Shown in pieces: positions 1 to 64,000 of a stretch of 64,000 nucleotides of DNA. Each line of letters opens with the position of its first letter. The stretch's first letter is position 1. The stretch is from assembly GCF_900100045.1 (NCBI RefSeq), contig NZ_FNEA01000013.1, positions 62,001-126,000 on the forward strand, written 5' to 3'. The position numbers were made by a program, and so were the translations under genes. This DNA comes from Paracoccus denitrificans (GTDB lineage: Bacteria > Pseudomonadota > Alphaproteobacteria > Rhodobacterales > Rhodobacteraceae). The notes under the pieces were generated by a model. The model saw nothing but the letters and a program-made list of their open reading frames with translations, had not been told where the DNA came from and did no database searches.

Positions 1-656
1 TGCGGCAAGGCGAGAAGACCGCCGATCTGCGCCAGGAAAGGTGCTGGCGCTGGCTTGTGGATCGGCTGCTGTCCTTCGGCGGGAAGCAGGAGGCAGGTTG
101 CCAGGATGCTGGCCAGGGAAACGACTGCGGCGACTCCGAACGGCACGGCCAGTCCCATCGGTGCCAGAACACCTGCCAGCGCCGGTCCGACCATCGTGCC
201 GACACCCATCGCGGCACTGACGAAGCCGATGGCCTGTCGCCGCTTGTGGGGCGCAGTCCGGTCCGACACATAGGCGGTCGCGATCGAGATGTTGCCTGCC
301 GACAGGCCGCCGAGGATTCGAGCGGCGAACACGACGGCAAGATTGGGGGCCAGGGCGAGCAGGAGGAAGCTCGCACAGGTTCCGATCTGGCTGGCCACCA
401 GCAGCCGCTTGCGGCCGAACAGGTCGGAGGCTTTCCCGAGGATCGGCGCGGCCAGCAACTCGCACAGCGAAAAGCTGGCCAGCAGCAGGCCGATGGTCAG
501 GGGCGTGGCTCCGAACTCGCTTGCGTAGAACGGCAGCAGGGGCAGGATCATGCCCAGACCAGCACTTTCCACCGCGACAACCGCCAAGATCGGGGGCAGG
601 GGACTCCGATCCGGCGCGGCGGGCTCCTCGGGCATCATCGGACTGTTTCCTTGCAT
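1..656 (-). CDS. MFS drug-efflux-type transporter (C-terminus beyond left edge)
   Basis: The reading frame is open from an ATG at 656 down to base 1, so the protein leaves the window after about 218 residues. It reads as the first half of a 12-TM major facilitator: TM1 (VESAGLGMILPLLPFY), the motif-A loop (GKASDLFGRKRLLV) between TM2 and TM3, and the RxxxG element (ARILGGLSAGN) in TM4. This pattern fits the TetA/multidrug H+ antiporter branch. It starts 6 bp after the stop of another MFS gene on the same strand, so the two are probably co-transcribed from the operator-rich region near 2.0 kb. Substrate is unknown. A second in-frame ATG near 638 could be the true start. Confidence 0.85.
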   Translation of the reverse strand, partial: MQGNSPMMPEEPAAPDRSPLPPILAVVAVESAGLGMILPLLPFYASEFGATPLTIGLLLASFSLCELLAAPILGKASDLFGRKRLLVASQIGTCASFLLLALAPNLAVVFAARILGGLSAGNISIATAYVSDRTAPHKRRQAIGFVSAAMGVGTMVGPALAGVLAPMGLAVPFGVAAVVSLASILATCLLLPAEGQQPIHKPAPAPFLAQIGGLLALP

Positions 657-662
657 GGGAGA

Positions 663-1895
663 TCAGTCGGCCCGCGCCGCCGTTTCCGGGTCCACCGCCG
701 GCAGATGTCGCCAGGCGATGGCTGCGGTCAGTGCGACGAGGGCGATGATCACGCCGGTCCAAAGGCCGTAGAGCGCCTGTCCTATCAACAGCCCGGCGAA
801 GACCGGGGAGGCGACATCGGTGAGCGCGATCAGGGATTGGGTGGTGCCGATGACGATCCCTTGCCGTTCCTGCGGAGCATGGACCGACAGAGCCGAGAAG
901 AACGTCGGGCGCGCCATCGCATCGCCGAAGCTGACGCAGAGGATAGCGAGAACGAGGACCGGAAGCGTTGTCGCAAGACCCACCGTCATGTAGCCGGTGG
1001 CGACGATGGCACAGATGAATATGATCAGGCGACGTACGGTGAAGAACCGTCCCAGCCAGCGCAGCAGGAACAGTTGCACGAGGATGTTGATCGCTCCGTC
1101 CGCCGCCAGCACATAGCCAAGCTCGCGCGGGCCGAAGGGATTTTCCGGTGTGACGAAACTCGCCTGGAGGTAGTTGGCAAGCTGCGAGCTATACATCCCG
1201 TAGGCGAAGAAATAGCAGAGCAGCACGACGACCAGCACGCGGATCAGCGGCGAGCCGACGATTGACCTGAACGAGACCTCGCGCGATGCGTCGGGGGTTT
1301 GCGATGCGGCCGGGCTGCGCTTCAGCCAGAGTGCCGTGACGGTGAAGCTGACAGCAGACAGCACCATCGCGGCGTAGATCGGTGCGGTCAGCGAGATGTC
1401 GGACAGATAGCCGGAAATGCCTGCCCCGACGATGCCGCCCAGCCCTACCCCAGCGTGGAGGGTGCCGATCGCCTGTCTTCGATTGGCGGGCGAACTGTGG
1501 TCGGCGGCATAGGCGGCTGCGGCGGCAAAGGTTCCGCCGGTGAAGCCGAACAGCATCCTTGCCAGCAGGACAGGGATAACGGCCTGAGCCAGGCCCAGCA
1601 GCAGCAGGCTGACGAAGGCTGTGGCTTGCGTGGCGAGCAAGATCCGCTTGCGCCCCAGCCGGTCGGAGAGTTGGCCGATCAGCGGTGCCGCGACCAGGTG
1701 GGTCAATGCCTCGGTGCCCATGACGATGCCGAGGATCAGCGGTGTGCCGCCCATCTCCTGGATATAGAATGGCAGGATCGGCAGGGTGGAGGCGGCGCTG
1801 GCAGCATAAAGGCTGACGACCAGGAAGACCGGCAGCATCAGCCGCCAATCGAGTCTTTCCGGGGCGGCATCGTCCGCAGTTGCTGCGTCGTTCAT
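663..1895 (-). CDS. MFS multidrug/tetracycline-type efflux transporter
   Basis: A 410-residue major facilitator. The start chosen is the ATG at 1895 (MNDAATADD...), which has a GAAGGAA Shine-Dalgarno about 7 bases upstream; an upstream in-frame start lacks one. The N-terminal half shows TM1 ending LPILPFYIQEMGGTP, a motif-A loop (GQLSDRLGRKRILL) and LARMLFGFTGGTFAAAAAY, typical of proton-driven drug exporters. Twelve hydrophobic segments can be followed. Its promoter region (1896-2099) is shared with a divergent quinone-reductase-like gene and holds three copies of a 17-bp MarR-type operator, so derepression by the nearby MarR is likely. Efflux of an aromatic or quinone-like compound is an inference from the neighbouring monooxygenase. 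Confidence 0.85.
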   Translation of the reverse strand: MNDAATADDAAPERLDWRLMLPVFLVVSLYAASAASTLPILPFYIQEMGGTPLILGIVMGTEALTHLVAAPLIGQLSDRLGRKRILLATQATAFVSLLLLGLAQAVIPVLLARMLFGFTGGTFAAAAAYAADHSSPANRRQAIGTLHAGVGLGGIVGAGISGYLSDISLTAPIYAAMVLSAVSFTVTALWLKRSPAASQTPDASREVSFRSIVGSPLIRVLVVVLLCYFFAYGMYSSQLANYLQASFVTPENPFGPRELGYVLAADGAINILVQLFLLRWLGRFFTVRRLIIFICAIVATGYMTVGLATTLPVLVLAILCVSFGDAMARPTFFSALSVHAPQERQGIVIGTTQSLIALTDVASPVFAGLLIGQALYGLWTGVIIALVALTAAIAWRHLPAVDPETAARAD

Positions 1896-1969
1896 CTCGC
1901 GATTCCTTCTGTTGGCGCGCATCTGCGTCGCGAATGAGCGTCGGGAAGTCGGTTGCTGCCGCCCGCTCA

Positions 1970-1986
1970 ATGTGTATCATGCACAT
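1970..1986. promoter_or_regulatory. MarR-type operator, copy 1
   Basis: ATGTGTATCATGCACAT is a near-perfect 17-bp inverted repeat (ATGTG-N7-CACAT) upstream of the minus-strand MFS gene. The same sequence with few changes recurs at 2018, 2064, 3533 and 3581, always around the promoters of this locus. Assignment to the adjacent MarR is an inference from position and symmetry. Confidence 0.75.
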
Positions 1987-2017
1987 AAATGTGGCATGCC
2001 TCCGGCGTCAACAGAAA

Positions 2018-2034
2018 ACGTGTATCATGCACAT
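2018..2034. promoter_or_regulatory. MarR-type operator, copy 2
   Basis: ACGTGTATCATGCACAT, 16 of 17 bases identical to copy 1, lies in the middle of the divergent promoter region between the MFS and quinone-reductase-like genes. Copy 1 and copy 2 are 48 bp apart start to start. Confidence 0.72.
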
Positions 2035-2063
2035 TATATTGACGCAGCGCTTCCCGCCATGAT

Positions 2064-2080
2064 ATGTGCTTTATACACAC
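2064..2080. promoter_or_regulatory. MarR-type operator, copy 3
   Basis: ATGTGCTTTATACACAC keeps both half-sites (ATGTG and CACAC/T) at the same spacing. It ends 19 bp before the ATG of the quinone-reductase-like gene, overlapping where transcription should start. Confidence 0.65.
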
Positions 2081-2099
2081 ATCAAGAAAGGAAGCCGCC

Positions 2100-3052
2100 A
2101 TGAAGGCTCTGGTTGTGCAGGACTACGGCCGGTCGCCGGCCTATACCGATTTCCCCGATCCGGCCGTAGGCCGGGCGAGGTTCGGGTTGCCGTCAACGCC
2201 GCCGCGATGAGCCAGGTGGTCAAGGGACGGGCCGCAGGCAGCCACTACAGCGCATCGGGCGGGCTGCCCTTCGTCGCTGGCATCGACGGTGTTGGTCGCC
2301 TTGATGACGGGCGCCGGGTCTGGTTCGTCCTGCCGCGCGATCCCTTTGGCAGCATGGCAGAGCAGACGGTGGTGCCAGTGGCGCAGTGCCTTGTCTTGCC
2401 GGACGATCTCGATGACCTGACGGCGGCGGCCATCGCCAACCCGGGCATGTCATCCTGGGTCACCTATACCGAGCGGGCGCGGCTTCAGCCTGGCGAGACC
2501 GTTCTCGTCAACGGCGCTACCGGAACCTCGGGCAGGCTTGCCGTCCAGATCGCCAGGCACCTGGGGGCGGGGAAGATCATCGCCACCGGCCGCGACGCCG
2601 AGGCTTTGCGCGAGGTCGCCGCTTTGGGCGCGGACGTGACGATCCCGCTTACGGAGGATGCGGCTGCCCTCGAGGAGAGGTTCAAAGAGCAGTTCGCGCA
2701 AGGCGTCGATGTGGTCGTCGACTACCTTTGGGGGATGAGCGCGGAATGCCTGCTGATCGCTGGGGCCAAGACCGGACGGCCCGGCACTCCGATCCGCGTG
2801 ATCCAGATCGGCTCGGTCAGCGGCGCGACCATCACCCTTCCGAGCGCGGTTCTGCGGGCTTCCGCGATCGAACTCATGGGCGCCGGTCATGGCGCCGTCC
2901 CGCTCGACCGTCATCTTGCGGCGGTGGAGGCGCTGCTGAAGGCGGTGGCGCCCGCGAACCTGAAAATCGCGTTCCACGCAGTCCCGCTATCAGACGGCAC
3001 TCGAGCCTGGGATCGGGACGACAGCCGCAACCGCACGGTGTTCGTGGTCTGA
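2100..3052 (+). pseudogene. Zinc-type alcohol dehydrogenase / quinone oxidoreductase (frameshifted)
   Basis: A medium-chain dehydrogenase/reductase (MDR) of about 318 residues. Translation from the ATG at 2100, which has an AAGGAAG ribosome site, gives MKALVVQDYGRSPAYTDFPD, a normal MDR start. The frame is lost near 2170, and the rest of the protein (PGEVRVAVNAAAMSQVVKG... to 3052) continues in another frame. One extra base between 2170 and 2171 would give ...VGPGEVRVAV and restore the gene. The nucleotide-binding segment is visible as VLVNGATGTSGRLAVQIARHLG. No structural-zinc cysteines are seen, as in quinone reductases. It lies downstream of operator copy 3 and convergent with marR. It is either a young pseudogene or the base is a sequencing error. 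Confidence 0.8.
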
Positions 3053-3076
3053 CATCCGGCTCGCTCCGGGCCTATC

Positions 3077-3562
3077 CTACTCGCTTCGGGTAGGCTCGGC
3101 GCTCATGCTGTCGGCGAGCATCTTCATCAGCCGGATCAACTCGTCGAAATCGTCACGTTTCCAGTCCTTGAACAGCGAAAGCACCATCTTCTCCCGCGCG
3201 GCATCAACCGCGTCCGTCGCGGCCTTGCCTTTGGTCGTGATGACTGCCTCGCGCACCCGCTTGTCAGAGGGGGAGGCGCGGCGTTCGACCAGCCCGATCT
3301 CCTCCAGCCGGGCGATCTGGCGGCTTACGGTCGTGTAGTCGCGCCCGACACCATCGGCCAGTTCGACCACCCCGATCGGCCCCCGCCGCTCGACCGTGAC
3401 GAGCAGCGGAAACAGCGCCCTCTCCAGCGTAAGCCCCGCGATTTCCAGCAGTTGCGCATCCCGCTCGGGGCGGTTCATCAGGCTGGCGATGTCCATCAGC
3501 GCCCGATGCAGCTCGGGCAACATCTTCCTGATATGTGTATGATGCACTTTTATCGTTGACAC
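3077..3562 (-). CDS. MarR-family transcriptional repressor
   Basis: A winged-helix MarR protein: GLTLERALFPLLVTVERRGPIGVVELADGVGRDYTTVSRQIARLEEIGLVERR covers the helix-turn-helix, followed by SPSDKRVREAVITTKG, the characteristic D-R wing. The start is uncertain. I prefer the GTG at 3562 because GGAGGG sits 8 bases upstream, giving 161 residues. An ATG at 3523 (MLPELHRALMD) or one at 3577 are alternatives. With the GTG start, one operator copy (3533-3549) lies inside the first codons. The divergent FAD monooxygenase shares the promoter region and carries another copy. Autoregulation and control of the two pumps, the reductase and the monooxygenase are inferred from the five identical sites. 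Confidence 0.88.
   Translation of the reverse strand: MSTIKVHHTHIRKMLPELHRALMDIASLMNRPERDAQLLEIAGLTLERALFPLLVTVERRGPIGVVELADGVGRDYTTVSRQIARLEEIGLVERRASPSDKRVREAVITTKGKAATDAVDAAREKMVLSLFKDWKRDDFDELIRLMKMLADSMSAEPTRSE
3533..3549. promoter_or_regulatory. MarR-type operator, copy 4
   Basis: ATGTGTATGATGCACTT differs from the consensus at the right half-site. It falls at the 5' end of marR, between two candidate start codons, a position suited to autorepression. Confidence 0.68.
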
Positions 3563-3580
3563 GCGCAGACCCTCCATAAT

Positions 3581-3597
3581 ATGTGCATCATACACAT
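3581..3597. promoter_or_regulatory. MarR-type operator, copy 5
   Basis: ATGTGCATCATACACAT is close to a perfect inverted repeat. It lies 11 bp before the ATG of the FAD monooxygenase and upstream of marR, 48 bp from copy 4. That is the same spacing as between copies 1 and 2. Confidence 0.75.
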
Positions 3598-3608
3598 TGG
3601 AGAGAACG

Positions 3609-5129
3609 ATGAAAGCGCAAAACCCTGTTGCGGTGCTGATCTGTGGCGCCGGTGCGTCGGGTCTTACCCTGGCGGTCGATCTGGCCCGTCGTGGCGTGGC
3701 CTTCCGCATCATCGAGAAGATGGACCAGCCCTTCGCCGGCTCGCGGGGCAAGGGCATCCAGCCGCGGACGCAGGAAGTGTTCGCGGATCTGGGCGTCCTC
3801 GACCGTGTGGTGGCGGCAGGCGGTATCTACCCGTCGATGCGGGAATATCGCGCGGATGGCACCTGGATCGAGAAAGACATGGCTGAGCGGCATGACCCGA
3901 CGCCCGCCGAGCCCTATCAGATCGCGCTGATGGTTCCCCAGTTCCTGACGGAGCGGGTGCTACGCGAGCGTCTGGCCGAGCTTGGCCACCGCGTGGAGTT
4001 CGGCACCGAACTCGTCGGGTTCGAGCAGGACGAGAAGGGCGTCACCGCGCGGCTGGTGGGTCCGGATGGCGAGGAGACCTTAACCGCCCGCTATCTCGTC
4101 GGCGCCGATGGTGGCCGCAGCTTCGTGCGGCGCACGCTTGGGGTGGAGTTCCCCGGCAAGACGCTGGGCGTGCGCGCCATCGTCGCCGATGTCGCGTTGA
4201 CCGGCCTTGGACGCGATGCCTGGCATCAGTTCAACGATGGCGACATGCAGCGGATGGTGGCGATCTGCCCGCTTGCCGGGACCGACCTGTTCCAACTTCA
4301 GGCGCCCATCCCGCCGGAGGGCGAAGCCGATCTCTCTGCCAAGGCGCTGGAGGGAATGATACTGGATCGGACAGGCCGCAGCGATATCCGGGTGCATTCC
4401 GTGGCCTGGGCTTCCGCCTATGCCATGAACGCGCGGCTCGCCGAATGCTACCGGGTCGGCCGGGCGTTCCTGGTGGGGGACGCCGCCCATATCCATCCGC
4501 CGACCGGCGGTCAGGGCCTGAACACCAGCGTGCAGGATGCCTGGAACCTCGGGTGGAAGCTGGCAGCCGTGCTGCATGGCGCGCCGGATGGGCTGCTCGA
4601 CACCTACGAGGCGGAGCGGCGCCCGGTGGCCGAAGCGATGCTGGGGCTTGCGACCGGCCTTCTTGACGCGATGAAACGCGGAATGACGCGGCGCGGCCGC
4701 GAGACCCGCCAGCTCGACATCGGATACCCCGAGTCGCCGCTGGCCCTCGATCCCTCCGGACGGCCCGGTATCCTGCTCGCCGGGGATCGCGCGCCCGACG
4801 CTCCGCTACGCGGCGCTGCTGGACTGTCCCGCCGCCTGTTCGACCTGTTCAGCGGCCCTCACTGGACGCTGATCGGCTTCGAGGCTGAGCGCGACATCAT
4901 TGCGCCGAGAGGCGGGCTGCACATCCACCGGGTCGGCCCCGGCCAGGAGCTTGAGGACGAGGACGGCCACCTGCACGCCGCCTATGGCCTGGCACCCGGC
5001 GAATGGGTGCTGGTGCGTCCCGACGGCTATGTCGCCGCGATCGTGTCCATGCAAGATGTGGCTCTTTTGGAGAGTTTCCTTGCCGAGGTAGGAGTGGCGG
5101 GAGCACGCTCTGGAGACCTGAAATCGTAG
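3609..5129 (+). CDS. FAD-dependent aromatic monooxygenase (PHBH / phenol hydroxylase fold)
   Basis: A 506-residue class A flavoprotein monooxygenase. Start at the ATG at 3609, with GGAGAG 5 bases upstream. Motifs in order: the N-terminal dinucleotide fold VLICGAGASGLTLAVDLARRG, the NAD(P)H-linked DG motif in YLVGADGGRSFVRR, and the second FAD motif FLVGDAAHIHPPTGGQGLN. The C-terminal 120 residues resemble the thioredoxin-like tail of PheA/TfdB-type hydroxylases (GLHIHRVGPGQ...APGEWVLVRPDGYVAAI). It would hydroxylate an aromatic compound, or inactivate an aromatic antibiotic, using NAD(P)H and O2. The MarR operator directly upstream and the adjacent pumps favour inducible detoxification. Substrate cannot be told from the sequence. 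Confidence 0.88.
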   Translation: MKAQNPVAVLICGAGASGLTLAVDLARRGVAFRIIEKMDQPFAGSRGKGIQPRTQEVFADLGVLDRVVAAGGIYPSMREYRADGTWIEKDMAERHDPTPAEPYQIALMVPQFLTERVLRERLAELGHRVEFGTELVGFEQDEKGVTARLVGPDGEETLTARYLVGADGGRSFVRRTLGVEFPGKTLGVRAIVADVALTGLGRDAWHQFNDGDMQRMVAICPLAGTDLFQLQAPIPPEGEADLSAKALEGMILDRTGRSDIRVHSVAWASAYAMNARLAECYRVGRAFLVGDAAHIHPPTGGQGLNTSVQDAWNLGWKLAAVLHGAPDGLLDTYEAERRPVAEAMLGLATGLLDAMKRGMTRRGRETRQLDIGYPESPLALDPSGRPGILLAGDRAPDAPLRGAAGLSRRLFDLFSGPHWTLIGFEAERDIIAPRGGLHIHRVGPGQELEDEDGHLHAAYGLAPGEWVLVRPDGYVAAIVSMQDVALLESFLAEVGVAGARSGDLKS

Positions 5130-5306
5130 CCCCGTGATCTGTTGACATTGATCGCTTGAAATTCAGTTCATGCTGGTGGTTTCGAGCGCAAATATGGGCG
5201 TTTGCCTACGCGGCTGTTCGAAATATCTCTCGAAGTATTTCTGGCTCAACCTGGCGGAGCATGGGAAAGATGAGAGTGCTTGGTGGCAAGTGAAGATGGT
5301 TGTCCG

Positions 5307-5454
5307 CCCCCGCAACCAGAAAACACAAAGATATCAGCGTGTTAAGCCTCCCTCGGGAGGCTTTTTGCATTTGGGCTTCCTGAAGCCCGGAAGCATATCG
5401 GAAGCAATCGATCGGAAACCACAGCGGGAAATCGGCGGTGTCACATTGCCGTGA
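5307..5454 (+). repeat. att-like module, copy A (paired with copy B at 54.6 kb)
   Basis: This stretch begins with the last bases of a tRNA (CCCCGCAACCAGAAA), runs through a hairpin terminator and ends with a conserved block (CGGAAGCATATCGGAAGCA, a TCGGCGG stretch, TCACATTG-CGTGA). The same elements in the same order and spacing occur at 54566-54713. No tRNA body precedes it here. It may be the end of an integrative element inserted at a tRNA-fMet gene, or a duplicated tRNA-downstream region. Confidence 0.6.
5346..5366 (+). terminator. Rho-independent terminator inside repeat A
   Basis: The stem GCCTCC-CTCG-GGAGGC is followed by five T residues. The same hairpin with compensating changes appears in repeat B at 54603-54625. 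Confidence 0.7.
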
Positions 5455-5464
5455 TTAATGGCTT

Positions 5465-5680
5465 GCCGTCGCTTGATCCATATCCGCCACTAGGCTCTTG
5501 AGCTACTCCTTCTCGTCCACGAGCCGCGTTAGCGGCTTGCCGTCGGGCAAAACAATGCCGACAAACTTCGCCTTCGGCTTGTAGAGTGCGGCGAGGCTCA
5601 ACTCGTGCTTTCGGCAGACCGGCCCCCCCATTCTTTGATCATCCCGATAATCTGCGTCTCGGTGAAACTGCTTTCATGTC
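5465..5680 (-). pseudogene. IS3-family OrfA relic
   Basis: Read on the minus strand, the stretch encodes SSFTETQIIGMIKEW, then VCRKHELSLAALYKPKAKF and a short LVDEKE*LKSLVADMD segment. This is the order seen in IS3-group OrfA proteins (helix-turn-helix, VCRKHGLS, leucine zipper). The start codon is destroyed, a segment is missing after MIKEW, and there is an in-frame stop in the zipper. It is a degenerate fragment without inverted repeats that I can see. Confidence 0.75.
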
Positions 5681-5868
5681 ATCCGCTCCCTCTCGGATGT
5701 CCCGCAAGCTCTACGTCGCAGCGAAGGAGCTTCTGGGGGTAGGTCAGCATGCAGAGAGAGCAAAGACATAGAATTATAAAATAGTGATAACAATATAAAT
5801 ATATTGACCATTTTGGGGTGGGCATCTAGCATCAAGTTAACTGAAAGCTCGGCGCAGGGAGAATAGAG
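5681..5868 (+). promoter_or_regulatory. AT-rich leader of the catabolic operon
   Basis: These 188 bp carry no gene. Positions 5765-5815 are strongly AT-rich (GAATTATAAAATAGTG, ATAAATATATTGACC), unlike the GC-rich surroundings, and lie about 55-100 bp before the E1 gene. This is the likely promoter and operator zone for the 5.9-18.0 kb operon, possibly bound by the IclR encoded in it. No exact -35/-10 pair is claimed. Confidence 0.4.
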
Positions 5869-7896
5869 TTGCCCGCACCTCTCACCGATACTGACATCGA
5901 ATTTCTTGTGAGTTCTTACGAGCGGATGTACCGCATCCGTCAGTTCGAGCAGTCTGCGCTTGATCTTAGCACCAGCAAGGAAGCTCTTATCGCGGGGTCG
6001 GTGCATCTGTGCGCCGGTCAGGAAGCGGTGCCTGTCGGTGCAATGGCCGCACTCGGCCCGTGTGATCGCGTTATCGCAACTTATAGAGGTCATGGCTGGG
6101 CGTTAGAAACGGGCGTTCCCGCCCAAGAATTTTTTGCTGAGCTTTGCCACCGTAAGGCAGGTGTGAATGGTGGACGAAGTGGCTCTGCCCTGGTCACCGC
6201 GCCGAATCAGCGTTTTATCGGTGAAAACTCTATAGTCGGTGCGGGCGGGCCGATTGCCTGTGGCATCGCCCTGGCGGCAAAGATGGAGGGCGCGGACCGC
6301 GTCTGCCTTGTGACATTCGGTGACGGGGCCACCAGCCAGGGCGCTCTGCATGAGGCTTTCGTCTTCGCCGCCGCCTATAAGCTTCCCGTGATCTTCGTCT
6401 GTGAAAACAATGGTTGGTCAGAGATGACCCCGACGCTTTCAATCACGGGGCTCGACCGTCTGGCCCGGCGCGCGAATGGCTATGGCATGGCATCCGCCAC
6501 GATTGACGGCACCGACCCGATGGCGGTCAAGGACAGCATTGCCCTTGCGCGGGCGGCTGTGCTTGGCGGCAAGGGGCCTGCGCTGATCGAATGCCGGGTG
6601 CCGCGGCTCTGGGGGCATTACAACCGCGATATCGAGCATTACCGGCCGAAATCCGACCGTGAAGACAGCCGCGCCCGCGATCCGCTGGCGCTGCTGGAGG
6701 CCCGGCTCTGCGCTCTCGGTGCCAGCAGCGCGGAAGAGCTGGCGATTCTGCGGGGGCGGCTCGACCGTGACTGGAGCGCGGTTCTGGACACTGTGAAAGC
6801 CATGCCGCTGCCCGATGCCGCCTCTGCCGCAGATCATGTTGTGGCACCGATCCCCGCCGCCCCGTCCGCGCCGGATCAGCAGGGGGAGAGCCGCGAGATC
6901 ACCTATATCCAGGCTGTGAATGAGGCCCTGAAGCGCGAGCTGACCGAGCACTCCGAAGTGATGGTTTTTGGCGAAGATGTCGGCCATGCAGGGGGGATCT
7001 TCGGTGCAACCCGCTATCTGCAAAGGGATTTTGGCGCGGAGAGGGTCTTTGACACCCCGATTGCCGAAGCCGCGATTCTGGGGTCGGCGGTCGGGCTGGC
7101 GCTCGAAGGCAAGCGGCCTGTGGTGGAAATCATGTGGGCCGATTTCCTGCTGGTGGCGCTGGATCAGATCATAAATCAGGCCGCGAATATCCGCTATCTG
7201 ACGCGCGGCACCCGGACTGCGCCGATTGTCGTGCGCGTTCAGCAGGGCGCGACGCCCGGCTCCACCGCGCAGCATTCACAATCGCTGGAGGCGATGCTGG
7301 CCCATGTGCCGGGCCTGCGGGTGGGGCTGCCGTCGACAGCCGATGACGCCTATCACATGCTGCGCGCCGCAATACATGGCGCGGATCCGACCGTCATCAT
7401 CGAATCCCGTGCCCTTTATCAGCGTACAGGGACGGTCTGGCCGGATGCTGCGCGTCAGGCCACCGCAGGGGCGACCCTGCGCCGCGCGGGGACGAGCGTG
7501 ACCCTGCTCGGCTGGGGCGCAGTCATGCCCGCGGTCGAGGCTGCCGCCGATGCCCTGGCCGAGAATTGCATCGACGTTTCTGTTCTGGATCTGCGCTGGC
7601 TGTCACCGGTGGACTGGGGTCAGCTCTGCGCCACCGTTTCCGCAACGGGCGGTCGCGTCGTGGTGGTGCATGAGGCCAATTTGACCGGCGGTTTCGGCGC
7701 GGAAATCGTCGCCGGGCTGGCGGAACGGCTGGGACCAGGGGCGCTCTCTTTCCGCCGGGTCGCGACGCCGGATGTGCGGATGCCGGCTTCGCCGGTCCTT
7801 CAGGCCGCGCTGCTGCCCGATGCGGCAAAGATCATGGCCGCCGCGAAGGATCTTCTGCAGTCGAATCTCCTGCCCCAGAACGAGGAATATGTCTGA
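5869..7896 (+). CDS. 2-oxoacid dehydrogenase E1, alpha and beta subunits fused
   Basis: A 675-residue thiamine-diphosphate enzyme. Residues about 10-310 are E1-alpha, with the ThDP motif starting GDGATSQG at 151 and ending ENN at 179-181. Residues about 340-665 are E1-beta (ITYIQAVNEALKREL, FGEDVGHAGGIFGATRYLQ, RVFDTPIAEAAILGSAVGLAL). The start is TTG at 5869, with GGGAGA 5 bases upstream. The enzyme decarboxylates a 2-oxo acid and hands the acyl group to a lipoyl E2. No E2 or E3 gene is in this operon, so it must borrow them or act as a simple decarboxylase. Being first in an operon with an aminotransferase, it probably acts on the 2-oxo acid or aldehyde that transaminase makes. Fused E1 proteins of this type occur in acetoin and branched-chain systems; the substrate here is unknown. 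Confidence 0.88.
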   Translation: MPAPLTDTDIEFLVSSYERMYRIRQFEQSALDLSTSKEALIAGSVHLCAGQEAVPVGAMAALGPCDRVIATYRGHGWALETGVPAQEFFAELCHRKAGVNGGRSGSALVTAPNQRFIGENSIVGAGGPIACGIALAAKMEGADRVCLVTFGDGATSQGALHEAFVFAAAYKLPVIFVCENNGWSEMTPTLSITGLDRLARRANGYGMASATIDGTDPMAVKDSIALARAAVLGGKGPALIECRVPRLWGHYNRDIEHYRPKSDREDSRARDPLALLEARLCALGASSAEELAILRGRLDRDWSAVLDTVKAMPLPDAASAADHVVAPIPAAPSAPDQQGESREITYIQAVNEALKRELTEHSEVMVFGEDVGHAGGIFGATRYLQRDFGAERVFDTPIAEAAILGSAVGLALEGKRPVVEIMWADFLLVALDQIINQAANIRYLTRGTRTAPIVVRVQQGATPGSTAQHSQSLEAMLAHVPGLRVGLPSTADDAYHMLRAAIHGADPTVIIESRALYQRTGTVWPDAARQATAGATLRRAGTSVTLLGWGAVMPAVEAAADALAENCIDVSVLDLRWLSPVDWGQLCATVSATGGRVVVVHEANLTGGFGAEIVAGLAERLGPGALSFRRVATPDVRMPASPVLQAALLPDAAKIMAAAKDLLQSNLLPQNEEYV

Positions 7897-8651
7897 TGAC
7901 CGGCAGCAAAGAGAAAAGCGGACGTCTCCAGATCAACTCCGTGGTGCGCGGGGTCAATATCCTGACCGCCATCGCGCGCAGCGATCAGGGGCTGAGCGTG
8001 CGCGAAATTGCCGAGGCCATTGGGGTTGAGCGGCAGACGGCCTATCATCTGGTACATACGCTTGAAGATACAGGATTTATTGCTCGCGATGATCAGCGTA
8101 ATTACCGCCTTGGCCTGCGGGTCGGGGCGCTCGCCGAGGCTTTTGGCCGACAGTTTTCTGCCCCTGATTATATGCTACCGCTGGTGCGCGGTTTGGCCAC
8201 GGAAACCGGCGAGACCTGCTATGTCGTCGGCTGGTGGCAGGGCGAGATCGTGATCATCGAGGTGGCCGCTGGTGCCAATGCGATCCGCGCAGCCGAGATG
8301 CCGCATGGCCAGTATCTGCATGCCCATGCGCGGGCAGCGGGCAAGGTGCTACTCGCTTATGCGGCCACGGCCCGCATGGCGGAATATCTGCTTAATCATC
8401 AGCCGCTGGCAAAGCTGACCGAGAATACCATGACCGATTTCAAATCCCTCCAGGCCGAATTCACCCGTATCCGGGCCGAGGGCATCGGTTATGACAATGA
8501 GGAATTCGCCCGCGGTACTTCCTGCATGGCGATGCCGCTGGAAGCTGGCACCGCCCCCTATGCTCTGGCCTTGTCCGCACCAACCGAGCGCTTTCATGCC
8601 TTCCGTGAAACCTACCAGCAGAAACTGGCCGCGCTGGTTCAGCGCAACTGA
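7896..8651 (+). CDS. IclR-family transcriptional regulator
   Basis: A 251-residue IclR protein: winged helix-turn-helix at about residues 15-75 (VRGVNILTAIARSDQGLSVREIAEAIGVERQTAYHLVHTLEDTGF) and the IclR ligand-binding domain after residue 85 (LRVGALAEAFG, AHARAAGKVLLAY, EGIGYDNEEFARGTSCMAMP). Its ATG overlaps the stop of the E1 gene (TGATG), so it is translationally coupled and part of the operon. It is probably the pathway-specific regulator responding to an intermediate. IclR proteins can activate or repress, and the sequence does not say which. Confidence 0.9.
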   Translation: MTGSKEKSGRLQINSVVRGVNILTAIARSDQGLSVREIAEAIGVERQTAYHLVHTLEDTGFIARDDQRNYRLGLRVGALAEAFGRQFSAPDYMLPLVRGLATETGETCYVVGWWQGEIVIIEVAAGANAIRAAEMPHGQYLHAHARAAGKVLLAYAATARMAEYLLNHQPLAKLTENTMTDFKSLQAEFTRIRAEGIGYDNEEFARGTSCMAMPLEAGTAPYALALSAPTERFHAFRETYQQKLAALVQRN

Positions 8652-8663
8652 GAGACAGATCCC

Positions 8664-9062
8664 ATGACCATCACGCTTTTTGATTGTAAGGATGTCGCCG
8701 CCGCTTTCGGGAATTACGCGCATGGCGTGGTCATTCCGCCAAGTGCCGTCACCATCCATCTGGCCGGTCAGGTCGGGGTGCGCCCGGATGGCACGATCCC
8801 CGGTGATGCGGGAGAACAGACCCGCATCATCTTCGAGAATTTCAGGATTATCCTAGAAAGCCGGGGCTTTGCTTTCAGCGACATCGTCAAAATGAACTAC
8901 TTTGTTGTCGAGGCTGAAGATCTCCCTGCAATCCGTGCGGTGCGCGACAGTCTGATCCCCGCGCCCTTTCCAGCGGCCTCTCTGGTGTTGGTCAAGGCGC
9001 TCGGGCGGCCAGAATGGAAACTCGAGATCGAATGTATTGCGGCCCGGACCGGGGCGGAATGA
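8664..9062 (+). CDS. RidA-family (YjgF/UK114) enamine/imine deaminase
   Basis: A 132-residue RidA-like protein. It has the VTIHLAGQVGVRPDGTIPGDAGEQTRIIFENFRIILE core and a C-terminal PAASLVLVKALGRPEWKLEIECIAA strand, in which the R of the family active site (usually R-P-x-x-L/K-E) is present as GRPEWKLEIE. RidA proteins hydrolyse reactive enamines or imines released by PLP enzymes. Here it sits just before an aminotransferase gene and overlaps its start, which fits a clean-up or dedicated deaminase step in the same pathway. Confidence 0.85.
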   Translation: MTITLFDCKDVAAAFGNYAHGVVIPPSAVTIHLAGQVGVRPDGTIPGDAGEQTRIIFENFRIILESRGFAFSDIVKMNYFVVEAEDLPAIRAVRDSLIPAPFPAASLVLVKALGRPEWKLEIECIAARTGAE

Positions 9063-10450
9063 TGCGCAATTCTCTGGCCCATACCGATCTGAACTGCCTG
9101 CTGCATCCCCAGACCGACCCCGCCGCGCTGGTGGCGCAGGGGCCGCTGATCCTCGAAAGTGGCGATGGCGTTTTTGTCACTGACAGCAGCGGGCGCAGCT
9201 ATCTGGAGGGGATGTCCAGCCTCTGGTGTGCTTCCCTTGGCTTCAATGAGCCGCGTCTGGCCCGCGCGGCGGCTGATCAGATCAGCCGCCTTGGTACTTA
9301 CCACACTTTTAACCGGCGCTCGAATCCGGCGGTGATCGAACTGGCGGAGCGGCTTCTGGCGTTGTCTCCGATGCCGGATGGCAAGGCGTTGTTCGCCAAT
9401 TCCGGCTCGGAAGCGGTCGATACGATGATCAAGCTGGCCTGGCTCTACCATAGCGGGCGCGGTGCGCCAGAAAGGCGCAAGATCATCAGCCGCCGCCGCG
9501 CCTATCATGGCAGCACCGTTCTCGGGGCGACGCTCAGCGGGCTGCCCTCGATGCGTGGTGCCTTTGCCTGGCCGGATCCGGGCGTGATTTTTGCCGAGGC
9601 GCCCCATTTCTACACCTGCGCAGAAGCGGGCGAGAGCGAGGAGGCCTTCGTCGACCGACTGGTGGCCGAAGTCGCGGCTCTCATCGCCGCCGAGGGGGCT
9701 GGCAGCATTGCGGCCATGATCGCAGAACCGGTCATGGGGGCGGGCGGCGTCATAATCCCCCCTTCCGGCTATTTCCCGAAACTGGCGGAGCTGCTGCGCG
9801 AGAAAGGTATCTTGCTGCTCAGCGATGAGGTGATCTGTGGCTTCGGACGCACCGGTGAATGGTTCGGCTGCCAGACCTTCGGCTTTCGGCCCGATATGAT
9901 GAGCGTCGCCAAGGCGCTGTCTTCGGGATATCAGCCGATCGGGGCAACCTTGCTGACCGCGGAGATCCACGATGTGGTCAGCGCCGAAGCCAGCCGTCTG
10001 GGCGTGCTTGGCCACGGCTTCACCTATGCCGGGCATCCCGTCACCAGCGCGGTCGCGCTTGAGACGCTGAAGATCTACGAGGAAATGGATCTGCTGGCAC
10101 AGGTTCGGGCGCGGGCACCGGCCTTTCTTGACCATATCAACGCGCTGGCTGGGCATCCGCTTGTGGGCGAGGCCCGCGCTGTCGGCCTGATCGGTGCAGT
10201 GGAACTGGTTGCGGATCGCGCCACGCGCCGACCCTTCGCGTCAGAAGCCGGTATCGGCGCGCGTCTGGTCACGCTGGCACTGGATCAAGGTCTGATTGTT
10301 CGCAATCTGGGCGACGCCATAGCCATTTGCCCGCCGCTGATCGTCACGACAGCCGAACTGGAGCTACTTTTCAACCGCCTGCGACAGGCGCTGGATGCTC
10401 TGGCCCTTGAAACCGCCGCGAGCCAGGTGGAGGACCGGCATGATCAGTGA
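9059..10450 (+). CDS. Class III (omega-type) PLP aminotransferase
   Basis: A 463-residue fold-type I aminotransferase starting at the tandem ATGATG at 9059, overlapping the RidA stop. It shows the substrate-entry segment LWCASLGFNEPRLARAAADQI, the PLP phosphate site ANSGSEAVDTMIKLAW, the cofactor aspartate in LLLSDEVICGFGRTG (D256) and the Schiff-base lysine in MSVAKALSSGYQPIGA (K285). The layout matches omega-amino-acid:pyruvate and taurine:pyruvate aminotransferases. It would convert an amine or omega-amino acid into an aldehyde or oxo acid. Together with the amidases and amide-type importer, a pathway of amide uptake, hydrolysis, transamination and oxidation by the E1 enzyme is plausible but inferred. 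Confidence 0.9.
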   Translation: MMRNSLAHTDLNCLLHPQTDPAALVAQGPLILESGDGVFVTDSSGRSYLEGMSSLWCASLGFNEPRLARAAADQISRLGTYHTFNRRSNPAVIELAERLLALSPMPDGKALFANSGSEAVDTMIKLAWLYHSGRGAPERRKIISRRRAYHGSTVLGATLSGLPSMRGAFAWPDPGVIFAEAPHFYTCAEAGESEEAFVDRLVAEVAALIAAEGAGSIAAMIAEPVMGAGGVIIPPSGYFPKLAELLREKGILLLSDEVICGFGRTGEWFGCQTFGFRPDMMSVAKALSSGYQPIGATLLTAEIHDVVSAEASRLGVLGHGFTYAGHPVTSAVALETLKIYEEMDLLAQVRARAPAFLDHINALAGHPLVGEARAVGLIGAVELVADRATRRPFASEAGIGARLVTLALDQGLIVRNLGDAIAICPPLIVTTAELELLFNRLRQALDALALETAASQVEDRHDQ

Positions 10451-11867
10451 CATTCTTGATCTCGATGCGACAGCGCAGGCTGCGGCCGTCGCGAAGGGCG
10501 ATGTCAGCGCGGCAGAGCTGGCCCGCGCCGCGATTGCGAGGATCGAGGCCGGGGAGCCCGTGCTCAATGCGGTGACGCAGCGCTTTTTCGATCAGGCGCT
10601 CGATATGGCATCAGCCGATCTGCCGCCGGGGCCGTTTCGCGGCGTGCCCTTTCTGGTGAAGGACTTTTACTGCCATATGGCGGGAACCCCGACCACCGGC
10701 AGCGCAAAGCTGCTGGAGCACAACTTGATCGACCATGACAGCGCACTGATGGCTCGCTATCGCCAGGCGGGGTTTGTGACGCTCGGCAAGACCAATGTGC
10801 CGGAAATGGTCACCATGGGCACGACCGAGCCGGTCTGGCGCGGCCCCACGCGTAACCCCTGGAATACCGGTCATACGCCGGGCGGGTCTTCGGGTGGCTC
10901 GGCGGCGGCGGTCGCGGCGGGATATGTCGCGGTGGCCCATGCCAATGATGGCGCCGGATCCATCCGCATCCCGGCCTCATGCTGCGGTCTCTTCGGGCTG
11001 AAGCCTTCGCGGGCCCGGGTCACGCTCGGGCCGGATGTTGGCGAGGCCATCGGTGGCATCACGGCGGAACATGTGGTTTCGCGATCCGTGCGGGACAGTG
11101 CGGCGGTGCTCGACGCCACCGCCGGAGCCCTGCCGGGAGACCCCTATATCGCCCCCGAGCCGCCGGAAGGCTTCCTTGCCGCCATCGCCAGACCGCGCAA
11201 GGGGCTGCGGATCGGCCTGACGCTCGATGCGCCGGACGGCACCAGCGCCGCGCCGGAATGTCAAGCTGCGGCTCTGCGGGCGGCGGTGCTCTTGCGTGAT
11301 CTTGGTCATCAGGTCGAGGAGGTCACGTTGCCCTTCGACGGCGCCGCCTTCCGCGCGGCGCTCTCCACCTTCTGGCCGATGACCGTGACCCGGGGCCTCA
11401 GCGCGATTGCGGAGGCCCGGGACGCGGACCCCGAAGTTCTGTTGCGCGAGCTTGAGCCCTTTAACCAGCATCTCTTCGCTCTTGGGATCTCGCGCCGGGC
11501 GGTAGATTACATCCGGGATCTTGTGATCTTTCAGGGAATGGCGCGGGCCATGGGGCAGTTCTTTGCCACACAGGATATCTGGCTTTCGCCGGTCCTGCCC
11601 TTCACGCCGCCCCGGCTTGGCTATTTTGATGCGGGTGTCCTGGGCGGGGAAACGGCCTGGAACCGGGTGCTCGACTCCTTCATGTTCACTGCGCCCGCCA
11701 ATGTCACCGGCCTGCCTTCTGCCAGCTTGCCGATGACCGTGTCGAATGAGGGGCTTCCCATAGGCATCCAGTTGACGGCGAAGCTGAATGACGAAGCGCT
11801 CATCTTCAACCTCGCAGCGCAGCTTGAAGCCGCAAACCCCTGGGCGATGCCTAGGCACAAGATCTAA
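10440..11867 (+). CDS. Amidase-signature hydrolase (first of two)
   Basis: A 475-residue amidase-signature enzyme starting at the ATG at 10440, with GGAGG 7 bases upstream and 11 bp of overlap with the aminotransferase. The Ser-cisSer-Lys triad is complete: Lys74 in FLVKDFYC, cis-Ser150 in PGGSSGGS and nucleophile Ser174 in [10 protein letters not shown]. The 24-residue gap between the two serines is the family standard. It hydrolyses a C-N amide bond in the cytoplasm. Its position between the aminotransferase and the importer suggests it releases the amine used by the transaminase. Substrate unknown; GatA function is unlikely without gatB or gatC. Confidence 0.9.
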
Positions 11868-11898
11868 GCAAAAACCAAACACAACAGGGAGTTACAAC

Positions 11899-13206
11899 AT
11901 GGGTCATCGCATCCATCGGAGAGGCATGCTTAAAGGGTCGGCCTGGCTGGCCGGGGCTGCCGCAGTCTTGTCGGGCGCGAATGCCGCCCGGGCAGAGGCC
12001 TCGGGCGAGCCGGTCCCCATTGGTCAGGCTGCGCCGCTGACCGATTTCGCCGCCGCTGACGGCGTGGAATTCCGCAACGGGCTGATCATGGCCTGCGACG
12101 AGATCAACGCGCTTGGCGGCATTCTTGGCCGCCCGCTGGAGCCGCATTTCGAAGACACGAAACAGATGGGCGACGCAACCAATGTGCAGGCCGTGCAGCG
12201 CCTGATCGACCGCTACGGCGTTCATGCCGTGATCAACGGCTATAATACCGGATCGGGGTCTGCAGTGCAGGACGCTATTGCGGATGCCGGCATCATCTAT
12301 ATGCACAATGACACCTCCAGTGGGCATGGGGTGCTGATCGGCTCTGACCCGGAGCGCTATTTCGGTTCCTTCCAGACCGATCCGTCGGAAACATGGTATG
12401 GCTCGGGCCTGCTGAAGTTTCTATCCTCCCTGACCGATGGCGGAACATTCGCGCCCGCCAACCGCAAACTGGCGATCATTCTTTCAGCGGGGACCTATTC
12501 CTCGAACATTGCCAATGTGGTGCGAGAGGGCGCGGCGGAGCTTGGCTGGGAGGTCAGCCTCTATGAGACTGTAAATGTGCCGATTTCGGAATGGGGGCCA
12601 ACGCTGTCCAAGCTGCGCCAGGACCCGCCCGGCGTGATCGTGGTCACGCACTATTTCCCGGCTGATTTGGCGCAGTTCATGGTTCAGTTCATGACCAATC
12701 CGACGCCGAGCCTGATCTATATGCAATATGGCCCCTCGGTGAAATCCTTCCGCGACATCGCCGGACCGGCCGCCGCAGGGGTAGTCTTCTCGACCGTGAT
12801 CGGCGCGCTGCAGGACGAGATCGGCCTTGATTTCGAAGCCCGCTACAAGGCGCGTTTTGGCGATGACGCGGGGCATAATTCCGGGGTCCAGTCCTATAAT
12901 GCGGCTTGGATCTGGGCGGCTGCGGCGGCACTCGCCGGTGGCTCCGGTGCCCCGGGGGAGGAGGAGCAGAACCGCAAAGTGGCCGAACGCATCCGGGCGA
13001 TGATTCACCGTGGCCCGAACGGCACGACACGTTTCATGCCCGGCGAGCAGGCTGCGGCCTCTTATCCGGGCGGCACGGATGATCCTTCGCTTGGGATGCC
13101 ACATCAGTTCCTGCAGATCCAGGACCATACTGCAGAGCCGGTCCTGATCGCCCCTTGGCCCTATGCAAAGGCCGGTTTCATCACGCCGCCCTGGATCAGG
13201 GGGTGA
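11899..13206 (+). CDS. ABC importer substrate-binding protein, amide/urea/branched-chain type, Tat-exported
   Basis: A 435-residue periplasmic-binding protein starting at the ATG at 11899 (AGGGAG 8 bases upstream). The N-terminus has a twin-arginine signal: HRRGMLKGSAWLAGAAAVLS followed by ANAARA-EA. The mature part has the type I (Leu/Ile/Val) fold, with PIGQAAPLTDFAAADGVEFRNG and INALGGILGRPLE near the start and YNTGSGSAVQDAIADAGIIY. This places it closer to amide- and urea-binding members (FmdD/UrtA-like) than to LivK. It feeds the two permeases and two ATPases encoded directly downstream. The Tat route is unusual for this family and suggests folding before export. Confidence 0.87.
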   Translation: MGHRIHRRGMLKGSAWLAGAAAVLSGANAARAEASGEPVPIGQAAPLTDFAAADGVEFRNGLIMACDEINALGGILGRPLEPHFEDTKQMGDATNVQAVQRLIDRYGVHAVINGYNTGSGSAVQDAIADAGIIYMHNDTSSGHGVLIGSDPERYFGSFQTDPSETWYGSGLLKFLSSLTDGGTFAPANRKLAIILSAGTYSSNIANVVREGAAELGWEVSLYETVNVPISEWGPTLSKLRQDPPGVIVVTHYFPADLAQFMVQFMTNPTPSLIYMQYGPSVKSFRDIAGPAAAGVVFSTVIGALQDEIGLDFEARYKARFGDDAGHNSGVQSYNAAWIWAAAAALAGGSGAPGEEEQNRKVAERIRAMIHRGPNGTTRFMPGEQAAASYPGGTDDPSLGMPHQFLQIQDHTAEPVLIAPWPYAKAGFITPPWIRG

Positions 13207-13208
13207 GA

Positions 13209-14021
13209 ATGTTTCAGGTCAGGGAAACACCTCTCCTGTCCTGCCGGAATGTCACGAAGAAGTTTGGCTCGCTGGCTGCTGTCAGCGAGTTGAGCTTCGA
13301 CCTTGCCGCCGGTGAGGTCCTTGGCATCGGGGGGCCGAATGGGGCAGGAAAAACCACGCTTTTCGAGATGATCTCCGGGCAGACCGCTGTCACATCCGGC
13401 ACGATTGCGCTTGAGGGCCGCGATATCACCGGGCTGTCGCCTGTCGGGCGCTGCCATGCCGGACTGGCCCGGGTGTTTCAGCTAAATACCGGTTTCGACA
13501 GTCTGAGCGTGCGCGAGAACGTGCTGGTCGCGGCCTATTACGGCAGGGCCCCGCGCCGGATCCCCGGCTTTCGGGTGCCCTCAGAGGTCAGCGACCAGGT
13601 GCAGGATGCGCTGTGCCGCGTGGGCCTCGAGGCAAGCGCGGATCGCGCGGCGGCCAAGCTTCCGGTGATCGACCGCAAGCTGCTGATGATCGCCGGAGCG
13701 CTGGCGATGTCACCGAAACTCCTCTTGTTGGATGAACCCGTCGGCGGGCTGACACAGCGCGAGATCGACCAGGTGGCCGATGTCGTGGGCCAGGTGGCGG
13801 CGGATGGGGTGACGGTCGTTCTGATCGAACATGTCATGCGCTTTCTGGTGCAGCTGTCCACCCGTGTGATGATCCTGCACCATGGCAGGAAGCTTTACGA
13901 GGGCGATGCGGCGGGTATTTCCCGCGACCCGGATGTGGTCGAGGTCTATCTTGGCCAGAGCGCCGGCAAGGATGTCGCGCGCCTCGCCGCAGACCGGACG
14001 GAGGCGCGCCATGCCGGATGA
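13209..14021 (+). CDS. ABC transporter ATPase, LivG-like, with divergent signature motif
   Basis: A 270-residue ATPase. Walker A is GGPNGAGKTTL, the Q-loop region is HAGLARVFQLNTGF, Walker B is LLLLDEPVGGL, and the switch histidine is in VVLIEHVMRFL. The signature that normally reads LSYGQQ or LSGGQ is replaced by LPVIDRKLLMIAGALA. This looks like a variant seen in part of the LivG family rather than damage, because everything around it is intact. It starts 2 bp after the binding-protein stop and overlaps the next ATPase by 11 bp. Confidence 0.87.
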   Translation: MFQVRETPLLSCRNVTKKFGSLAAVSELSFDLAAGEVLGIGGPNGAGKTTLFEMISGQTAVTSGTIALEGRDITGLSPVGRCHAGLARVFQLNTGFDSLSVRENVLVAAYYGRAPRRIPGFRVPSEVSDQVQDALCRVGLEASADRAAAKLPVIDRKLLMIAGALAMSPKLLLLDEPVGGLTQREIDQVADVVGQVAADGVTVVLIEHVMRFLVQLSTRVMILHHGRKLYEGDAAGISRDPDVVEVYLGQSAGKDVARLAADRTEARHAG

Positions 14022-14724
14022 ACTTGTGATCTCGCATCTGACCGCCGGCTATGGCCATCAGTCTGTCCTCCAGGATCTGAGCTTGCGGGCAGAGGCGGGC
14101 CGGCTGACCGCCCTTATCGGGCCCAATGGCCATGGCAAGACCACGCTCTTAAGAGCGATTTCCGGGCTGATCCGGCCGAAGTCCGGTGAAATCCGCCTCG
14201 GGGCGGAACGGATTTCCGGGCTGGGCGCCGAAACCATCGTCGCGCGCGGGATTGTCCATGTGCCACAGGGCGATTTGCTCTTTCCCGATATGACGGTTCT
14301 GGAAAACCTGCGCATGGGCGCCTTTCTACCTGCGGCCGCCAGGCAGGAAAAATCCGTGCTGGAGGAGGTCTTCACCCTCCTTCCGAAATTGCGCGACCGT
14401 CAGAGCCAGATTGCGCGCACTTTGTCGGGCGGCGAGCGGCGGATGGTTGGCATCGGGCGCGGGCTGATGGCCTCGGGGCGGGTGCTGATGCTGGATGAGC
14501 CCTCGCTGGGGCTGGCCCCCATCGTCATTGAGCAGATTTACGAAGTCATCGCGGGTCTGCGCCGCGCCGGGCGCAGCATTCTCCTCGTCGAGGAAAACGC
14601 CATGCGGGCCGCTGTCATCGCCGATCAGGTGCATCTGCTGGACCATGGCACTCTCGCCTGGAGCGGCACCGGCGCTGAGCTTTCGGGCCGATCCGAGCTT
14701 CTTGAAACCTATCTGGGGGTATGA
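14011..14724 (+). CDS. ABC transporter ATPase, LivF-like
   Basis: A 237-residue ATPase. Walker A is IGPNGHGKTTLLR, the signature RTLSGGERRMVGIGRGLMA is canonical, Walker B is VLMLDEPSLGLAP, and the H-loop position reads SILLVEENAMRA with N replacing the usual H, as is normal in LivF. It starts at the ATG at 14011 within the end of the LivG-like gene. It pairs with that protein as the heterodimeric engine of the importer; the canonical signature here can compensate for the altered one in its partner. Confidence 0.9.
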   Translation: MPDELVISHLTAGYGHQSVLQDLSLRAEAGRLTALIGPNGHGKTTLLRAISGLIRPKSGEIRLGAERISGLGAETIVARGIVHVPQGDLLFPDMTVLENLRMGAFLPAAARQEKSVLEEVFTLLPKLRDRQSQIARTLSGGERRMVGIGRGLMASGRVLMLDEPSLGLAPIVIEQIYEVIAGLRRAGRSILLVEENAMRAAVIADQVHLLDHGTLAWSGTGAELSGRSELLETYLGV

Positions 14725-14727
14725 GCG

Positions 14728-15606
14728 ATGGATGTTCTTTTACAGATTCTCGCCTCGGGCCTGACGCTGGGCGCGGTCTATGCGATTTCCACGGTTGGGC
14801 TGGCGCTGGTCTTCGGCGCGATGAATATGCTGAATATGAGCCATGGCGCGCTTATGGCTCTGGGCGGCTATATGGCCTGGTTCATGGTGACCGGTTTCGG
14901 CCTGCCGCCGGTTGCCGGAATGCTCGCGGCGGTGCTGGTCTGTGCGGCGGTGGGGGTGCTGATCTATCTGCTGATCGCAAAGCCCATGCTGCAGTCCGAG
15001 GGGTTCGAGACCCGCATCTTCATCGCGACCATCGGGTTTGGCGCCATGCTGGAGAGCGTAATCCTGATGGCCTTCGGGCCGCAGCCAAAGCCGCAACCGT
15101 TAGCGGTGCAGGGCGGGTTCTCCCTCGCAGGGGTGCATCTGCCGATCCAAAATCTGCTGATCCTTGTGCTGTCGATGCTGCTGATGGCCGCGCTGGCGCT
15201 GCTTTTGCAAAAGAGCCGGATCGGCAGGGCGATCCGCGCCACAGCGCAGAACCGTGATGCCGCGCGGCTGATGGGGGTGCGGATTGGTGTGGTCTATGCG
15301 CTGGTGCTGGGAATTTCCGGCGGGCTTGCCGCGATTTCCGGAATCACCGTGTCATCGCTGTCCAGCCTCCTGCCGAATATGGGGGGTGATCCGATGCTGA
15401 AAGCCTTCATCATCTGCGTGGTCGCCGGGCTTGGCAGGGTGCCTGGCAGTGTGATCGCTGCCCTGTTCATCGGTCTCTTCGAGGCAGTGGTGCAATATAC
15501 AATCGGGGTTCGCTTCAGCTTTGCGCTTTTGCTTCTTCTCGTCATCGTGGTGCTGATCTGGAAGCCTCAGGGCGTGTTCGGGCGCCAACAGGGGGTTCGT
15601 CTATGA
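14728..15606 (+). CDS. ABC importer permease, LivH-like
   Basis: A 292-residue inner-membrane permease with about eight hydrophobic segments. Family marks include LASGLTLGAVYAISTVGLAL near the N-terminus, FGAMNMLNMSHGALMALGGY and the coupling loop IGRAIRATAQNRDAARLMGV that contacts the ATPases. It starts 4 bp after the LivF-like gene and its stop overlaps the next permease by 4 bp, so subunits are made in a coupled way. Confidence 0.9.
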   Translation: MDVLLQILASGLTLGAVYAISTVGLALVFGAMNMLNMSHGALMALGGYMAWFMVTGFGLPPVAGMLAAVLVCAAVGVLIYLLIAKPMLQSEGFETRIFIATIGFGAMLESVILMAFGPQPKPQPLAVQGGFSLAGVHLPIQNLLILVLSMLLMAALALLLQKSRIGRAIRATAQNRDAARLMGVRIGVVYALVLGISGGLAAISGITVSSLSSLLPNMGGDPMLKAFIICVVAGLGRVPGSVIAALFIGLFEAVVQYTIGVRFSFALLLLLVIVVLIWKPQGVFGRQQGVRL

Positions 15607-16619
15607 CTGCCATGCGTCGTGATCTTCTTCTTTGCGGCCTCTTCGCCTGTGTTGCGCTTTTCTGGCCTATGATTTCTGGGATGCGTTACTCGATAACCCA
15701 GACCACCTTTTTCTTTATTTGGGCCACGGTGGTGGTGCAGTGGAATCTGGTCTTCGGGATCGGCGGGATCTTCTCGCTGGCCCAGGTCGCGATCTTTGCC
15801 ATCGGCGCCTATGTGACCGCGATGCTTGGCTATTACCTCGGTACATCTATGCTGCTGGCAATGCCTGCAGGCGCGGTTGTGGCAGTGGTCGCGAGTATCA
15901 TCCTCGGCATCGCCTGCCTGAGGCTCTACGGCCCCTATGTCGCGCTGCTGACGATCTGCGTTTCGCAGGTCCTCTATGTGCTGATCGTGAATGATACCGA
16001 TTGTTTTACCAATCCGCCGGCGGGCTGTATGCCGCTGATGGGCGGGGTGCGCGGCTTTTCCCGCTTTGGCGATCTGGGGTTTCGCGACTGGCTGGGCGCG
16101 GGCTTCTATGTCGGCAACTACTATGTTGGGCTTTTGTTGCTGAGCGCCGCGATCCTCTTCTCGATCATGATCATCCACAGTCCTATGGGGCTCGCCTTCC
16201 GGGCCTTGCGCGACAACCCGGTCTATGCCGCTGCCCGGGGCGTTGACCGCTTCCGCTATCAACTCTGGATCTTCGGTCTCTCGGCCTTCTTTACCGGCCT
16301 TGCCGGTGCCTTCTATGCGGTCAATACGGGCGTGGTCGGCCCGGTGGTGTTTTCCTTCCAGCACCTGCTCTTTTTGCTATCGATGATCATCGTGGGCGGA
16401 ATAGGCACGGTCTGGGGGCCGGTGATTGGCGCGGCCGTGCTGATGCTGGCGGATGAGGCTATGCGCGAACTTGGGGACTTCCGCGATATCGGCATGGGGC
16501 TGATCCTCGTTGCCTGTGTCGTGTTGATGCCCAGGGGCCTGACCGGCCTGTTCCACGACATCTCGACACGTCTTGCAAAGTCATCTGGGACCGAAGGAGA
16601 GAAATCATGTCAGCGCTGA
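15603..16619 (+). CDS. ABC importer permease, LivM-like
   Basis: A 338-residue permease, the second membrane subunit. It contains WNLVFGIGGIFSLAQVAIFAIGAYVTA, a long hydrophilic loop with VNDTDCFTNPPAGC (residues about 128-142) and the coupling helix SPMGLAFRALRDNPVYAAARGVD. The C-terminus shows the GGIGTVWGPVIGAAVL repeat typical of LivM. The last 13 bp overlap the second amidase gene. It would complete a five-component importer; no second binding protein is nearby. Confidence 0.9.
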   Translation: MTAMRRDLLLCGLFACVALFWPMISGMRYSITQTTFFFIWATVVVQWNLVFGIGGIFSLAQVAIFAIGAYVTAMLGYYLGTSMLLAMPAGAVVAVVASIILGIACLRLYGPYVALLTICVSQVLYVLIVNDTDCFTNPPAGCMPLMGGVRGFSRFGDLGFRDWLGAGFYVGNYYVGLLLLSAAILFSIMIIHSPMGLAFRALRDNPVYAAARGVDRFRYQLWIFGLSAFFTGLAGAFYAVNTGVVGPVVFSFQHLLFLLSMIIVGGIGTVWGPVIGAAVLMLADEAMRELGDFRDIGMGLILVACVVLMPRGLTGLFHDISTRLAKSSGTEGEKSCQR

Positions 16620-18028
16620 AGCCCGTGACCATGACAGAGCAGCTCCGCCAGCTGCGCAGCGGTGAGACGACTGCAGAGGCCATGATGACCCGCGCGATCC
16701 GGCGGGCCGGAGATTTAGGTCATCTCAATGCCTTTTTGACCGTTGAGCCTGACCTGGCGCTGCAACAAGCCCGAGCCGTCGATAGGGCGAGAACAGAGGG
16801 GGCGCAGATGCCAATACTGGCGGGACTTCCGATCGGTGTGAAGGATAACATCGATGTCGAAGGATGGGTCACTAGCGGTGCCACACCCGCATTGGCCCAG
16901 CTGCGTGCAAAGGCGACGGCGCCGGTTTTGCAGAAGCTGCTTCAGTCTCAGGCAGTTCTGCTAGGTAAAACCAATCTGCACGAACTGGCTTTCGGAGTCA
17001 CGAATACCAACTTTACCCCTATACCGGCGGTCCGAAATCCGCATGATCCGGCCCGGATTAGCGGGGGTTCCTCGGGTGGTACAGCTGCCGCTATTGCGGC
17101 GGGTATTGTCTCTGCCGGGCTTGGAACAGATACCTCTGGTTCTGTTCGCATACCTGCCGCGCTTTGCGGTATCGCGGGCCTTCGGCCATCGGTCGGCGCG
17201 GGAGGCACTGAACGCAGATATTCCTCGCAGGGGGTTCTGCCAATCAGTCACACCAACGATACGCCCGGCCCGATGGCGGTGTCTGTCGAAGATTTGGCGC
17301 TTCTGGACGCTGTAATAACTGGAACTGATCCGGTCACTGCCAAATCGCTCAAAGGCGTGCGCTTGGGCGTCCCCGATTGTTTCTGGATCGACCTTGATCC
17401 TGATGTTGAACGTGTCTGCCGTGAGCTATGTGGCAAGCTCGCGAAGGCGGGGGCTGAGCTGGTTTCTGTTAGCCTGCCTAGGCTCCGTGATGTATGGCGG
17501 CAGGTATCCGCGCCGGTTGTGCTGCATGAGCCGCGCGAAGATATTCCCGTTTGGCTCGCTGCAAATGGCCGATCAGACATCTCTATCATGGATATTTTTC
17601 GTCAGATTGTGAACCCTGATGTGCGAGCCGCTTTTGAGGTTGTAACCTCGGAAAGCTCTGACAAAAATTATCGTGATGCAATTCAAAATTATCGTCCTGA
17701 GCTGTGCCGGATTTATGATGGAGCGTTTCAAAAAAATGGCCTCGCGGCTTTGATTTTTCCAACGGTTCCAATTCCAGCAACATATATCGACATCGAAAGC
17801 GCGTTCGGAAAAGTAAAGATAAACGGTGAAGATCGGGAGATTTTTGATACGCTTGTTCGAAATACTGATCCGGGTGCTAACGCTGGATTGCCGGGATTGA
17901 GTATTCCTGTTGGATGGACGCAGAGTGGTTTGCCGGTTGGAATTGAAATTGACGGGCCGGTTGGTTCGGATCGGGATGTTCTCGGAATTGGAGTTTCAAT
18001 CGAGCGTGAAATTTCAAATCAAGTGTAA
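16607..18028 (+). CDS. Amidase-signature hydrolase (second; indoleacetamide/mandelamide-hydrolase-like)
   Basis: A 473-residue amidase-signature enzyme. The triad is complete: Lys79 in GLPIGVKDNID, cis-Ser155 in SGGSSGGTAAA and nucleophile Ser179 in DTSGSVRIPAA. The C-terminal INGEDREIFDTLVRNTDPGANAGLPGLSIPVG segment resembles mandelamide and indole-3-acetamide hydrolases, which suggests an aryl or other bulky amide. It overlaps the LivM-like gene and ends the operon. The last third (from about 17.56 kb) and the following 170 bp are clearly more AT-rich than the rest of the operon, so this gene may have joined from another source. Confidence 0.88.
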   Translation: MSALKPVTMTEQLRQLRSGETTAEAMMTRAIRRAGDLGHLNAFLTVEPDLALQQARAVDRARTEGAQMPILAGLPIGVKDNIDVEGWVTSGATPALAQLRAKATAPVLQKLLQSQAVLLGKTNLHELAFGVTNTNFTPIPAVRNPHDPARISGGSSGGTAAAIAAGIVSAGLGTDTSGSVRIPAALCGIAGLRPSVGAGGTERRYSSQGVLPISHTNDTPGPMAVSVEDLALLDAVITGTDPVTAKSLKGVRLGVPDCFWIDLDPDVERVCRELCGKLAKAGAELVSVSLPRLRDVWRQVSAPVVLHEPREDIPVWLAANGRSDISIMDIFRQIVNPDVRAAFEVVTSESSDKNYRDAIQNYRPELCRIYDGAFQKNGLAALIFPTVPIPATYIDIESAFGKVKINGEDREIFDTLVRNTDPGANAGLPGLSIPVGWTQSGLPVGIEIDGPVGSDRDVLGIGVSIEREISNQV

Positions 18029-18193
18029 GTCTGTCGGTTATTTTAATGTGAATTTTTGGTAAAAAACTCAAGGGTGTGGCGCTGAGTGTGCGGCATGACG
18101 CATGAATTGTTTGTCATGAATTTAATTTCAAGAGATGCGGCCAAAATAATTATATTACTATCAAGGGATACGTGATGATAGTGTGGGCCGAGT

Positions 18194-18331
18194 ATGGTTT
18201 CGGAAATCGATGATGAGATATCCTCCGGGGCTGGTTCGCAGAAGTGGCCCGGTCCCGGACTACCTTTCGATCTTCGCGCCTTGCGTTATGCAATTGCTGC
18301 TGCGGAACATCTGAGTTTTAGGTCATGTTGA
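18194..18331 (+). pseudogene. LysR-family regulator, N-terminus only (cut by IS5)
   Basis: The frame from the ATG at 18194 gives a 45-residue product that ends LPFDLRALRYAIAAAEHLSFRS. This is the first helix of a LysR-type helix-turn-helix (FDLRALRYxxAxAEHLSFxxAA) and stops where insertion-sequence DNA begins. The rest of the gene is not seen on the other side of the IS. The preceding gap (18029-18193) is AT-rich and holds no gene. Confidence 0.75.
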
Positions 18332-18840
18332 CAAATGGCGGACCCAAAGGCGTATCGGCGTGATATCGATGAAGCCCAGGAAGCTCTCCGCAGTCTTGTC
18401 GTAACGGGTGGCAACGCGGCGGGCGTTCTTAAGCTTGTTGAAGCACCGTTCGACAAGGTTTCGAAGACGATACAAGGACCGGTCGACGGCAATGCGTTTT
18501 TTTCGTGATTTGCGCATGGGGATGACGGGCAAGACATCGCGTTTTCCCATGGATTTCCGAATGCTGTCAGCATCATAGCCTCGGTCGGCCAGCAGAACAC
18601 TTGGTGTCGGCAGATTGTCGGCCATGCCCAGATCGAAGCCGAGATAGTCGGAGGTTTGCCCCGCGGTGATCTCCGTCCTCATAGGCAGCCCTGCTGCGTT
18701 GACGAGGAGGTGGATCTTGGTCGTGAAGCCACCACGCGAACGGCCAAAACCCTGTCGCGGAGTCCCCCTTTAGCGCCCGCTGCCTGATGATGGGCGCGGA
18801 CCACGGTGCTATCGATCATTTGCAGTGCATGCGGGACCGC
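18316..18840 (-). mobile_element. IS5-family (IS427-like) insertion sequence, truncated
   Basis: The element runs from the break in the LysR gene to the break at the autotransporter sequence. Its 5' portion (transposase N-terminus and one terminal repeat) is missing, so a later deletion or recombination joined it to the autotransporter gene. Boundaries are good to about 5-10 bp on the left and a few bp on the right. It therefore interrupts or truncates two different genes at once. Confidence 0.75.
18323..18836 (-). pseudogene. IS5-family transposase, missing N-terminus
   Basis: Two overlapping minus-strand frames read VPHALQMIDSTVVRAHHQAAGAKGG, then GFGRSRGGFTTKIHLLVNA and MRTEITAGQTSDYLGFDL...LLADRGYDADSIR...RKKRIAVDRSLYRLRNLVERCFNKLKNARRVATRYDK. 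These carry the DDE residues expected of IS5 (D in MIDST, D in LLADRGYD, E in LVERCFNKLK). The frame change lies at an AAAGGGGG run. Such two-frame transposases are normal in the IS427 group, so the shift itself need not be damage; the missing N-terminus is. Confidence 0.8.
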
Positions 18841-20820
18841 GGCACGATTGAACTGGTCGGCATGGGCAGTATCGAAAACTCGTCGCGGGTGATCGTGGAT
18901 GGCGCGCTTGATCTTGAAAACAAGGGCAACGAAATCGCGTTCTGGGGGGTGTCGGATGCCTATAATGATGCGAAGATCCGCAATCTGGCCGGGTCGGGTT
19001 CGGTCTTTATCTATGATAGCGATCTAGTGCTGACTGCGGCACAGGACACGTTCAGCGGGACTATCAGTTCTGTCGACAGCGAGGGGAGGCACCTTAAAGG
19101 CGGCCTGACGGTTCAGGGCGGTGTGCAGACGCTGTCGGGTGCGAATGTCTATTTCGGCGCGACCAAGGTCGACGCCGGTGCTGGGCTGGTCCTGACCTCG
19201 ACAGGAAGCCTTGCAAGCGACGTGCTGGTTTCCGGTGGCTTCGTCAACGATGGCGATGTCGCGGGTGATACCATCGTGCAGGATGGCGGTATGACCGGCG
19301 GTTCCGGCAGCTATAGCGCGCTGACGGTCCTGGGCGGCGGCACGGTGGCCACCAATGGCAAGACGCCCCTGACGGTCGGAAGCGAATTTACCCAGAAGGC
19401 CGGCTCTACGCTTGTCTTCGCGCCGGTCGAGAACGGCATCCAGCCCGCTATCGCTGTCGGGGGGCGGGCCGTGATCGAAGACGGGGCAAGCATCACGCTG
19501 GACCGCGTTACGACCGGTCGGCTGGCGGTGGGGCGCGAATATGCGCTGGTTACCGCTGCGGGTGGCCTTGTCGGCAACTATGGCAGCCTGACCGGCGATC
19601 TGGTCACCGATGCGCCTTTCCTGTCCTTCGCGCTGGACAAGACTTCTTCCGGCGTCGCGCTGGGGGTTGAACGGTCCGATATCGTCTTTGCCGAGGTTGC
19701 GCACAGCGCCAACCAGATTGCCGTCGCCAACGAGCTGGAGGCGCTTGGCAGCGGCAATGAGTTGCATGACGAGGTTGCCTATATGACCGCTGCCGAGGCT
19801 TCGGATCTGCCTGCGGCCTTTGATTCGCTCTCGGGTGAAATCCATACCGCGATGCTGGGGGCAGTGGCCGAGGAAAGACACTTCCTGCGCGATGCGGTGA
19901 ACGGGCGCTTGCGGGCCGCCTTTGGCACGGTTGGCGCATACAAAGGGGGCGTGCAGGCCCTGACCGCATATGGGCCTGTCTCTGCCGAGGCGACCACCGA
20001 CGGCCCGGTCTATTGGGGCCACGCCTTCGGCGGCCGGGGTGAGGCCGATGGCGACGGCAATGCGGCACGTCGTGACAGCCGGACCAACGGTGTGGTTTTG
20101 GGCTATGACGCGCCGGTTCAAAACTGGCGTCTGGGTGGCGTTCTGGCGATGAGCGACAGCTCCTATGGGTTGGACGGCCGTGCCTCGTCGGGTTCGGGCC
20201 GGGGTATCCACCTCGGGGTCTATGCCGGCACGCAATGGGGGCAGACCGCGCTGCGCAGCGGGCTTGTCTATTCGACGCTTCGGCTGAAGGCGAACCGCAG
20301 CACCAGCCTTGGCACGATCAACGAAAGGCTGTCGTCCAAATATAACGGGCATGTCTGGCAGGCCTTTGCCGAGGTCGGCCACCGGCTCGACCATGGCACG
20401 ATGGCGCTGGAACCCTATGCCGGGCTTGCCCATGTCTGGATGCGCACCGACAGTTTCGCCGAAAACGGCGGTGAAACGGCGCTTGCCGGTGCGGAAGGCA
20501 AGATGGACACGACCTTCGCCACAATCGGGGTGCGCGCGGCCACGACCATCGAGGCGGCGACCCACAAACTGACCGTCAGTAGCGGCATCGGCTGGCGTCA
20601 CGCCTTTGGCGACGCGCGCCCGGAGCTGGCGATGGCCTTTGCAGGGGGCACGGGCTTCAACGTGGCGGCGGCGCCGATTGCCCGCAATGCGGCGGTGCTG
20701 GATATGGGGGTCGATATGGAACTTGGCCGCAATACCAATCTGAGGCTGGACTATCAGGGCCAGCTTGCCACGGATGCGCGCGAGCATCGGCTGGGCGCCA
20801 CTCTCGGCATGCAGTTCTGA
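18841..20820 (+). pseudogene. Autotransporter, 3' part with beta-barrel (AT1 of cluster A)
   Basis: About 660 residues align without gaps of note to the C-terminal two thirds of the intact autotransporter at 41.5-45.0 kb, for example ELVGMGSIENSSRVIVDGAL, AFWGVSDAYNDAKIRNL and YNGHVWQAFAEVGHRLDHG. It holds passenger repeats (to about residue 300) and a complete C-terminal barrel ending in a phenylalanine (GATLGMQF). The protease domain and signal peptide are gone, replaced by IS5 DNA. The open frame now starts inside the IS at 18787, so any product would lack an export signal. The three downstream genes of cluster A follow closely. Confidence 0.85.
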
Positions 20821-20849
20821 CGCCGTGTCTGAATACCAAGGAGAAAGCA

Positions 20850-21365
20850 ATGGCATCTGGTTACATAACTATCAGAGGGGGGCTGTACTCCCTCCCTCTG
20901 GCCGCTTTGCTGGCCGGTCTGTCCGCCCTGCCGGTTTTTGCGACGGAAAAACACGCGCTGGGATTTGATGTCGCCATCAGCCTGTCGTCCAAAGCCGAAG
21001 CCGCGCTCAAGTCCACCCATGAGGGGATCTCGTTGTCGGCCACTTATTATGGCGAACCCCATCCCGGTGATGAGAAACACACCAACGCAATGGGGATGGT
21101 AGATCTGGGAGCCGAGGATATCAATCTTCCAGACGGTGCGCGGACGGTTCATGTGACCGGTAAAACGGTCAGCGCCGATCGACTGCGGCTGATCAGTGGC
21201 GGGCCGATGGTGAACGTCAATCTCTTTTCCTCGCGCAAAAGCCATGATGACAATATTTTGGCCTGCGATTTCATCGACGGTGCCGTTTCCAGCTTGAGGT
21301 CCGGGCCGGTGTATCTGCGTTGCGGCCTGATCACGGAAAACCCGGAAACCGAGGTCAAGCCATGA
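20850..21365 (+). CDS. Small secreted protein, CDFIDG family (cluster A copy)
   Basis: A 171-residue protein with a start ATG at 20850 (AAGGAG 8 bases upstream) and a signal peptide ending near LSALPVFATEK. The mature part aligns with the C-terminal half of the 46.9-47.8 kb protein: SSKAEAALKSTHEGISLSATYYGEP, then a DLGAEDINLP strand, NVNLFSSRKSHDDNILACDFIDG and a final LRCGLITE. Two conserved cysteines (in LACDFIDG and YLRCGL) probably form a disulfide in the periplasm or outside. I do not recognise a described domain. It stands between autotransporter AT1 and the micro-lipoprotein, so it is likely an accessory of the same surface system. Confidence 0.75.
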   Translation: MASGYITIRGGLYSLPLAALLAGLSALPVFATEKHALGFDVAISLSSKAEAALKSTHEGISLSATYYGEPHPGDEKHTNAMGMVDLGAEDINLPDGARTVHVTGKTVSADRLRLISGGPMVNVNLFSSRKSHDDNILACDFIDGAVSSLRSGPVYLRCGLITENPETEVKP

Positions 21366-21453
21366 CTCCGGCAGGCAGAGATGAAACGGGGCGGAACATG
21401 CACCGAGGCAACCGACAGTTCCTTCAATAGTAATAACAGGAGACAATAATATT

Positions 21454-21648
21454 ATGCGCAACTGGCTTCTTGTTCTGCTGCTTGCAATTGGCCCTTTGGC
21501 GGCCTGCGACGATTCCGGGTCTGATGGATATACCGGCGGTCATGGTGTCGGCCTTCTGGTGGACGATCCCGATGATCCCAATAACTGGCCGCTCTGTTCG
21601 GATGGTGCGCGGCATCCGGATTGCAGCTACGCGCCGCTCGGCTATTGA
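21454..21648 (+). CDS. Micro-lipoprotein with GHGxGxxVDDPD motif (cluster A copy)
   Basis: A 64-residue protein starting after an AGGAGA ribosome site. The signal sequence ends in a lipobox (GPLAAC at about residue 18), leaving a mature lipoprotein of about 46 residues. It shares a pattern with the protein at 41180-41377: LLLAIGPLAACD, a GHGVGLLVDDPDDPNNWP block, CSDGA and an identical APLGY end. Two cysteines of the motif in the other copy are replaced here by G and L (GGHGVGLL versus GCHGVGCL). Family unknown to me. Both copies lie next to pepsin-like autotransporter genes. Confidence 0.75.
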   Translation: MRNWLLVLLLAIGPLAACDDSGSDGYTGGHGVGLLVDDPDDPNNWPLCSDGARHPDCSYAPLGY

Positions 21649-21743
21649 CGAAACCTGCGTATACGCCGTCGCCATGAGTGGCGGCGTATCGCGGCAGTCG
21701 TCGCGGTGCGGGGTGAATACATCAAGCGATTAAAGGAGACGGC

Positions 21744-23726
21744 ATGCCCGGGGCATATTTCACGCAACAATGGAACGGTGTGGGAATGGCACTAGGGGCG
21801 CTTATACGGAGCACCCGGACTGAAGGCTGCGTAATTCTTCGGGGCCGGTCGGTTCTGGTCTGCGCCGTATCCGGTCTGGCTCTGATGACCTTTTCCTTTT
21901 CAGCCGGCGCTGATCCGGTTCAGCCCATCGGGATTCCGCTGAAGCATGTGCCGTCGGATGACGACGCAACGGATTTCAATTCACTTGGCATAATGGTCGG
22001 AGTTAATGACGCGCATCCGCGGCTTTATCAGTTTGATACCGGCTCTGATTTGTTTGTCGGGCAGTTTGATGAGGCCATGTCCGATGTGCAGCCGCTGGCG
22101 GGGCACAAGCCCGATCTGTATGCCTATGGTGACGGCTCTTATGGCTATTGGATGCAGGAAATCCAGTTCGGAAGCATTGCCTACTATGATCCGGACGCGC
22201 CGGATAAACCCGTGGCGGTCATACCCGGCAAACATGTTGCCGGGCGTATCATCGACTGGGTCTACAGTCAGGGTAGCGACGGTTACAAAAATCACAAGGT
22301 ATCGGCCACGCCGATCGGGCACAGTGACGGGGTCGCGTATTACGCCGATATGGAGGTGCGTGACCGCATAATACATGATCAGCCAAGCGATCACCCACCA
22401 TTTTACGGCACATTCGGCGCGGGAAATTTTACAGACGACAAAACCTATATTTCGGCCCCCGCCAGTCAGACAAAAACTGGCTATGTCATAGCCGCCAATG
22501 CGAATATGGGGGATAGTAAGACGCCGGGTCGTGCGCCCTGTCTTTCCCTGCATCTCACCCCGCAGATACGTGCGCAATTCACGGCGCTGATGCCGTGGGG
22601 AAAGCTGGACTATGAATTTTCCATGCGGCAGTTCCCCGGTTCCGGCGCAAACGCTTCGAATGTGCATGACGGGAACTACCGCTATACAATATCTGTTCCG
22701 GTTGGGAAAAAGAAGCGGGCCATTGACTTCCGTGGGCCCATTCTCTTTGATACAGGAACACCTGAATTCATTTATGTTGATTCCGATGGGATGCTGGCGA
22801 AATTCCGGTCTAAAGGTTATCGACTTGAAAAATATGGCGATGATACCGTTGATATCAAGTTCTATGGCTTTGACGATAAGCTGAACGATCTGGAATATGA
22901 CGATGTTGATATCAGCCGGTTGTCCGATGAGGGCAGCGGGAATTCTCTGACCATCGGGTTGCCTTTTTTTCAGTCGAACTCGATGATGTTCGATCTGGAA
23001 AACCGCATAACCGCCTTTACGCCTTATTTCGTCACTGCCAGCGGTTTTTCAACTGACGCCGGTGTGAATATTCCACATCTCGGTGTTGTCAACGGGGATG
23101 TCGGCAGCGTTGGATGGGTTGGCCTGGCCGGCAATCTGTCCGGGCAGGGTGATTTCACGATCGAAAAAGATTCGAATGTGCGCATGACCGCCATCAACAC
23201 CTATACCGGAGCAACACGCATTGCCAAAGATGGTTATCTGCATCTGGCCGGGCTTGGCAGTATCGAGAAATCTGCGCATGTTTTCAACGAAGGAAATTTA
23301 TTTATCGACCAGAAGGGCGCTTACATGACGCAATGGGGTGTGGATAAATCCTTCGGTGACGCCGTTATTCGCGATATTTCGGGTGGTGGTGACATTGTTC
23401 TTGGCTCCAGGCGCCTGGTCGTGACGGCAGCAACAGGGACGATAGGCGGTTCGATTACCGACTATGATGACAATGGCAAAAATCTCGGCGGCGGGCTGGT
23501 GCTTGCCGGAGGTAAACTGACCATTGCGGGCGACAATGATTATTCCGGCCTGACGGAAGTGGCCAGCGGCGCCGAAATGCACGTCACCGGCCAGCTTGCC
23601 GGCGATGTCTCGGTCCACGGGAAGTTGAGCGTGGACGGGCAGGTGTCCGGCACGGTGACGGTCCACGAAGGGGGCGAGCTTTCCGGGAATGGCGCGATCA
23701 GCGCTGTCCACCGGGTAAGCCGCTGA
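21744..23726 (+). pseudogene. Pepsin-like aspartic protease autotransporter, 3'-truncated (AT2 of cluster A)
   Basis: A 660-residue frame starting at the ATG at 21744 (AAAGGAGA 6 bases upstream), with an extended signal region ending near FSFSAGAD. Residues about 65-450 look like a complete two-lobed family A1 aspartic peptidase: first catalytic motif FDTGSDLF (D98), flap-like AYGDGSYGY (128-135), second catalytic motif FDTGTPEF (D336) and the C-terminal FFQSNSMMFDLENRITAFTPYF element. Passenger repeats follow (TYTGATRIAKDGYLHLAGLGSIE). The gene ends abruptly after SGNGAIS, where unrelated DNA begins near 23.71 kb. The translocator barrel is therefore missing and the product could be secreted to the periplasm but not surface-displayed. 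It is a different paralogue from AT1, not its other half, since both contain the GLGSIE/GMGSIE repeat region. Confidence 0.8.
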
Positions 23727-23906
23727 ACTCGTCGTCGAGCGCCTCGGCCATGGCCGCCAGCCATTTCGGGCTGCATTCTGCATGCCGGTGATGGCGGCCG
23801 CCGACACGGTTCGGATTCGATCCTGTTAGCTGTTTGATCCAGTGGTTTGCAGGTGAACCTGAAGCGGCGCCGATGCCAAGCGAGAATACAGAAGAGTTCG
23901 AGCGGG
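23727..23906. other. Stretch of foreign DNA after the AT2 break, no gene identified
   Basis: These 180 bp follow the truncation point of AT2. Short open frames exist on both strands but I cannot tie any to a family. It is probably the remaining edge of a mobile element or a deleted gene. Confidence 0.4.
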
Positions 23907-23946
23907 TTCTCACCCAGCACTGAGCCGGCTCAGTGCTGGGTGAGAA
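23907..23946. repeat. Perfect 40-bp palindrome with no loop
   Basis: The left arm TTCTCACCCAGCACTGAGCC is followed directly by its exact reverse complement. A loop-free perfect palindrome of this length is unlike an ordinary terminator, has no T-run, and looks like two inverted element ends fused head to head or a recombination joint. Confidence 0.8.
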
Positions 23947-24055
23947 ACAACAGCCGGATTCACTACGACTAAATCACACAGCGCATCGAAGCTCAGGTAG
24001 GTTGCGGCGGTTGCGCGCCCCCGCAACAAAAAATACACGTAAGATCAAAGACTTC

Positions 24056-24080
24056 AAAGCCGAGCATAACGCTCGGCTTT
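24056..24080. terminator. Bidirectional hairpin terminator after a CCCCCGCAAC tRNA-like end
   Basis: AAAGCCGAGC-ATAAC-GCTCGGCTTT is a 10-bp perfect stem with A and T tails on both sides. It lies about 35 bp after CCCCCGCAAC at 24018, repeating the layout of the att-like modules at 5.3 and 54.6 kb (tRNA 3'-end bases, short spacer, hairpin). No further sequence similarity to those modules is evident. Confidence 0.65.
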
Positions 24081-24165
24081 AGTCGTTTGGATTTCTTGTC
24101 AACACCTGGTCAACGTTTTGCGAGCCCCCTTCGACGGGGCGGATAATCGTCGCCGGAGCCATCCG

Positions 24166-24477
24166 TCACTTCGGAACATCATCCCGAAACCTGTCCATCT
24201 GGTGCATTCGCTCGTGCAGGATCGTCACGATGCCGACGTCCCCGTTCGACAGACGCCGCCAGTACACGAAATGATGCGCGTGCCGGAAGTAGAAGCCTTC
24301 GACCCCAAACTCGGCCGGGATGGGGCGTGAAACAACGCCATGGCGTTCGATCTGGTCGAACGCCGCGAAGAGGTCGGTGATGTACCGATCCGCCTGCTCG
24401 GCGCCCCACCGGTCGCGCGTGTATCTGTAGATCTCGTCAAGCCGCAGCGATGCGGCCTCCTGGACGCGAATGGCCAC
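24166..24477 (-). CDS. parE: ParE/RelE-family toxin
   Basis: A 103-residue toxin of the ParE branch: RVQEAASLRLDEIYRYTRDRWGAEQADRYITDLFAAFDQI, then SRPIPAEFGVEGFYFRHAHHFVYWRR and the C-terminal GIVTILHERMHQMDRF strand. It starts with GTG at 24477, 4 bp after the antitoxin stop, in the usual antitoxin-first order. ParE toxins poison DNA gyrase. In this relic-rich segment the module may stabilise an integrated element. Confidence 0.88.
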   Translation of the reverse strand: MAIRVQEAASLRLDEIYRYTRDRWGAEQADRYITDLFAAFDQIERHGVVSRPIPAEFGVEGFYFRHAHHFVYWRRLSNGDVGIVTILHERMHQMDRFRDDVPK

Positions 24478-24481
24478 GTGG

Positions 24482-24736
24482 TCAGCCCCGGTTCCGGGCG
24501 ATGACCTCGGCCGCCGTCAACGGGCGATAGCTCTCCTCCGGAGCAGCGAAGGCGCGTGTCAGCTCAGCCTTCAGGCGATCAAACGCCTCCCGCTCTGCCC
24601 GCTCCTTGTCGCGTCGGATCAGGTCGCGGACGTATTCGCTGATGTTCTCGTAGGCCCCGTTCTCTCCGACGTTCGACGCCACGAACTCGCTCAGTGCGCC
24701 GCTGATGCGGACTGTCATGGTCGTGGTCTGGGACAT
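24482..24736 (-). CDS. parD: ParD-family antitoxin
   Basis: An 84-residue ribbon-helix-helix antitoxin. The start is the ATG at 24736 (MSQTTTMTVRISG), set by GGAGG 6 bases upstream; a longer upstream extension has no ribosome site. TTTMTVRISGALSEFVASNV forms the DNA-binding strand and helix, ENISEYVRDLIRRDKE the second helix, and the tail (TRAFAAPEESYRPLTAAEVIARNRG) would bind the toxin. It should repress its own operon with ParE. Confidence 0.87.
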   Translation of the reverse strand: MSQTTTMTVRISGALSEFVASNVGENGAYENISEYVRDLIRRDKERAEREAFDRLKAELTRAFAAPEESYRPLTAAEVIARNRG

Positions 24737-25046
24737 GGTGGCCTCCATCTGCTTGTCTTCAAGATAAACAAGGATGAACACGTAGGCAAGGCACGCCATG
24801 TAGCCAATCTCCGCATCACCTGCGGAGATTGACATTTCTAATCTCCGCAAGTGAGCTCGGCTACGCTATCAAAATCGCCGCGCTGCGGCTATCAACCGAT
24901 TGAAGCAGCCTGCTCCGGAAGGCCCCAGACAGCGCGAGCGAGCGTAACAAGTGAACGCTGACGCTGATGAACGGCCCCTTCATTCCAAGTGGAGTACGGC
25001 TCGACCGAGGCGACCGCCCGGTCAATGCGAGTGTTCGCACCGACCT
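24737..25046. other. Intergenic region upstream of parDE
   Basis: About 310 bp with the parDE promoter at its left part. It contains an inverted repeat around 24805-24850 (AATCTCCGCA...TGCGGAGATT with a second AATCTCCGCA at 24840), which could be the ParD operator. No gene is supported here. Confidence 0.45.
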
Positions 25047-25223
25047 TTGAGCGGGGCGAGCTATCGCGAGATCGCCGGCGCGATCTACGGCGCAGACCGG
25101 GTCCGCGCAGAGGCCTGGAAGACTTCCGCGCTGCGTGACGCGGTCATGGGCTTCGTCAGGGATGCCCGCGCCATGATCGGGGGCGGTTATCGCCGCCTGC
25201 TGCGGCGGCGACGGCGGAAGTAG
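25047..25223 (+). pseudogene. DUF2285-domain protein, C-terminal relic
   Basis: The frame reads LSGASYREIAGAIYGADRVRAEAWKTSALRDAVMGFVRDARAMIGGGYRRLLRRRRRK. This matches the end of DUF2285 proteins, which are common in alphaproteobacterial integrative elements and end with a basic tail. The N-terminal part is not present upstream. It supports the view that this segment is the remains of an integrated element. Confidence 0.65.
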
Positions 25224-25326
25224 CTGTCGGGACTGTCGGGACGGTGGCCTTCCAATCCTTCGCGCAACGTCGCAAGGTCTGCCCCGAACCAGATGCCCGC
25301 CTCAATTCCGCTTCCCGAGAACGATC

Positions 25327-26226
25327 ATGACCAATACGCCGGATTTGCTACGACTGATCGCGACAGTCTTCATCGCGGTGACCTGCGTGGTCATCGGAGA
25401 TACGGCGGGCAAACTGCTGACCGGCGGCGGGGTGGATCCCTTTATCGTGGCATGGTCGCGGTTCCTCCTGGCCGCGCTGATGCTGCTTCCGTTCAGCGGA
25501 TTGACCCGGCAGGAACTGCCGGCCTTGCTGGACTGGCGCGTTCTGCTGAGGGCGGGATTCATCGTTTGCGGGATCTGCTGCATCCTGACGGCCCTGAAGA
25601 CGGAACCGATCGCCAATGTCTTCGGAGCCTTCTTCGTCGGCCCGGTCGTGTCCTATGTCCTGGCGATCCTGTTTCTGGGCGAGCGGCCATCGGCGCAGAG
25701 AAGTCTCCTGCTGGGACTTGGCTTCGCCGGCGTGATGCTTGTGGTGAAACCCGGTTTCGGCAGCTCCGCCGGCATGGCTTTCGCCCTGGCGGCGGGAACA
25801 TTCTACGGCGCCTATCTGGTCATGACCCGCACCCTGGCGGGAGCCTTCCGGCCGCGCTTCCTGCTGATCTCGCAACTGCTGATCGGAGCCGTGGTCCTGA
25901 CGCCCTTCGGCCTGCAATCCGATTTTCCCGTGCCGGACATGCTCCTGCTTGCGCTTCTTCTGGTCAGCGCCGTCGGCTCGGCCCTGGGCAACTTCCTGCT
26001 GGTGATGGCCAGCAGGAAGGCCGAGGCCAGTCTGATCGCGCCCCTGGTCTACAGCCAGCTGATTTCGGCCACGGCACTCGGGATTGTCGTCTTCGGCGAT
26101 TGGCCCGATCTCGTATCACTGGCGGGGCTGGTGCTGATCGCGATCTCGGGGCTGGGCTCGCTGCTGGTTCACCAGCGTGCGGGCAGGGGGCGCCTATCGA
26201 CCCCGCCTTACCCACGTACGCCGTGA
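25327..26226 (+). CDS. DMT-superfamily (EamA) transporter
   Basis: A 299-residue membrane protein with ten predicted helices in two EamA repeats. Repeat 1 covers residues about 8-140 and includes ALKTEPIANVFGAFFVGPVVSYVLAILFLGERPS; repeat 2 covers about 150-285 with APLVYSQLISATALGIVVFGDWPD. Proteins of this family export amino acids or metabolites. A LysR C-terminal fragment lies downstream on the same strand. The gene looks intact, unlike most of its neighbours. Confidence 0.87.
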   Translation: MTNTPDLLRLIATVFIAVTCVVIGDTAGKLLTGGGVDPFIVAWSRFLLAALMLLPFSGLTRQELPALLDWRVLLRAGFIVCGICCILTALKTEPIANVFGAFFVGPVVSYVLAILFLGERPSAQRSLLLGLGFAGVMLVVKPGFGSSAGMAFALAAGTFYGAYLVMTRTLAGAFRPRFLLISQLLIGAVVLTPFGLQSDFPVPDMLLLALLLVSAVGSALGNFLLVMASRKAEASLIAPLVYSQLISATALGIVVFGDWPDLVSLAGLVLIAISGLGSLLVHQRAGRGRLSTPPYPRTP

Positions 26227-26350
26227 TGTCGCTGGACGTCTGGAACCGTCGGCATGGAACCTCGGTAATCCTGCGACGGCGAAAGTAGACGCGGTCCCGC
26301 TGTCTTCCGCAGGCGCCTTTGCGCGATCAATCCGAAGCAGTCCTTGCCTG

Positions 26351-26819
26351 AATGAACCCTCCGGCGGCGATGCCCTGCTCGTAGGGGCGGCTGGCCGTGA
26401 TCCGTTTCGGGCTCTATGCTTCGGAGGACTATGTCCGGCGAAACGGCTACCCGGATGTGCCGGAGGATCTGCATCGGCACCAGGTCATAGGCTGGACCGA
26501 GGACCTGACCTATCTGGCCATGGCCAATTGGCTCGCGAGCCATTGTCCTGGGGTTCGCCCATCACTGCGCCTTACATCCTTTGCCGCCCAGGCCGAGGCA
26601 GTCCGACAAGGCGCCGGCTGGGCGGTGCTGCCCGACTTCATCGCCGTCCCTGCCGGCTTTGCGCCGGGAATGCCCGATTTGTTCCGCTCGGAGTCCGAAC
26701 TCTGGCTGCTGACCCATGCACAGTCTCGGGCGCTCCAGCGCGTAAATCTGGTGCGAGATCGTGTCATCGTCGCGATAAGGGAGGAATTGAACCAGCTACA
26801 ACCGCAACACTCGGCGTGA
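26351..26819 (+). pseudogene. LysR-family regulator, C-terminal relic
   Basis: The frame from about 26397 gives RLAVIRFGLYASEDYVRRNG, GAGWAVLPDFIAVP and ends in a hydrophilic tail, matching the second half of a LysR co-inducer domain. The preceding residues (NEPSGGDALLV) lie in another frame, so a frameshift sits near 26384. The DNA-binding half is absent. It is probably not the missing part of the LysR gene at 18.2 kb, because the two sit in unrelated contexts, though this cannot be excluded. Confidence 0.7.
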
Positions 26820-26992
26820 GCCCGATCCGTGGCGCGGATACGCTGTCCCTGCTTTCACGATACCGTATTTCGCGACATTGCGGATCTGGTCGATCGGGGG
26901 ATGGTTGAGAAAGAGGATGTAAGTAGCCGCAGCACCAGCTGCAGAGTGGTTGAGCGGACAGCGACCCCATGACCGAGCATGGCCTCAGCGCA

Positions 26993-27465
26993 TTTTTGAG
27001 AGGCTCCGCCACTGGGGGACGGTGCTGCATCGTGCTGATCAGGTCCGCAAACTGGCTGAGAAGCTGGCGGCCCGCGGGGAGCGGCTGCATTTCTGCTATG
27101 AGGCGGGTCCCTGCGGCTATGGCCTCTATCGTCAGCTCGTCGAGCTGGGGCACGATTGCATCGTGGTGGCGCCGTCCCTGATCTCGATGAAGGCGGGTGA
27201 ACGGGTGAAGACCGATCGCCGCGATGCCGTGATGCTGGCCAAGCTCCACCGGGCCGATGAGTTGGCGGCGGTCTGGGTGCCGGATGCCGCGCATGAGGCG
27301 ATGCGCGATCTGGTGCGGGCACGTTCGACGGCGATGCAGGTAGCGGGCAAGGCGCGCCAGCACCTTCAGGGCTTCCTGTTGCGACACGGCCGGATCTATC
27401 CCGGCAAGAAGGGCTGGACGGGTGCGTATCGGCGCTGGCTGGCGATGGTGCGCTTCTCCGCACCA
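26993..27465 (+). pseudogene. IS110-family transposase fragment
   Basis: About 155 residues of an IS110/IS1111 transposase: LRHWGTVLHRADQVRKLAEKL, CYEAGPCGYGLYRQLVELGHDC and the DEDD-domain core SLISMKAGERVKTDRRDAVMLAKLHRADELAAVWVP. The first catalytic region (usually xGIDVSK) and the whole C-terminal half are missing. It is cut off just before the convergent aconitase gene. Confidence 0.82.
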
Positions 27466-27483
27466 CCGGATCCCTTCGTTGGA

Positions 27484-30048
27484 TCAGTTAGCCGCCTCGG
27501 CCCGAGCCGCGCGGTCGAGGATCAGCGGCATCAAACCGTCCTTGGCCAGCGTCTCGACCTCAATGCTGGTCTCGATGGCGGCGGTGGCGTCGAATTCCTC
27601 GACCGTGCCCGAGGCACGATGGATCGCCACCGCGACAGGCGCGCGCGGTTGCAGCCGCGACGGATCGAGCGTGATCCCGATCCGGTCCGAGACCGTCAGC
27701 GCCAGGGACTGCGGCGATATTCCCGCGGGTAGGCGCAGCGGCAGGATGCCCATGCCGATCAGGTTCGAGCGGTGGATGCGCTCGAAGCTTGTCGCCAGCA
27801 CCGCCCGCGTGCCCAGAAGCGCCGCCCCCTTGGCCGCCCAGTCGCGCGACGAGCCCATGCCGTAACGCTTGCCCGCGACGATGACGACCGGGGTGGAGCT
27901 CTCGCGGTAATGCTCGGCCGCGCGCCAGAGCGGCAGGATCCGCCCGTCGGGCAGGATGGTGCTGCCGGGCGGGATGTCCTCGGCCAGCAGGTTGCGCACC
28001 GATTTGTTGGTGAAGAGCCCGCGCAGCATCGCCTGCCAATTGCCGCGCCGCGAGGAGAAGACGTTGAGGTCGTCGGGCCTTTCGCTGCGCTCGATCAGGT
28101 AGCGGCCGGCCTCGCTGTCGGCCGGGATGGCGCCGGCGGGCGAGATGTGGTCGGTGGTGATGTCGTCGCCCAGCACCAGGATCGGCGCTGCCACGATCTG
28201 TCGCGGCCGCGTGCCGGCGAAACCCGCGAAGGGCGGCCGGCGGATATAGGTCGAGGCCGGATCCCAGGGAAACAGCGGCGCGTCCGGGGCGTCGAGGTCG
28301 CGCCAGAGCCCGCTCGCCTCGGCCTGGTCATAGGCGGCGGCATAGTCGTCGGCATCCTGCGCACGGGCCAGAGCCGCGTCGATCTCGGCCCCCGAGGGCC
28401 AGAGATCGGCCAGCCCCACGCCCGGCGCGATCTCGTCGTGCAGGATGTCGCGTTCGATGTCTCCGGCCAGGGCGAAGGCGACGACCAGCGGCGGCGAGGC
28501 TAGAAAGCCTGCCTCCAGCTGCGGATGCACCCGGCCGGGAAAGTTGCGATTGCCCGACAGGACCGCGACCTGCAGCCGTCCCGCGGCCTGCGCCTCGACG
28601 GCCGTATCGGGTAGCGGACCGGAATTGCCGATGCAGGTGGTGCAGCCATAGCCGACGATGCCGAAACCGACGGCCTCCAGATCCTCCAGCAGGCCCGCGC
28701 GCTCCAGATAGCGTTGCGCGGTGGGCGATCCCGGCGCCAGCGAGGTCTTGACATGGGCGGGCGGGCGCAGCCCCAGGCCGCGGGCCTTGCGCGCGACCAG
28801 GCCCGCGGCGACCAGCAGGCGCGGGTCGCTGGTATTGGTGCAACTGGTGATGGCGGCGATGGCGACGGCGCCGTCCGGGGCCTGGCCCGGCGGGGCGGGG
28901 AGGGGCGCATGGCCGCGCATCGCCGCCGTGGCCTGGGCGGTGGCCGAGGCCGGGATGCGGTCCTGCGGCCGGCGCGGACCGGCGACGCTGACCTCGACCG
29001 CGCCCAGGTCCAACGCGACCACTTCGGTAAAGACCGGGCTCTGGCTTGGATCGAACCACAGGCTCTGGCGGCGGCAGTATTCCTCGACCAGCGCGCAATG
29101 TGCGGGCGTGCGGCCGGTCTGGTGCAGATAGGCGATGGTCGCCTGATCGACCGGGAAGAAGCCGGAATTGCCGCCGAATTCCGGCGTCATGTTGGCGACG
29201 ACCGCGCGATCCCCGGCCGAGAGCGCCGAGACGCCGGGTCCGAAGAACTCGACGAAACGGTCGGCCAGGTCGATGCGGCGCAGGGTTTCGGTCACGGTCA
29301 GGGCCAGGTCGGTCGCGGTCACGCCCTCGCGCAGCCGCCCGGTCAGGCGCACGCCCACCACTTCGGGCACGCGCAGCATCACCGGCATGCCGAACATCAC
29401 GCTTTCCGCCTCGATTCCGCCGACGCCCCAGGCCAGCACGCCGATGCCGTTGATCATCGGCGTATGGCTGTCGGTGCCGATCAGCGTGTCGGGCATGATC
29501 CAGCCGTCGCGTTCCGTCACCACCGTCGCCAGCCGTTCCAGGTTCAGCGTGTGCATGATGCCGGTTCCCGGCGGGTGGACGCGGAAATTCGACAGACTGT
29601 TCGTGGCCCATTTCATGAAGCGGTAACGCTCGGCATTGCGGCGGTATTCGTTCTGGATGTTGCGGGCCATGGCGCCGGGCGCGGCATAGGCGTCCACCGC
29701 CAGCGAATGATCGGTCGAGACATCGACCGGCAGCACCGGGTTCAGAAGCTGCGGGTCATGCCCGGCCTCGGCCAGGGCCGAGCGCATGGCGGCGATATCG
29801 ACCAGCGCCGGGCCGCATGTGGTGTCGTGCATCAGCACGCGGCCGGGCAGGAAGGGGATCTCGGCCTCCGAGCGGCCGGTTTCCAGCCAGGCGAGGATCG
29901 CGGCACGGGCGGCCTGCGGGTCGGGCGCATTGCGCAGCACGTTTTCCAGCAGCAGGCGATGGATATGCGGCAGGCGGATCAGGTCGGCACCCGCGGCGGC
30001 GGGCAGGTCGATGATCTTCTGGCCCCGAATCGTGCTGGCGAACGGCAT
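27484..30048 (-). CDS. acnA: Aconitate hydratase family protein (AcnA type)
   Basis: An 854-residue aconitase. The [4Fe-4S] ligands are present (ITSCTNTSDP and GYGCTTCIGNSGPL), with the substrate-site segments DTTCGPALVDIAA and VSTDHSLAVD and the swivelling domain 4 (GKRYGMGSSRDWAAKGAALLGTRAVLATSFERIHRSNLIGMGILPL). It is slightly shorter than housekeeping AcnA (about 890). It would isomerise citrate or a related tricarboxylate in the cytoplasm. The gene stands last after TctABC and GntR on the same strand and has its own operator-like site upstream, so it is probably a pathway-dedicated aconitase for the acid imported by TctABC, not the TCA enzyme. Confidence 0.88.
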   Translation of the reverse strand: MPFASTIRGQKIIDLPAAAGADLIRLPHIHRLLLENVLRNAPDPQAARAAILAWLETGRSEAEIPFLPGRVLMHDTTCGPALVDIAAMRSALAEAGHDPQLLNPVLPVDVSTDHSLAVDAYAAPGAMARNIQNEYRRNAERYRFMKWATNSLSNFRVHPPGTGIMHTLNLERLATVVTERDGWIMPDTLIGTDSHTPMINGIGVLAWGVGGIEAESVMFGMPVMLRVPEVVGVRLTGRLREGVTATDLALTVTETLRRIDLADRFVEFFGPGVSALSAGDRAVVANMTPEFGGNSGFFPVDQATIAYLHQTGRTPAHCALVEEYCRRQSLWFDPSQSPVFTEVVALDLGAVEVSVAGPRRPQDRIPASATAQATAAMRGHAPLPAPPGQAPDGAVAIAAITSCTNTSDPRLLVAAGLVARKARGLGLRPPAHVKTSLAPGSPTAQRYLERAGLLEDLEAVGFGIVGYGCTTCIGNSGPLPDTAVEAQAAGRLQVAVLSGNRNFPGRVHPQLEAGFLASPPLVVAFALAGDIERDILHDEIAPGVGLADLWPSGAEIDAALARAQDADDYAAAYDQAEASGLWRDLDAPDAPLFPWDPASTYIRRPPFAGFAGTRPRQIVAAPILVLGDDITTDHISPAGAIPADSEAGRYLIERSERPDDLNVFSSRRGNWQAMLRGLFTNKSVRNLLAEDIPPGSTILPDGRILPLWRAAEHYRESSTPVVIVAGKRYGMGSSRDWAAKGAALLGTRAVLATSFERIHRSNLIGMGILPLRLPAGISPQSLALTVSDRIGITLDPSRLQPRAPVAVAIHRASGTVEEFDATAAIETSIEVETLAKDGLMPLILDRAARAEAAN

Positions 30049-30089
30049 GCGCTTCCTCCCTGCTGATGAGAGAGGGATAGCATTATCTA

Positions 30090-30106
30090 ATTATGAAATG
30101 CAATTA
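30090..30106. promoter_or_regulatory. Putative GntR operator upstream of aconitase
   Basis: ATTATGAAATGCAATTA, 42 bp before the aconitase ATG, matches ATTATAAAATGCAATAA upstream of tctC at 15 of 17 positions. AT-rich DNA is otherwise rare here, so the repeat of this sequence at the two promoters of the locus is suggestive. It overlaps the stop codon of gntR. Confidence 0.65.
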
Positions 30107-30976
30107 CTCAAACAACGCCGCCTTGATGTTCCCGGCCTCGCGGATATGGCTGTAAAGGAAGGTCGCGGCGGCCTGCATGTCGCGCTGTTCGATCAGGTCG
30201 AGGATCTGCAGATGCTCGCGGCATTGCTGCGGCAGGCGCGAGCGGTCGTGGGTGATCGAATATTCCATCAGCCGGCGCACCCGGTTCACCCGCCGCACCG
30301 CGTCCAGGAAGAATTCGTTGCTGGCGCAGGTCATCAGCATCTCGTGGAACTCGATATTGGTGCCGAACACCTTTTGCCGGCTTTCGCTTTCATAGCTCGC
30401 CAGCAGTTCCTGCTGGTGGCGGCGGGCATCGGCAAAGGCCGCTTGGTCGATGCGGAAGCTCGGCAGCAGCAGCGCCTGCATCTCGATGGCGGCGCGGAAC
30501 TGGTAGGCCTCGGAATAGGCCTTGCGCGAGGTCAGGATCTCGCGGAATTCCCAGCCGTTGCCGGGCAGTCGCTCGATCCAGCCCTCGTCGGCGATCTGGT
30601 GCAACACGCGCAGCAGCCGCCCGCGCGCCACGCCGTAAAGCCGCATCAGCTCGTTCTCGCTGAGCCGGTCGGGCAGCCGGCGGGCCAGGCAATCGGCGGC
30701 GATGCGGTCGTAAAGCGCGTCATCGGCGGCCGCATCCGTGTCCATCTCGGGGATTTCATCGGCATTGCAGGCCAGGAAATAGCCGCGGTTCGGCTCGGAC
30801 TGGACGATGCCCATCTGCTCCAGCTTCTTCAGCGCGCTGACGATGGGCTGGCGCGAGACCTTGAAGCTGTCGGCCAGAAGCTGGGCCGGCAGGTGCTGGC
30901 CGGCCTGCATGTTCTGCGCCCGCGCGTGATCGACGATCCGGGCGATGATCTGGGGGGACAGGCTGACGCGCGCCAT
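30104..30976 (-). CDS. GntR-family regulator, FCD type, with a second winged helix
   Basis: A 290-residue regulator. The first helix-turn-helix (LPAQLLADSFKVSRQPIVSALKKLEQMGIVQSEPNRGYFL) covers about residues 30-70. Residues about 90-150 look like another winged helix (RLSENELMRLYGVARGRLLRVLHQIADEGWIERLPGNGWEF), and an FCD-like helical ligand domain follows (FRAAIEMQALLLPSF, FHEMLMTCASNEFFLDAVRRV, QCREHLQILDLIEQRD). FCD proteins sense organic acids. Placed between tctA and acnA, it likely controls both through the paired operator-like sites at 30.09 and 34.12 kb. Confidence 0.87.
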   Translation of the reverse strand: MARVSLSPQIIARIVDHARAQNMQAGQHLPAQLLADSFKVSRQPIVSALKKLEQMGIVQSEPNRGYFLACNADEIPEMDTDAAADDALYDRIAADCLARRLPDRLSENELMRLYGVARGRLLRVLHQIADEGWIERLPGNGWEFREILTSRKAYSEAYQFRAAIEMQALLLPSFRIDQAAFADARRHQQELLASYESESRQKVFGTNIEFHEMLMTCASNEFFLDAVRRVNRVRRLMEYSITHDRSRLPQQCREHLQILDLIEQRDMQAAATFLYSHIREAGNIKAALFE

Positions 30977-31029
30977 GGGCTCTCCTTCGGATTGCCCGCA
31001 ATATCAGGGGCGGGATACCGTCATGCAAG

Positions 31030-31053
31030 AGGCGCGGCCCTGCGGCCGCGCCT
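31030..31053. terminator. Hairpin between tctA and gntR
   Basis: A 10-bp GC-rich stem (AGGCGCGGCC and its complement) with a 4-base loop lies between the tctA stop and the gntR start. It has no strong T-run. It may separate tctCBA transcripts from gntR-acnA. Confidence 0.5.
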
Positions 31054-31062
31054 TGTCTGCGA

Positions 31063-32562
<1,500 letters not shown>

Positions 32563-32572
32563 GGCGCCCCTC

Positions 32573-33043
32573 TCAGAACAGCCGCTCGAACGGGCCCATG
32601 GGCAGGGCCAGCGTCAGCAGCTTGTTGAACAGCAGGAAGATGACCGTCGCCAGCACGAAACCCAGCGCCAGATCGGCCGGAAACGCCTTGCGGCCAAAGG
32701 CCCGGGCCGTGAAGGCGAAGAGCAGGGTGGAGCCCAGGATGAAGCCGGCCCCGAACCATAGCGCTGCGACCAGGCTGCCAAGGCCGAGCGCGACCCAGCC
32801 CACCGCTTTCCAGTCGCTGGGGCTGGCGTCGCCCTGCCAGCGAAAGGCGGCAAGGATGTGGCCGGCGCCCATGAGTGCAAGGAAGGCCGCGACGAAATAG
32901 GAGGCGGCATCGGCCCCCATGCCATAGCCAGCACGGATCTGCATGGTACTGGCGTCGCGCCAGGTGACGAAGGCCAGCGCAAGAAGCGCTGCGCCGATGA
33001 CGAGCGTGGGCCTGTGCAGGCTGCTGGCGGTCGGTGTGGACAA
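32573..33043 (-). CDS. tctB: Tripartite tricarboxylate transporter, small permease TctB
   Basis: A protein of about 156 residues with four hydrophobic segments ([84 protein letters not shown]), as in TctB/DUF1468. I prefer the TTG start at 33043 because GGGAGG is 7 bases upstream of it, while the ATG at 33058 has no ribosome site. It is the middle gene of tctCBA. Confidence 0.85.
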
Positions 33044-33070
33044 GACGTTGCCTCCCATCGTCAGGGGCAC

Positions 33071-33087
33071 GGGGGCGCAGGGCCCCC
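33071..33087. terminator. Intercistronic hairpin between tctC and tctB
   Basis: GGGGGC-GCAGG-GCCCCC is a 6-bp G:C stem with no T-run. In this position it more likely stabilises the tctC message or attenuates the permease genes than fully terminates. Confidence 0.45.
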
Positions 33088-33094
33088 GCTGCGG

Positions 33095-34066
33095 TCAGTC
33101 GGCGAGGCCGATGGAATTGAGGATCGAATGGACGCGCCCGGTCTCGGACGTCAGGAAACCGGCGAATTCGGCCGAGGGGGCGTAATAGTCCGACCATCCG
33201 CGCGCCTTGATGAGTTCCTGCCACTCGGGCGACTGCACGGTCTTGCCGACAGCTTTTTCCAGCACGGCCTTGTCCTCGGCGCTGATGTCGGGGCCGGCGA
33301 AGATGCCGCGCCAGTTCACCAGCTCGATGTCGATGCCCTGCGCTTTCAGCGGCTGGGCGGCGATGCCCTCGATGGGCTCGGGATAAGAGATTGCCAGCGC
33401 CCGCAGGTCGCCGGATTCGATCTGCCCCTGCCATTCGCCATATCCCGAGACCCCGGCCGTCACCTGTCCGCCCAGCATGGCGGCCAGCGATTCGCCGCCG
33501 CCGGAATAGGCGATGTAGTTCACCTTGGCAGGGTCGATGCCGGCCGCCTGGGTCACAAGTGCTGCCAGGATGTGATCCGCGCCCCCGGCCGAGCCGCCGG
33601 CCCAGATCGTGCGCTCGACATCTTGCCTGATGCCCTCCATCAGGTCCGCCATGGTCTGATAGGGGGACGACGCCGGCACGACGATGACCAGCGGATCGCC
33701 GGTCAGCCGGGCGATGGGCGTGACCTTGGTAAGGTCATGGGGCGCCTTGTTGGTGATGATTGCGCCGACCATGGTGATGCCGCCGACCAGCATCTGATCC
33801 GGGCTGCCCTTGGCGCCCTGGACGAATTGCGCCAGCCCCACCGTGCCGCCCGCACCGGGGACGTTGACGACCTGCACGCTGCGCGCTTTGCCGGTTGCCA
33901 TCATCACTTCTTGCAGCGACCGCGCGGCCGCGTCCCAGCCGCCGCCGGCACCGGCCGGGGCGGTGATCGTCAGTTCAAGATCCTGCGCTTGCACCGACGT
34001 TGCGGGCAGAACGGCAGCAGCGGCCATCATCCAGGCTGCCGCCAGCCCGGAGTGAAGATATGTCAT
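33095..34066 (-). CDS. tctC: Tripartite tricarboxylate transporter, binding protein TctC
   Basis: A 323-residue Bug-family periplasmic binding protein with a signal peptide ending ATSVQAQD. Family marks include LTITAPAGAGGGWDAAARSLQEVM, VVNVPGAGGTVGLAQFV, and WAGGSAGGADHILAALV with YSGGGESLAAMLGGQVTAGVSG. It captures a tricarboxylate or related anion and is first in the operon, with an operator-like site 55 bp upstream. The neighbouring aconitase and citrate-synthase-like relic support a citrate-like substrate. Confidence 0.9.
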   Translation of the reverse strand: MTYLHSGLAAAWMMAAAAVLPATSVQAQDLELTITAPAGAGGGWDAAARSLQEVMMATGKARSVQVVNVPGAGGTVGLAQFVQGAKGSPDQMLVGGITMVGAIITNKAPHDLTKVTPIARLTGDPLVIVVPASSPYQTMADLMEGIRQDVERTIWAGGSAGGADHILAALVTQAAGIDPAKVNYIAYSGGGESLAAMLGGQVTAGVSGYGEWQGQIESGDLRALAISYPEPIEGIAAQPLKAQGIDIELVNWRGIFAGPDISAEDKAVLEKAVGKTVQSPEWQELIKARGWSDYYAPSAEFAGFLTSETGRVHSILNSIGLAD

Positions 34067-34120
34067 GGTTTCCTCCCTTGAGTCGCCGTAACCGGCTCGA
34101 CTCCATTAATGCATGATGAG

Positions 34121-34137
34121 ATTATAAAATGCAATAA
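34121..34137. promoter_or_regulatory. Putative GntR operator upstream of tctC
   Basis: ATTATAAAATGCAATAA lies between the tctC start and the divergent citrate-synthase-like relic, and matches the site before acnA. A further ATGCAAAT just beyond it may be part of the same binding region. Confidence 0.65.
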
Positions 34138-34650
34138 TGCAAATCGGGAGCGGTAAGAAGGGCTCTACCGGTCCGGCATCACCAGCCGGGCAGCCACTGG
34201 GGTATCCCGCGCGAAGAGCGTTCCTCGCGCTGGACCATGGCCGATATCTGCTGTCTCGCCATGACCGGCAAGAAGCCTGACCCGACCGAGGCGCTTTATG
34301 TTCAGATCCTGATCGGCCTGCTGATCTCAAACGGGCCAGGGTCGATCACGGCGCAGGGTGCCAAGGGCGCGGTTTCGGCGGATGGGCCGCAGACGCCGGA
34401 CCGGGTCCAGATCAACAAGGCCATGGTCGGTTTTCTGACCCATTCCGGCTACAGCCACGGCGGCAACGGATTCGAGGGCATGGCCTTCCTGCTGGATCAG
34501 TTCCGCGACAAGGGGCTGAAGGATCCGACCGATCCGAACCACGGGCTGGACCTGACCGCGATGGCACGCGACTTCGCCTTGGCCTACAAGCGCGACAAGG
34601 CGACGGCCAAGGAGCTGGGGACCGAGGTTCGCGCCTTGCCGGGGGTGTGA
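34137..34650 (+). pseudogene. Citrate-synthase-like enzyme, collapsed by internal deletion
   Basis: The C-terminal frame (from about 34190) reads EERSSRWTMADICCLAMTGKKPDP, LISNGPGSITAQGAKGAVSADG, FLTHSGYSHGGNGFEGMAFLLDQF and ends LGTEVRALPGV. This is the C-terminal half of the short citrate-synthase-like family that accompanies tricarboxylate transporters. At 34137 another frame reads MQIGSGKKGSTG, which looks like the true N-terminus of that family. The middle (over 100 codons) is deleted, and the 3' end is cut at about 34650, where phage tail DNA starts. The active-site region is lost, so it is inactive. Confidence 0.72.
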
Positions 34651-37637
34651 ACCGCGACGATCAGGACCGCCCGGTCTATGGCGGTACACCCTCCGACTTC
34701 GCCGTGGTGCAGGCGATCCAGGAGATGAAGGCGCGCAGGCTGCGGGTAACCTTCTATCCCTTCATCCTGATGGACGTTCCGCCCGGCAACACCCTGCCGA
34801 ACCCCTATTCCGACAACGCCGCCGAGACCGGCCAACCTGCCTTCCCGTGGCGGGGCCGGATCACCTGTTCTCCGGCTGCGGGGTTCGCGGGGAGCGTCGA
34901 CAAGACCCCGACGGCGGCGACGCAGGTCGCGGCGCTATTCGGCGGGGCTACACCCGCGAACTTCTCCGTATCTGGCGAAACCGTCAACTGGACCGGCCCT
35001 GCCGGTGACTGGGGCCTGCGCCGGATGATCCTGCACTATGCCCATCTCTGTGCGGCCGCCGGGGGCGTCGATGCCTTCCTGATCGGCTCGGAGATGCGCG
35101 GGCTGACCACCATCCGCTCGGGCGCCAGCAGCTACCCCGCCGTGCAGGCCTTCCGTGATCTGGCGGCAGCCGTGCGCGCCATCCTCGGGCCGGGCACGAA
35201 GATCAGCTACGCGGCCGACTGGTCGGAGTATTTCGGGCACCAGCCAGGCGATGGCAGCGGCGACATGTTCTTCCATCTCGATCCGCTCTGGGCCGATCCC
35301 GAGATCGATTTCGTCGGCATCGACAACTACATGCCACTGTCCGACTGGCGCGACGGGTTCGAGCATGCCGACGCCGCCGATGGCTGGCCTGCCATCTACG
35401 ACCGGGCCTACCTTCAGGCGCACATCGCCGGCGGCGAAGGGTTCGACTGGTTCTACTCCTCGGCCGCCGACCGCACCGCGCAGGTCCGCACCCCGATTAC
35501 CGACGGCGCCCACGACAAGCCATGGGTCTTCCGATACAAGGATCTGCTCGCCTGGTGGTCTAACCCGCATTACAACCGCCCGGGTGGGGTCGAGAGCGGC
35601 ACGCCGACGGCATGGGTGCCGCAGTCGAAGCCGATCTGGTTCACCGAGCTCGGCTGCCCGGCCATCGACCGCGGCACCAACCAGCCGAATGTCTTTTTTG
35701 ATCCGAAGTCGTCAGAGAGCTTCACGCCGTACTTCTCGCGCGGCTGGCGCGACGACGCCATCCAGCGCGCCTATCTGGAGGCGACGTATCTCTGGTGGGG
35801 TCAGGGCGCGAACAACCCGCTGTCTACCGTCTACGGAGGCCGGATGGTGCATGTCCCCGAATGCGCCGCCTGGACCTGGGACGCGCGGCCCTATCCCTTC
35901 TTCCCGGCACTGACCGGCGTCTGGACCGATGGTCCGAACTGGCGGCTCGGCCATTGGCTCACCGGGCGGCTGGGCGCGGTCTCGCTCGCGGCCCTCGTCC
36001 GGCACCTGTGCCTGCGCGTCGGGTTGCCCGAAAGCCGCATCGACGTCACCGGCCTGTGGGGCGCGGTCGAGGGCTTTGTCATCGGGGCGCTGGAAAGCCC
36101 GCGTGCCTCGATCACCACGCTTGCACGGCATTTCGGCTTCGATGCCGTCGAGACCGAGGACGTGATCCGCTTTGTCATGCGCGGCCGGGCCTCCATCGCG
36201 ACCGTCGCGCCCGACGATCTTGTCGCCACACGCGAGGGCGACGTGCTGGAACTGACGCGCGGCCAGGAGACCGAGCTGCCGCAGGCGCTGAAATGGCAGC
36301 TGGCCCGTGCCGACGAGGATTACGACGCCGCCCTCGTCGAGGCGCGGCGCATCACGGTGGACACGACCCGGATCGCCTCGGAATCCTTCCCGATGGCGGT
36401 GCCGCCCGAGGAGGCCGAGCGCCGCTGCCGCCGCGCACTGATGGAGGCGTGGGTGGGGCGCGAGACGGCGGCGTTCCGCCTGCCGCCCTCGCGGCTTGCG
36501 CTCGATCCCGCCGACGTCATCCGGCTCGCCCATGACGGGCGGGAGATCGAGTTCCGTCTCGTCTCCGTCGCGGATGCCGAAGCCCGCGGTATCGAGGCGG
36601 TCCGCCAGGACCGGGCGACCTACGACCTGCCGCCCGGCGATCCCCGCGCGGCGTCGCTGACGCGCGCTGTCGTGTTCGGGGCGCCGGATGCGGTGCTGAT
36701 GGACCTGCCGCAGCTGACCGAGGACCAGCCCGCGCATCGGCCGCTGGTCGGCGCGCACGCCGTGCCCTGGCCGGGCGAGATGGCGGTGTTCCGCAGTCCT
36801 TCGACGGACGGGTTCGAACTGCTGACCAGCTTCGGCGCGCGAGCCCGCCTCGGCGCGCTGGTCTCGGACTTCTACGCGGGGCCGACGTCGCGCTTCGACC
36901 TCGGCAACGCTCTGGTCATCGATCTGCTGACCGGCACGCTGGAGAGCGTCACCGACCTGACCTTGTTCGGCGGTGCGAACGCGCTCGCCGTCGAGAGCGC
37001 ACCCGGCGCTTGGGAGATCGTGCAGGCGGGCGTGGCCGAACTGCTGGCGCCCGGTCGCTACCGCCTGACCCGGCTCCTGCGCGGCCAGCGCGGCACCGAG
37101 GGTGCGATGGGCAACCCGACCCCGGCCGGTGCCCGCATGGCGGTGCTGGACGCCTCGTTGAAACCGCTGCCCATCGCCGAGGCCGATCTCGGCATCCCCT
37201 GGAACTGGCGCATCGGCCCGGCGAGCCGCCCGGTCAGCGACGAGACCTATGTGGCGCAGAGCTTCACGCCGGTGGGCATGGGGCTGCGGCCGTTCTCGGT
37301 CGCCCATGTCGAGCAGCCATGGCGCACGCCGCGCACACCGGCCGACCTCACAATCCGCTGGACGCGGCGGTCCCGCGTGCTCTCGGCCGACAACTGGGGC
37401 GCGGTCGAAGTGCCGCTCGCCGAGGAAGTTGAAGCTTACCAGGTCGAGATCCTCGACGGCGCCGCCGTGAAGCGGGTGCTCGGCACGGGCACCACCAACG
37501 CGCTCTACACCGCCGCCCAGCAGACCGCCGATTGGGGCGCACCGCTCGGCCCCGGCAACACCCTCACCATTCGCATCTTCCAGCTCTCCGCCCTCGTCGG
37601 GCGGGGCGCGGCGCAGATCGTCACCCTCACCTTCTGA
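34647..37637 (+). CDS. GTA/phage baseplate-hub protein with TIM-barrel-like domain, N-terminally truncated
   Basis: A 996-residue frame that begins directly inside a conserved domain (DDQDRPVYGGTPSDFAVVQAIQEMKA), so about 250-300 N-terminal residues of a normal gene transfer agent orfg15-type protein are missing. Residues about 1-380 are the GTA TIM-barrel-like domain (FYPFILMDVPPGNTLPNPYS, YAADWSEYFGHQPGDGSGDMFFHLDPLWADPEIDFVGIDNY). The rest is the tail-hub part (MVHVPECAAWTWDARPYPFFPALTGVWTD, RYRLTRLLRGQRGTEGA). The nominal GTG start overlaps the citrate-synthase-like relic, marking a recombination joint. It is followed by a DUF2793 gene, but no other head or tail genes are present. It is a fragment of a GTA-like prophage and probably non-functional. 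Confidence 0.8.
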   Translation: MNRDDQDRPVYGGTPSDFAVVQAIQEMKARRLRVTFYPFILMDVPPGNTLPNPYSDNAAETGQPAFPWRGRITCSPAAGFAGSVDKTPTAATQVAALFGGATPANFSVSGETVNWTGPAGDWGLRRMILHYAHLCAAAGGVDAFLIGSEMRGLTTIRSGASSYPAVQAFRDLAAAVRAILGPGTKISYAADWSEYFGHQPGDGSGDMFFHLDPLWADPEIDFVGIDNYMPLSDWRDGFEHADAADGWPAIYDRAYLQAHIAGGEGFDWFYSSAADRTAQVRTPITDGAHDKPWVFRYKDLLAWWSNPHYNRPGGVESGTPTAWVPQSKPIWFTELGCPAIDRGTNQPNVFFDPKSSESFTPYFSRGWRDDAIQRAYLEATYLWWGQGANNPLSTVYGGRMVHVPECAAWTWDARPYPFFPALTGVWTDGPNWRLGHWLTGRLGAVSLAALVRHLCLRVGLPESRIDVTGLWGAVEGFVIGALESPRASITTLARHFGFDAVETEDVIRFVMRGRASIATVAPDDLVATREGDVLELTRGQETELPQALKWQLARADEDYDAALVEARRITVDTTRIASESFPMAVPPEEAERRCRRALMEAWVGRETAAFRLPPSRLALDPADVIRLAHDGREIEFRLVSVADAEARGIEAVRQDRATYDLPPGDPRAASLTRAVVFGAPDAVLMDLPQLTEDQPAHRPLVGAHAVPWPGEMAVFRSPSTDGFELLTSFGARARLGALVSDFYAGPTSRFDLGNALVIDLLTGTLESVTDLTLFGGANALAVESAPGAWEIVQAGVAELLAPGRYRLTRLLRGQRGTEGAMGNPTPAGARMAVLDASLKPLPIAEADLGIPWNWRIGPASRPVSDETYVAQSFTPVGMGLRPFSVAHVEQPWRTPRTPADLTIRWTRRSRVLSADNWGAVEVPLAEEVEAYQVEILDGAAVKRVLGTGTTNALYTAAQQTADWGAPLGPGNTLTIRIFQLSALVGRGAAQIVTLTF

Positions 37638-37647
37638 AGGCCATCCC

Positions 37648-38724
37648 ATGTCCGACGCCACCACCCATCTCCTGCTGCCCTACATTCTGGCGGCGCAGGC
37701 CCAGAAGCATGTCACCCACAACGAGGCGCTGCGGCTGCTCGACGGGCTCGTGCAGCTCTCGGTTCTAGACCGGGATCTGACCGCGCCTCCCGGCAGCCCC
37801 GCCGACGGTGACCGCTACATTGTGGCGTCGGGCGCCATCGGGGCGTGGACAGGCTGGGACCTGAACGTCGCGCTCTGGACCGACGGGGCCTGGCTTCGCC
37901 TTCCGCCACGGACCGGCTGGCGGGCGTGGGTCGAGGACGAGGGGCTGCTGCTGGTCTACGACGGCGCAGGCTGGGTCGGGACCACTCCCGCTGCGCTGCA
38001 GAACCTTGCGTTGCTGGGGCTGGGCACCACGGCCGACCCGGCCAATCCGTTCTCGGCCAAGCTCAACGCCGCGCTCTGGACCGCGAAGACTGTCGCGGAA
38101 GGCGGCACGGGCGATCTCTTCTACACCATGAACAAGGAAGCCGCCGGTCGCGACCTCGGGCTTACCTTCCAGACCGGCTATGTCACCAAGGCGCTGATGG
38201 GCCTGTTCGGTTCGGACAGGTTCCGGCTCGCGGTCTCCGCCGACGGCAGCACCTTCTTCGATGGGCTGATCGTCGACAACGCGACCGGCATCGTCGACCA
38301 GCCCCGGCTGCCGCGCTTCAAGGGCCATACCAACTACGACAACTATGTCGCCGTCGACACCTGGACGAAGATCGGCATCAACAACACCGACTATAACGAC
38401 CAGAGCGCGTTCGACGCCGGCAACAACCATTTCGTTGCGCCCGCCGCAGGCACCTACCTCTTCGGCGCCACGCTGCTCTACAAGGTCAACGCCAGCACCA
38501 ATGCGCGCATGCGCGGGCGGCTGGTGCTGAACGGCTCGACGGAGATCTGGGGATCGCGGGGCGAGGTTTCCGGGGCGCACGCCTCCGAGGCGACGGCGCT
38601 CTGGCTGCAGACCATGGTCCCGCTCGCGCAAGGCGACACGGTCGAACTGCAGGGCACCTTCCGCGCGGCGGACGGGTATTTCGCTGCCGATCACACGAGC
38701 TTTTGGGGCGCGAAGATCGGCTGA
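37648..38724 (+). CDS. DUF2793 tail protein with C1q-like C-terminal domain
   Basis: A 358-residue protein. Residues 1-110 are DUF2793 (LLLPYILAAQAQKHVTHNEALRLLDGLVQLSVLDRDLTAPPGSPADGDRYIV), found at the distal tail of GTA-like particles. A linker follows, and residues about 230-358 form a C1q/TNF-like jelly-roll (DNYVAVDTWTKIGINNTDYNDQSAFDAGNNHFVAPAAGTYLFGATLLYKV ... GDTVELQGTFRAADGYFAADHTSFWGAKIG), suited to receptor binding. It starts 10 bp after the hub gene and is intact. Confidence 0.83.
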   Translation: MSDATTHLLLPYILAAQAQKHVTHNEALRLLDGLVQLSVLDRDLTAPPGSPADGDRYIVASGAIGAWTGWDLNVALWTDGAWLRLPPRTGWRAWVEDEGLLLVYDGAGWVGTTPAALQNLALLGLGTTADPANPFSAKLNAALWTAKTVAEGGTGDLFYTMNKEAAGRDLGLTFQTGYVTKALMGLFGSDRFRLAVSADGSTFFDGLIVDNATGIVDQPRLPRFKGHTNYDNYVAVDTWTKIGINNTDYNDQSAFDAGNNHFVAPAAGTYLFGATLLYKVNASTNARMRGRLVLNGSTEIWGSRGEVSGAHASEATALWLQTMVPLAQGDTVELQGTFRAADGYFAADHTSFWGAKIG

Positions 38725-39058
38725 GCGGCGGGAGGGGGATAGGTGAAAGACGGGCCGAGGATCTTTCCGCAGGAGACATGAGGCGCCTCGACCGCAGCGT
38801 CACGCCCGGCCCGGTTCACGGATTCACGGTTTCAAAAAGCGGCAGGGATTCGCTGCAGGCGGATGATCGCACGGGATGCCGCGTCTGTCCCGCGTCGAAA
38901 CGGGCACAATTGTGCCCGGCTGCCTATGCCGGGGATCTCGGACTCTGTGGCCAAGCAAAGTGAATTCACGAGGAGAGCAAGAAAGCCGATATCATTGATC
39001 GGCCCCTGTGCTCTCTGAGTTTATGGAACTGTTGAGTATCCACGTCTGGGTACAACCC
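38725..39058. other. Gap between tail genes and IS200, no gene seen
   Basis: About 330 bp that hold only short unsupported frames. GAATTCACGAGGAGAG near 38961 looks like a ribosome site but no protein follows. The stretch is the edge between the phage fragment and the IS200. Confidence 0.4.
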
Positions 39059-39103
39059 TCCGACTTCCAGTCGGACCTGCTTCAGCGCGAAGAATCGGCT
39101 TAT

Positions 39104-39165
39104 GATCCTATCCTCCCGAAATGAGCCGCAGCCGGGGCAAGGGCTCATTTCGGGAGGATAGGATC
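39104..39165 (+). promoter_or_regulatory. 24-bp perfect stem sequestering the tnpA ribosome site
   Basis: Arms at 39104-39127 and 39142-39165 are exact reverse complements around a 14-base loop. The right arm contains GGGAGG and ends at the base before the tnpA ATG, so the hairpin hides the ribosome-binding site. In IS200 a similar 5' structure is known to keep transposase low and block read-through from outside. Confidence 0.85.
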
Positions 39166-39582
39166 ATGCACTATGACACCGGCAAGCACTGCGTTTTCTA
39201 TCATCGCTATCACATCGTCTGGTCGACGAAGTATCGCTACAAGGTGCGGATCGGGCCGCTGCGGCTCAGGGTGCGCGACATCTGCCGCCAGGTGTGCCGC
39301 GAGAACGGGGTCGACATCTTGCGCGGGGTGCTGTCGAGCGACCACGTCCACATGTTCGTGTCGGTGCCGCCCAGGCTCGCCATCTCGGATCTGGTGCGCA
39401 AGATGAAGGGCCGTTCGTCTTATCGGGTGCAGCGGGAATTTCCGCAGATCCGCAAGCGCTACTGGGGCTGCCGGTTCTGGGGTAGGGGCTATTTTTCAAC
39501 CACCAACGGCGCCATCACCGAAGACATCGTACTTCAGTACCTCGAAAATCACATCGCTGATCCTACCGGCGCCAGCCGGTAG
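39166..39582 (+). CDS. tnpA: IS200 transposase TnpA (HUH Y1 type)
   Basis: A 138-residue Y1 transposase: the HUH metal site is in SDHVHMFVSVPP, and the catalytic tyrosine is in EDIVLQYLENHI near the C-terminus. The N-terminus HCVFYHRYHIVWSTKYRYKV is typical. The start ATG at 39166 follows the hairpin directly. It cuts and joins single-stranded ends as a dimer. All key residues are present, so it may be active. Confidence 0.9.
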   Translation: MHYDTGKHCVFYHRYHIVWSTKYRYKVRIGPLRLRVRDICRQVCRENGVDILRGVLSSDHVHMFVSVPPRLAISDLVRKMKGRSSYRVQREFPQIRKRYWGCRFWGRGYFSTTNGAITEDIVLQYLENHIADPTGASR

Positions 39583-39586
39583 TCGT

Positions 39587-40213
39587 TCAGTGCTTCTGGT
39601 ACCTCGCCTTGGTCCGCCTCCCAATCAGCAAGGTCCTGCCATCTGGAAGCTTCCAAGAGTTTCGCCCGTTCACGCTGCTTCCACATATGGCAGCTGCCGC
39701 CGCTGACGCGGAAGAAAAGCTGTAATCGCTGGTAAAGTCGAGGAAATCCTCTTCCTGCTTCAACACGCCCGAGTCGAGCAGCGTCTTGCGCAGGGCACTG
39801 GTTCCGCGCGGAATCGTGGCGGCTGTATCGACCCGCGCTCGGGAACCCGCAAGAACAACGAAATCACCGGAGGCCCCGAGCTCCATCTCGGCGGCGAAGC
39901 CCGCACCGCGGAAAAAGAACAGCAGGCCGGGGGAAGGGCTGAGCGCAGGAACGGAGGGAGCGATAGTCGCCAGGTCGGCGATGCGCCCCCTCATCTCTCG
40001 AAACAGATCCCAGCCCAATGCGCCGACCAGCGTTTTGGTCTGATCCACGAATTCGTCCATTGCCGCCCGGTCGGGAAGTGGCAGTTTGCCAGCATCCCCG
40101 GCGGGAAGCTTGCTGTTCGGATGCGACCAGCGTGGATTGCTGCCTGTGCTGCGGATCAGGCAGGCCTCGACATAGCGCGCATGGCTTTTCGTCAGGTTCT
40201 CGTCCTTGCTGAT
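39587..40213 (-). pseudogene. GIY-YIG nuclease family protein with DUF4357, N-terminally truncated
   Basis: The minus-strand frame reads SKDENLTKSHARYVEACLI and NPRWSHPNSKLPAGDAGKLPL, the end of a GIY-YIG catalytic domain of the type fused to DUF4357. It continues with FVVLAGSRARVDTAATIPRGTSALRKTLLDSGVL and DYSFSSASAAAAAICGSSVNGRNSWKLPDGRTL, which is DUF4357. A stop codon and unrelated sequence replace the GIY-YIG N-terminus upstream of 40213. The product would have no intact nuclease. IS200 ends 4 bp beyond its stop codon. Confidence 0.75.
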
Positions 40214-40350
40214 CTACCATCGCCCTGAACGGCACACCGCTGCTATCGGGCTGAGTCCGATTGTGGCGTCGGTTCTGTGCAAGGATCCGCTTACCGACAC
40301 GGAGCTTGCCGTCCGCTTCGTCGGGGAGGCAGGATGGCGCATTTGTCGTA

Positions 40351-41019
40351 TTATTCGTCCGGATCGTCGACCAGGCAACCCATGCCATGACAGCCTTGAT
40401 AGTTGCCGTCCTCATCAAAGTTTGGCTCTCCCTGCGCATCAAATTGCGGCCTGGGGTCGATTTCATCGTCCGCGTCCGGATTGTCGACATAACAACCGAT
40501 CCCGTGACAGCCGCTGTAATCATTGACCTGGTAATAGTTGTTGGTGGTCGTGTGGGCGTGACCTCGGTGGTTGTGCTCATCGCTGGTCATGCTGCCGACA
40601 AGAGCGCCGATAACGGCGGCGCCGACGACAGCACCGACGTCATGGCCGTGATCGTCATAAGCACGAGCATTTGCATCGTGACCACCACCACGGCCATGAT
40701 GATAGCCGGCGACATCGGCAAAGACGCCGGCGCAGCCTTGGGCAACCCAGATGTATTGGCTTTTTGGATTGTAACCCCAAGTCTTGTTCAGAATGCACGA
40801 AGCGTTCGATATTTGATGGATGAGTTGCGGCTTCTTCAGCGGTCCAGCCCAGCATTCATCATATTTATGATTCCTCGAATGACACTCTACCGTGGCCTCG
40901 GCCATCACTGGAGCGGCTGCGGCGATGTTTATCCCCGCCCCCAACAGCGCAAAAATGGCGTAGCGGGCAATCAGATCGCGCCGCACAAGAGAAGCTGATT
41001 TTTTCCGTAGCATTTCCAT
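40351..41019 (-). CDS. DUF3011 secreted protein carrying two GCHGxGCxVDNPD motifs
   Basis: A 222-residue protein starting at the ATG at 41019 (AAGGA 4 bases upstream). A signal segment with an N-region RRDLIARYAIFALLG is cleaved near VMAEA. Residues about 43-105 are DUF3011 (TVECHSRNHKYDECWAG, NASCILNKTWGYNPK, YIWVAQGCAGVF). A His-rich part (about 108-160) includes a glycine-zipper-like hydrophobic stretch (VGAVVGAAVIGALVGS). The tail has the motif twice, at about 170-182 (GCHGIGCYVDNPD) and 209-221 (GCHGMGCLVDDPD). The same motif defines the micro-lipoprotein encoded just upstream. It is the last gene on this strand in cluster B. Possible metal binding by the His/Cys motifs is an inference. 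Confidence 0.78.
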   Translation of the reverse strand: MEMLRKKSASLVRRDLIARYAIFALLGAGINIAAAAPVMAEATVECHSRNHKYDECWAGPLKKPQLIHQISNASCILNKTWGYNPKSQYIWVAQGCAGVFADVAGYHHGRGGGHDANARAYDDHGHDVGAVVGAAVIGALVGSMTSDEHNHRGHAHTTTNNYYQVNDYSGCHGIGCYVDNPDADDEIDPRPQFDAQGEPNFDEDGNYQGCHGMGCLVDDPDE

Positions 41020-41179
41020 GTCCTTATCGTCAGGATCGAAGCTCTGGCACCATCATGCACCTGATCGTTTCCTGCTTTGCTGACCGCGCCCCCGCGTGGC
41101 ACCTTCAGTGGAAACCTGAAATCACCCGCATGTCGTGCCTCCCCCAACCATCGGCGGAGGAGGCATTGGAAGCGACTGT

Positions 41180-41377
41180 TCAGTAACCGAGGGGCGCGTT
41201 TCGGCAGTCTTGGCGCTGCGCCCCGTCCGAGCAGATCGGCCAATTGTCTGGATCATCGGGGTTATCGACCAAGCAGCCGACGCCGTGACAGCCATCATAA
41301 TCGTCATAGCCACTGGATTCGTCACAGGCCGCCAGAGGGGCGATTGCCAAAAGCACAATAAGAAGTCCGGTCCGCAT
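41180..41377 (-). CDS. Micro-lipoprotein with GCHGxGCxVDNPD motif (cluster B copy)
   Basis: A 65-residue lipoprotein with a good ribosome site (CAGGAGA). The lipobox is APLAAC at residues about 13-18, giving a mature chain of about 48 residues. It contains GCHGVGCLVDNPDDPDNWP and ends APLGY. It aligns along its full length with the protein at 21454-21648. Here the motif cysteines are present, making a C-H-G-x-G-C cluster that could bind metal or form disulfides. It lies between the DUF3011 gene and the autotransporter gene on the same strand. Confidence 0.78.
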   Translation of the reverse strand: MRTGLLIVLLAIAPLAACDESSGYDDYDGCHGVGCLVDNPDDPDNWPICSDGAQRQDCRNAPLGY

Positions 41378-41484
41378 TGATGTTCTCCTGAGGTGGTATT
41401 CGTGTGAAAGCAGGATGACGCTGGCTGGTCTTATCGCGTCATCTGGGTTAGCGTCTCATTCCGGTCCTTCGGATGTTCCCGTCT

Positions 41485-44400
41485 CTAGAAACGCATACTG
41501 AAGGTGGCGCCAAGGCGGTGCTCGCGCGCGTCCGAGGCAAGCTGGCCCTGATAGTCCAGTCGCATGATTGCCTTCTTTCCAAGGTTCATGTCGACGCCCA
41601 GGTCCAGCACAGCCGCGTTGCGGGCAATTGCCGCGCCGGCGATGTCGAAGTTTGCGCCCCCGGCAAAGGCCATTGCCAGTTCCGGGTCAACGTCACCGAA
41701 GGCATGGCGCCAGCCGATTCCGCCGCTGACCGCGAGGTCATGCTCAGCAGATCTGATCGTCGTAGCCGCGCGCAACCCGATCATGGTGAAGGTCGTGTTC
41801 ATCACCCCTTCTGCACCCCCAAGCGCCATGCTGCCGCCACGTTCGGCGAAGCTGTCTGTGCGCAACCGGACATGGGCCAGCCCGGCATAGGGCTCCAGTG
41901 CCATGTTGCCGTGATCGACACGGTGGCCGACCTCCGCAAACGCTTGCCAGACATGCCCATTATATTTCGACGAGAGCGGCGCGGCCATTTCACCGATGGC
42001 GGCGTGGCGATCTGTCTTCAAGCGGTAATCCGAATAGGTCAACCCGGCACGCAGGGCAGTCTGCCCCCATTCCGTGCCGGCATAGGCCCCGAGATGGATC
42101 CCGTTTCCTGATCCTGAGGAAACTCGATCATCCACGTCATACGAGCTGTCGCTCATCGCCAGCACGCCGCCCAGCCGCCAATCCTCGACTGGCGCATCAT
42201 AGCCAAGGACAAGGCCGTGGGTTCTGCGGTCAAGCTGCGCAGCATTGCCATCGCCATCTGTCCGACCCCGGGCGCCAAAGGCATGGCCCCAATAGACCGG
42301 CCCATCAATCGTGGCGACGGCATCGACCGCCCCGTCGGCGGTCAAGGCCATTACGCCACTCTTCGAGGCGCCGACCGTCCCGAATGCTGCGCGCAGACGT
42401 CCGTTTACCGCATCGCGCAGAAAGTGGCTTTCGTCGATCAACGCCCCCTGCATTGATGCATGGATCTCGCCCGAGACCGAGTCGAAGGCGCTCGCCGCCT
42501 CAGAGGCACCTAGATAAAGTGCCTCATCATAAAGCGGGTTGCCGCTGCCCAGTGACTCCAGCCCGAAAGCCGAAGAAGCCTGGTTCGCGCTTTGTGCCAC
42601 ATCGGCGAAGGCGATATCCGAACGCCTCACCTCCAGCACAACATTGGCAGGAGAATTGTTCAGCGCAAAGCTGAGGAACGGTGCATCCGTCACCAGATCC
42701 CCCGCCAGCATGTTATAACCACCAGAGACGCCGCCAGTTGCGTCCAGCAACAGATACTCGCGTCCCAGCGACAGTCGCCCAGCCGTGGCGCGGTCAAGTG
42801 TTACGCTTGCGCCATTTTCGATCAACGCCTGATCCGAGACAGCGATACCGGGTTGGGCACCCCCAGCCACCGGACCGAATACGAGGGTCGAGCCTGCCTG
42901 CTGGGTAAAGCTTCCTTCAACCTTCAACGGTACCGCGCCGCCTGTGGCTACCGCGCCGCCATCGGCTACCGTCAAGCCGTGGAAGGTGCCCGTGCCGCCT
43001 GCCGTGCCGCCATTCTGCACGGTCGTATGATCATTCACGGTGCCGTCATTGGCAAAACCGCCGGAAACAAGAACCTTACTGGCAAGCGACCCTTTCGAGG
43101 TCAGGACCAATCCTGCACCGGTATTGATCCTGGTCGCACCGGTATACTGATTGTTGCCGGCCAGCGTCTGCACGCCACCCTGAACGATCAGGCCGCCGCC
43201 GTGATGCGTGTTTTCCGCGTCAAGGTCGGTGATCGTCCCTCTGAAACTGTCCTGCGCCGCCGTCAGCACCAGATTGCGGTCGTAAAGCAGCACCGTGCCA
43301 GAGCCGGACAGGCTGCGAATCCGCGCATCATTATACGCATCTGACACCCCCCAGAATGCGATGCGATTACCCTTGTCGCCGATGTCCAGCGTGCCATCCG
43401 CCACCACCCGCGACGAGGTTTCGATGCTGCCGATGCCGGCCAGTTCGAGCTTGCCATCCGTCTCAATCACGGTCTGACCGGTATAGGTGTTGGCATTGGA
43501 AAGCCGCAACTGGGCGTGTTTTGCCACCGTCAGATCGCCAGCGCCCGAGATCACCCCGGCCGCGCCGAAATAGCCAACGGTGTATTCGGTCCCGTCATCA
43601 TCCTTCATGGGAAACGGGCTGCCCATCTCTGCCGTTACCCGCGACAGCCCGATTTCGTCCACAGCAGGGGTATCCGTGGTGAAATTGTTGGCGCTGACAA
43701 AATATGGCGTATAGGCGGTGGACTGGTTTTCCAGGTCATACATGACCGACTGGCTCACAAAGAAGTCCATACCAGCTATGAACTGCACCGGCGTGTCTGC
43801 GTTCCCCTCGATCTCGACGACATCAATGTTGGAAAGACCGACCGGCATACCCTCCCCCGCCACAAGATTCAGCGAAGGGATCGTCTTGTTGCCATCCTTG
43901 TCGATGTCGACCCTGACCCCGGACGCGACAAGGGCATTCAGACGCGCCGTGCTGATGGTGATCTGCCCACCGCCTGGTGTTCCGGTGTCCAGCAACGTGG
44001 CAACCTTGGTGAGGCTGGGGGCGGCATCATCGTCACCGAATGCCAGGGTGTAATTCCCCTCGAACTCGGCAGAGGCAGGTGCGCCAGATCCGGGGAAGTT
44101 AGGCAAGGTACCCTTGGCGTCGTCGCCATTCTTGTCGCCCCAGGGCATGACCGAGGTGAACTGTGCACGAACCGCAGAATTCACATCCACGATCAGGCAG
44201 GGGGAACAACCCGGTGTAAGACCCTGCTTGCCCGACTCGGTATTGCCGTTGGCGGCAATGACATAGCCCGTCTTCGTCGCCCGCCCGATCAGCCCCGATG
44301 TGCTTGCCCATTCGCGGCCCAGGTAGTCGCCGGCACCGAAGGTTCCCCAAAGGGTTCCGCCATCGTCAATGGGCTTGTCCTGTGCCATCTGCTTGCGGGC

Positions 44401-44979
44401 ATTGAGGTCGGCATAATAGGCTGTCTTCGACCCATCCTCGTTGGTAACGACATAGACAGGATCCGCGCTCAGCATCGGCTTTTCCGGCCCCGTGTAATCG
44501 GCCGTGTAAATGACATCGACGATCCGCGCCACCTGATAGGTGGATTGCCCCGCAACCGGCAGGGTAAAGCTCTCGGAGCCGTCTGCTGCATGATAGGCGA
44601 TGTCATCTACATCGACCTGCTGCAACAGGTAGCCATAGGTGCCGTCACCATAGAAATAGCCTCGGGGCTCAGTGCCCGGTGTCGGTTTCACCCCGCTGAC
44701 ATCGGAACCGAGCTGCATATTGGCGCTATCCGAACCGGTGTCGAACAGCATCTGCCGTCGCTGACCATCATTTGTGGAAACCCAGATGGTGATGCGACTG
44801 AGCTCGTCATTCCCCTTGTCGTCCTTAACATACAGGTAATCAAGTGGGACTGACCTTGGATCGGATAAGGCCGGAGATGATGCCAGGCCCAGCCCGACAA
44901 GCAGAGCCAGCCCAGCCGTCGACCCGCCAAGCCGTCTGAGCAGGAACTTGCGATTCCCAATCGTATTGCACGTCACCAT
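41485..44979 (-). CDS. Autotransporter with N-terminal pepsin-like (A1) aspartic protease domain (AT3, intact)
   Basis: An 1164-residue protein. The start ATG at 44979 follows AAGGAAAG; an upstream in-frame extension has no signal-peptide logic. The signal region (KFLLRRLGGSTAGLALLVGLGLASSPALSD) ends near residue 39. Residues about 45-430 look like a two-lobed family A1 peptidase: FDTGSDSA with D80, flap FYGDGTYGY (109-117), LLDTGTPGG with D331, and closing FFVSQSVMYDLENQSTAYTPYF (407-428). Residues about 480-880 are beta-helix passenger with autotransporter repeats (ANTYTGQTVIETDGKLELAG, NNQYTGATRINTGAGLVL). Residues about 890-1164 are the translocator barrel, ending in F (GATFSMRF). It would be displayed on or released from the cell surface. 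I know no described autotransporter of this domain order; activity is inferred from motifs only. Confidence 0.85.
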   Translation of the reverse strand: MVTCNTIGNRKFLLRRLGGSTAGLALLVGLGLASSPALSDPRSVPLDYLYVKDDKGNDELSRITIWVSTNDGQRRQMLFDTGSDSANMQLGSDVSGVKPTPGTEPRGYFYGDGTYGYLLQQVDVDDIAYHAADGSESFTLPVAGQSTYQVARIVDVIYTADYTGPEKPMLSADPVYVVTNEDGSKTAYYADLNARKQMAQDKPIDDGGTLWGTFGAGDYLGREWASTSGLIGRATKTGYVIAANGNTESGKQGLTPGCSPCLIVDVNSAVRAQFTSVMPWGDKNGDDAKGTLPNFPGSGAPASAEFEGNYTLAFGDDDAAPSLTKVATLLDTGTPGGGQITISTARLNALVASGVRVDIDKDGNKTIPSLNLVAGEGMPVGLSNIDVVEIEGNADTPVQFIAGMDFFVSQSVMYDLENQSTAYTPYFVSANNFTTDTPAVDEIGLSRVTAEMGSPFPMKDDDGTEYTVGYFGAAGVISGAGDLTVAKHAQLRLSNANTYTGQTVIETDGKLELAGIGSIETSSRVVADGTLDIGDKGNRIAFWGVSDAYNDARIRSLSGSGTVLLYDRNLVLTAAQDSFRGTITDLDAENTHHGGGLIVQGGVQTLAGNNQYTGATRINTGAGLVLTSKGSLASKVLVSGGFANDGTVNDHTTVQNGGTAGGTGTFHGLTVADGGAVATGGAVPLKVEGSFTQQAGSTLVFGPVAGGAQPGIAVSDQALIENGASVTLDRATAGRLSLGREYLLLDATGGVSGGYNMLAGDLVTDAPFLSFALNNSPANVVLEVRRSDIAFADVAQSANQASSAFGLESLGSGNPLYDEALYLGASEAASAFDSVSGEIHASMQGALIDESHFLRDAVNGRLRAAFGTVGASKSGVMALTADGAVDAVATIDGPVYWGHAFGARGRTDGDGNAAQLDRRTHGLVLGYDAPVEDWRLGGVLAMSDSSYDVDDRVSSGSGNGIHLGAYAGTEWGQTALRAGLTYSDYRLKTDRHAAIGEMAAPLSSKYNGHVWQAFAEVGHRVDHGNMALEPYAGLAHVRLRTDSFAERGGSMALGGAEGVMNTTFTMIGLRAATTIRSAEHDLAVSGGIGWRHAFGDVDPELAMAFAGGANFDIAGAAIARNAAVLDLGVDMNLGKKAIMRLDYQGQLASDAREHRLGATFSMRF

Positions 44980-45308
44980 GTCGCGTCTTTCCTTATGCGA
45001 AATCACCCGGCGCGGATGCCGCGACGCGCCCCGAAGTCGCACCCCGGTTTTCCACCGGTGTTCAACATCGTCTTCGCCAGCAGCCGCACAGCCAGGATCC
45101 GGTCATACCAGCAAGACAATACATATTCCTGGCGGTCGTCATCCCGCTATGACTATCATGATTCGCACATTTTATAACGGAACGCACATATTCGGCGGCT
45201 GTGCAGGTGCTCGAGGTTGCGGCTCGATGCTGTGGGATAATATGCCCGGACAAAGGCAGAGTGGGGGGCTATCGGCCTGTTTCTGTATACTAACTATTTG
45301 GAGAATAA
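44980..45308. promoter_or_regulatory. Divergent promoter region of cluster B
   Basis: These 329 bp separate the minus-strand autotransporter from the plus-strand barrel gene and hold no gene. Moderately AT-rich patches occur near 45107-45190 (GACAATACATATTCC, TTTTATAACGGAACGCACATATT) and 45285-45308. Two promoters pointing outward are expected; I do not claim exact elements. Confidence 0.4.
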
Positions 45309-45920
45309 ATGATGAAACGACTTGGTGTCATGTCGATTGCAGCGCTGGCCATTGGCGGCGCGGCAAATGCTGGTTCGTATACGGCTCCGGTCATTGAAGC
45401 GCCCGTGATCGCGCCCGCGGCGCCTGCGCTGAGCCACAGCAACACCTGGACCGGTTTCTATGCCGGTATGCAGATGAGCTATTCGGATTTCTCGGTAAAT
45501 CGCGACGGCGTCGATGACGCGACCGGCGGCGTCTACGGGATCCATGCCGGCTATAACCACCAGCTTCACAACAACATGGTCATCGGTGGAGAGATTACCT
45601 TCGATCACTCCAGCGCCGACAATGATGTCTGGCAGGTCGAACGTCTGATGACGGTTCGCGCCAAGGTGGGGTATGCCCATAATAATTGGCTGGTCTATGG
45701 CTTGGCAGGCTATGCGCATGTCCGGACCGAGGGCGCCGACCGTGCCCATGGAAAAAGCGGCGGTGCAGTTTTCGGCATCGGCGCCGATTATGCCGTATCC
45801 GACAAGTGGCTGGTCGGCGGGTCCTGGGAAGGCTATCGTTTCAGTGACTTCAAGAACGATCCCGACAACATGGAAGTTGATGGCGGGTCCGTTCGGTTCC
45901 GCGTGTCCTACCGATTCTGA
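45309..45920 (+). CDS. Outer-membrane beta-barrel protein (OmpA-barrel/porin-like family)
   Basis: A 203-residue protein with a signal peptide ending GGAANAGS and a barrel that starts WTGFYAGMQMSYSDFSV. It continues with alternating strands (VYGIHAGYNHQLHNNMVIGGEITFDHS, VRAKVGYAHNNWLVYGLAGYAHV, GIGADYAVSDKWLVGGSWEGYRF) and ends in an aromatic residue (RFRVSYRF), the BAM signature. This is the eight-strand surface-antigen type common in alphaproteobacteria. It opens the plus-strand arm of cluster B. Confidence 0.87.
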   Translation: MMKRLGVMSIAALAIGGAANAGSYTAPVIEAPVIAPAAPALSHSNTWTGFYAGMQMSYSDFSVNRDGVDDATGGVYGIHAGYNHQLHNNMVIGGEITFDHSSADNDVWQVERLMTVRAKVGYAHNNWLVYGLAGYAHVRTEGADRAHGKSGGAVFGIGADYAVSDKWLVGGSWEGYRFSDFKNDPDNMEVDGGSVRFRVSYRF

Positions 45921-45959
45921 AACTTTGCTCCTTGCGGAGCATCTTGGAAAGGAAACACG

Positions 45960-46328
45960 ATGAAGCTCAAAATGCTATCCGCTATTGGCGTCGCTTGCAC
46001 CCTTGCGGCATGTGCCGAGAACCCTGACAATATTCGTGCGGGCTATACTTCGGCTGCAACCTATCAGAACATGTCCTGCCAGCAACTGGCATCCGAGGCT
46101 ATCACTGTCTCGAATCGCGCGCATGATGCGGCGAATGTCCAGCGCCGCCATCAAACCCGCGACGAAGTTGCTATGGCGGCGGGGCTGGTGGTGTTCTGGC
46201 CGGCACTTCTGTTCGTTCACGGGAATGACCAGACCACATCGGAGGTTGCACAACTGCGTGGTCAGATGCAGGCGATCGAGCAGGTTTCGGCCGCCAAGAA
46301 TTGCGGAATGGTCTTCCAGCGGACATAA
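45960..46328 (+). CDS. Small lipoprotein of unknown function
   Basis: A 122-residue protein with a lipobox (TLAACAEN, cysteine near residue 18). The mature part has a conserved-looking MSCQQLASEAITVSNRAHDAANVQRRHQTRDEVAMAAGLVVFWPALLFVHGNDQTT, a hydrophobic segment in the middle, and a C-terminal QLRGQMQAIEQVSAAKNCG helix. Two extra cysteines (in MSCQQL and KNCGM) may pair. This type of lipoprotein is common in Rhodobacteraceae but has no known role. It starts 39 bp after the barrel gene. Confidence 0.78.
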   Translation: MKLKMLSAIGVACTLAACAENPDNIRAGYTSAATYQNMSCQQLASEAITVSNRAHDAANVQRRHQTRDEVAMAAGLVVFWPALLFVHGNDQTTSEVAQLRGQMQAIEQVSAAKNCGMVFQRT

Positions 46329-46388
46329 CGCCTAGCCGGTCAAGGCAGGCACGACAAGCCGCTTGGAGAAGGCCCCCAAAGAACCCGC

Positions 46389-46414
46389 AGGCTCGCTTGC
46401 GCAGAGGCGAGCCT
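46389..46414 (+). terminator. Weak hairpin after the lipoprotein gene
   Basis: AGGCTCGC and GCGAGCCT form an 8-bp stem with a 10-base loop, 61 bp after the lipoprotein stop. No clear T-run follows. Confidence 0.35.
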
Positions 46415-46518
46415 CTAACGTTATCGCGATTAATCTGGTTTTATAGGTTATCACTTGGGTTAATATTTCTCTTGCCGGAGATGCGAGGAATGCTGTCACT
46501 AAGAATATGGAGACGTCT

Positions 46519-46926
46519 ATGAAACATATCGTCCTGGCAGCGATATTCTGCACGTTATCCCTGTCTGCCGCGCAGGCGGATCAGTGCATGGATAAGGCGG
46601 TGGACCAGGCTTCAATGAACCGCTGCGCGGCGCAAGCCTATGAGAAATCCGACGCGGATTTGAACAAGTATTTCCATGAAATCAGACAGCGACTGGCTGA
46701 TGACGTGGACGCGCGGCATCTTCTGCGCGATTCACAGCGCGCCTGGATCACGTTTCGCGATGCGGAATGCGCCTTCGCCGCTTCGGCAACAGCCGGTGGC
46801 AGCGCCTATCCCATGGCGCACGATCTGTGCCTGGCCGACCTGACGCAGAAGCGCGCATATGAACTGCGACAGTATCTGGAATGCGAAGAGGGCGATATGA
46901 CCTGTCCCGTTCCGTTCGCCGATTAA
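46519..46926 (+). CDS. LprI/DUF1311-like periplasmic protein
   Basis: A 135-residue protein starting at the ATG at 46519 (GGAGACG upstream), with a signal peptide ending SAAQADQ. The mature part has the DUF1311/LprI pattern: CMDKAVDQASMNRCAAQAYEKSDADLNKYFHEIRQRL, then LLRDSQRAWITFRDAECAFAA and CLADLTQKRAYELRQYL. LprI of mycobacteria inhibits lysozyme; many relatives are of unknown role. It precedes the CDFIDG-family gene by 19 bp. Confidence 0.82.
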   Translation: MKHIVLAAIFCTLSLSAAQADQCMDKAVDQASMNRCAAQAYEKSDADLNKYFHEIRQRLADDVDARHLLRDSQRAWITFRDAECAFAASATAGGSAYPMAHDLCLADLTQKRAYELRQYLECEEGDMTCPVPFAD

Positions 46927-46945
46927 CAGCTTGGGAGTGTATACA

Positions 46946-47806
46946 GTGAGAATGACGGCCTGTTTCACAAGCATCGTGATAGTCCTTGCCGCAACCGCCG
47001 CACCTGCCCTGGCTGAGGGGGTTGATCCCTGCGCGGGTATCGACACCAATCTGACCGATAAGCGCGCCAGAGAATATGCCCACCTGATCGTCGACGCCTT
47101 TTCCAAGGATCTGAAGCCATCCGAGCGTTTCAAACCCTCAGATGTCGAGGTTGAATCGTTCCTGGGAAGCGGTCACTGGAGCGCTGTGAACGCATCCATT
47201 CCCACTGCTGATATGGGAATGTTCTTTTTCCAAGAGGTTGGTGGCAAGAAGCAGTTCAAGGATGTGTGGGGCGGCATTGCCGAAGCTTCCGAAGTCCCAC
47301 AAGTCATAAAATGGGCCGAAGATCTGGGGGCGCCACATAATCTTGCGACCTGCTTCGCCGACCAGGTCAGCTTCGACGATAGTGCAGATTCTCCATTCGG
47401 TTTCACGGTCGATCTGATCTTCTCGACCAAGGCAGAGGAACGTCTGACCGCGCTGCATGAGGAGGTTGTCGTATCAGCCTCCTACTATGGCGATCCTTCT
47501 GAAAAAGGTAAGGAATTCTCTGATGATGTCGGGCGATTTGACCTTGGCACGGAGACCGTGCAGGTGCCGGCTTCGCCGGGAATCGCTAAGATCAGCGGCA
47601 ATCAGGTTGGCGAAAGTGACCTCGAATGGATAGAGGGCCGACCTAATGTCAATGTCAATGTTTTCACTGCTCGCATCAGCGGCGACGACAATCTCATAAG
47701 TTGCGATTTCATTGACGGCCCACTTGACGATGTCATTCAGTCCATGCCCGTCGCGCTGCACTGCACGCTGATCGAAGAGGAGGTCGATGCCGAGCTGAAG
47801 CCATGA
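46946..47806 (+). CDS. Secreted protein, CDFIDG family, with extra N-terminal domain (cluster B copy)
   Basis: A 286-residue protein. I choose the GTG at 46946 because GGGAG stands 9 bases upstream; an ATG follows at 46952. The signal peptide ends PALAEG. Residues about 20-150 are an unassigned domain (DPCAGIDTNLTDKRAREYAHLIVDAF, FLGSGHWSAVNASIPTADMGMFFF). Residues about 155-286 align with the cluster A protein at 20850-21365 (STKAEERLTALHEEVVVSASYYGDP, FDLGTETVQVP, NVNVFTARISGDDNLISCDFIDG, ALHCTLIEEE). The conserved cysteine pair is kept. Linkage of this family to the autotransporter clusters in both places suggests a common system. Confidence 0.75.
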   Translation: MRMTACFTSIVIVLAATAAPALAEGVDPCAGIDTNLTDKRAREYAHLIVDAFSKDLKPSERFKPSDVEVESFLGSGHWSAVNASIPTADMGMFFFQEVGGKKQFKDVWGGIAEASEVPQVIKWAEDLGAPHNLATCFADQVSFDDSADSPFGFTVDLIFSTKAEERLTALHEEVVVSASYYGDPSEKGKEFSDDVGRFDLGTETVQVPASPGIAKISGNQVGESDLEWIEGRPNVNVNVFTARISGDDNLISCDFIDGPLDDVIQSMPVALHCTLIEEEVDAELKP

Positions 47807-48020
47807 CATGCGCGCTTTGGGAAATCCCCCGGTTTCTCTGGCCACGACTTCTCATCGCAACCAATCGCACGCGTATCAGAATGGAACTGCCACCAACAGA
47901 TCACCACCAAATCTGAGTTATGGTTGTCGGCGGCTGCTTGCAGGTCCTTCGATACCCGGAACTGCTCACAGCGACCCCGGCGACCACGATGGATCTCATG
48001 ACCTCGAGGAGGATAGCCGG

Positions 48021-49103
48021 TTGACGCGTATATTGATGCCTGTCGTCATGTCACTGCTTCTGGCATTACTTGCGGCGCGCAGCGACGCGCAGGATGCGCC
48101 GCCGGAAGAATTGGTGGTCGGAGTCTATGTCAGCCCACCTTTCGTCGAGGAACACGACGATGGCAACTATTCCGGCATGGCAATCGATCTCTGGGAAACT
48201 GTTGCCGACCGGATGGATCTGGCTTTTCGCTATGCCACTTATCCAACCTTCGGCTCACTGGTCCGTGCCACGGCCAGTGGCGAGGTGGATGCGGCCGTTA
48301 CCAATCTGACCATTACCCGTGAACGTGCCGAGCTCATCGCATTCACCCAGCCGTGGTATGATGCCGGGTTAAGGATCATGGTGCCCAGTCAGGGGGGGGG
48401 CGGGTTTCGAGGCATGCTGAACGGGCTTCAGAATGCCGGCCACCTCCGCGCCTACATATTTCTACTGTCAATGATCCTGATCGCTACTGTTGGCCTGTCA
48501 CTTTTTGATCGGCGATTTGATCCGGATCATCCCAGACGATGGCGTGAATCCATCGCGGAAAGTTTCTATCAGGTGATGTTGATTATCACCTCGGGACGAA
48601 CTGCGCGCAAGAACCTGTTCGGCTGGGTCGGGCGCATCTGGCAGGCTCTCTGGCTTATCGTCGGCGTCGCGGTCATCGCCTATATTACTTCTTCGGTGAC
48701 GAGCGTCATGACCACCGTGTCACTGACCCAAGGCATCTCCGCGCTGTCGGACCTGCCCGGCAACACGGTTGGTGTCCTTTCCGGCAGCGTTGCTGAGCAA
48801 TATATGCGTGATATGGGTATCGCCACGCGTTCATACGTCAATATCGATGCTTCGGTTGTCGCACTGCGCGAGGGGCGACTGGACGCGGTGGTGGGAGACG
48901 CGCCCATCCTTGAACATTATGTCCTTACACATCAGAAGGATAACCTGGCGGTTGTCGGCAACTTGTTTCATCCGGACAAATACGGCTTTGCCTTCCCGCA
49001 TGAAAGCAACCTGACGACACCGACTACACTGGAGCTTCTGGACCTTCAGGAAGACGGTACGTTAGGGAACCTGAGGTTGGAGTACTTCGGCAGCAGAAAT
49101 TGA
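48021..49103 (+). CDS. GluR0-like ligand-gated ion channel (substrate-binding domain split by a pore)
   Basis: A 360-residue protein; the TTG at 48021 has GAGGAGG 8 bases upstream and begins a signal peptide ending ARSDAQDA. Residues about 30-128 are the first lobe of a bac_3 binding domain (LVVGVYVSPPFVEE, YSGMAIDLWETVADRM, EVDAAVTNLTITRERAELIAFTQPW). Residues 143-162 are M1, 176-193 a re-entrant pore segment (ESIAESFYQVMLIITSG), and 203-226 M2 (VGRIWQALWLIVGVAVIAYITSSV). The second lobe follows (LPGNTVGVLSGSVAEQYM, VALREGRLDAVVGDAP, KYGFAFP). This S1-M1-P-M2-S2 order defines prokaryotic glutamate-receptor channels. The pore lacks the TVGYG potassium filter of GluR0, so selectivity is unknown. 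Confidence 0.83.
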   Translation: MTRILMPVVMSLLLALLAARSDAQDAPPEELVVGVYVSPPFVEEHDDGNYSGMAIDLWETVADRMDLAFRYATYPTFGSLVRATASGEVDAAVTNLTITRERAELIAFTQPWYDAGLRIMVPSQGGGGFRGMLNGLQNAGHLRAYIFLLSMILIATVGLSLFDRRFDPDHPRRWRESIAESFYQVMLIITSGRTARKNLFGWVGRIWQALWLIVGVAVIAYITSSVTSVMTTVSLTQGISALSDLPGNTVGVLSGSVAEQYMRDMGIATRSYVNIDASVVALREGRLDAVVGDAPILEHYVLTHQKDNLAVVGNLFHPDKYGFAFPHESNLTTPTTLELLDLQEDGTLGNLRLEYFGSRN

Positions 49104-49117
49104 CCTTCACCTGACGA

Positions 49118-49720
49118 TCAGCCAATCGTCTCGAACAGGCTAATAATCCAAATTGCCTCGAATATGATGGCAAATACGGCGAAAATGGCATGATAGCGGT
49201 CTGATCTCCATGCCAGTGCAGCTAAGGTGCCGGCGATCAGGATTGCTTGCCTGATTGGATAATACCAACCGTATCGGTGGTAATAATAATCGCCGCCTTT
49301 GATCAAGGTGTCGACAACGTCAACTGTCAGTAACATCAGCAACAGGATATAAAAACTACGCCGACGCTTCTTGAAATAGTCCTCAAAGCCAAGATACTCA
49401 TCCATCTTATCTGGAAAGATGACGGCCGACATCGCGACGAACAAGAAGGCATAAAATATCAGGAAGATATATATGTTGAATGACCAGTCCTGGCGATGAG
49501 CGAGCGCGAATTCGAACCACCAGAAGTGGATGATGAACAAGACAAGAAACAAGGCCCATGTGAAGTGTGGAAGGTATATCCTCTCTCGGCCAGGGTGTTG
49601 TATGAAACGTGTCATCCCCGTGATTAAACGACTAACACTGAGCCCTAACACCATACCAAGAATAATGCGGACATGAGTGAAGACCTCAGGACCATTGATC
49701 GTGCCATGAATGTCGTTCAT
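49118..49720 (-). CDS. Membrane protein of unknown function
   Basis: A 200-residue protein with about six hydrophobic helices (VRIILGMVLGLSVSRLITG, FTWALFLVLFIIHFWWFEFAL, IYIFLIFYAFLFVAMSAVIF, SFYILLLMLLTVDVVDTLI, AILIAGTLAALAW, AIFAVFAIIFEAIWIISLF) and charged loops. No family is recognised beyond similar hypothetical proteins of this size. It is convergent with the channel gene (15 bp gap) and upstream of none. Confidence 0.7.
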   Translation of the reverse strand: MNDIHGTINGPEVFTHVRIILGMVLGLSVSRLITGMTRFIQHPGRERIYLPHFTWALFLVLFIIHFWWFEFALAHRQDWSFNIYIFLIFYAFLFVAMSAVIFPDKMDEYLGFEDYFKKRRRSFYILLLMLLTVDVVDTLIKGGDYYYHRYGWYYPIRQAILIAGTLAALAWRSDRYHAIFAVFAIIFEAIWIISLFETIG

Positions 49721-49765
49721 GCTATTTCACAATTATGAAGTTATGATCTCATATGCAGGGCGTCG

Positions 49766-50659
49766 TTATCGCTTCCGCCTCAACTCTCCCGGTGTTGTGC
49801 CGAAAAATTTCTTCATGACAACCATCATGTGAGACTGGCTAGAGAAGCCATGCGCGTTCGCTATCTGCGAGATGTGCGAATCTGTATTGGCAATAGATGA
49901 CATTGCACGCTCGGCCCTCAGTTTCATAACGTATTGATGCGGGGACACACCCATCTCCACGCCGAAACTACGCGAAAAATGCCCGCAAGACATACCGGAT
50001 ATGTCGGAAAGTTCACTGATCGTTATCCTGCGATGGATGTTTTCGTGTATATGCTCGACAACCCTGCGCCGAATATGTGATGCCAGTCCGCCTCGCTTCG
50101 GGTTGTGATCCACTCGGTTGTCGGCATTGGTCATTCGTCTGATGAGGTGGGAAAGCAATGCCATGCTGAGGGACTCCAGGTAAAGATGATTATCCCCGTC
50201 ATTGATGATTCCATTCCTTAGCAACATGGCTATTTTGTGTGCAATTGGATCCACATCTCCAACCTTGAACAATGGGGGATCTGATAATTCAAGATCGTAT
50301 TCCCTGATGCTCAGGTTGTTCAATTTCTCAGGCGTGACAGAAAGAAGTATGTTCTCTTTCGGCTCCGACCATTCTGCTGTGTAGTTTTCTCCGGCTGGCA
50401 CCAATTCCACCGTGCCCGGAGATGCGGAATATTCCTGACGGCGAGATGAGCTCAGCATGGTTTTCCTCCGTGCCTGCGGCGTCAGGAGGACGAGGATGAA
50501 ATTCGAGCTGGCGGCAAACTCTATCTTGCCTTCCCTTGTTTGTGTTAGCATTAGGTCAACGTATGGGCTATAATATTTCCGACCCCATTGCGGGGGAAAA
50601 ATATCAATCGCTCGGGGAGGCAAGCAATCTGATGAGTTTTGCCGGCTCTCAATCTTCAT
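49766..50659 (-). CDS. AraC-family transcriptional regulator
   Basis: A 297-residue regulator. The N-terminal part (about 1-190) is an unassigned sensory domain with a cupin-like segment (SASPGTVELVPAGENYTAEW). The C-terminal 100 residues hold two helix-turn-helix units: RRITISELSDISGMSCGHFSRSFGVEMGVSPHQYV and SHISQIANAHGFSSQSHMMVVMKKFFGTTPGELRR. Its DNA is lower in GC than the flanking genes, a sign of acquisition. Target genes are unknown; the cluster B surface genes or the membrane protein are nearest. Confidence 0.87.
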   Translation of the reverse strand: MKIESRQNSSDCLPPRAIDIFPPQWGRKYYSPYVDLMLTQTREGKIEFAASSNFILVLLTPQARRKTMLSSSRRQEYSASPGTVELVPAGENYTAEWSEPKENILLSVTPEKLNNLSIREYDLELSDPPLFKVGDVDPIAHKIAMLLRNGIINDGDNHLYLESLSMALLSHLIRRMTNADNRVDHNPKRGGLASHIRRRVVEHIHENIHRRITISELSDISGMSCGHFSRSFGVEMGVSPHQYVMKLRAERAMSSIANTDSHISQIANAHGFSSQSHMMVVMKKFFGTTPGELRRKR

Positions 50660-50694
50660 TTTCCATCCAGACAGTTCGGATGCGTCCCGGGCAT

Positions 50695-50930
50695 CCCGGT
50701 GGTGGTTCCATTTGGGTAGCTACATTCGCACTTGGCGATCCGTTCGTATGATGCGTGGCCGTCCGTGCAGTGCACGACGTTGCGAGCCATGATGGGCCGC
50801 AGGGCAGCGAAAATCGCCGCGTGGCCTTCGCCCGCTCTCGCGCCTCGCCCTTCCCGGCCTGTCGAAGCTCTTGCGGTGTCAGTCGGGCGAGCAGACGGCC
50901 CAGCTTGGTTGGATCGAACCCAGGTCATGC
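50695..50930 (-). pseudogene. Transposase fragment (IS1595-like)
   Basis: The minus strand reads FAALRPIMARNVVHCTDGHASYERIAK, similar to the DDE segment of IS1595-group transposases, with a stretch of LTPQELRQAGKGEARER in another frame before it. It is short and frameshifted; family assignment is tentative. Confidence 0.45.
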
Positions 50931-50961
50931 CAAATCTCCGAAAGCTTGAAATTCTCGCATC

Positions 50962-51373
50962 CTACCCCACGGCGCCGAGAATGGCAAAAAGCAAGCCAAT
51001 TGCTGACACCTTTTCCTGGCAGGTGGCATGCTGCTTCCAGGATAGGTCCAGCATGAGCGTGGTGCGCCAGGCGAAGAGCGTCAGATCGCAGCCGTCCTCG
51101 ATAGTGACCCGGTCGAACTGGGTTTCGCCTTTGGCGAAACGGTCCTCGTGCAGGCGGATCGCGAACTTGATAATGCCATTATTCAGGAACTTTACGCACT
51201 CGGTCCCGACGAACTCGCGATCCGTGACCAGAAGCTGGAGCGTCGAGACCGGGAAATGCGCGAGACAGCGCGATCCGGGTCGCGGTCGTGCTGTTGCCCG
51301 GACCGTCGAGCTCGGTCCTGAACAAGGGAGCCCGGAAACGCCGGGAGACGACCACGAGCACGAGACAGTGCAC
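50962..51373 (-). pseudogene. IS4-family transposase fragment
   Basis: Minus-strand frames read APLFRTELDGPGNSTTATRI and, after a frameshift, LQLLVTDREFVGTECVKFLNNGIIKFAIRLHED. This is the DREFVG block holding the second catalytic aspartate of IS4 transposases and the preceding LDxxGNSxTxxRI block. Both ends are missing. Confidence 0.7.
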
Positions 51374-51533
51374 GTCGCGCGCGGATCTTTCAGTTCGTCC
51401 AGACGAGCGCGAGCGTCCATGCTCCCGCCGGCCCGGTCAGTCGCGCGACGATGGGAATCACCCCTCCGGATCAATCCCGCCGCCCTCGGTCAGGACTGTG
51501 TCGCATAGCGTGATCCTTCGAGCCCGAGCTCAA

Positions 51534-52688
51534 CTATCCCAAGGATTGTCGCAAGTTCTGCGCCACCGCATCGGCGGCCATCTTCACCGGCTCGGCGGCG
51601 AGATGGGCGTAGCGGGCGGTGGTCTGGGCCTGCGTGTGGCCGAGCAGCTTGCCGATCATCGGCAGGCCCTGACCGGCGGCGACGGCCGTCGAGGCGAAGG
51701 TGTGGCGCAGGTCGTGGATGCGGACGTCCTTGACCCCGGCGCGGGCGCGGACGCGCTGCCAGAAGGGCTGCAGGTCGCTCAGCCGCTTGCCGGGCAGGGT
51801 GCCGGGGATCACCCATGGGTTGCCCTTGATGCGCGGGGCGTCCCGCAGCAGCTCCACCACCGGCTGGCCGAGATGAACGATCTTGGCGCCGGTCTTGCTG
51901 TCGGGCAGGCGCAGGGCGCGGCCCTCCAGATCGACATGGTCCCATTGCAGGGTCATGATCTCGTTCAACCGGCAGCCGGTCAGGATCAGCAGCCGCGCGG
52001 CGAGGATGGCCGAGGTCAGCTCGATGCCCTCCGTTTCCATCTCGCGCAGCACCTCGCCGATGCGACGCAGCTCCGCCGCGCTGAGGAAGCGCTCGCGTTT
52101 TTCCTCCGGATACTTGCGGATGTGCTTGCGCGGGTTGGTGCCGTCCGGACGCAGGCCCCACATCTCGGCGTAACCGAACATCTTCGAGACCACCTCGAGG
52201 CAGCGGTTCGCCTGATAGGGGATGTGGCGCAGGTCGTGGTGGAACTTCGCCACATCCGCCCGGGTGATCCCCGTGACCGTCAGCTGTCCAAGTGCAGGCA
52301 GGATGAAGCGGCGCAGGTTGCGGCGATATTCACCGGCGGTGCTGGCCTTCACGCGGATGGCGATGTGTTCGCGGTCGAACCGCTCGGCCAGTTCGCGCAC
52401 GGTGATCGTCTTGCGCCCTGCATCGCGCTCGGCGGCGGGGTCCTCGCCATTGCGCGCTGCGGCGACGATGGAGATGGCGCGGTTACGCGCCTGCTCGCAG
52501 GTCAGCACCGTCGCCGGCCCGAGGCTGATCCGCCGCGACCGGCGGCCCGCGCGGTATTGCACGACGTAGCCTTTTCTCCCGCTTGGCAGCACCCGAAGTC
52601 CGAAGCCGGGGATGTCGTTGTCCCAGACGAAGTATTCGGCGGCTTGGGCTTCTGCGGCGTCGACGATGCGCTTTGTCAGTTTGGGCAT
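51534..52688 (-). CDS. int: Tyrosine-type site-specific integrase
   Basis: A 384-residue integrase; start at the ATG at 52688 (MPKLTKRIVDAAE). Residues 1-90 form the arm-binding domain of the P4/DUF4102-like type (YFVWDNDIPGFGLRVLPSGRKGYVVQYRAGRRSRRISLG), about 100-190 the SAM-like core-binding domain, and 200-384 the catalytic domain with R in TGCRLNEIMTL, HDLRHTF, LLGHTQ and the nucleophile Y in TARYAHLA. All catalytic residues are present. It lies about 1.8 kb from a partial tRNA-fMet (54530-54576), its likely attachment site. IS relics behind its 3' end suggest the element has been eroded. Confidence 0.9.
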   Translation of the reverse strand: MPKLTKRIVDAAEAQAAEYFVWDNDIPGFGLRVLPSGRKGYVVQYRAGRRSRRISLGPATVLTCEQARNRAISIVAAARNGEDPAAERDAGRKTITVRELAERFDREHIAIRVKASTAGEYRRNLRRFILPALGQLTVTGITRADVAKFHHDLRHIPYQANRCLEVVSKMFGYAEMWGLRPDGTNPRKHIRKYPEEKRERFLSAAELRRIGEVLREMETEGIELTSAILAARLLILTGCRLNEIMTLQWDHVDLEGRALRLPDSKTGAKIVHLGQPVVELLRDAPRIKGNPWVIPGTLPGKRLSDLQPFWQRVRARAGVKDVRIHDLRHTFASTAVAAGQGLPMIGKLLGHTQAQTTARYAHLAAEPVKMAADAVAQNLRQSLG

Positions 52689-52906
52689 GGGAGATCGGCT
52701 TCCGGGTTCTTTGGCTTCCACAGTGCGCAATGCGGAAGGCTAGTCAACGAACACATTGATATTGCGTGTAAAAAGGAAAATCCACGTAATGCCACGCAGG
52801 GGCTGAATTGCAGTCGTGGGCGGAAAGGATGGTCCGCACGAATCAGAACGCAGGTTCCGGTCTTTCGACAGCGCTGCTAAGGTCCGCGAAAAGAAACGGA
52901 ATCCCG

Positions 52907-54346
52907 ATGGCATCGAAATCCACCCTCAATGCAAAGAACCTGGAGACGCTCGGCGCTGAGCGTCTGGCGCAGCTGCTGATCGAGATCAGCACCGGCGATG
53001 CCGCAGCCAAGCGCCAGCTGCGGCTGGCTCTCGCCGGGGCGGAAGGGCCGAGGGAAGCGGCGCGGGAGATCACCAAGCGGCTGACCAGCATCGCGAAGGC
53101 CCGGACCTTCGTGAACTGGCAGAACCGCAAGCCGCTGGTGAAGGATCTTCAGACCCAGCGTAGCGCCATCATGGAACAGATCGCCCCGCATGATCCGGGT
53201 GAGGCGCTGGCGCTTCTGTGGCGGTTCATGGGACTGGCCACGCCGGTGTTCGAACGCTGCGACGACAGCAGCGGCACCGTCATCGACATCTTCCATCAGG
53301 CCTGCGCCGATCTGGGCGAGGTGGCGAAGGCGGCGGGTGCGGCGCCGGAGGCGCTGGCGCGGCAGGTTCTCGACGCGCTGCAGGACAACGGCTTTGGTCA
53401 GTATGATGGTTTGATTGCCATGATTGCCCCGGCGCTGGGCCCCGAGGGCGTCGCGCATCTGAAGACACTGGTCGAGGAACTCGGCCGCACGCCGGTGCCG
53501 GTGCCGCCAAAGAGCGAATGGCAGGCTGTCGGCTGGGGCAGCGGCGGCACGCGCTACGCCCACGAGATGGAGGAACGCGCGCGGCAGAGTACGGTCGAGA
53601 TGGCGCTGAAGGACATCGCCGACGTGCAGGGCGACGTCGATGGCTTCATCGCCCAGTACGACCCGAAGACCCGCAAGGTGCCAAAGATCGCGGCCGAGAT
53701 CGCGCAGCGCTTGCTGGCGGCGGGCAGGGCAGGGGACGCGCTTGGTTTCATCGAGCGGGCTGAGGTGGACAAGGCGCGCTGGATCCCGCCCGAGTGGCAG
53801 GACGCCCGACTTGCCGTGCTGGAGGCGCTCGACCGGAAAGACGAGGCGCAGGCATTCCGCTGGGCGTGTTTCGAGCGCGACCTGTCGGGCGAGCATCTGC
53901 GGGCCTATCTGAAGCGTCTGCCGGATTTCGACGACATCGAGGCCGAGGAACGCGCGATGGCGCATGCTGCTGGCCATCCCGACCTGCTGGCTGCACTGGC
54001 CTTCTTTCTGAATTGGCCATCGCTTGGCCACGCCGCGCGAATGCTGATCGACCGGCAGGACGAGGTCGACGGCGATCACTACGAATTCCTCGCCCCGGCG
54101 GCAGAGACATTGGCCGAGAAGCATCCGCTCGCCGCGACGGTGGCGCTTCGGGCGATGATCGATTTCACGCTGATCCAAGGGAGGCAGAAGCGTTATGGCT
54201 ATGCCGCCCAGCATTTGGCAACCTGTGCCGACCTGGCCGGACGGATCGAGGACTTCGGACTGGTCGAGCCGCACCCTGCCTATGCCGCGCGCCTGAAGAC
54301 CGAGCATGGCAAGAAGACCGGCTTCTGGTCGCGGATGGACGGATGA
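52907..54346 (+). CDS. DUF6880-like protein next to integrase
   Basis: A 479-residue soluble protein starting at the ATG at 52907 (MASKSTLNAKNLETLGAERLAQLLIEISTGDAAAKRQLRLALAG). It is mostly alpha-helical, with repeat-like segments (IAQRLLAAGRAGDALGFIERAE, WQDARLAVLEALDRKDEAQAFRW, LAALAFFLNWPSLGHAARMLIDRQ). This matches the DUF6880 family, often beside integrases in alphaproteobacterial islands. Residues GYAAQHLATCADLAGRIEDFG near the end recall scaffold helices of metal-responsive domains, but no enzyme motif is visible. Function unknown. Confidence 0.75.
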   Translation: MASKSTLNAKNLETLGAERLAQLLIEISTGDAAAKRQLRLALAGAEGPREAAREITKRLTSIAKARTFVNWQNRKPLVKDLQTQRSAIMEQIAPHDPGEALALLWRFMGLATPVFERCDDSSGTVIDIFHQACADLGEVAKAAGAAPEALARQVLDALQDNGFGQYDGLIAMIAPALGPEGVAHLKTLVEELGRTPVPVPPKSEWQAVGWGSGGTRYAHEMEERARQSTVEMALKDIADVQGDVDGFIAQYDPKTRKVPKIAAEIAQRLLAAGRAGDALGFIERAEVDKARWIPPEWQDARLAVLEALDRKDEAQAFRWACFERDLSGEHLRAYLKRLPDFDDIEAEERAMAHAAGHPDLLAALAFFLNWPSLGHAARMLIDRQDEVDGDHYEFLAPAAETLAEKHPLAATVALRAMIDFTLIQGRQKRYGYAAQHLATCADLAGRIEDFGLVEPHPAYAARLKTEHGKKTGFWSRMDG

Positions 54347-54529
54347 TGGACGTGCTACCGGAAAATCATTCCGCCACCCAATGGAAGCATGGTGGAAGCA
54401 CGAGGGGAAAAACCGCTGCGCAATCCTGACAATCCGCGCGCAGTTTGGGCTTGTGGCCCTATCTCGCAACTGGCAGGATATGCGAAAGAAAACGCGATTC
54501 GTCGCGCCTGATCGTGTTTGGTTTGACAC

Positions 54530-54576
54530 GACTCATAACCTGAAGGTCACAGGTTCAAATCCTGTCCCCGCAACCA
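54530..54576 (+). other. Partial tRNA-fMet 3' end, integrase attachment site
   Basis: From the anticodon stem-loop (GACTCATAACCTGAAGGTC, anticodon CAT) through the T-arm (GGTTCAAATCC) to CCCCGCAACCA, this is the 3' 47 bases of an initiator tRNA. The 5' half is absent, replaced by unrelated sequence. A tRNA 3' half without its 5' half is the classic duplicated end left by tyrosine-integrase insertion; the integrase is encoded 1.8 kb away. Confidence 0.82.
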
Positions 54577-54713
54577 GAAATCCTGATAGATATCAGTGCA
54601 TTAGGCCTCCTTCGGGAGGCCTTTCGCATTTGAGCCCAAAACGCTCCGGAAGCATATCGGAAGCAGTCGCGCGGAAACCACGTCGCAAGATCGGCGGGGT
54701 CACATTGACGTGA
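54566..54713 (+). repeat. att-like module, copy B
   Basis: It matches copy A (5307-5454) in order: CCCCGCAACCAGAAA, GATATCAG, hairpin, GCATTTG, CGGAAGCATATCGGAAGCA, CGGAAACCAC, TCGGCGG and TCACATTG-CGTGA. Copy B continues upstream into the tRNA-fMet 3' half, copy A does not. Both point the same way. Confidence 0.62.
54603..54625 (+). terminator. Hairpin terminator downstream of the tRNA-fMet end
   Basis: AGGCCTCC-TTCG-GGAGGCCT is an 8-bp stem with a TTCG tetraloop followed by TTTC, 27 bp after the CCA end. Confidence 0.65.
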
Positions 54714-54907
54714 TGGAAGTCGTCGACGGGTAATTGATGACCCCACTTCATTGAATTGATGGGTTCCTGACGCTTGATGCGTCCGCGAGAAGGCCAGCGA
54801 GCGCAGATAAGTCGTAGTCCGTCGCCCGGGTGCAGCATAGGCTTGGGATACTACCAGGCTTGACATGCAGGATGGAAAGATGCGCAAGGAGGGGAAGAGG
54901 ATTGCAG

Positions 54908-56242
54908 ATGCCACGGGCAATGGACGCAAAGGACGACAGGGCGGGTGCTGCGCTGACGGATGCGGCCTGGTCCGATGTGCTGATTGCGGTGGATCGCACC
55001 TATGCCGAGCTGATCGAACATCAGGAGCGGCTTGAGGCCCAGAACCGCGAGCTTGAGGCGCTGCGTCAGTTCCTGTCCTCGGTCATCACCTCGGTTTCCG
55101 ATGTGCTGATCGTGCTGGATCGCGACGGGCGGGTGGATGAGGTCAATGCCTCGACCTGTGTCTGCACCGGGCTGCCTGTCGCGGCCCTGGTCGGCCGGAG
55201 CGTGGCGGATCTGGTGCGCGAAGAGGATCGCGCGGGTCTTTCGGCCCTGATTGCGGAGATTGCGCGCACGCGGGCGCCGGGGCGGATGGAGCTTTCGCTT
55301 GTGAGTTCGCGTGAGCCGGCCCCGGTCGAGGCGGTCCTGTCGCCGCGCCTCGATGATCGCGGCCGGATCGAGGGGCTGGTGCTGACGGGGCGTCCGGTGG
55401 GGGAATTGCGCCGCGCCTATGCCCAGCTTGAACGCAGCCATGCCGAGATGAAGGCCGCTCAGGCGCAGCTGGTCCATGGCGAGAAGCTGGCCTCATTGGG
55501 GCGTTTGCTGGCCGGGGTGGCGCATGAGCTGAACAATCCGATCAGCTTTGTCTATGCCAATGCCCATGCGCTGGAACGCTATGCCGCCAAGTTTGAGACC
55601 TATTTCGAGCGGGTTCAGGCCGGGGCAGACAGGGATGAACTGGTCCGCCTGCGGGAGGAATTGCGGCTGGACCGCGAGTTGCGCAACCTGCGCGAGGCGG
55701 TGCAGGGCGCCCGCGAGGGGGCCGAAAGAGTGCGCGATATCGTCGAGGATCTGCGCCGCCTGTCCTCGGACGGGGGCGGAGAGATGGCGGCCTTCGACCT
55801 GGTCGAGATCGCCCGCACCGCCGCCTTCTGGATCATGCGCGGGGCCGGCCACAGCACCGTGCCCGAGATCCATGCCGAAGGGCCGGTGATGGTTCTGGGG
55901 CATACGGGCCATATTCAGCAGGTGGTGATGAATCTGGTGCAGAACGCGCTGGATGCGGTTTCGGAAACCGCAGCCCCGCAGATCGCCTTGCGGATCATGC
56001 GCGAGGAAGGCCGTGGCGTGCTGGACATCCACGACAACGGTCCGGGCATCGACGAGGCGACGGCCGCGATGATCTTTGACCCGTTCTTCACCACGAAACC
56101 CGTGGGGAAAGGCACCGGGCTTGGCCTGTCGATCAGCCTCAAGATCGCCGAGGATCATGGCGGCAGGCTGAGTTACAGCCCCGCCTCCGGTGGTGGCGCG
56201 CTGTTTCGGCTGGAACTGCCGCTGGCAGGAGATGGCGCATGA
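54908..56242 (+). CDS. hupT: Hydrogenase-regulating sensor histidine kinase HupT
   Basis: A 444-residue soluble kinase; start at the ATG at 54908 with GAGGA upstream. Residues about 50-165 are a PAS domain (LRQFLSSVITSVSDVLIVLDRDGRVDEVN). The phospho-acceptor is H206 in GVAHELNNPISFVYA, followed by the ATPase boxes NLVQNALDAV, DNGPGID, FFTTKPVGKGTGLGLSIS. In Rhodobacter, HupT interacts with the sensor hydrogenase HupUV and phosphorylates HupR to control hupSL. Here it opens the hup operon, overlapping hupU by 4 bp, in the same order as in R. capsulatus. hupR would be expected further downstream, beyond the window. Confidence 0.92.
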   Translation: MPRAMDAKDDRAGAALTDAAWSDVLIAVDRTYAELIEHQERLEAQNRELEALRQFLSSVITSVSDVLIVLDRDGRVDEVNASTCVCTGLPVAALVGRSVADLVREEDRAGLSALIAEIARTRAPGRMELSLVSSREPAPVEAVLSPRLDDRGRIEGLVLTGRPVGELRRAYAQLERSHAEMKAAQAQLVHGEKLASLGRLLAGVAHELNNPISFVYANAHALERYAAKFETYFERVQAGADRDELVRLREELRLDRELRNLREAVQGAREGAERVRDIVEDLRRLSSDGGGEMAAFDLVEIARTAAFWIMRGAGHSTVPEIHAEGPVMVLGHTGHIQQVVMNLVQNALDAVSETAAPQIALRIMREEGRGVLDIHDNGPGIDEATAAMIFDPFFTTKPVGKGTGLGLSISLKIAEDHGGRLSYSPASGGGALFRLELPLAGDGA

Positions 56243-57228
56243 ACATTCTGTGGCTGCAAAGCGCCGGTTGCGGTGGCTGTACCATGTCGCTGCTATGTGC
56301 CGAGGGGCCGAATGTCTTTGACCTGCTTGCCGGGGCGGGGCTGACCTTCCTGTGGCATCCGGCGCTGAGCCTTGAAAGCGGCACCGAGGTGCGCGGGATT
56401 CTGGCCGGCCTTGTTTCGGGCGAGGTGCCGCTGGATATTCTCTGCGTCGAGGGCGCGATCGCGCGCGGGCCGCGTGGCACCGGACGCTATCAGATCCTGT
56501 CGGGCACCGGGCGTCCGTTGCTGGACTGGTTGCGGGATCTGGCGCCGCTGGCGGCCCATGTGGTGGCGGTGGGCACCTGTGCGACCTATGGCGGCGTGAC
56601 CACGGCAGGGGGCAACCCCTCGGATGCGGTGGGGGTGCAATATGACGGCGCCCATCCGGGCGGCGCCCTGCCGGCGACGTTCCGCGCCCGTGCCGGCCTG
56701 CCGGTCATCAATATCGCCGGCTGCCCGACCCATCCCGATTGGGTGACCGAGACGCTTTTGATGCTGGTGGCGGGCAGGCTGGGGGCCTCGGATCTGGATG
56801 CGCTTGGCCGGCCCCGGTTCTATGCCGATCATCTGGTCCATCATGCCTGCCCGAAGAACGAGTTCTACGAATACAAGGCCAGTGCGCGCGCATTGTCGGA
56901 AATGGGCTGCATGATGGAGCATCTGGGCTGTATCGGCACACAGGCGGTGGGCGATTGCAATATCCGGCCCTGGAATGGTCAGGGCAGTTGCACGCGCGGC
57001 GGATATCCCTGCATCAACTGCACCGCGCCGGAATTCGAAGAGCCGCGCCACCTGTTCACCGCCACGCCCAAGATCGCCGGCATTCCGGTTGGCCTGCCGA
57101 CCGATATGCCCAAGGCCTGGTTCATGGCGCTGGCCTCGCTGTCCAAGGCCGCCACGCCCGAGCGGATCGCGAAGAATGCCGTGGCCGATCGTATCGTCAC
57201 CCCGCCGACGCTGAGAAAACCCCGATGA
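56239..57228 (+). CDS. hupU: Regulatory [NiFe]-hydrogenase small subunit HupU
   Basis: A 329-residue small subunit. The proximal cluster motif is close to the N-terminus (SAGCGGCTMSLLC), and further cluster ligands are in GTCATYGG, HACPKNEFYEYKA and CIGTQAVGDCN...CTRGGYPCINCT. Unlike HupS it begins without a twin-arginine signal and has no C-terminal membrane anchor, as expected for the cytoplasmic hydrogen sensor. It overlaps hupT and hupV by 4 bp (ATGA). Confidence 0.92.
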   Translation: MNILWLQSAGCGGCTMSLLCAEGPNVFDLLAGAGLTFLWHPALSLESGTEVRGILAGLVSGEVPLDILCVEGAIARGPRGTGRYQILSGTGRPLLDWLRDLAPLAAHVVAVGTCATYGGVTTAGGNPSDAVGVQYDGAHPGGALPATFRARAGLPVINIAGCPTHPDWVTETLLMLVAGRLGASDLDALGRPRFYADHLVHHACPKNEFYEYKASARALSEMGCMMEHLGCIGTQAVGDCNIRPWNGQGSCTRGGYPCINCTAPEFEEPRHLFTATPKIAGIPVGLPTDMPKAWFMALASLSKAATPERIAKNAVADRIVTPPTLRKPR

Positions 57229-58679
57229 GCGGGGCAGGGGGCGAGATGGGGCAGGGGCAGTTGATCGTCGGTCCGTTCAACCGGGTCGAGGGCGATCTGG
57301 AGATCCGGCTGGACATCGCAGAGGGGCGGGTCAGCGCGGCGCGGATCAACTCGCCGCTTTATCGCGGGTTCGAGCGTATGCTGCCTGGCAAGGATCCGCG
57401 CGACGCGCTGACCATCGTGCCGCGGATTTGCGGTATCTGCTCGATCAGCCAGTCGGCGGCGGCGGCGCGGGCTCTGGCCATGGCAGTGGGCGAGGTCCCC
57501 GAACCGCAAGGAGAGCGGATGGCTGCGCTGATCCACGCGGTCGAGAATGTCTCGGACCATCTGACGCATTTCAACCTGTTCTTCATGCCTGATTTCACCA
57601 GACCCCAATATCAGGCGCGGGGCTGGTATGATCGGGCGGTGGCCCGGTTCACGGCGATGGAGGGATCGGCCCTGAAACGCGCGGTCGAGGCGCGGGCGGG
57701 GTTGATGCATGTCCTTGGGCTGATGGCCGGGAAATGGCCGCATACCCTGGCGATCCAGCCCGGTGGTGTCACGCGCGCCCCGTCCGAACGCGACCGGCTG
57801 CGTATTCTGGCCAGCCTGACGGCCTTTCGCCGCTATCTGGAAGATACGGTCTTCGGGGCAGCGGTCGAGGATTTCGCGGCCCTTTCCTCGGTCCCGGCGC
57901 TGATGGGATGGCAAGGGGGCGATGCCGGCCTGTTCCTGCGCATCGCCGCCGATCTGAATCTGGCGGATCTGGGGTGCGGCTCGGGGCGCTATCTGTCCTT
58001 TGGCGCCTATCCGCTGGAGGGTGGCCACGGCTTTGCCCCCGGCATCTGGGATGGCGGGGCGCAGCCTCTCGACATCGCGGCGATCAGCGAGGATTTGTCG
58101 CATAGCTGGATGCTGGGGCCTGCGGCTCATCCGGCCCAGGGCGTGACCGATCCCGACGAGGATATGCGCGACACCGCCTATAGCTGGTGCAAGGCCCCCA
58201 GACTGGCCGGGCGCACCATGGAAACCGGCGCGCTGGCCCGGCAGGTGATCGACGGCCATCCGCTGGCGCTGGATCTGGTCCGCGATGGCGGCGGCGGGGT
58301 GCTGGCGCGGGTGGCGGGGCGTTTGCTGGAACTGGCGCGCAGTCAGGTTCTGATGGAGGATCTGGCGCGCGGGATCGTGCCCGAGGCCCGCTTCATGGCC
58401 GGCCCCCTGAAAATCAGCGACGGGATCGGCGAAGGGCTGGTCGAGGCCGCGCGCGGCGCGCTTGGCCATTGGCTGAGGATCGAAGGCGGGCGGATCGCCT
58501 CGTATCAGATCGTCGCTCCGACCACCTGGAACTTCAGCCCGCGCGACGCCGGCGGCGTGCCCGGCCCGGTCGAGGCGGCGCTTGAGGGGCTTGTGGTGCA
58601 GCCGGGCGAGACGACCCCGCTCAGCGTGCAGCATGTGGTGCGCAGCTTTGATCCGTGCATGGTGTGCACCGTGCATTGA
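57225..58679 (+). CDS. hupV: Regulatory [NiFe]-hydrogenase large subunit HupV
   Basis: A 484-residue large subunit starting at the ATG at 57225. The Ni-Fe ligands are PRICGICSISQS near the N-terminus and DPCMVCTVH at the very C-terminus. The chain ends right after that histidine, so there is no peptide for an endopeptidase to remove, the mark of sensor hydrogenases. With HupU it binds H2 and signals to HupT. Confidence 0.93.
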   Translation: MSGAGGEMGQGQLIVGPFNRVEGDLEIRLDIAEGRVSAARINSPLYRGFERMLPGKDPRDALTIVPRICGICSISQSAAAARALAMAVGEVPEPQGERMAALIHAVENVSDHLTHFNLFFMPDFTRPQYQARGWYDRAVARFTAMEGSALKRAVEARAGLMHVLGLMAGKWPHTLAIQPGGVTRAPSERDRLRILASLTAFRRYLEDTVFGAAVEDFAALSSVPALMGWQGGDAGLFLRIAADLNLADLGCGSGRYLSFGAYPLEGGHGFAPGIWDGGAQPLDIAAISEDLSHSWMLGPAAHPAQGVTDPDEDMRDTAYSWCKAPRLAGRTMETGALARQVIDGHPLALDLVRDGGGGVLARVAGRLLELARSQVLMEDLARGIVPEARFMAGPLKISDGIGEGLVEAARGALGHWLRIEGGRIASYQIVAPTTWNFSPRDAGGVPGPVEAALEGLVVQPGETTPLSVQHVVRSFDPCMVCTVH

Positions 58680-58699
58680 GGAAGGAGTGCCCGCCGGAC

Positions 58700-60949
58700 A
58701 TGACTTTGCCGACCATGGAACAGGGCTTCGCCATCCGGGTGCGCGGGCAGGTGCAGGGGGTCGGCTTCCGGCCCTTTGTCTGGCGGCTGGCGCGGGCGGC
58801 AGGGTTGCGCGGCGAAGTTCTGAACGATGCCGAAGGGGTCCTGATCCGTCTGGTCGCGCAGGATTGCGGCGACTTCATCGCGGCCTTGCGCGCGGATAGG
58901 CCGCCTCTGGCCAGAATCGACGCGATCGAGGCCGTGCCACAGGTTTTTGCCGCGATGCCCGAGGGGTTTTCCATCGTGGCCAGCACGGGCACAGGCGCCG
59001 AAACGCGGGTCACGCCCGATGCCGCGACCTGCCCGGAATGCCGGGCTGAGGTCTTTGCGCCCGGTAGGCGGCAGGGCTATGCCTTTACCAACTGCACCCA
59101 TTGCGGGCCGCGCTATACGATCCTGCGCGAACTGCCCTATGACCGGGCGCGAACCACGATGGCGGGCTTTGATCTTTGCCCCGATTGTGCCGCCGAATAT
59201 GCCGATCCCGCCGACCGTCGCTTTCACGCGCAACCCATCGCCTGCCCGGCCTGCGGCCCAAACCTGTGGTATGAGGCCGGGGGAAAAGAGGTCGCGGGCG
59301 ATCCGGTCGCATTGGCGGTGGCGGCGCTGAAGGCGGGGCAGGTCGTCGCGGTCAAGGGGCTGGGCGGCTTTCACCTTGCCTGCGATGCGGCCGATGCCAG
59401 GGCCGTGGCGCTGTTGCGGGCGCGCAAAAGGCGGCCGTCGAAGCCCTTTGCCCTGATGGGGACCGAGGCGATGATCTGCGCCCATGCGACGCCGTCCGAG
59501 GCTTGCTGGCGATTGTTGCGCGACCCGGCGGCGCCGGTGGTGCTGGTGCCCGCCCGGGGCACATTGCCCGAGGATGTGGCGCCGGGGATGCGCGCGCTTG
59601 GCGTCATGCTGCCCTATACGCCTCTGCATCACCTGCTGATTGCCGCTTTCGGGGGGATGCTGGTGATGACCTCGGGCAATCTTTCGGGCGCCCCGCAGGT
59701 CACCGGCAATGACGAGGCGCGCAAGGCGCTGGCGCGCTTTGCCGATGGTTTCCTGATGCACAACCGCGAGATTGCGCGGCGGCTGGATGACGGGGTCGAG
59801 CGCGCCGATCCGCCAATGGTGATCCGCCGCGCCCGTGGGCGGGTGCCGGGCACGCTGCCCCTGCCGCCGGGGTTTGACGGAGCGCCTCGGGTGCTGGCCT
59901 TTGGTGGTCAGATGAAGGCGGCGATCTGCCTGACCAAGAACGGTCAGGCGATGGTGTCGCAGCATCTGGGCGATCTGGACGATGCCGAGACCGCGCTGGA
60001 ATACGACCGCACCCTGCGCGATCTGGCGGCCCTGTTCGACCATGCCCCCGAACTGGCCGCCTGTGACCCGCATCCGGGCTATCGCGCCACGATAGCGGCC
60101 GAAGGCGCGGGCCTGCCGCTGATCCGGGTCTGGCACCATCATGCGCATCTGGCCTCGTGTCTTGGCGATAATCTCTGGCCACTGGACGGCGGCAGGGTGG
60201 CGGGGATCGTGATGGACGGGCTTGGCCTTGGACCGGAAGGCGCGATCTGGGGCGGCGAGGTGTTGCTGGGCGATTATACCGGGTTCGAGCGCGTCGCGCA
60301 TCTGGCCCCCGCCCCCTTGCCGGGCGGCGACAGCGCCAGTCGAGAGCCCTGGCGCAATGCGCTGGCGCGTCTGGATCAGGCGGGGCTTTCAGCCGTGGCG
60401 GATCGGCTTTTCCCGGCCGCGCCCCGCGCTCTTCTGCGGCAGGCGGCCCGTGCGGGGGTGAATGCGCCACAATCATCCTCGGCCGGGCGGCTGTTCGATG
60501 CCTTTGCGGCGCTTGCGGGCTTTGCCGGGGCGCAGAGTTACGAGGGCGAGGCCGCGATGCGGCTGGAGGCCATGGCGTGCCCTGCTTCGCCCTATCCGTT
60601 TGACTGCCGGGATGGGGGGGTGATTGACCCCGCGCCGATGTTTCGCGCCGCCGCCACCGATCTGGCGGCAGGGCGCGATCCGGGCGAAATGGCGGGGGCC
60701 TTTCATGCCGGGCTGGCGCGTGCCTTCTGCGCGCCGGCCCGCGCGCTGGTCCAGAGCGGCAGAGCGCAGGCGGTGGCCCTGTCGGGCGGTGTGCTTCAGA
60801 ATGCTTTCTTTTTGCGCGAATGTCTGGCGGCGCTGGATGGTCTGCCGGTCTTGCTGCATCGCCAGATACCGGCCAATGACGGAGGGCTTGCTTTCGGTCA
60901 GGCTCTGGTTGCTGCGGCGCAGCATATGGCTGCGGCGAAAAGCTTGTAA
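58700..60949 (+). CDS. hypF: Carbamoyltransferase HypF (hydrogenase maturation)
   Basis: A 749-residue protein with all HypF domains: acylphosphatase (about 8-95; GQVQGVGFRPFVWRLA), two zinc-finger pairs (CPECRAE...CTHCGPRY and CPDCAAE...CPACGP), YrdC-like (about 200-385; KPFALMG, MTSGNLSGAP) and the Kae1-like carbamoyltransferase part (HHHAHLASC, VALSGGVLQNAFF). It makes thiocarbamate on HypE for the cyanide ligands of the active-site iron. It follows hupV by 20 bp; I use the ATG at 58700, though the one at 58718 is possible. Confidence 0.93.
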   Translation: MTLPTMEQGFAIRVRGQVQGVGFRPFVWRLARAAGLRGEVLNDAEGVLIRLVAQDCGDFIAALRADRPPLARIDAIEAVPQVFAAMPEGFSIVASTGTGAETRVTPDAATCPECRAEVFAPGRRQGYAFTNCTHCGPRYTILRELPYDRARTTMAGFDLCPDCAAEYADPADRRFHAQPIACPACGPNLWYEAGGKEVAGDPVALAVAALKAGQVVAVKGLGGFHLACDAADARAVALLRARKRRPSKPFALMGTEAMICAHATPSEACWRLLRDPAAPVVLVPARGTLPEDVAPGMRALGVMLPYTPLHHLLIAAFGGMLVMTSGNLSGAPQVTGNDEARKALARFADGFLMHNREIARRLDDGVERADPPMVIRRARGRVPGTLPLPPGFDGAPRVLAFGGQMKAAICLTKNGQAMVSQHLGDLDDAETALEYDRTLRDLAALFDHAPELAACDPHPGYRATIAAEGAGLPLIRVWHHHAHLASCLGDNLWPLDGGRVAGIVMDGLGLGPEGAIWGGEVLLGDYTGFERVAHLAPAPLPGGDSASREPWRNALARLDQAGLSAVADRLFPAAPRALLRQAARAGVNAPQSSSAGRLFDAFAALAGFAGAQSYEGEAAMRLEAMACPASPYPFDCRDGGVIDPAPMFRAAATDLAAGRDPGEMAGAFHAGLARAFCAPARALVQSGRAQAVALSGGVLQNAFFLRECLAALDGLPVLLHRQIPANDGGLAFGQALVAAAQHMAAAKSL

Positions 60950-61151
60950 CCGTCAGGCGCGTCCTCTGGCTGGATGCTGGCCATCCGGCCAATGTTGAAA
61001 ATATCTCATGGCATTGAAAATGTTTAAGAAAATGTAATTCTCCATCTGCGACATTCTGTCATTGCCCTGGGCCCTCCTGCCTTGGCATGCCTTGAAAGAC
61101 CACGCGAAGGTCCGCGCAGCCGGGCCGCCAGGCTGAGAGGAGGAGGACGTC
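60950..61151 (+). promoter_or_regulatory. hupSL promoter region
   Basis: About 200 bp between hypF and hupS. Positions 60998-61040 are AT-rich in a GC-rich context (TTGAAAATATCTCATGG, TTTAAGAAAATGTAATT), consistent with a bent or regulator-bound promoter such as the HupR/IHF-controlled hupS promoter of Rhodobacter. I see no convincing sigma-54 site. A strong GAGGAGG ribosome site precedes the hupS TTG. Confidence 0.5.
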
Positions 61152-62237
61152 TTGTCGCAAATCGAGACTTTCTACGATGTTATGCGCCGGCAGGGGATCA
61201 CCCGCCGCAGTTTCATGAAATACTGCTCGCTGACAGCAGCGGCGCTTGGCCTTGGCCCGGCTTTCGTGCCCAAAATCGCCCATGCGATGGAAACCAAGCC
61301 CCGCACGCCGGTGATCTGGGTGCATGGTCTGGAATGCACCTGCTGCTCGGAAAGCTTCATCCGCTCGGCCCATCCGCTGGCCAAGGATGTCGTGCTGTCG
61401 ATGATCAGCCTTGACTATGACGATACGCTGATGGCCGCTGCCGGCCATGCCGCCGAGGCGGCCTTCAAGGACACCATCCAGAAATACAAGGGCCAGTATA
61501 TCCTTGCCGTCGAGGGAAACCCGCCGTTGAACGAAGACGGGATGTATTGCATCACCGGCGGCAAGCCATTTGTCGAAAAGCTGCGCCATGCGGCCAGGGA
61601 CGCCAAGGCGATCATTTCATGGGGGGCTTGCGCGTCCTATGGCTGCGTCCAGGCGGCCGCGCCGAACCCGACGCGGGCGACGCCGGTCCACAAGGTCATC
61701 CTCGACAAGCCGATCATCAAGGTGCCGGGCTGCCCGCCCATCGCCGAGGTGATGACCGGCGTCATCACCTATATGCTGACCTTCGACCGCATGCCCGAGC
61801 TTGATCGTCAGGGCCGGCCGAAGATGTTCTACAGCCAGCGCATCCACGACAAATGCTATCGCCGCCCGCATTTCGACGCCGGCCAGTTTGTCGAGCATTG
61901 GGACGACGAAAACGCCAAGAAGGGCTATTGCCTTTACAAGATGGGCTGCAAGGGCCCGACCACCTATAACGCCTGCTCGACCGTGCGCTGGAACGAGGGC
62001 GTTTCGTTTCCGATCCAGTCGGGCCATGGCTGCATCGGCTGTTCCGAAGACGGGTTCTGGGATCAGGGTTCGTTCTATGACCGGCTGACCAATATCAAGG
62101 CCTTCGGGGTCGAGGCCAATGCCGACAAGCTGGGCGGCATCGCGGCGGGTGCAGTCGGTGGGGCCGTCGCGGTCCATGCCGCGATTTCGGCGCTGAAACG
62201 GGCGCAGAAGAAGACCCAGGACAAGGTGGAGGCCTAG
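61152..62237 (+). CDS. hupS: Uptake [NiFe]-hydrogenase small subunit HupS
   Basis: A 361-residue group 1 small subunit starting with TTG at 61152. It has a twin-arginine signal ([20 protein letters not shown]), cleaved near AHAME. Cluster ligands are in [24 protein letters not shown], and the C-terminal [32 protein letters not shown] and [14 protein letters not shown] sets. A hydrophobic tail anchor follows ([22 protein letters not shown]). It is exported folded with HupL and passes electrons to a cytochrome b (HupC, expected downstream). Confidence 0.95.
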
Positions 62238-62240
62238 GCC

Positions 62241-64000
62241 ATGACGATCAACACGCCGAATGGCTATACCCTCGACAATTCCGGGCGCCGCATCGTGGTG
62301 GACCCGGTCACCCGGATCGAAGGGCATATGCGCTGCGAGGTCAACGTGGATGATCAGGGTGTCATCCGCAACGCGGTCTCGACCGGGACGATGTGGCGCG
62401 GGCTGGAGGTCATCCTGAAAGGGCGCGACCCGCGCGACGCCTGGGCCTTTGTCGAGCGGATCTGCGGCGTCTGCACTGGCACGCATGCGCTGACCTCGGT
62501 GCGCGCGGTCGAGGATGCGCTTGGGATCATGATCCCCGACAATGCCAACTCGATCCGCAACATGATGCAGCTGGCGCTGGAGATCCACGATCATATCGTG
62601 CATTTCTATCACCTGCATGCGCTGGACTGGGTGAATCCGGTCAATGCCCTGCGCGCCGACCCCAAGGCGACCAGCGAATTGCAGCAGATGGTCTCGCCCT
62701 CGCATCCGATGTCATCGCCGGGCTATTTCCGCGATGTGCAGAACCGGCTGAAGAAATTCGTCGAATCCGGGCAACTGGGGCTGTTCAAGAACGGCTATTG
62801 GGACAATCCGGCCTATCTTCTGCCGCCCGAAGCCGATCTGATGGCGACGACTCACTATCTGGAGGCGCTTGATCTGCAAAAGGAAATCGTCAAGGTCCAT
62901 ACGATCTTTGGCGGCAAGAACCCGCATCCGAACTGGCTGGTGGGCGGGGTGCCATGCCCGATCAATATCGACGGCACCGGATCTGTCGGCGCGATCAATA
63001 TGGAGCGGCTGAACCTCGTCTCCTCGATCATTGATCTGTGCGACGAGTTCAACAAGAACGTCTATATTCCCGATGTGATCGCCATCGGCGGCTTTTACAA
63101 AAGCTGGCTTTACGGGGGCGGGCTGTCGTCGCAGGCGGTCATGGCCTATGGCGACATTCCCGAGAACCCGAATGACTTTTCGCCCGAGCAACTGCATTTG
63201 CCGCGCGGCGCGATCATCAACGGCAATCTCAACGAGGTGCATGACGTCGATCCGCGCGACCCCGAGCAGGTGCAGGAATTCGTCGACCATTCCTGGTATT
63301 CGTATGGCGATCCGGGCCGCGGCCTGCATCCCTGGGATGGTGAAACCAATCCGAAATTCGAGCTGGGGCCGAACCACAAGGGCACGAAAACTCGCATCGA
63401 ACAGCTGGATGAATCCGCGAAATATTCCTGGATCAAGGCGCCGCGCTGGCGAGGTCACGCGATGGAGGTCGGCCCGCTTGCGCGCTATATCATCGGCTAC
63501 GCCAAGGGGCATGAGGACATCAAAAATCAGGTCGATGGCCTGTTGAGAACCATGGATTTGCCCTTCGAGGCGCTGTTCTCGACTCTGGGCCGCACGGCGG
63601 CGCGGGCGCTGGAATCGGAATATTGCGGGCGCCTGCAACGGCATTTCTTCGACAAGATGGTGCGGAACATCAAGAATGGCGATCAAAGCACCGCCAATGT
63701 CGAGAAATGGGATCCTTCGACCTGGCCGAAAGAGGCCAAGGGCGTCGGCATGACCGAGGCACCGCGCGGCGCGCTTGGCCATTGGATCCGCATCAAGGAC
63801 GGCCGGATCGAGAATTACCAATGCGTGGTGCCGACCACCTGGAATGGCTCGCCCCGCGACAGCCAGGGCAATATCGGTGCCTTCGAGGCCAGCCTGATGA
63901 ACACGCCCATGGAGCGCCCGGATGAGCCGGTCGAAATCCTGCGCACGCTGCACAGTTTCGACCCCTGCCTGGCCTGCTCTACCCATGTCATGTCACCGGA
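62241..64000 (+). CDS. hupL: Uptake [NiFe]-hydrogenase large subunit HupL (C-terminus beyond right edge)
   Basis: The frame is open from the ATG at 62241 to the window end, giving 586 residues of a protein normally about 595-600 long. Ni-Fe ligands are [14 protein letters not shown] (N-terminal) and DPCLACSTH near the edge, followed by VMSP, where the maturation endopeptidase (HupD) cuts after the histidine. This C-terminal extension, missing in HupV, shows that it is the catalytic enzyme. It oxidises H2 at the periplasmic face of the inner membrane. Confidence 0.95.

Follow-up and report, generated by a model that had tools for sequence, protein, structure and literature searches.

The window, that is, the whole stretch of 64,000 nucleotides of Paracoccus denitrificans DNA that was analyzed, contains on its minus strand a gene (P0001; 41485..44979) that encodes a protein of 1164 amino acids with the layout of an autotransporter and an N-terminal pepsin-like domain. 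The open reading frame begins with an ATG at 44979 and its stop codon ends at 41485; a GTG at 45042, upstream of this ATG, is likewise in frame. The protein is divided into four parts, all encoded on the minus strand: a putative Sec-type signal peptide (residues 1-40; 44860..44979), the pepsin-like domain of approximately 390 amino acids (residues 41-430; 43690..44859), a β-helix/PATR-type repeat region recognized by Pfam and NCBIfam models (residues about 431-815; 42535..43689) and an autotransporter β-barrel recognized by Pfam as PF03797 (residues 897-1144; 41548..42291). The signal peptide was assigned by eye on the basis of a charged start, a hydrophobic core and a cleavage site at about ALS and DP, and the corresponding site in the P. 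siganidrum orthologue, also located by eye, lies between ALA and DP.

The barrel scored 208.1 bits against the Pfam cut-off of 26 and is a complete type Va barrel, with the passenger preceding it and an aromatic residue, F, at the very end of the chain. The C-terminal barrel ending in F that had been proposed in the sequence-only reading was thus confirmed. The β-helix repeats proposed there were also found, as the NCBIfam model TIGR02601 scored 20.2 bits, narrowly above its cut-off of 19.85, while the Pfam PATR model scored 23.4 bits and remained under its cut-off of 27. Additionally, the NCBIfam EprS model matched residues 607-1164, which comprise repeats and barrel and not the head. Comparison of P0001 with its P. 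siganidrum counterpart revealed dN/dS values of 0.21 for the head, 0.24 for the repeats and 0.20 for the barrel. The values for head and barrel indicate purifying selection and therefore a maintained gene, in which the head is constrained about equally with the barrel.

The pepsin-like domain contains, in the order found in family A1 proteases, a DTGS motif with the first aspartate (D80; codon 44742-44740), a flap-like YGDGTYG segment with Y110 (codon 44652-44650), a second Asp motif with D331 (codon 43989-43987) and the closing block GMDFFVSQSVMYDLENQSTAYTPYF; all of these landmarks, which had been pointed out before, were verified in the sequence. The spacing is 30 residues from Asp80 to Tyr110 and 251 from Asp80 to Asp331. 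We also observed a psi-loop-like motif in each lobe (GTFGAG and IAGMDFF) and a CSPC motif.

An alignment of 24 family rows (A3) was used to assess the conservation of these features. One row, L032, was mis-cut, which left 23 usable rows; it was included in the comparison of the A3 profile with the PDB, in the whole-domain A1 comparison, in the Pfam check of the rows and in one of the viral-contig scans, was left out of the lobe-wise hhalign comparison and its shuffles, and was counted apart in the motif tally. All 23 usable rows contained DTGS, the flap Tyr, D[TS]GT and the closing motif with Gly and FF followed by DL, as well as the two psi-loop motifs, GxFG(A/S) and GxxFF, one per lobe. The hydrophobic pair preceding the psi-loop Gly was looser than that of pepsin, with T or A in several rows. 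A CxxC ahead of the C-lobe motif was present in 22/23 usable rows, and the first Cys was replaced by Arg in a paralogue within the window (P0002).

The motifs were then counted in 38 family genes, several of which are near-copies of one another: P0001, P0002, L003, L007, 24 of the 25 gene places from the family of G694 and 10 of the 19 from a Mesorhizobium-like genus. A short match in the family of G694 (G1150:C17) and nine long copies from the Mesorhizobium-like genus were left out; eight of the latter showed the score pattern of the L022 type, including L023, whose protein is identical to that of L022. Two copies from G346 also lay outside this set and were used for the identity and dN/dS comparisons. 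The N-lobe was present in 37/38 genes, and both DTGS and the second Asp were kept in 37/37, giving two Asp motifs per chain. The second motif was D[TS]GT in 34 genes, DTGA in one (L097), DTGS in one (L100) and DAGT in one (L087); the last of these genes has an internal stop and a Leu in place of the flap Tyr. Identity to P0001 drops to 21% among the relatives, yet the landmarks persist, and their occurrence in P0001 is for this reason above what chance would give.

The kinship of the head with known proteases is remote. Residues 41-430 matched no Pfam or NCBIfam family, and a PDB search with the single P0001 sequence likewise returned no protease. The Pfam aspartic-protease models, PF00026 included, matched 0/24 rows of A3. 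PF00026 found no match in the genome of P0001 and none in the control genomes either, and scored over its cut-off in 7/398 Pseudomonadota genomes. Some plant A1 homologues are pepsin-fold binding or scaffold domains devoid of protease activity, and the lack of a PF00026 match would fit such a role here, as would an activity that is proposed from sequence. However, the first motif and the second Asp are each kept in 37/37 genes and the flap Tyr in 23/23 usable rows, despite the low identities, and we therefore consider an inactive scaffold unlikely.

In contrast to the Pfam models, a search of 177,635 distinct PDB sequences with the A3 profile recovered five matches at E≤10, and all of them were A1 proteases aligned in register: plasmepsin V (twice), candidapepsin-5 and plasmepsin IV (twice). 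Their E values ranged from 0.089 to 0.99, so that none was significant singly. As a chymosin N-lobe query found 165 of the 177,635 PDB sequences at E≤0.001, five A1 proteases out of five would be very unlikely by chance, although these matches are not independent of each other. Lobe-wise hhalign comparisons were performed with three bacterial A1 proteins and printed fragments of chymosin, plasmepsin II and candidapepsin as targets. For the N-lobe (P 2.9e-4) the DTGS motifs were aligned and the match stopped at the flap, and for the C-lobe (P 1.5e-5) the match covered 28 columns, that is, the closing psi-loop block only. The controls were weaker, with P values of 0.19 and 0.073 for reversed profiles and of 0.081 and 0.02 for swapped lobes, and when the columns of the A1 lobes were shuffled, 0/200 shuffles reached the real score for either lobe. 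When the whole domain was compared, untrimmed, with five A1 proteins from bacteria, the match was weak, with a P value of 0.05 and 27 columns aligned at the closing motif.

These results also bear on whether the DTG motifs are coincidental and the head adopts some other β-rich fold. Such a fold would be consistent with the absence of a significant match to any single known family and with the low confidence of both AlphaFold2 models of the head (pLDDT 33.7 and 27.9), which were built from three-row alignments only. The register of both lobes with the A1 lobes, above 200/200 shuffles, and the exclusive recovery of A1 proteases from the PDB argue against coincidence, which we regard as very improbable. 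The sequence-only reading had named a lack of A1 similarity in profile searches as the outcome that would count against it; this outcome was obtained with PF00026, but not in the A3-PDB search, the lobe-wise hhalign comparison and the shuffles. Its proposal of an autotransporter with a family A1 protease holds for the type Va architecture and, judging from the profiles and conserved motifs, for the pepsin-like character, and the label "family A1" is better avoided. We conclude from these alignments that the head represents a remote pepsin-like family and is not a PF00026 member.

Two paralogues were found on the plus strand of the window. P0002 (21744..23726; 660 amino acids) contains a signal peptide, assigned by eye, a pepsin-like domain 37% identical to that of P0001, and repeats, and has no barrel. 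P0003 (18787..20820; 677 amino acids) is a fragment that consists of repeats and barrel, with the pepsin-like domain absent, and shares 69% identity with P0001 over the part that starts at residue 509. These two paralogues, together with the conserved neighborhood described below, go beyond the content of the earlier reading.

A barrel match was present in 29/38 family genes; among these 29, L007 has no N-lobe, and L087 and L099 are interrupted between head and barrel. Five of the nine genes without a barrel match reach the end of their contig (L082, L090, L093, L096 and L097), and the other four, P0002, L021, L098 and L100, are truly barrel-less. In a tree of 32 rows, from which L100 was left out as too short, the three barrel-less members included clustered together, the support being moderate (85/81), and P0001 grouped with the L022 type with support of 100/99. 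The barrel-less genes are informative about the possibility that the head has a pepsin-like fold and active site whose main job is to process its own passenger, releasing itself from the surface, rather than to act on other proteins. Some protease autotransporters do free their own passenger, by intramolecular cleavage according to a SPATE review, and the conservation of the catalytic residues across the family genes would be expected in that case as well. However, the catalytic motifs are also retained in P0002, L021, L098 and L100, which have no barrel to be released from, and self-release as the main function appears improbable to us.

P0001 belongs to a family that occurs in several alphaproteobacteria and is unnamed in Pfam and NCBIfam, and the distribution of this pepsin-like autotransporter family is patchy. 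A copy with 100% identity over all 1164 residues is present in P. denitrificans HAMBI_2443 (L008). A 412-residue head query, whose counterpart in P. siganidrum is 94% identical, was found in 3/125 genomes of the genus and in 1/295 genomes of the family sample, the one being its own genome. A three-row profile found the family in 2/385 genomes of the class and 4/398 of the phylum, own genome counted. A more sensitive nine-row profile revealed it in 11/75 genomes of a third family (that of G694) and in 18/119 genomes of the Mesorhizobium-like genus of G902. This genus is probably Mesorhizobium, as Mesorhizobium plasmids were the best matches to the flanks of L022. Additionally, a Phyllobacterium plasmid carries a form of the family without the N-lobe. 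Four scans of viral contigs and a phage search found no relatives.

The neighborhood of P0001 is partly conserved. On the minus strand, a DUF3011 protein (40351..41019) lies on one side of the gene and has a 62% identical relative in L024 and partial matches in L098 and L100. On the other side lie, on the plus strand, a small putative lipoprotein of 122 amino acids, assigned by eye (45960..46328), with a relative in L024; an LprI-family protein (PF07007; 46507..46926), LprI being found also at L098 and L100; a protein of 291 amino acids, judged by eye to be secreted (46931..47806), the two halves of which correspond to different sites in L024, L098 and L100; and a GluR0-like ligand-gated channel (47808..49103) with a relative in L024, in which SBP_bac_3 scored above its cut-off and Lig_chan scored 26.2 bits, under its cut-off of 30.8. 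An AraC-type regulator follows on the minus strand (49766..50659) and has relatives of about 30% identity in L024. A half copy of the gene for the 291-residue protein was also found between P0003 and P0002.

The window and the P. siganidrum locus (L003) have their flanking genes in common, from an outer-membrane protein through AraC, and L024, L098 and L100, all from the Mesorhizobium-like genus, contain parts of the neighbor set. At L007, L018-L022, L077-L097, L099 and L101-L104, where many flanks span only a few kb, the neighbor genes of P0001 had no match at E≤1e-5. In L098 and in the N-terminal piece of L100, the LprI domain (PF07007) precedes the pepsin-like domain in a fused protein. Since LprI adjoins the gene in Paracoccus and is fused in these relatives, the gene arrangements suggest a functional link between LprI and the pepsin-like domain. 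A broader proposal, which we put forward tentatively and think rather doubtful as a whole, is that an undescribed family of exported aspartic proteases reaches the surface by type V secretion, with a barrel-less branch that acts joined to or alongside a lysozyme-inhibitor domain of the LprI type, and that the partly conserved locus (DUF3011, LprI, the secreted 291-residue protein, the lipoprotein, the GluR0-like channel and AraC) might protect or feed cells in surroundings that are acidic and rich in lysozyme, for example guts, symbiosomes or the vacuoles of predators.

We compared P0001 with known systems. It shares with the bacterial pepsin homologues of family A1 (shewasin A, shewasin D and their relatives) two Asp motifs per chain, a flap Tyr, psi-loop motifs and the lack of a propeptide. 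For the two shewasins from S. amazonensis and S. denitrificans, Table 2 of PMC2761423 lists an Asp-Tyr spacing of 32 and Asp-Asp spacings of 245 and 250. The agreement of P0001 with these values is weak evidence, since the Asp-Asp spacing of the bacterial homologues in the same table ranges from 190 to 358. In contrast to these homologues, the P0001 family is predicted to be exported, contains repeats and mostly a barrel, and is unmatched by PF00026; a signal peptide was predicted in 0/7 bacterial A1 proteins of PMC2761423, and shewasin D is reported as mainly cytoplasmic in PMC4814920.

The layout of P0001 also resembles that of the SPATE (S6) and subtilase (S8) autotransporters, in which an N-terminal protease head is followed by a β-helix and a C-terminal barrel; these are, however, serine proteases and differ from the P0001 head in fold and chemistry. 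Serine proteases were likewise the protease autotransporters among the literature matches listed, and no pepsin-like autotransporter, nor any aspartic protease borne on an autotransporter, occurred among the titles and abstract openings of these matches, subscription papers and protein databases being outside the scope of the search; prior notice of the family in MEROPS or UniProt is possible. A retropepsin-like bacterial aspartic protease, Rickettsia APRc, has reportedly been linked in print to autotransporters (PMC4140852). APRc has been proposed to act on autotransporters and, unlike P0001, is not an autotransporter itself; its role is disputed in PMC10414592. The Rickettsia peptidase RapL was considered and rejected, being described as a putative serine protease. 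Mesorhizobium DCA1 and plant APN1 bring an autotransporter and an aspartic peptidase together in one story, and this possible link was checked in reviews and set aside. The peptidase belongs to the plant, and DCA1 contains 43 glycine-rich repeats (PMC9037385).

Taken together, we consider it likely that P0001 is a type Va autotransporter and that the domain at the N-terminal end of its passenger is a bilobal aspartic protease of the pepsin-like kind, with only a distant relationship to family A1; a surface-displayed, probably active enzyme is the best reading of the gene. Sec would carry the chain across the inner membrane, the barrel would insert into the outer membrane, and the passenger would be threaded outward unfolded; the closely spaced cysteines of the CxxC should be no obstacle to this threading. 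The repeats would then fold into a β-helix stalk, and the head would fold outside the cell, bringing its two aspartates together in a single cleft. The presumed end of the signal peptide lies only about 40 residues before the first Asp (D80; the counterpart of Asp32 in pepsin). This interval is too short to hold a propeptide of the pepsin type, and folding only after export could keep the protease inactive within the cell. The barrel-less paralogue would be periplasmic or exit by another route.

The enzyme would be likely to cut proteins in the vicinity of the cell surface, perhaps with a preference for acidic conditions. The residue after the second DTG in P0001 is Thr, as in acid pepsins, whereas in 6/7 bacterial homologues it is Ala according to the text of PMC2761423, or Asp according to its abstract. 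This Thr weakly hints at acid activity; little can be built on it, since shewasin D also shows activity at acid pH (PMC4814920). If the favored reading is true, the family would add a catalytic class, the aspartic one, to type V secretion and represent an exported bacterial pepsin-like enzyme without a propeptide, in contrast to the homologues in PMC2761423 and PMC4814920, which have no signal peptide and of which the one localized is found mainly in the cytoplasm. The very divergent sequences of this family would also be useful for the question of how the bilobal pepsins originated.

The pepsin-like family was found to include a branch without the barrel, which was present in Paracoccus and in a Mesorhizobium-like genus. 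Members of this branch were P0002, a paralogue of the autotransporter P0001 (window 21744-23726, + strand), and the proteins encoded at L021 7187-9181, L098 6819-9173 and L100 5348-6658. No barrel remnant was detected by tblastn downstream of the barrel-less gene in the window (P0002) or in L021. In L098 and L100, an LprI domain (lysozyme-inhibitor family) was located N-terminal to the pepsin-like domain in a single fusion (L098 6819-9170; L100 4305-5450). We also observed another LprI-like stretch immediately 3' of this fusion at both loci. At L074, from a separate Pseudomonadota genome, an open frame of 3894 aa gave a weak PF00026 match; the 1031 aa examined began like a lipoprotein and contained the motifs DTGS and DSGA.

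The protease locus was adjoined by a GluR0-like ionotropic glutamate receptor gene (window 47808-49103, + strand; SBP_bac_3 split by a weak Lig_chan match), which also occurred in the second genus (L024). The putative secreted protein of 46931-47806, identified by eye, matched no Pfam family at E<=0.01, and its two halves matched separate sites in L024, L098 and L100; a half copy of its gene lay at 20958-21362, between P0003 and P0002. Next to the locus lay a putative phage- or GTA-tail-like ORF (34647-37637), assigned by sequence reading rather than family search, and an IS200-type transposase (39121-39582; PF01797 match).

P0003 (window 18787-20820, + strand), a headless autotransporter copy, was 69% identical to P0001, and inspection by eye revealed no recognisable signal peptide. 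P0003 is perhaps the remnant of an autotransporter gene, despite its 99.85% identity to a counterpart in genome G346.
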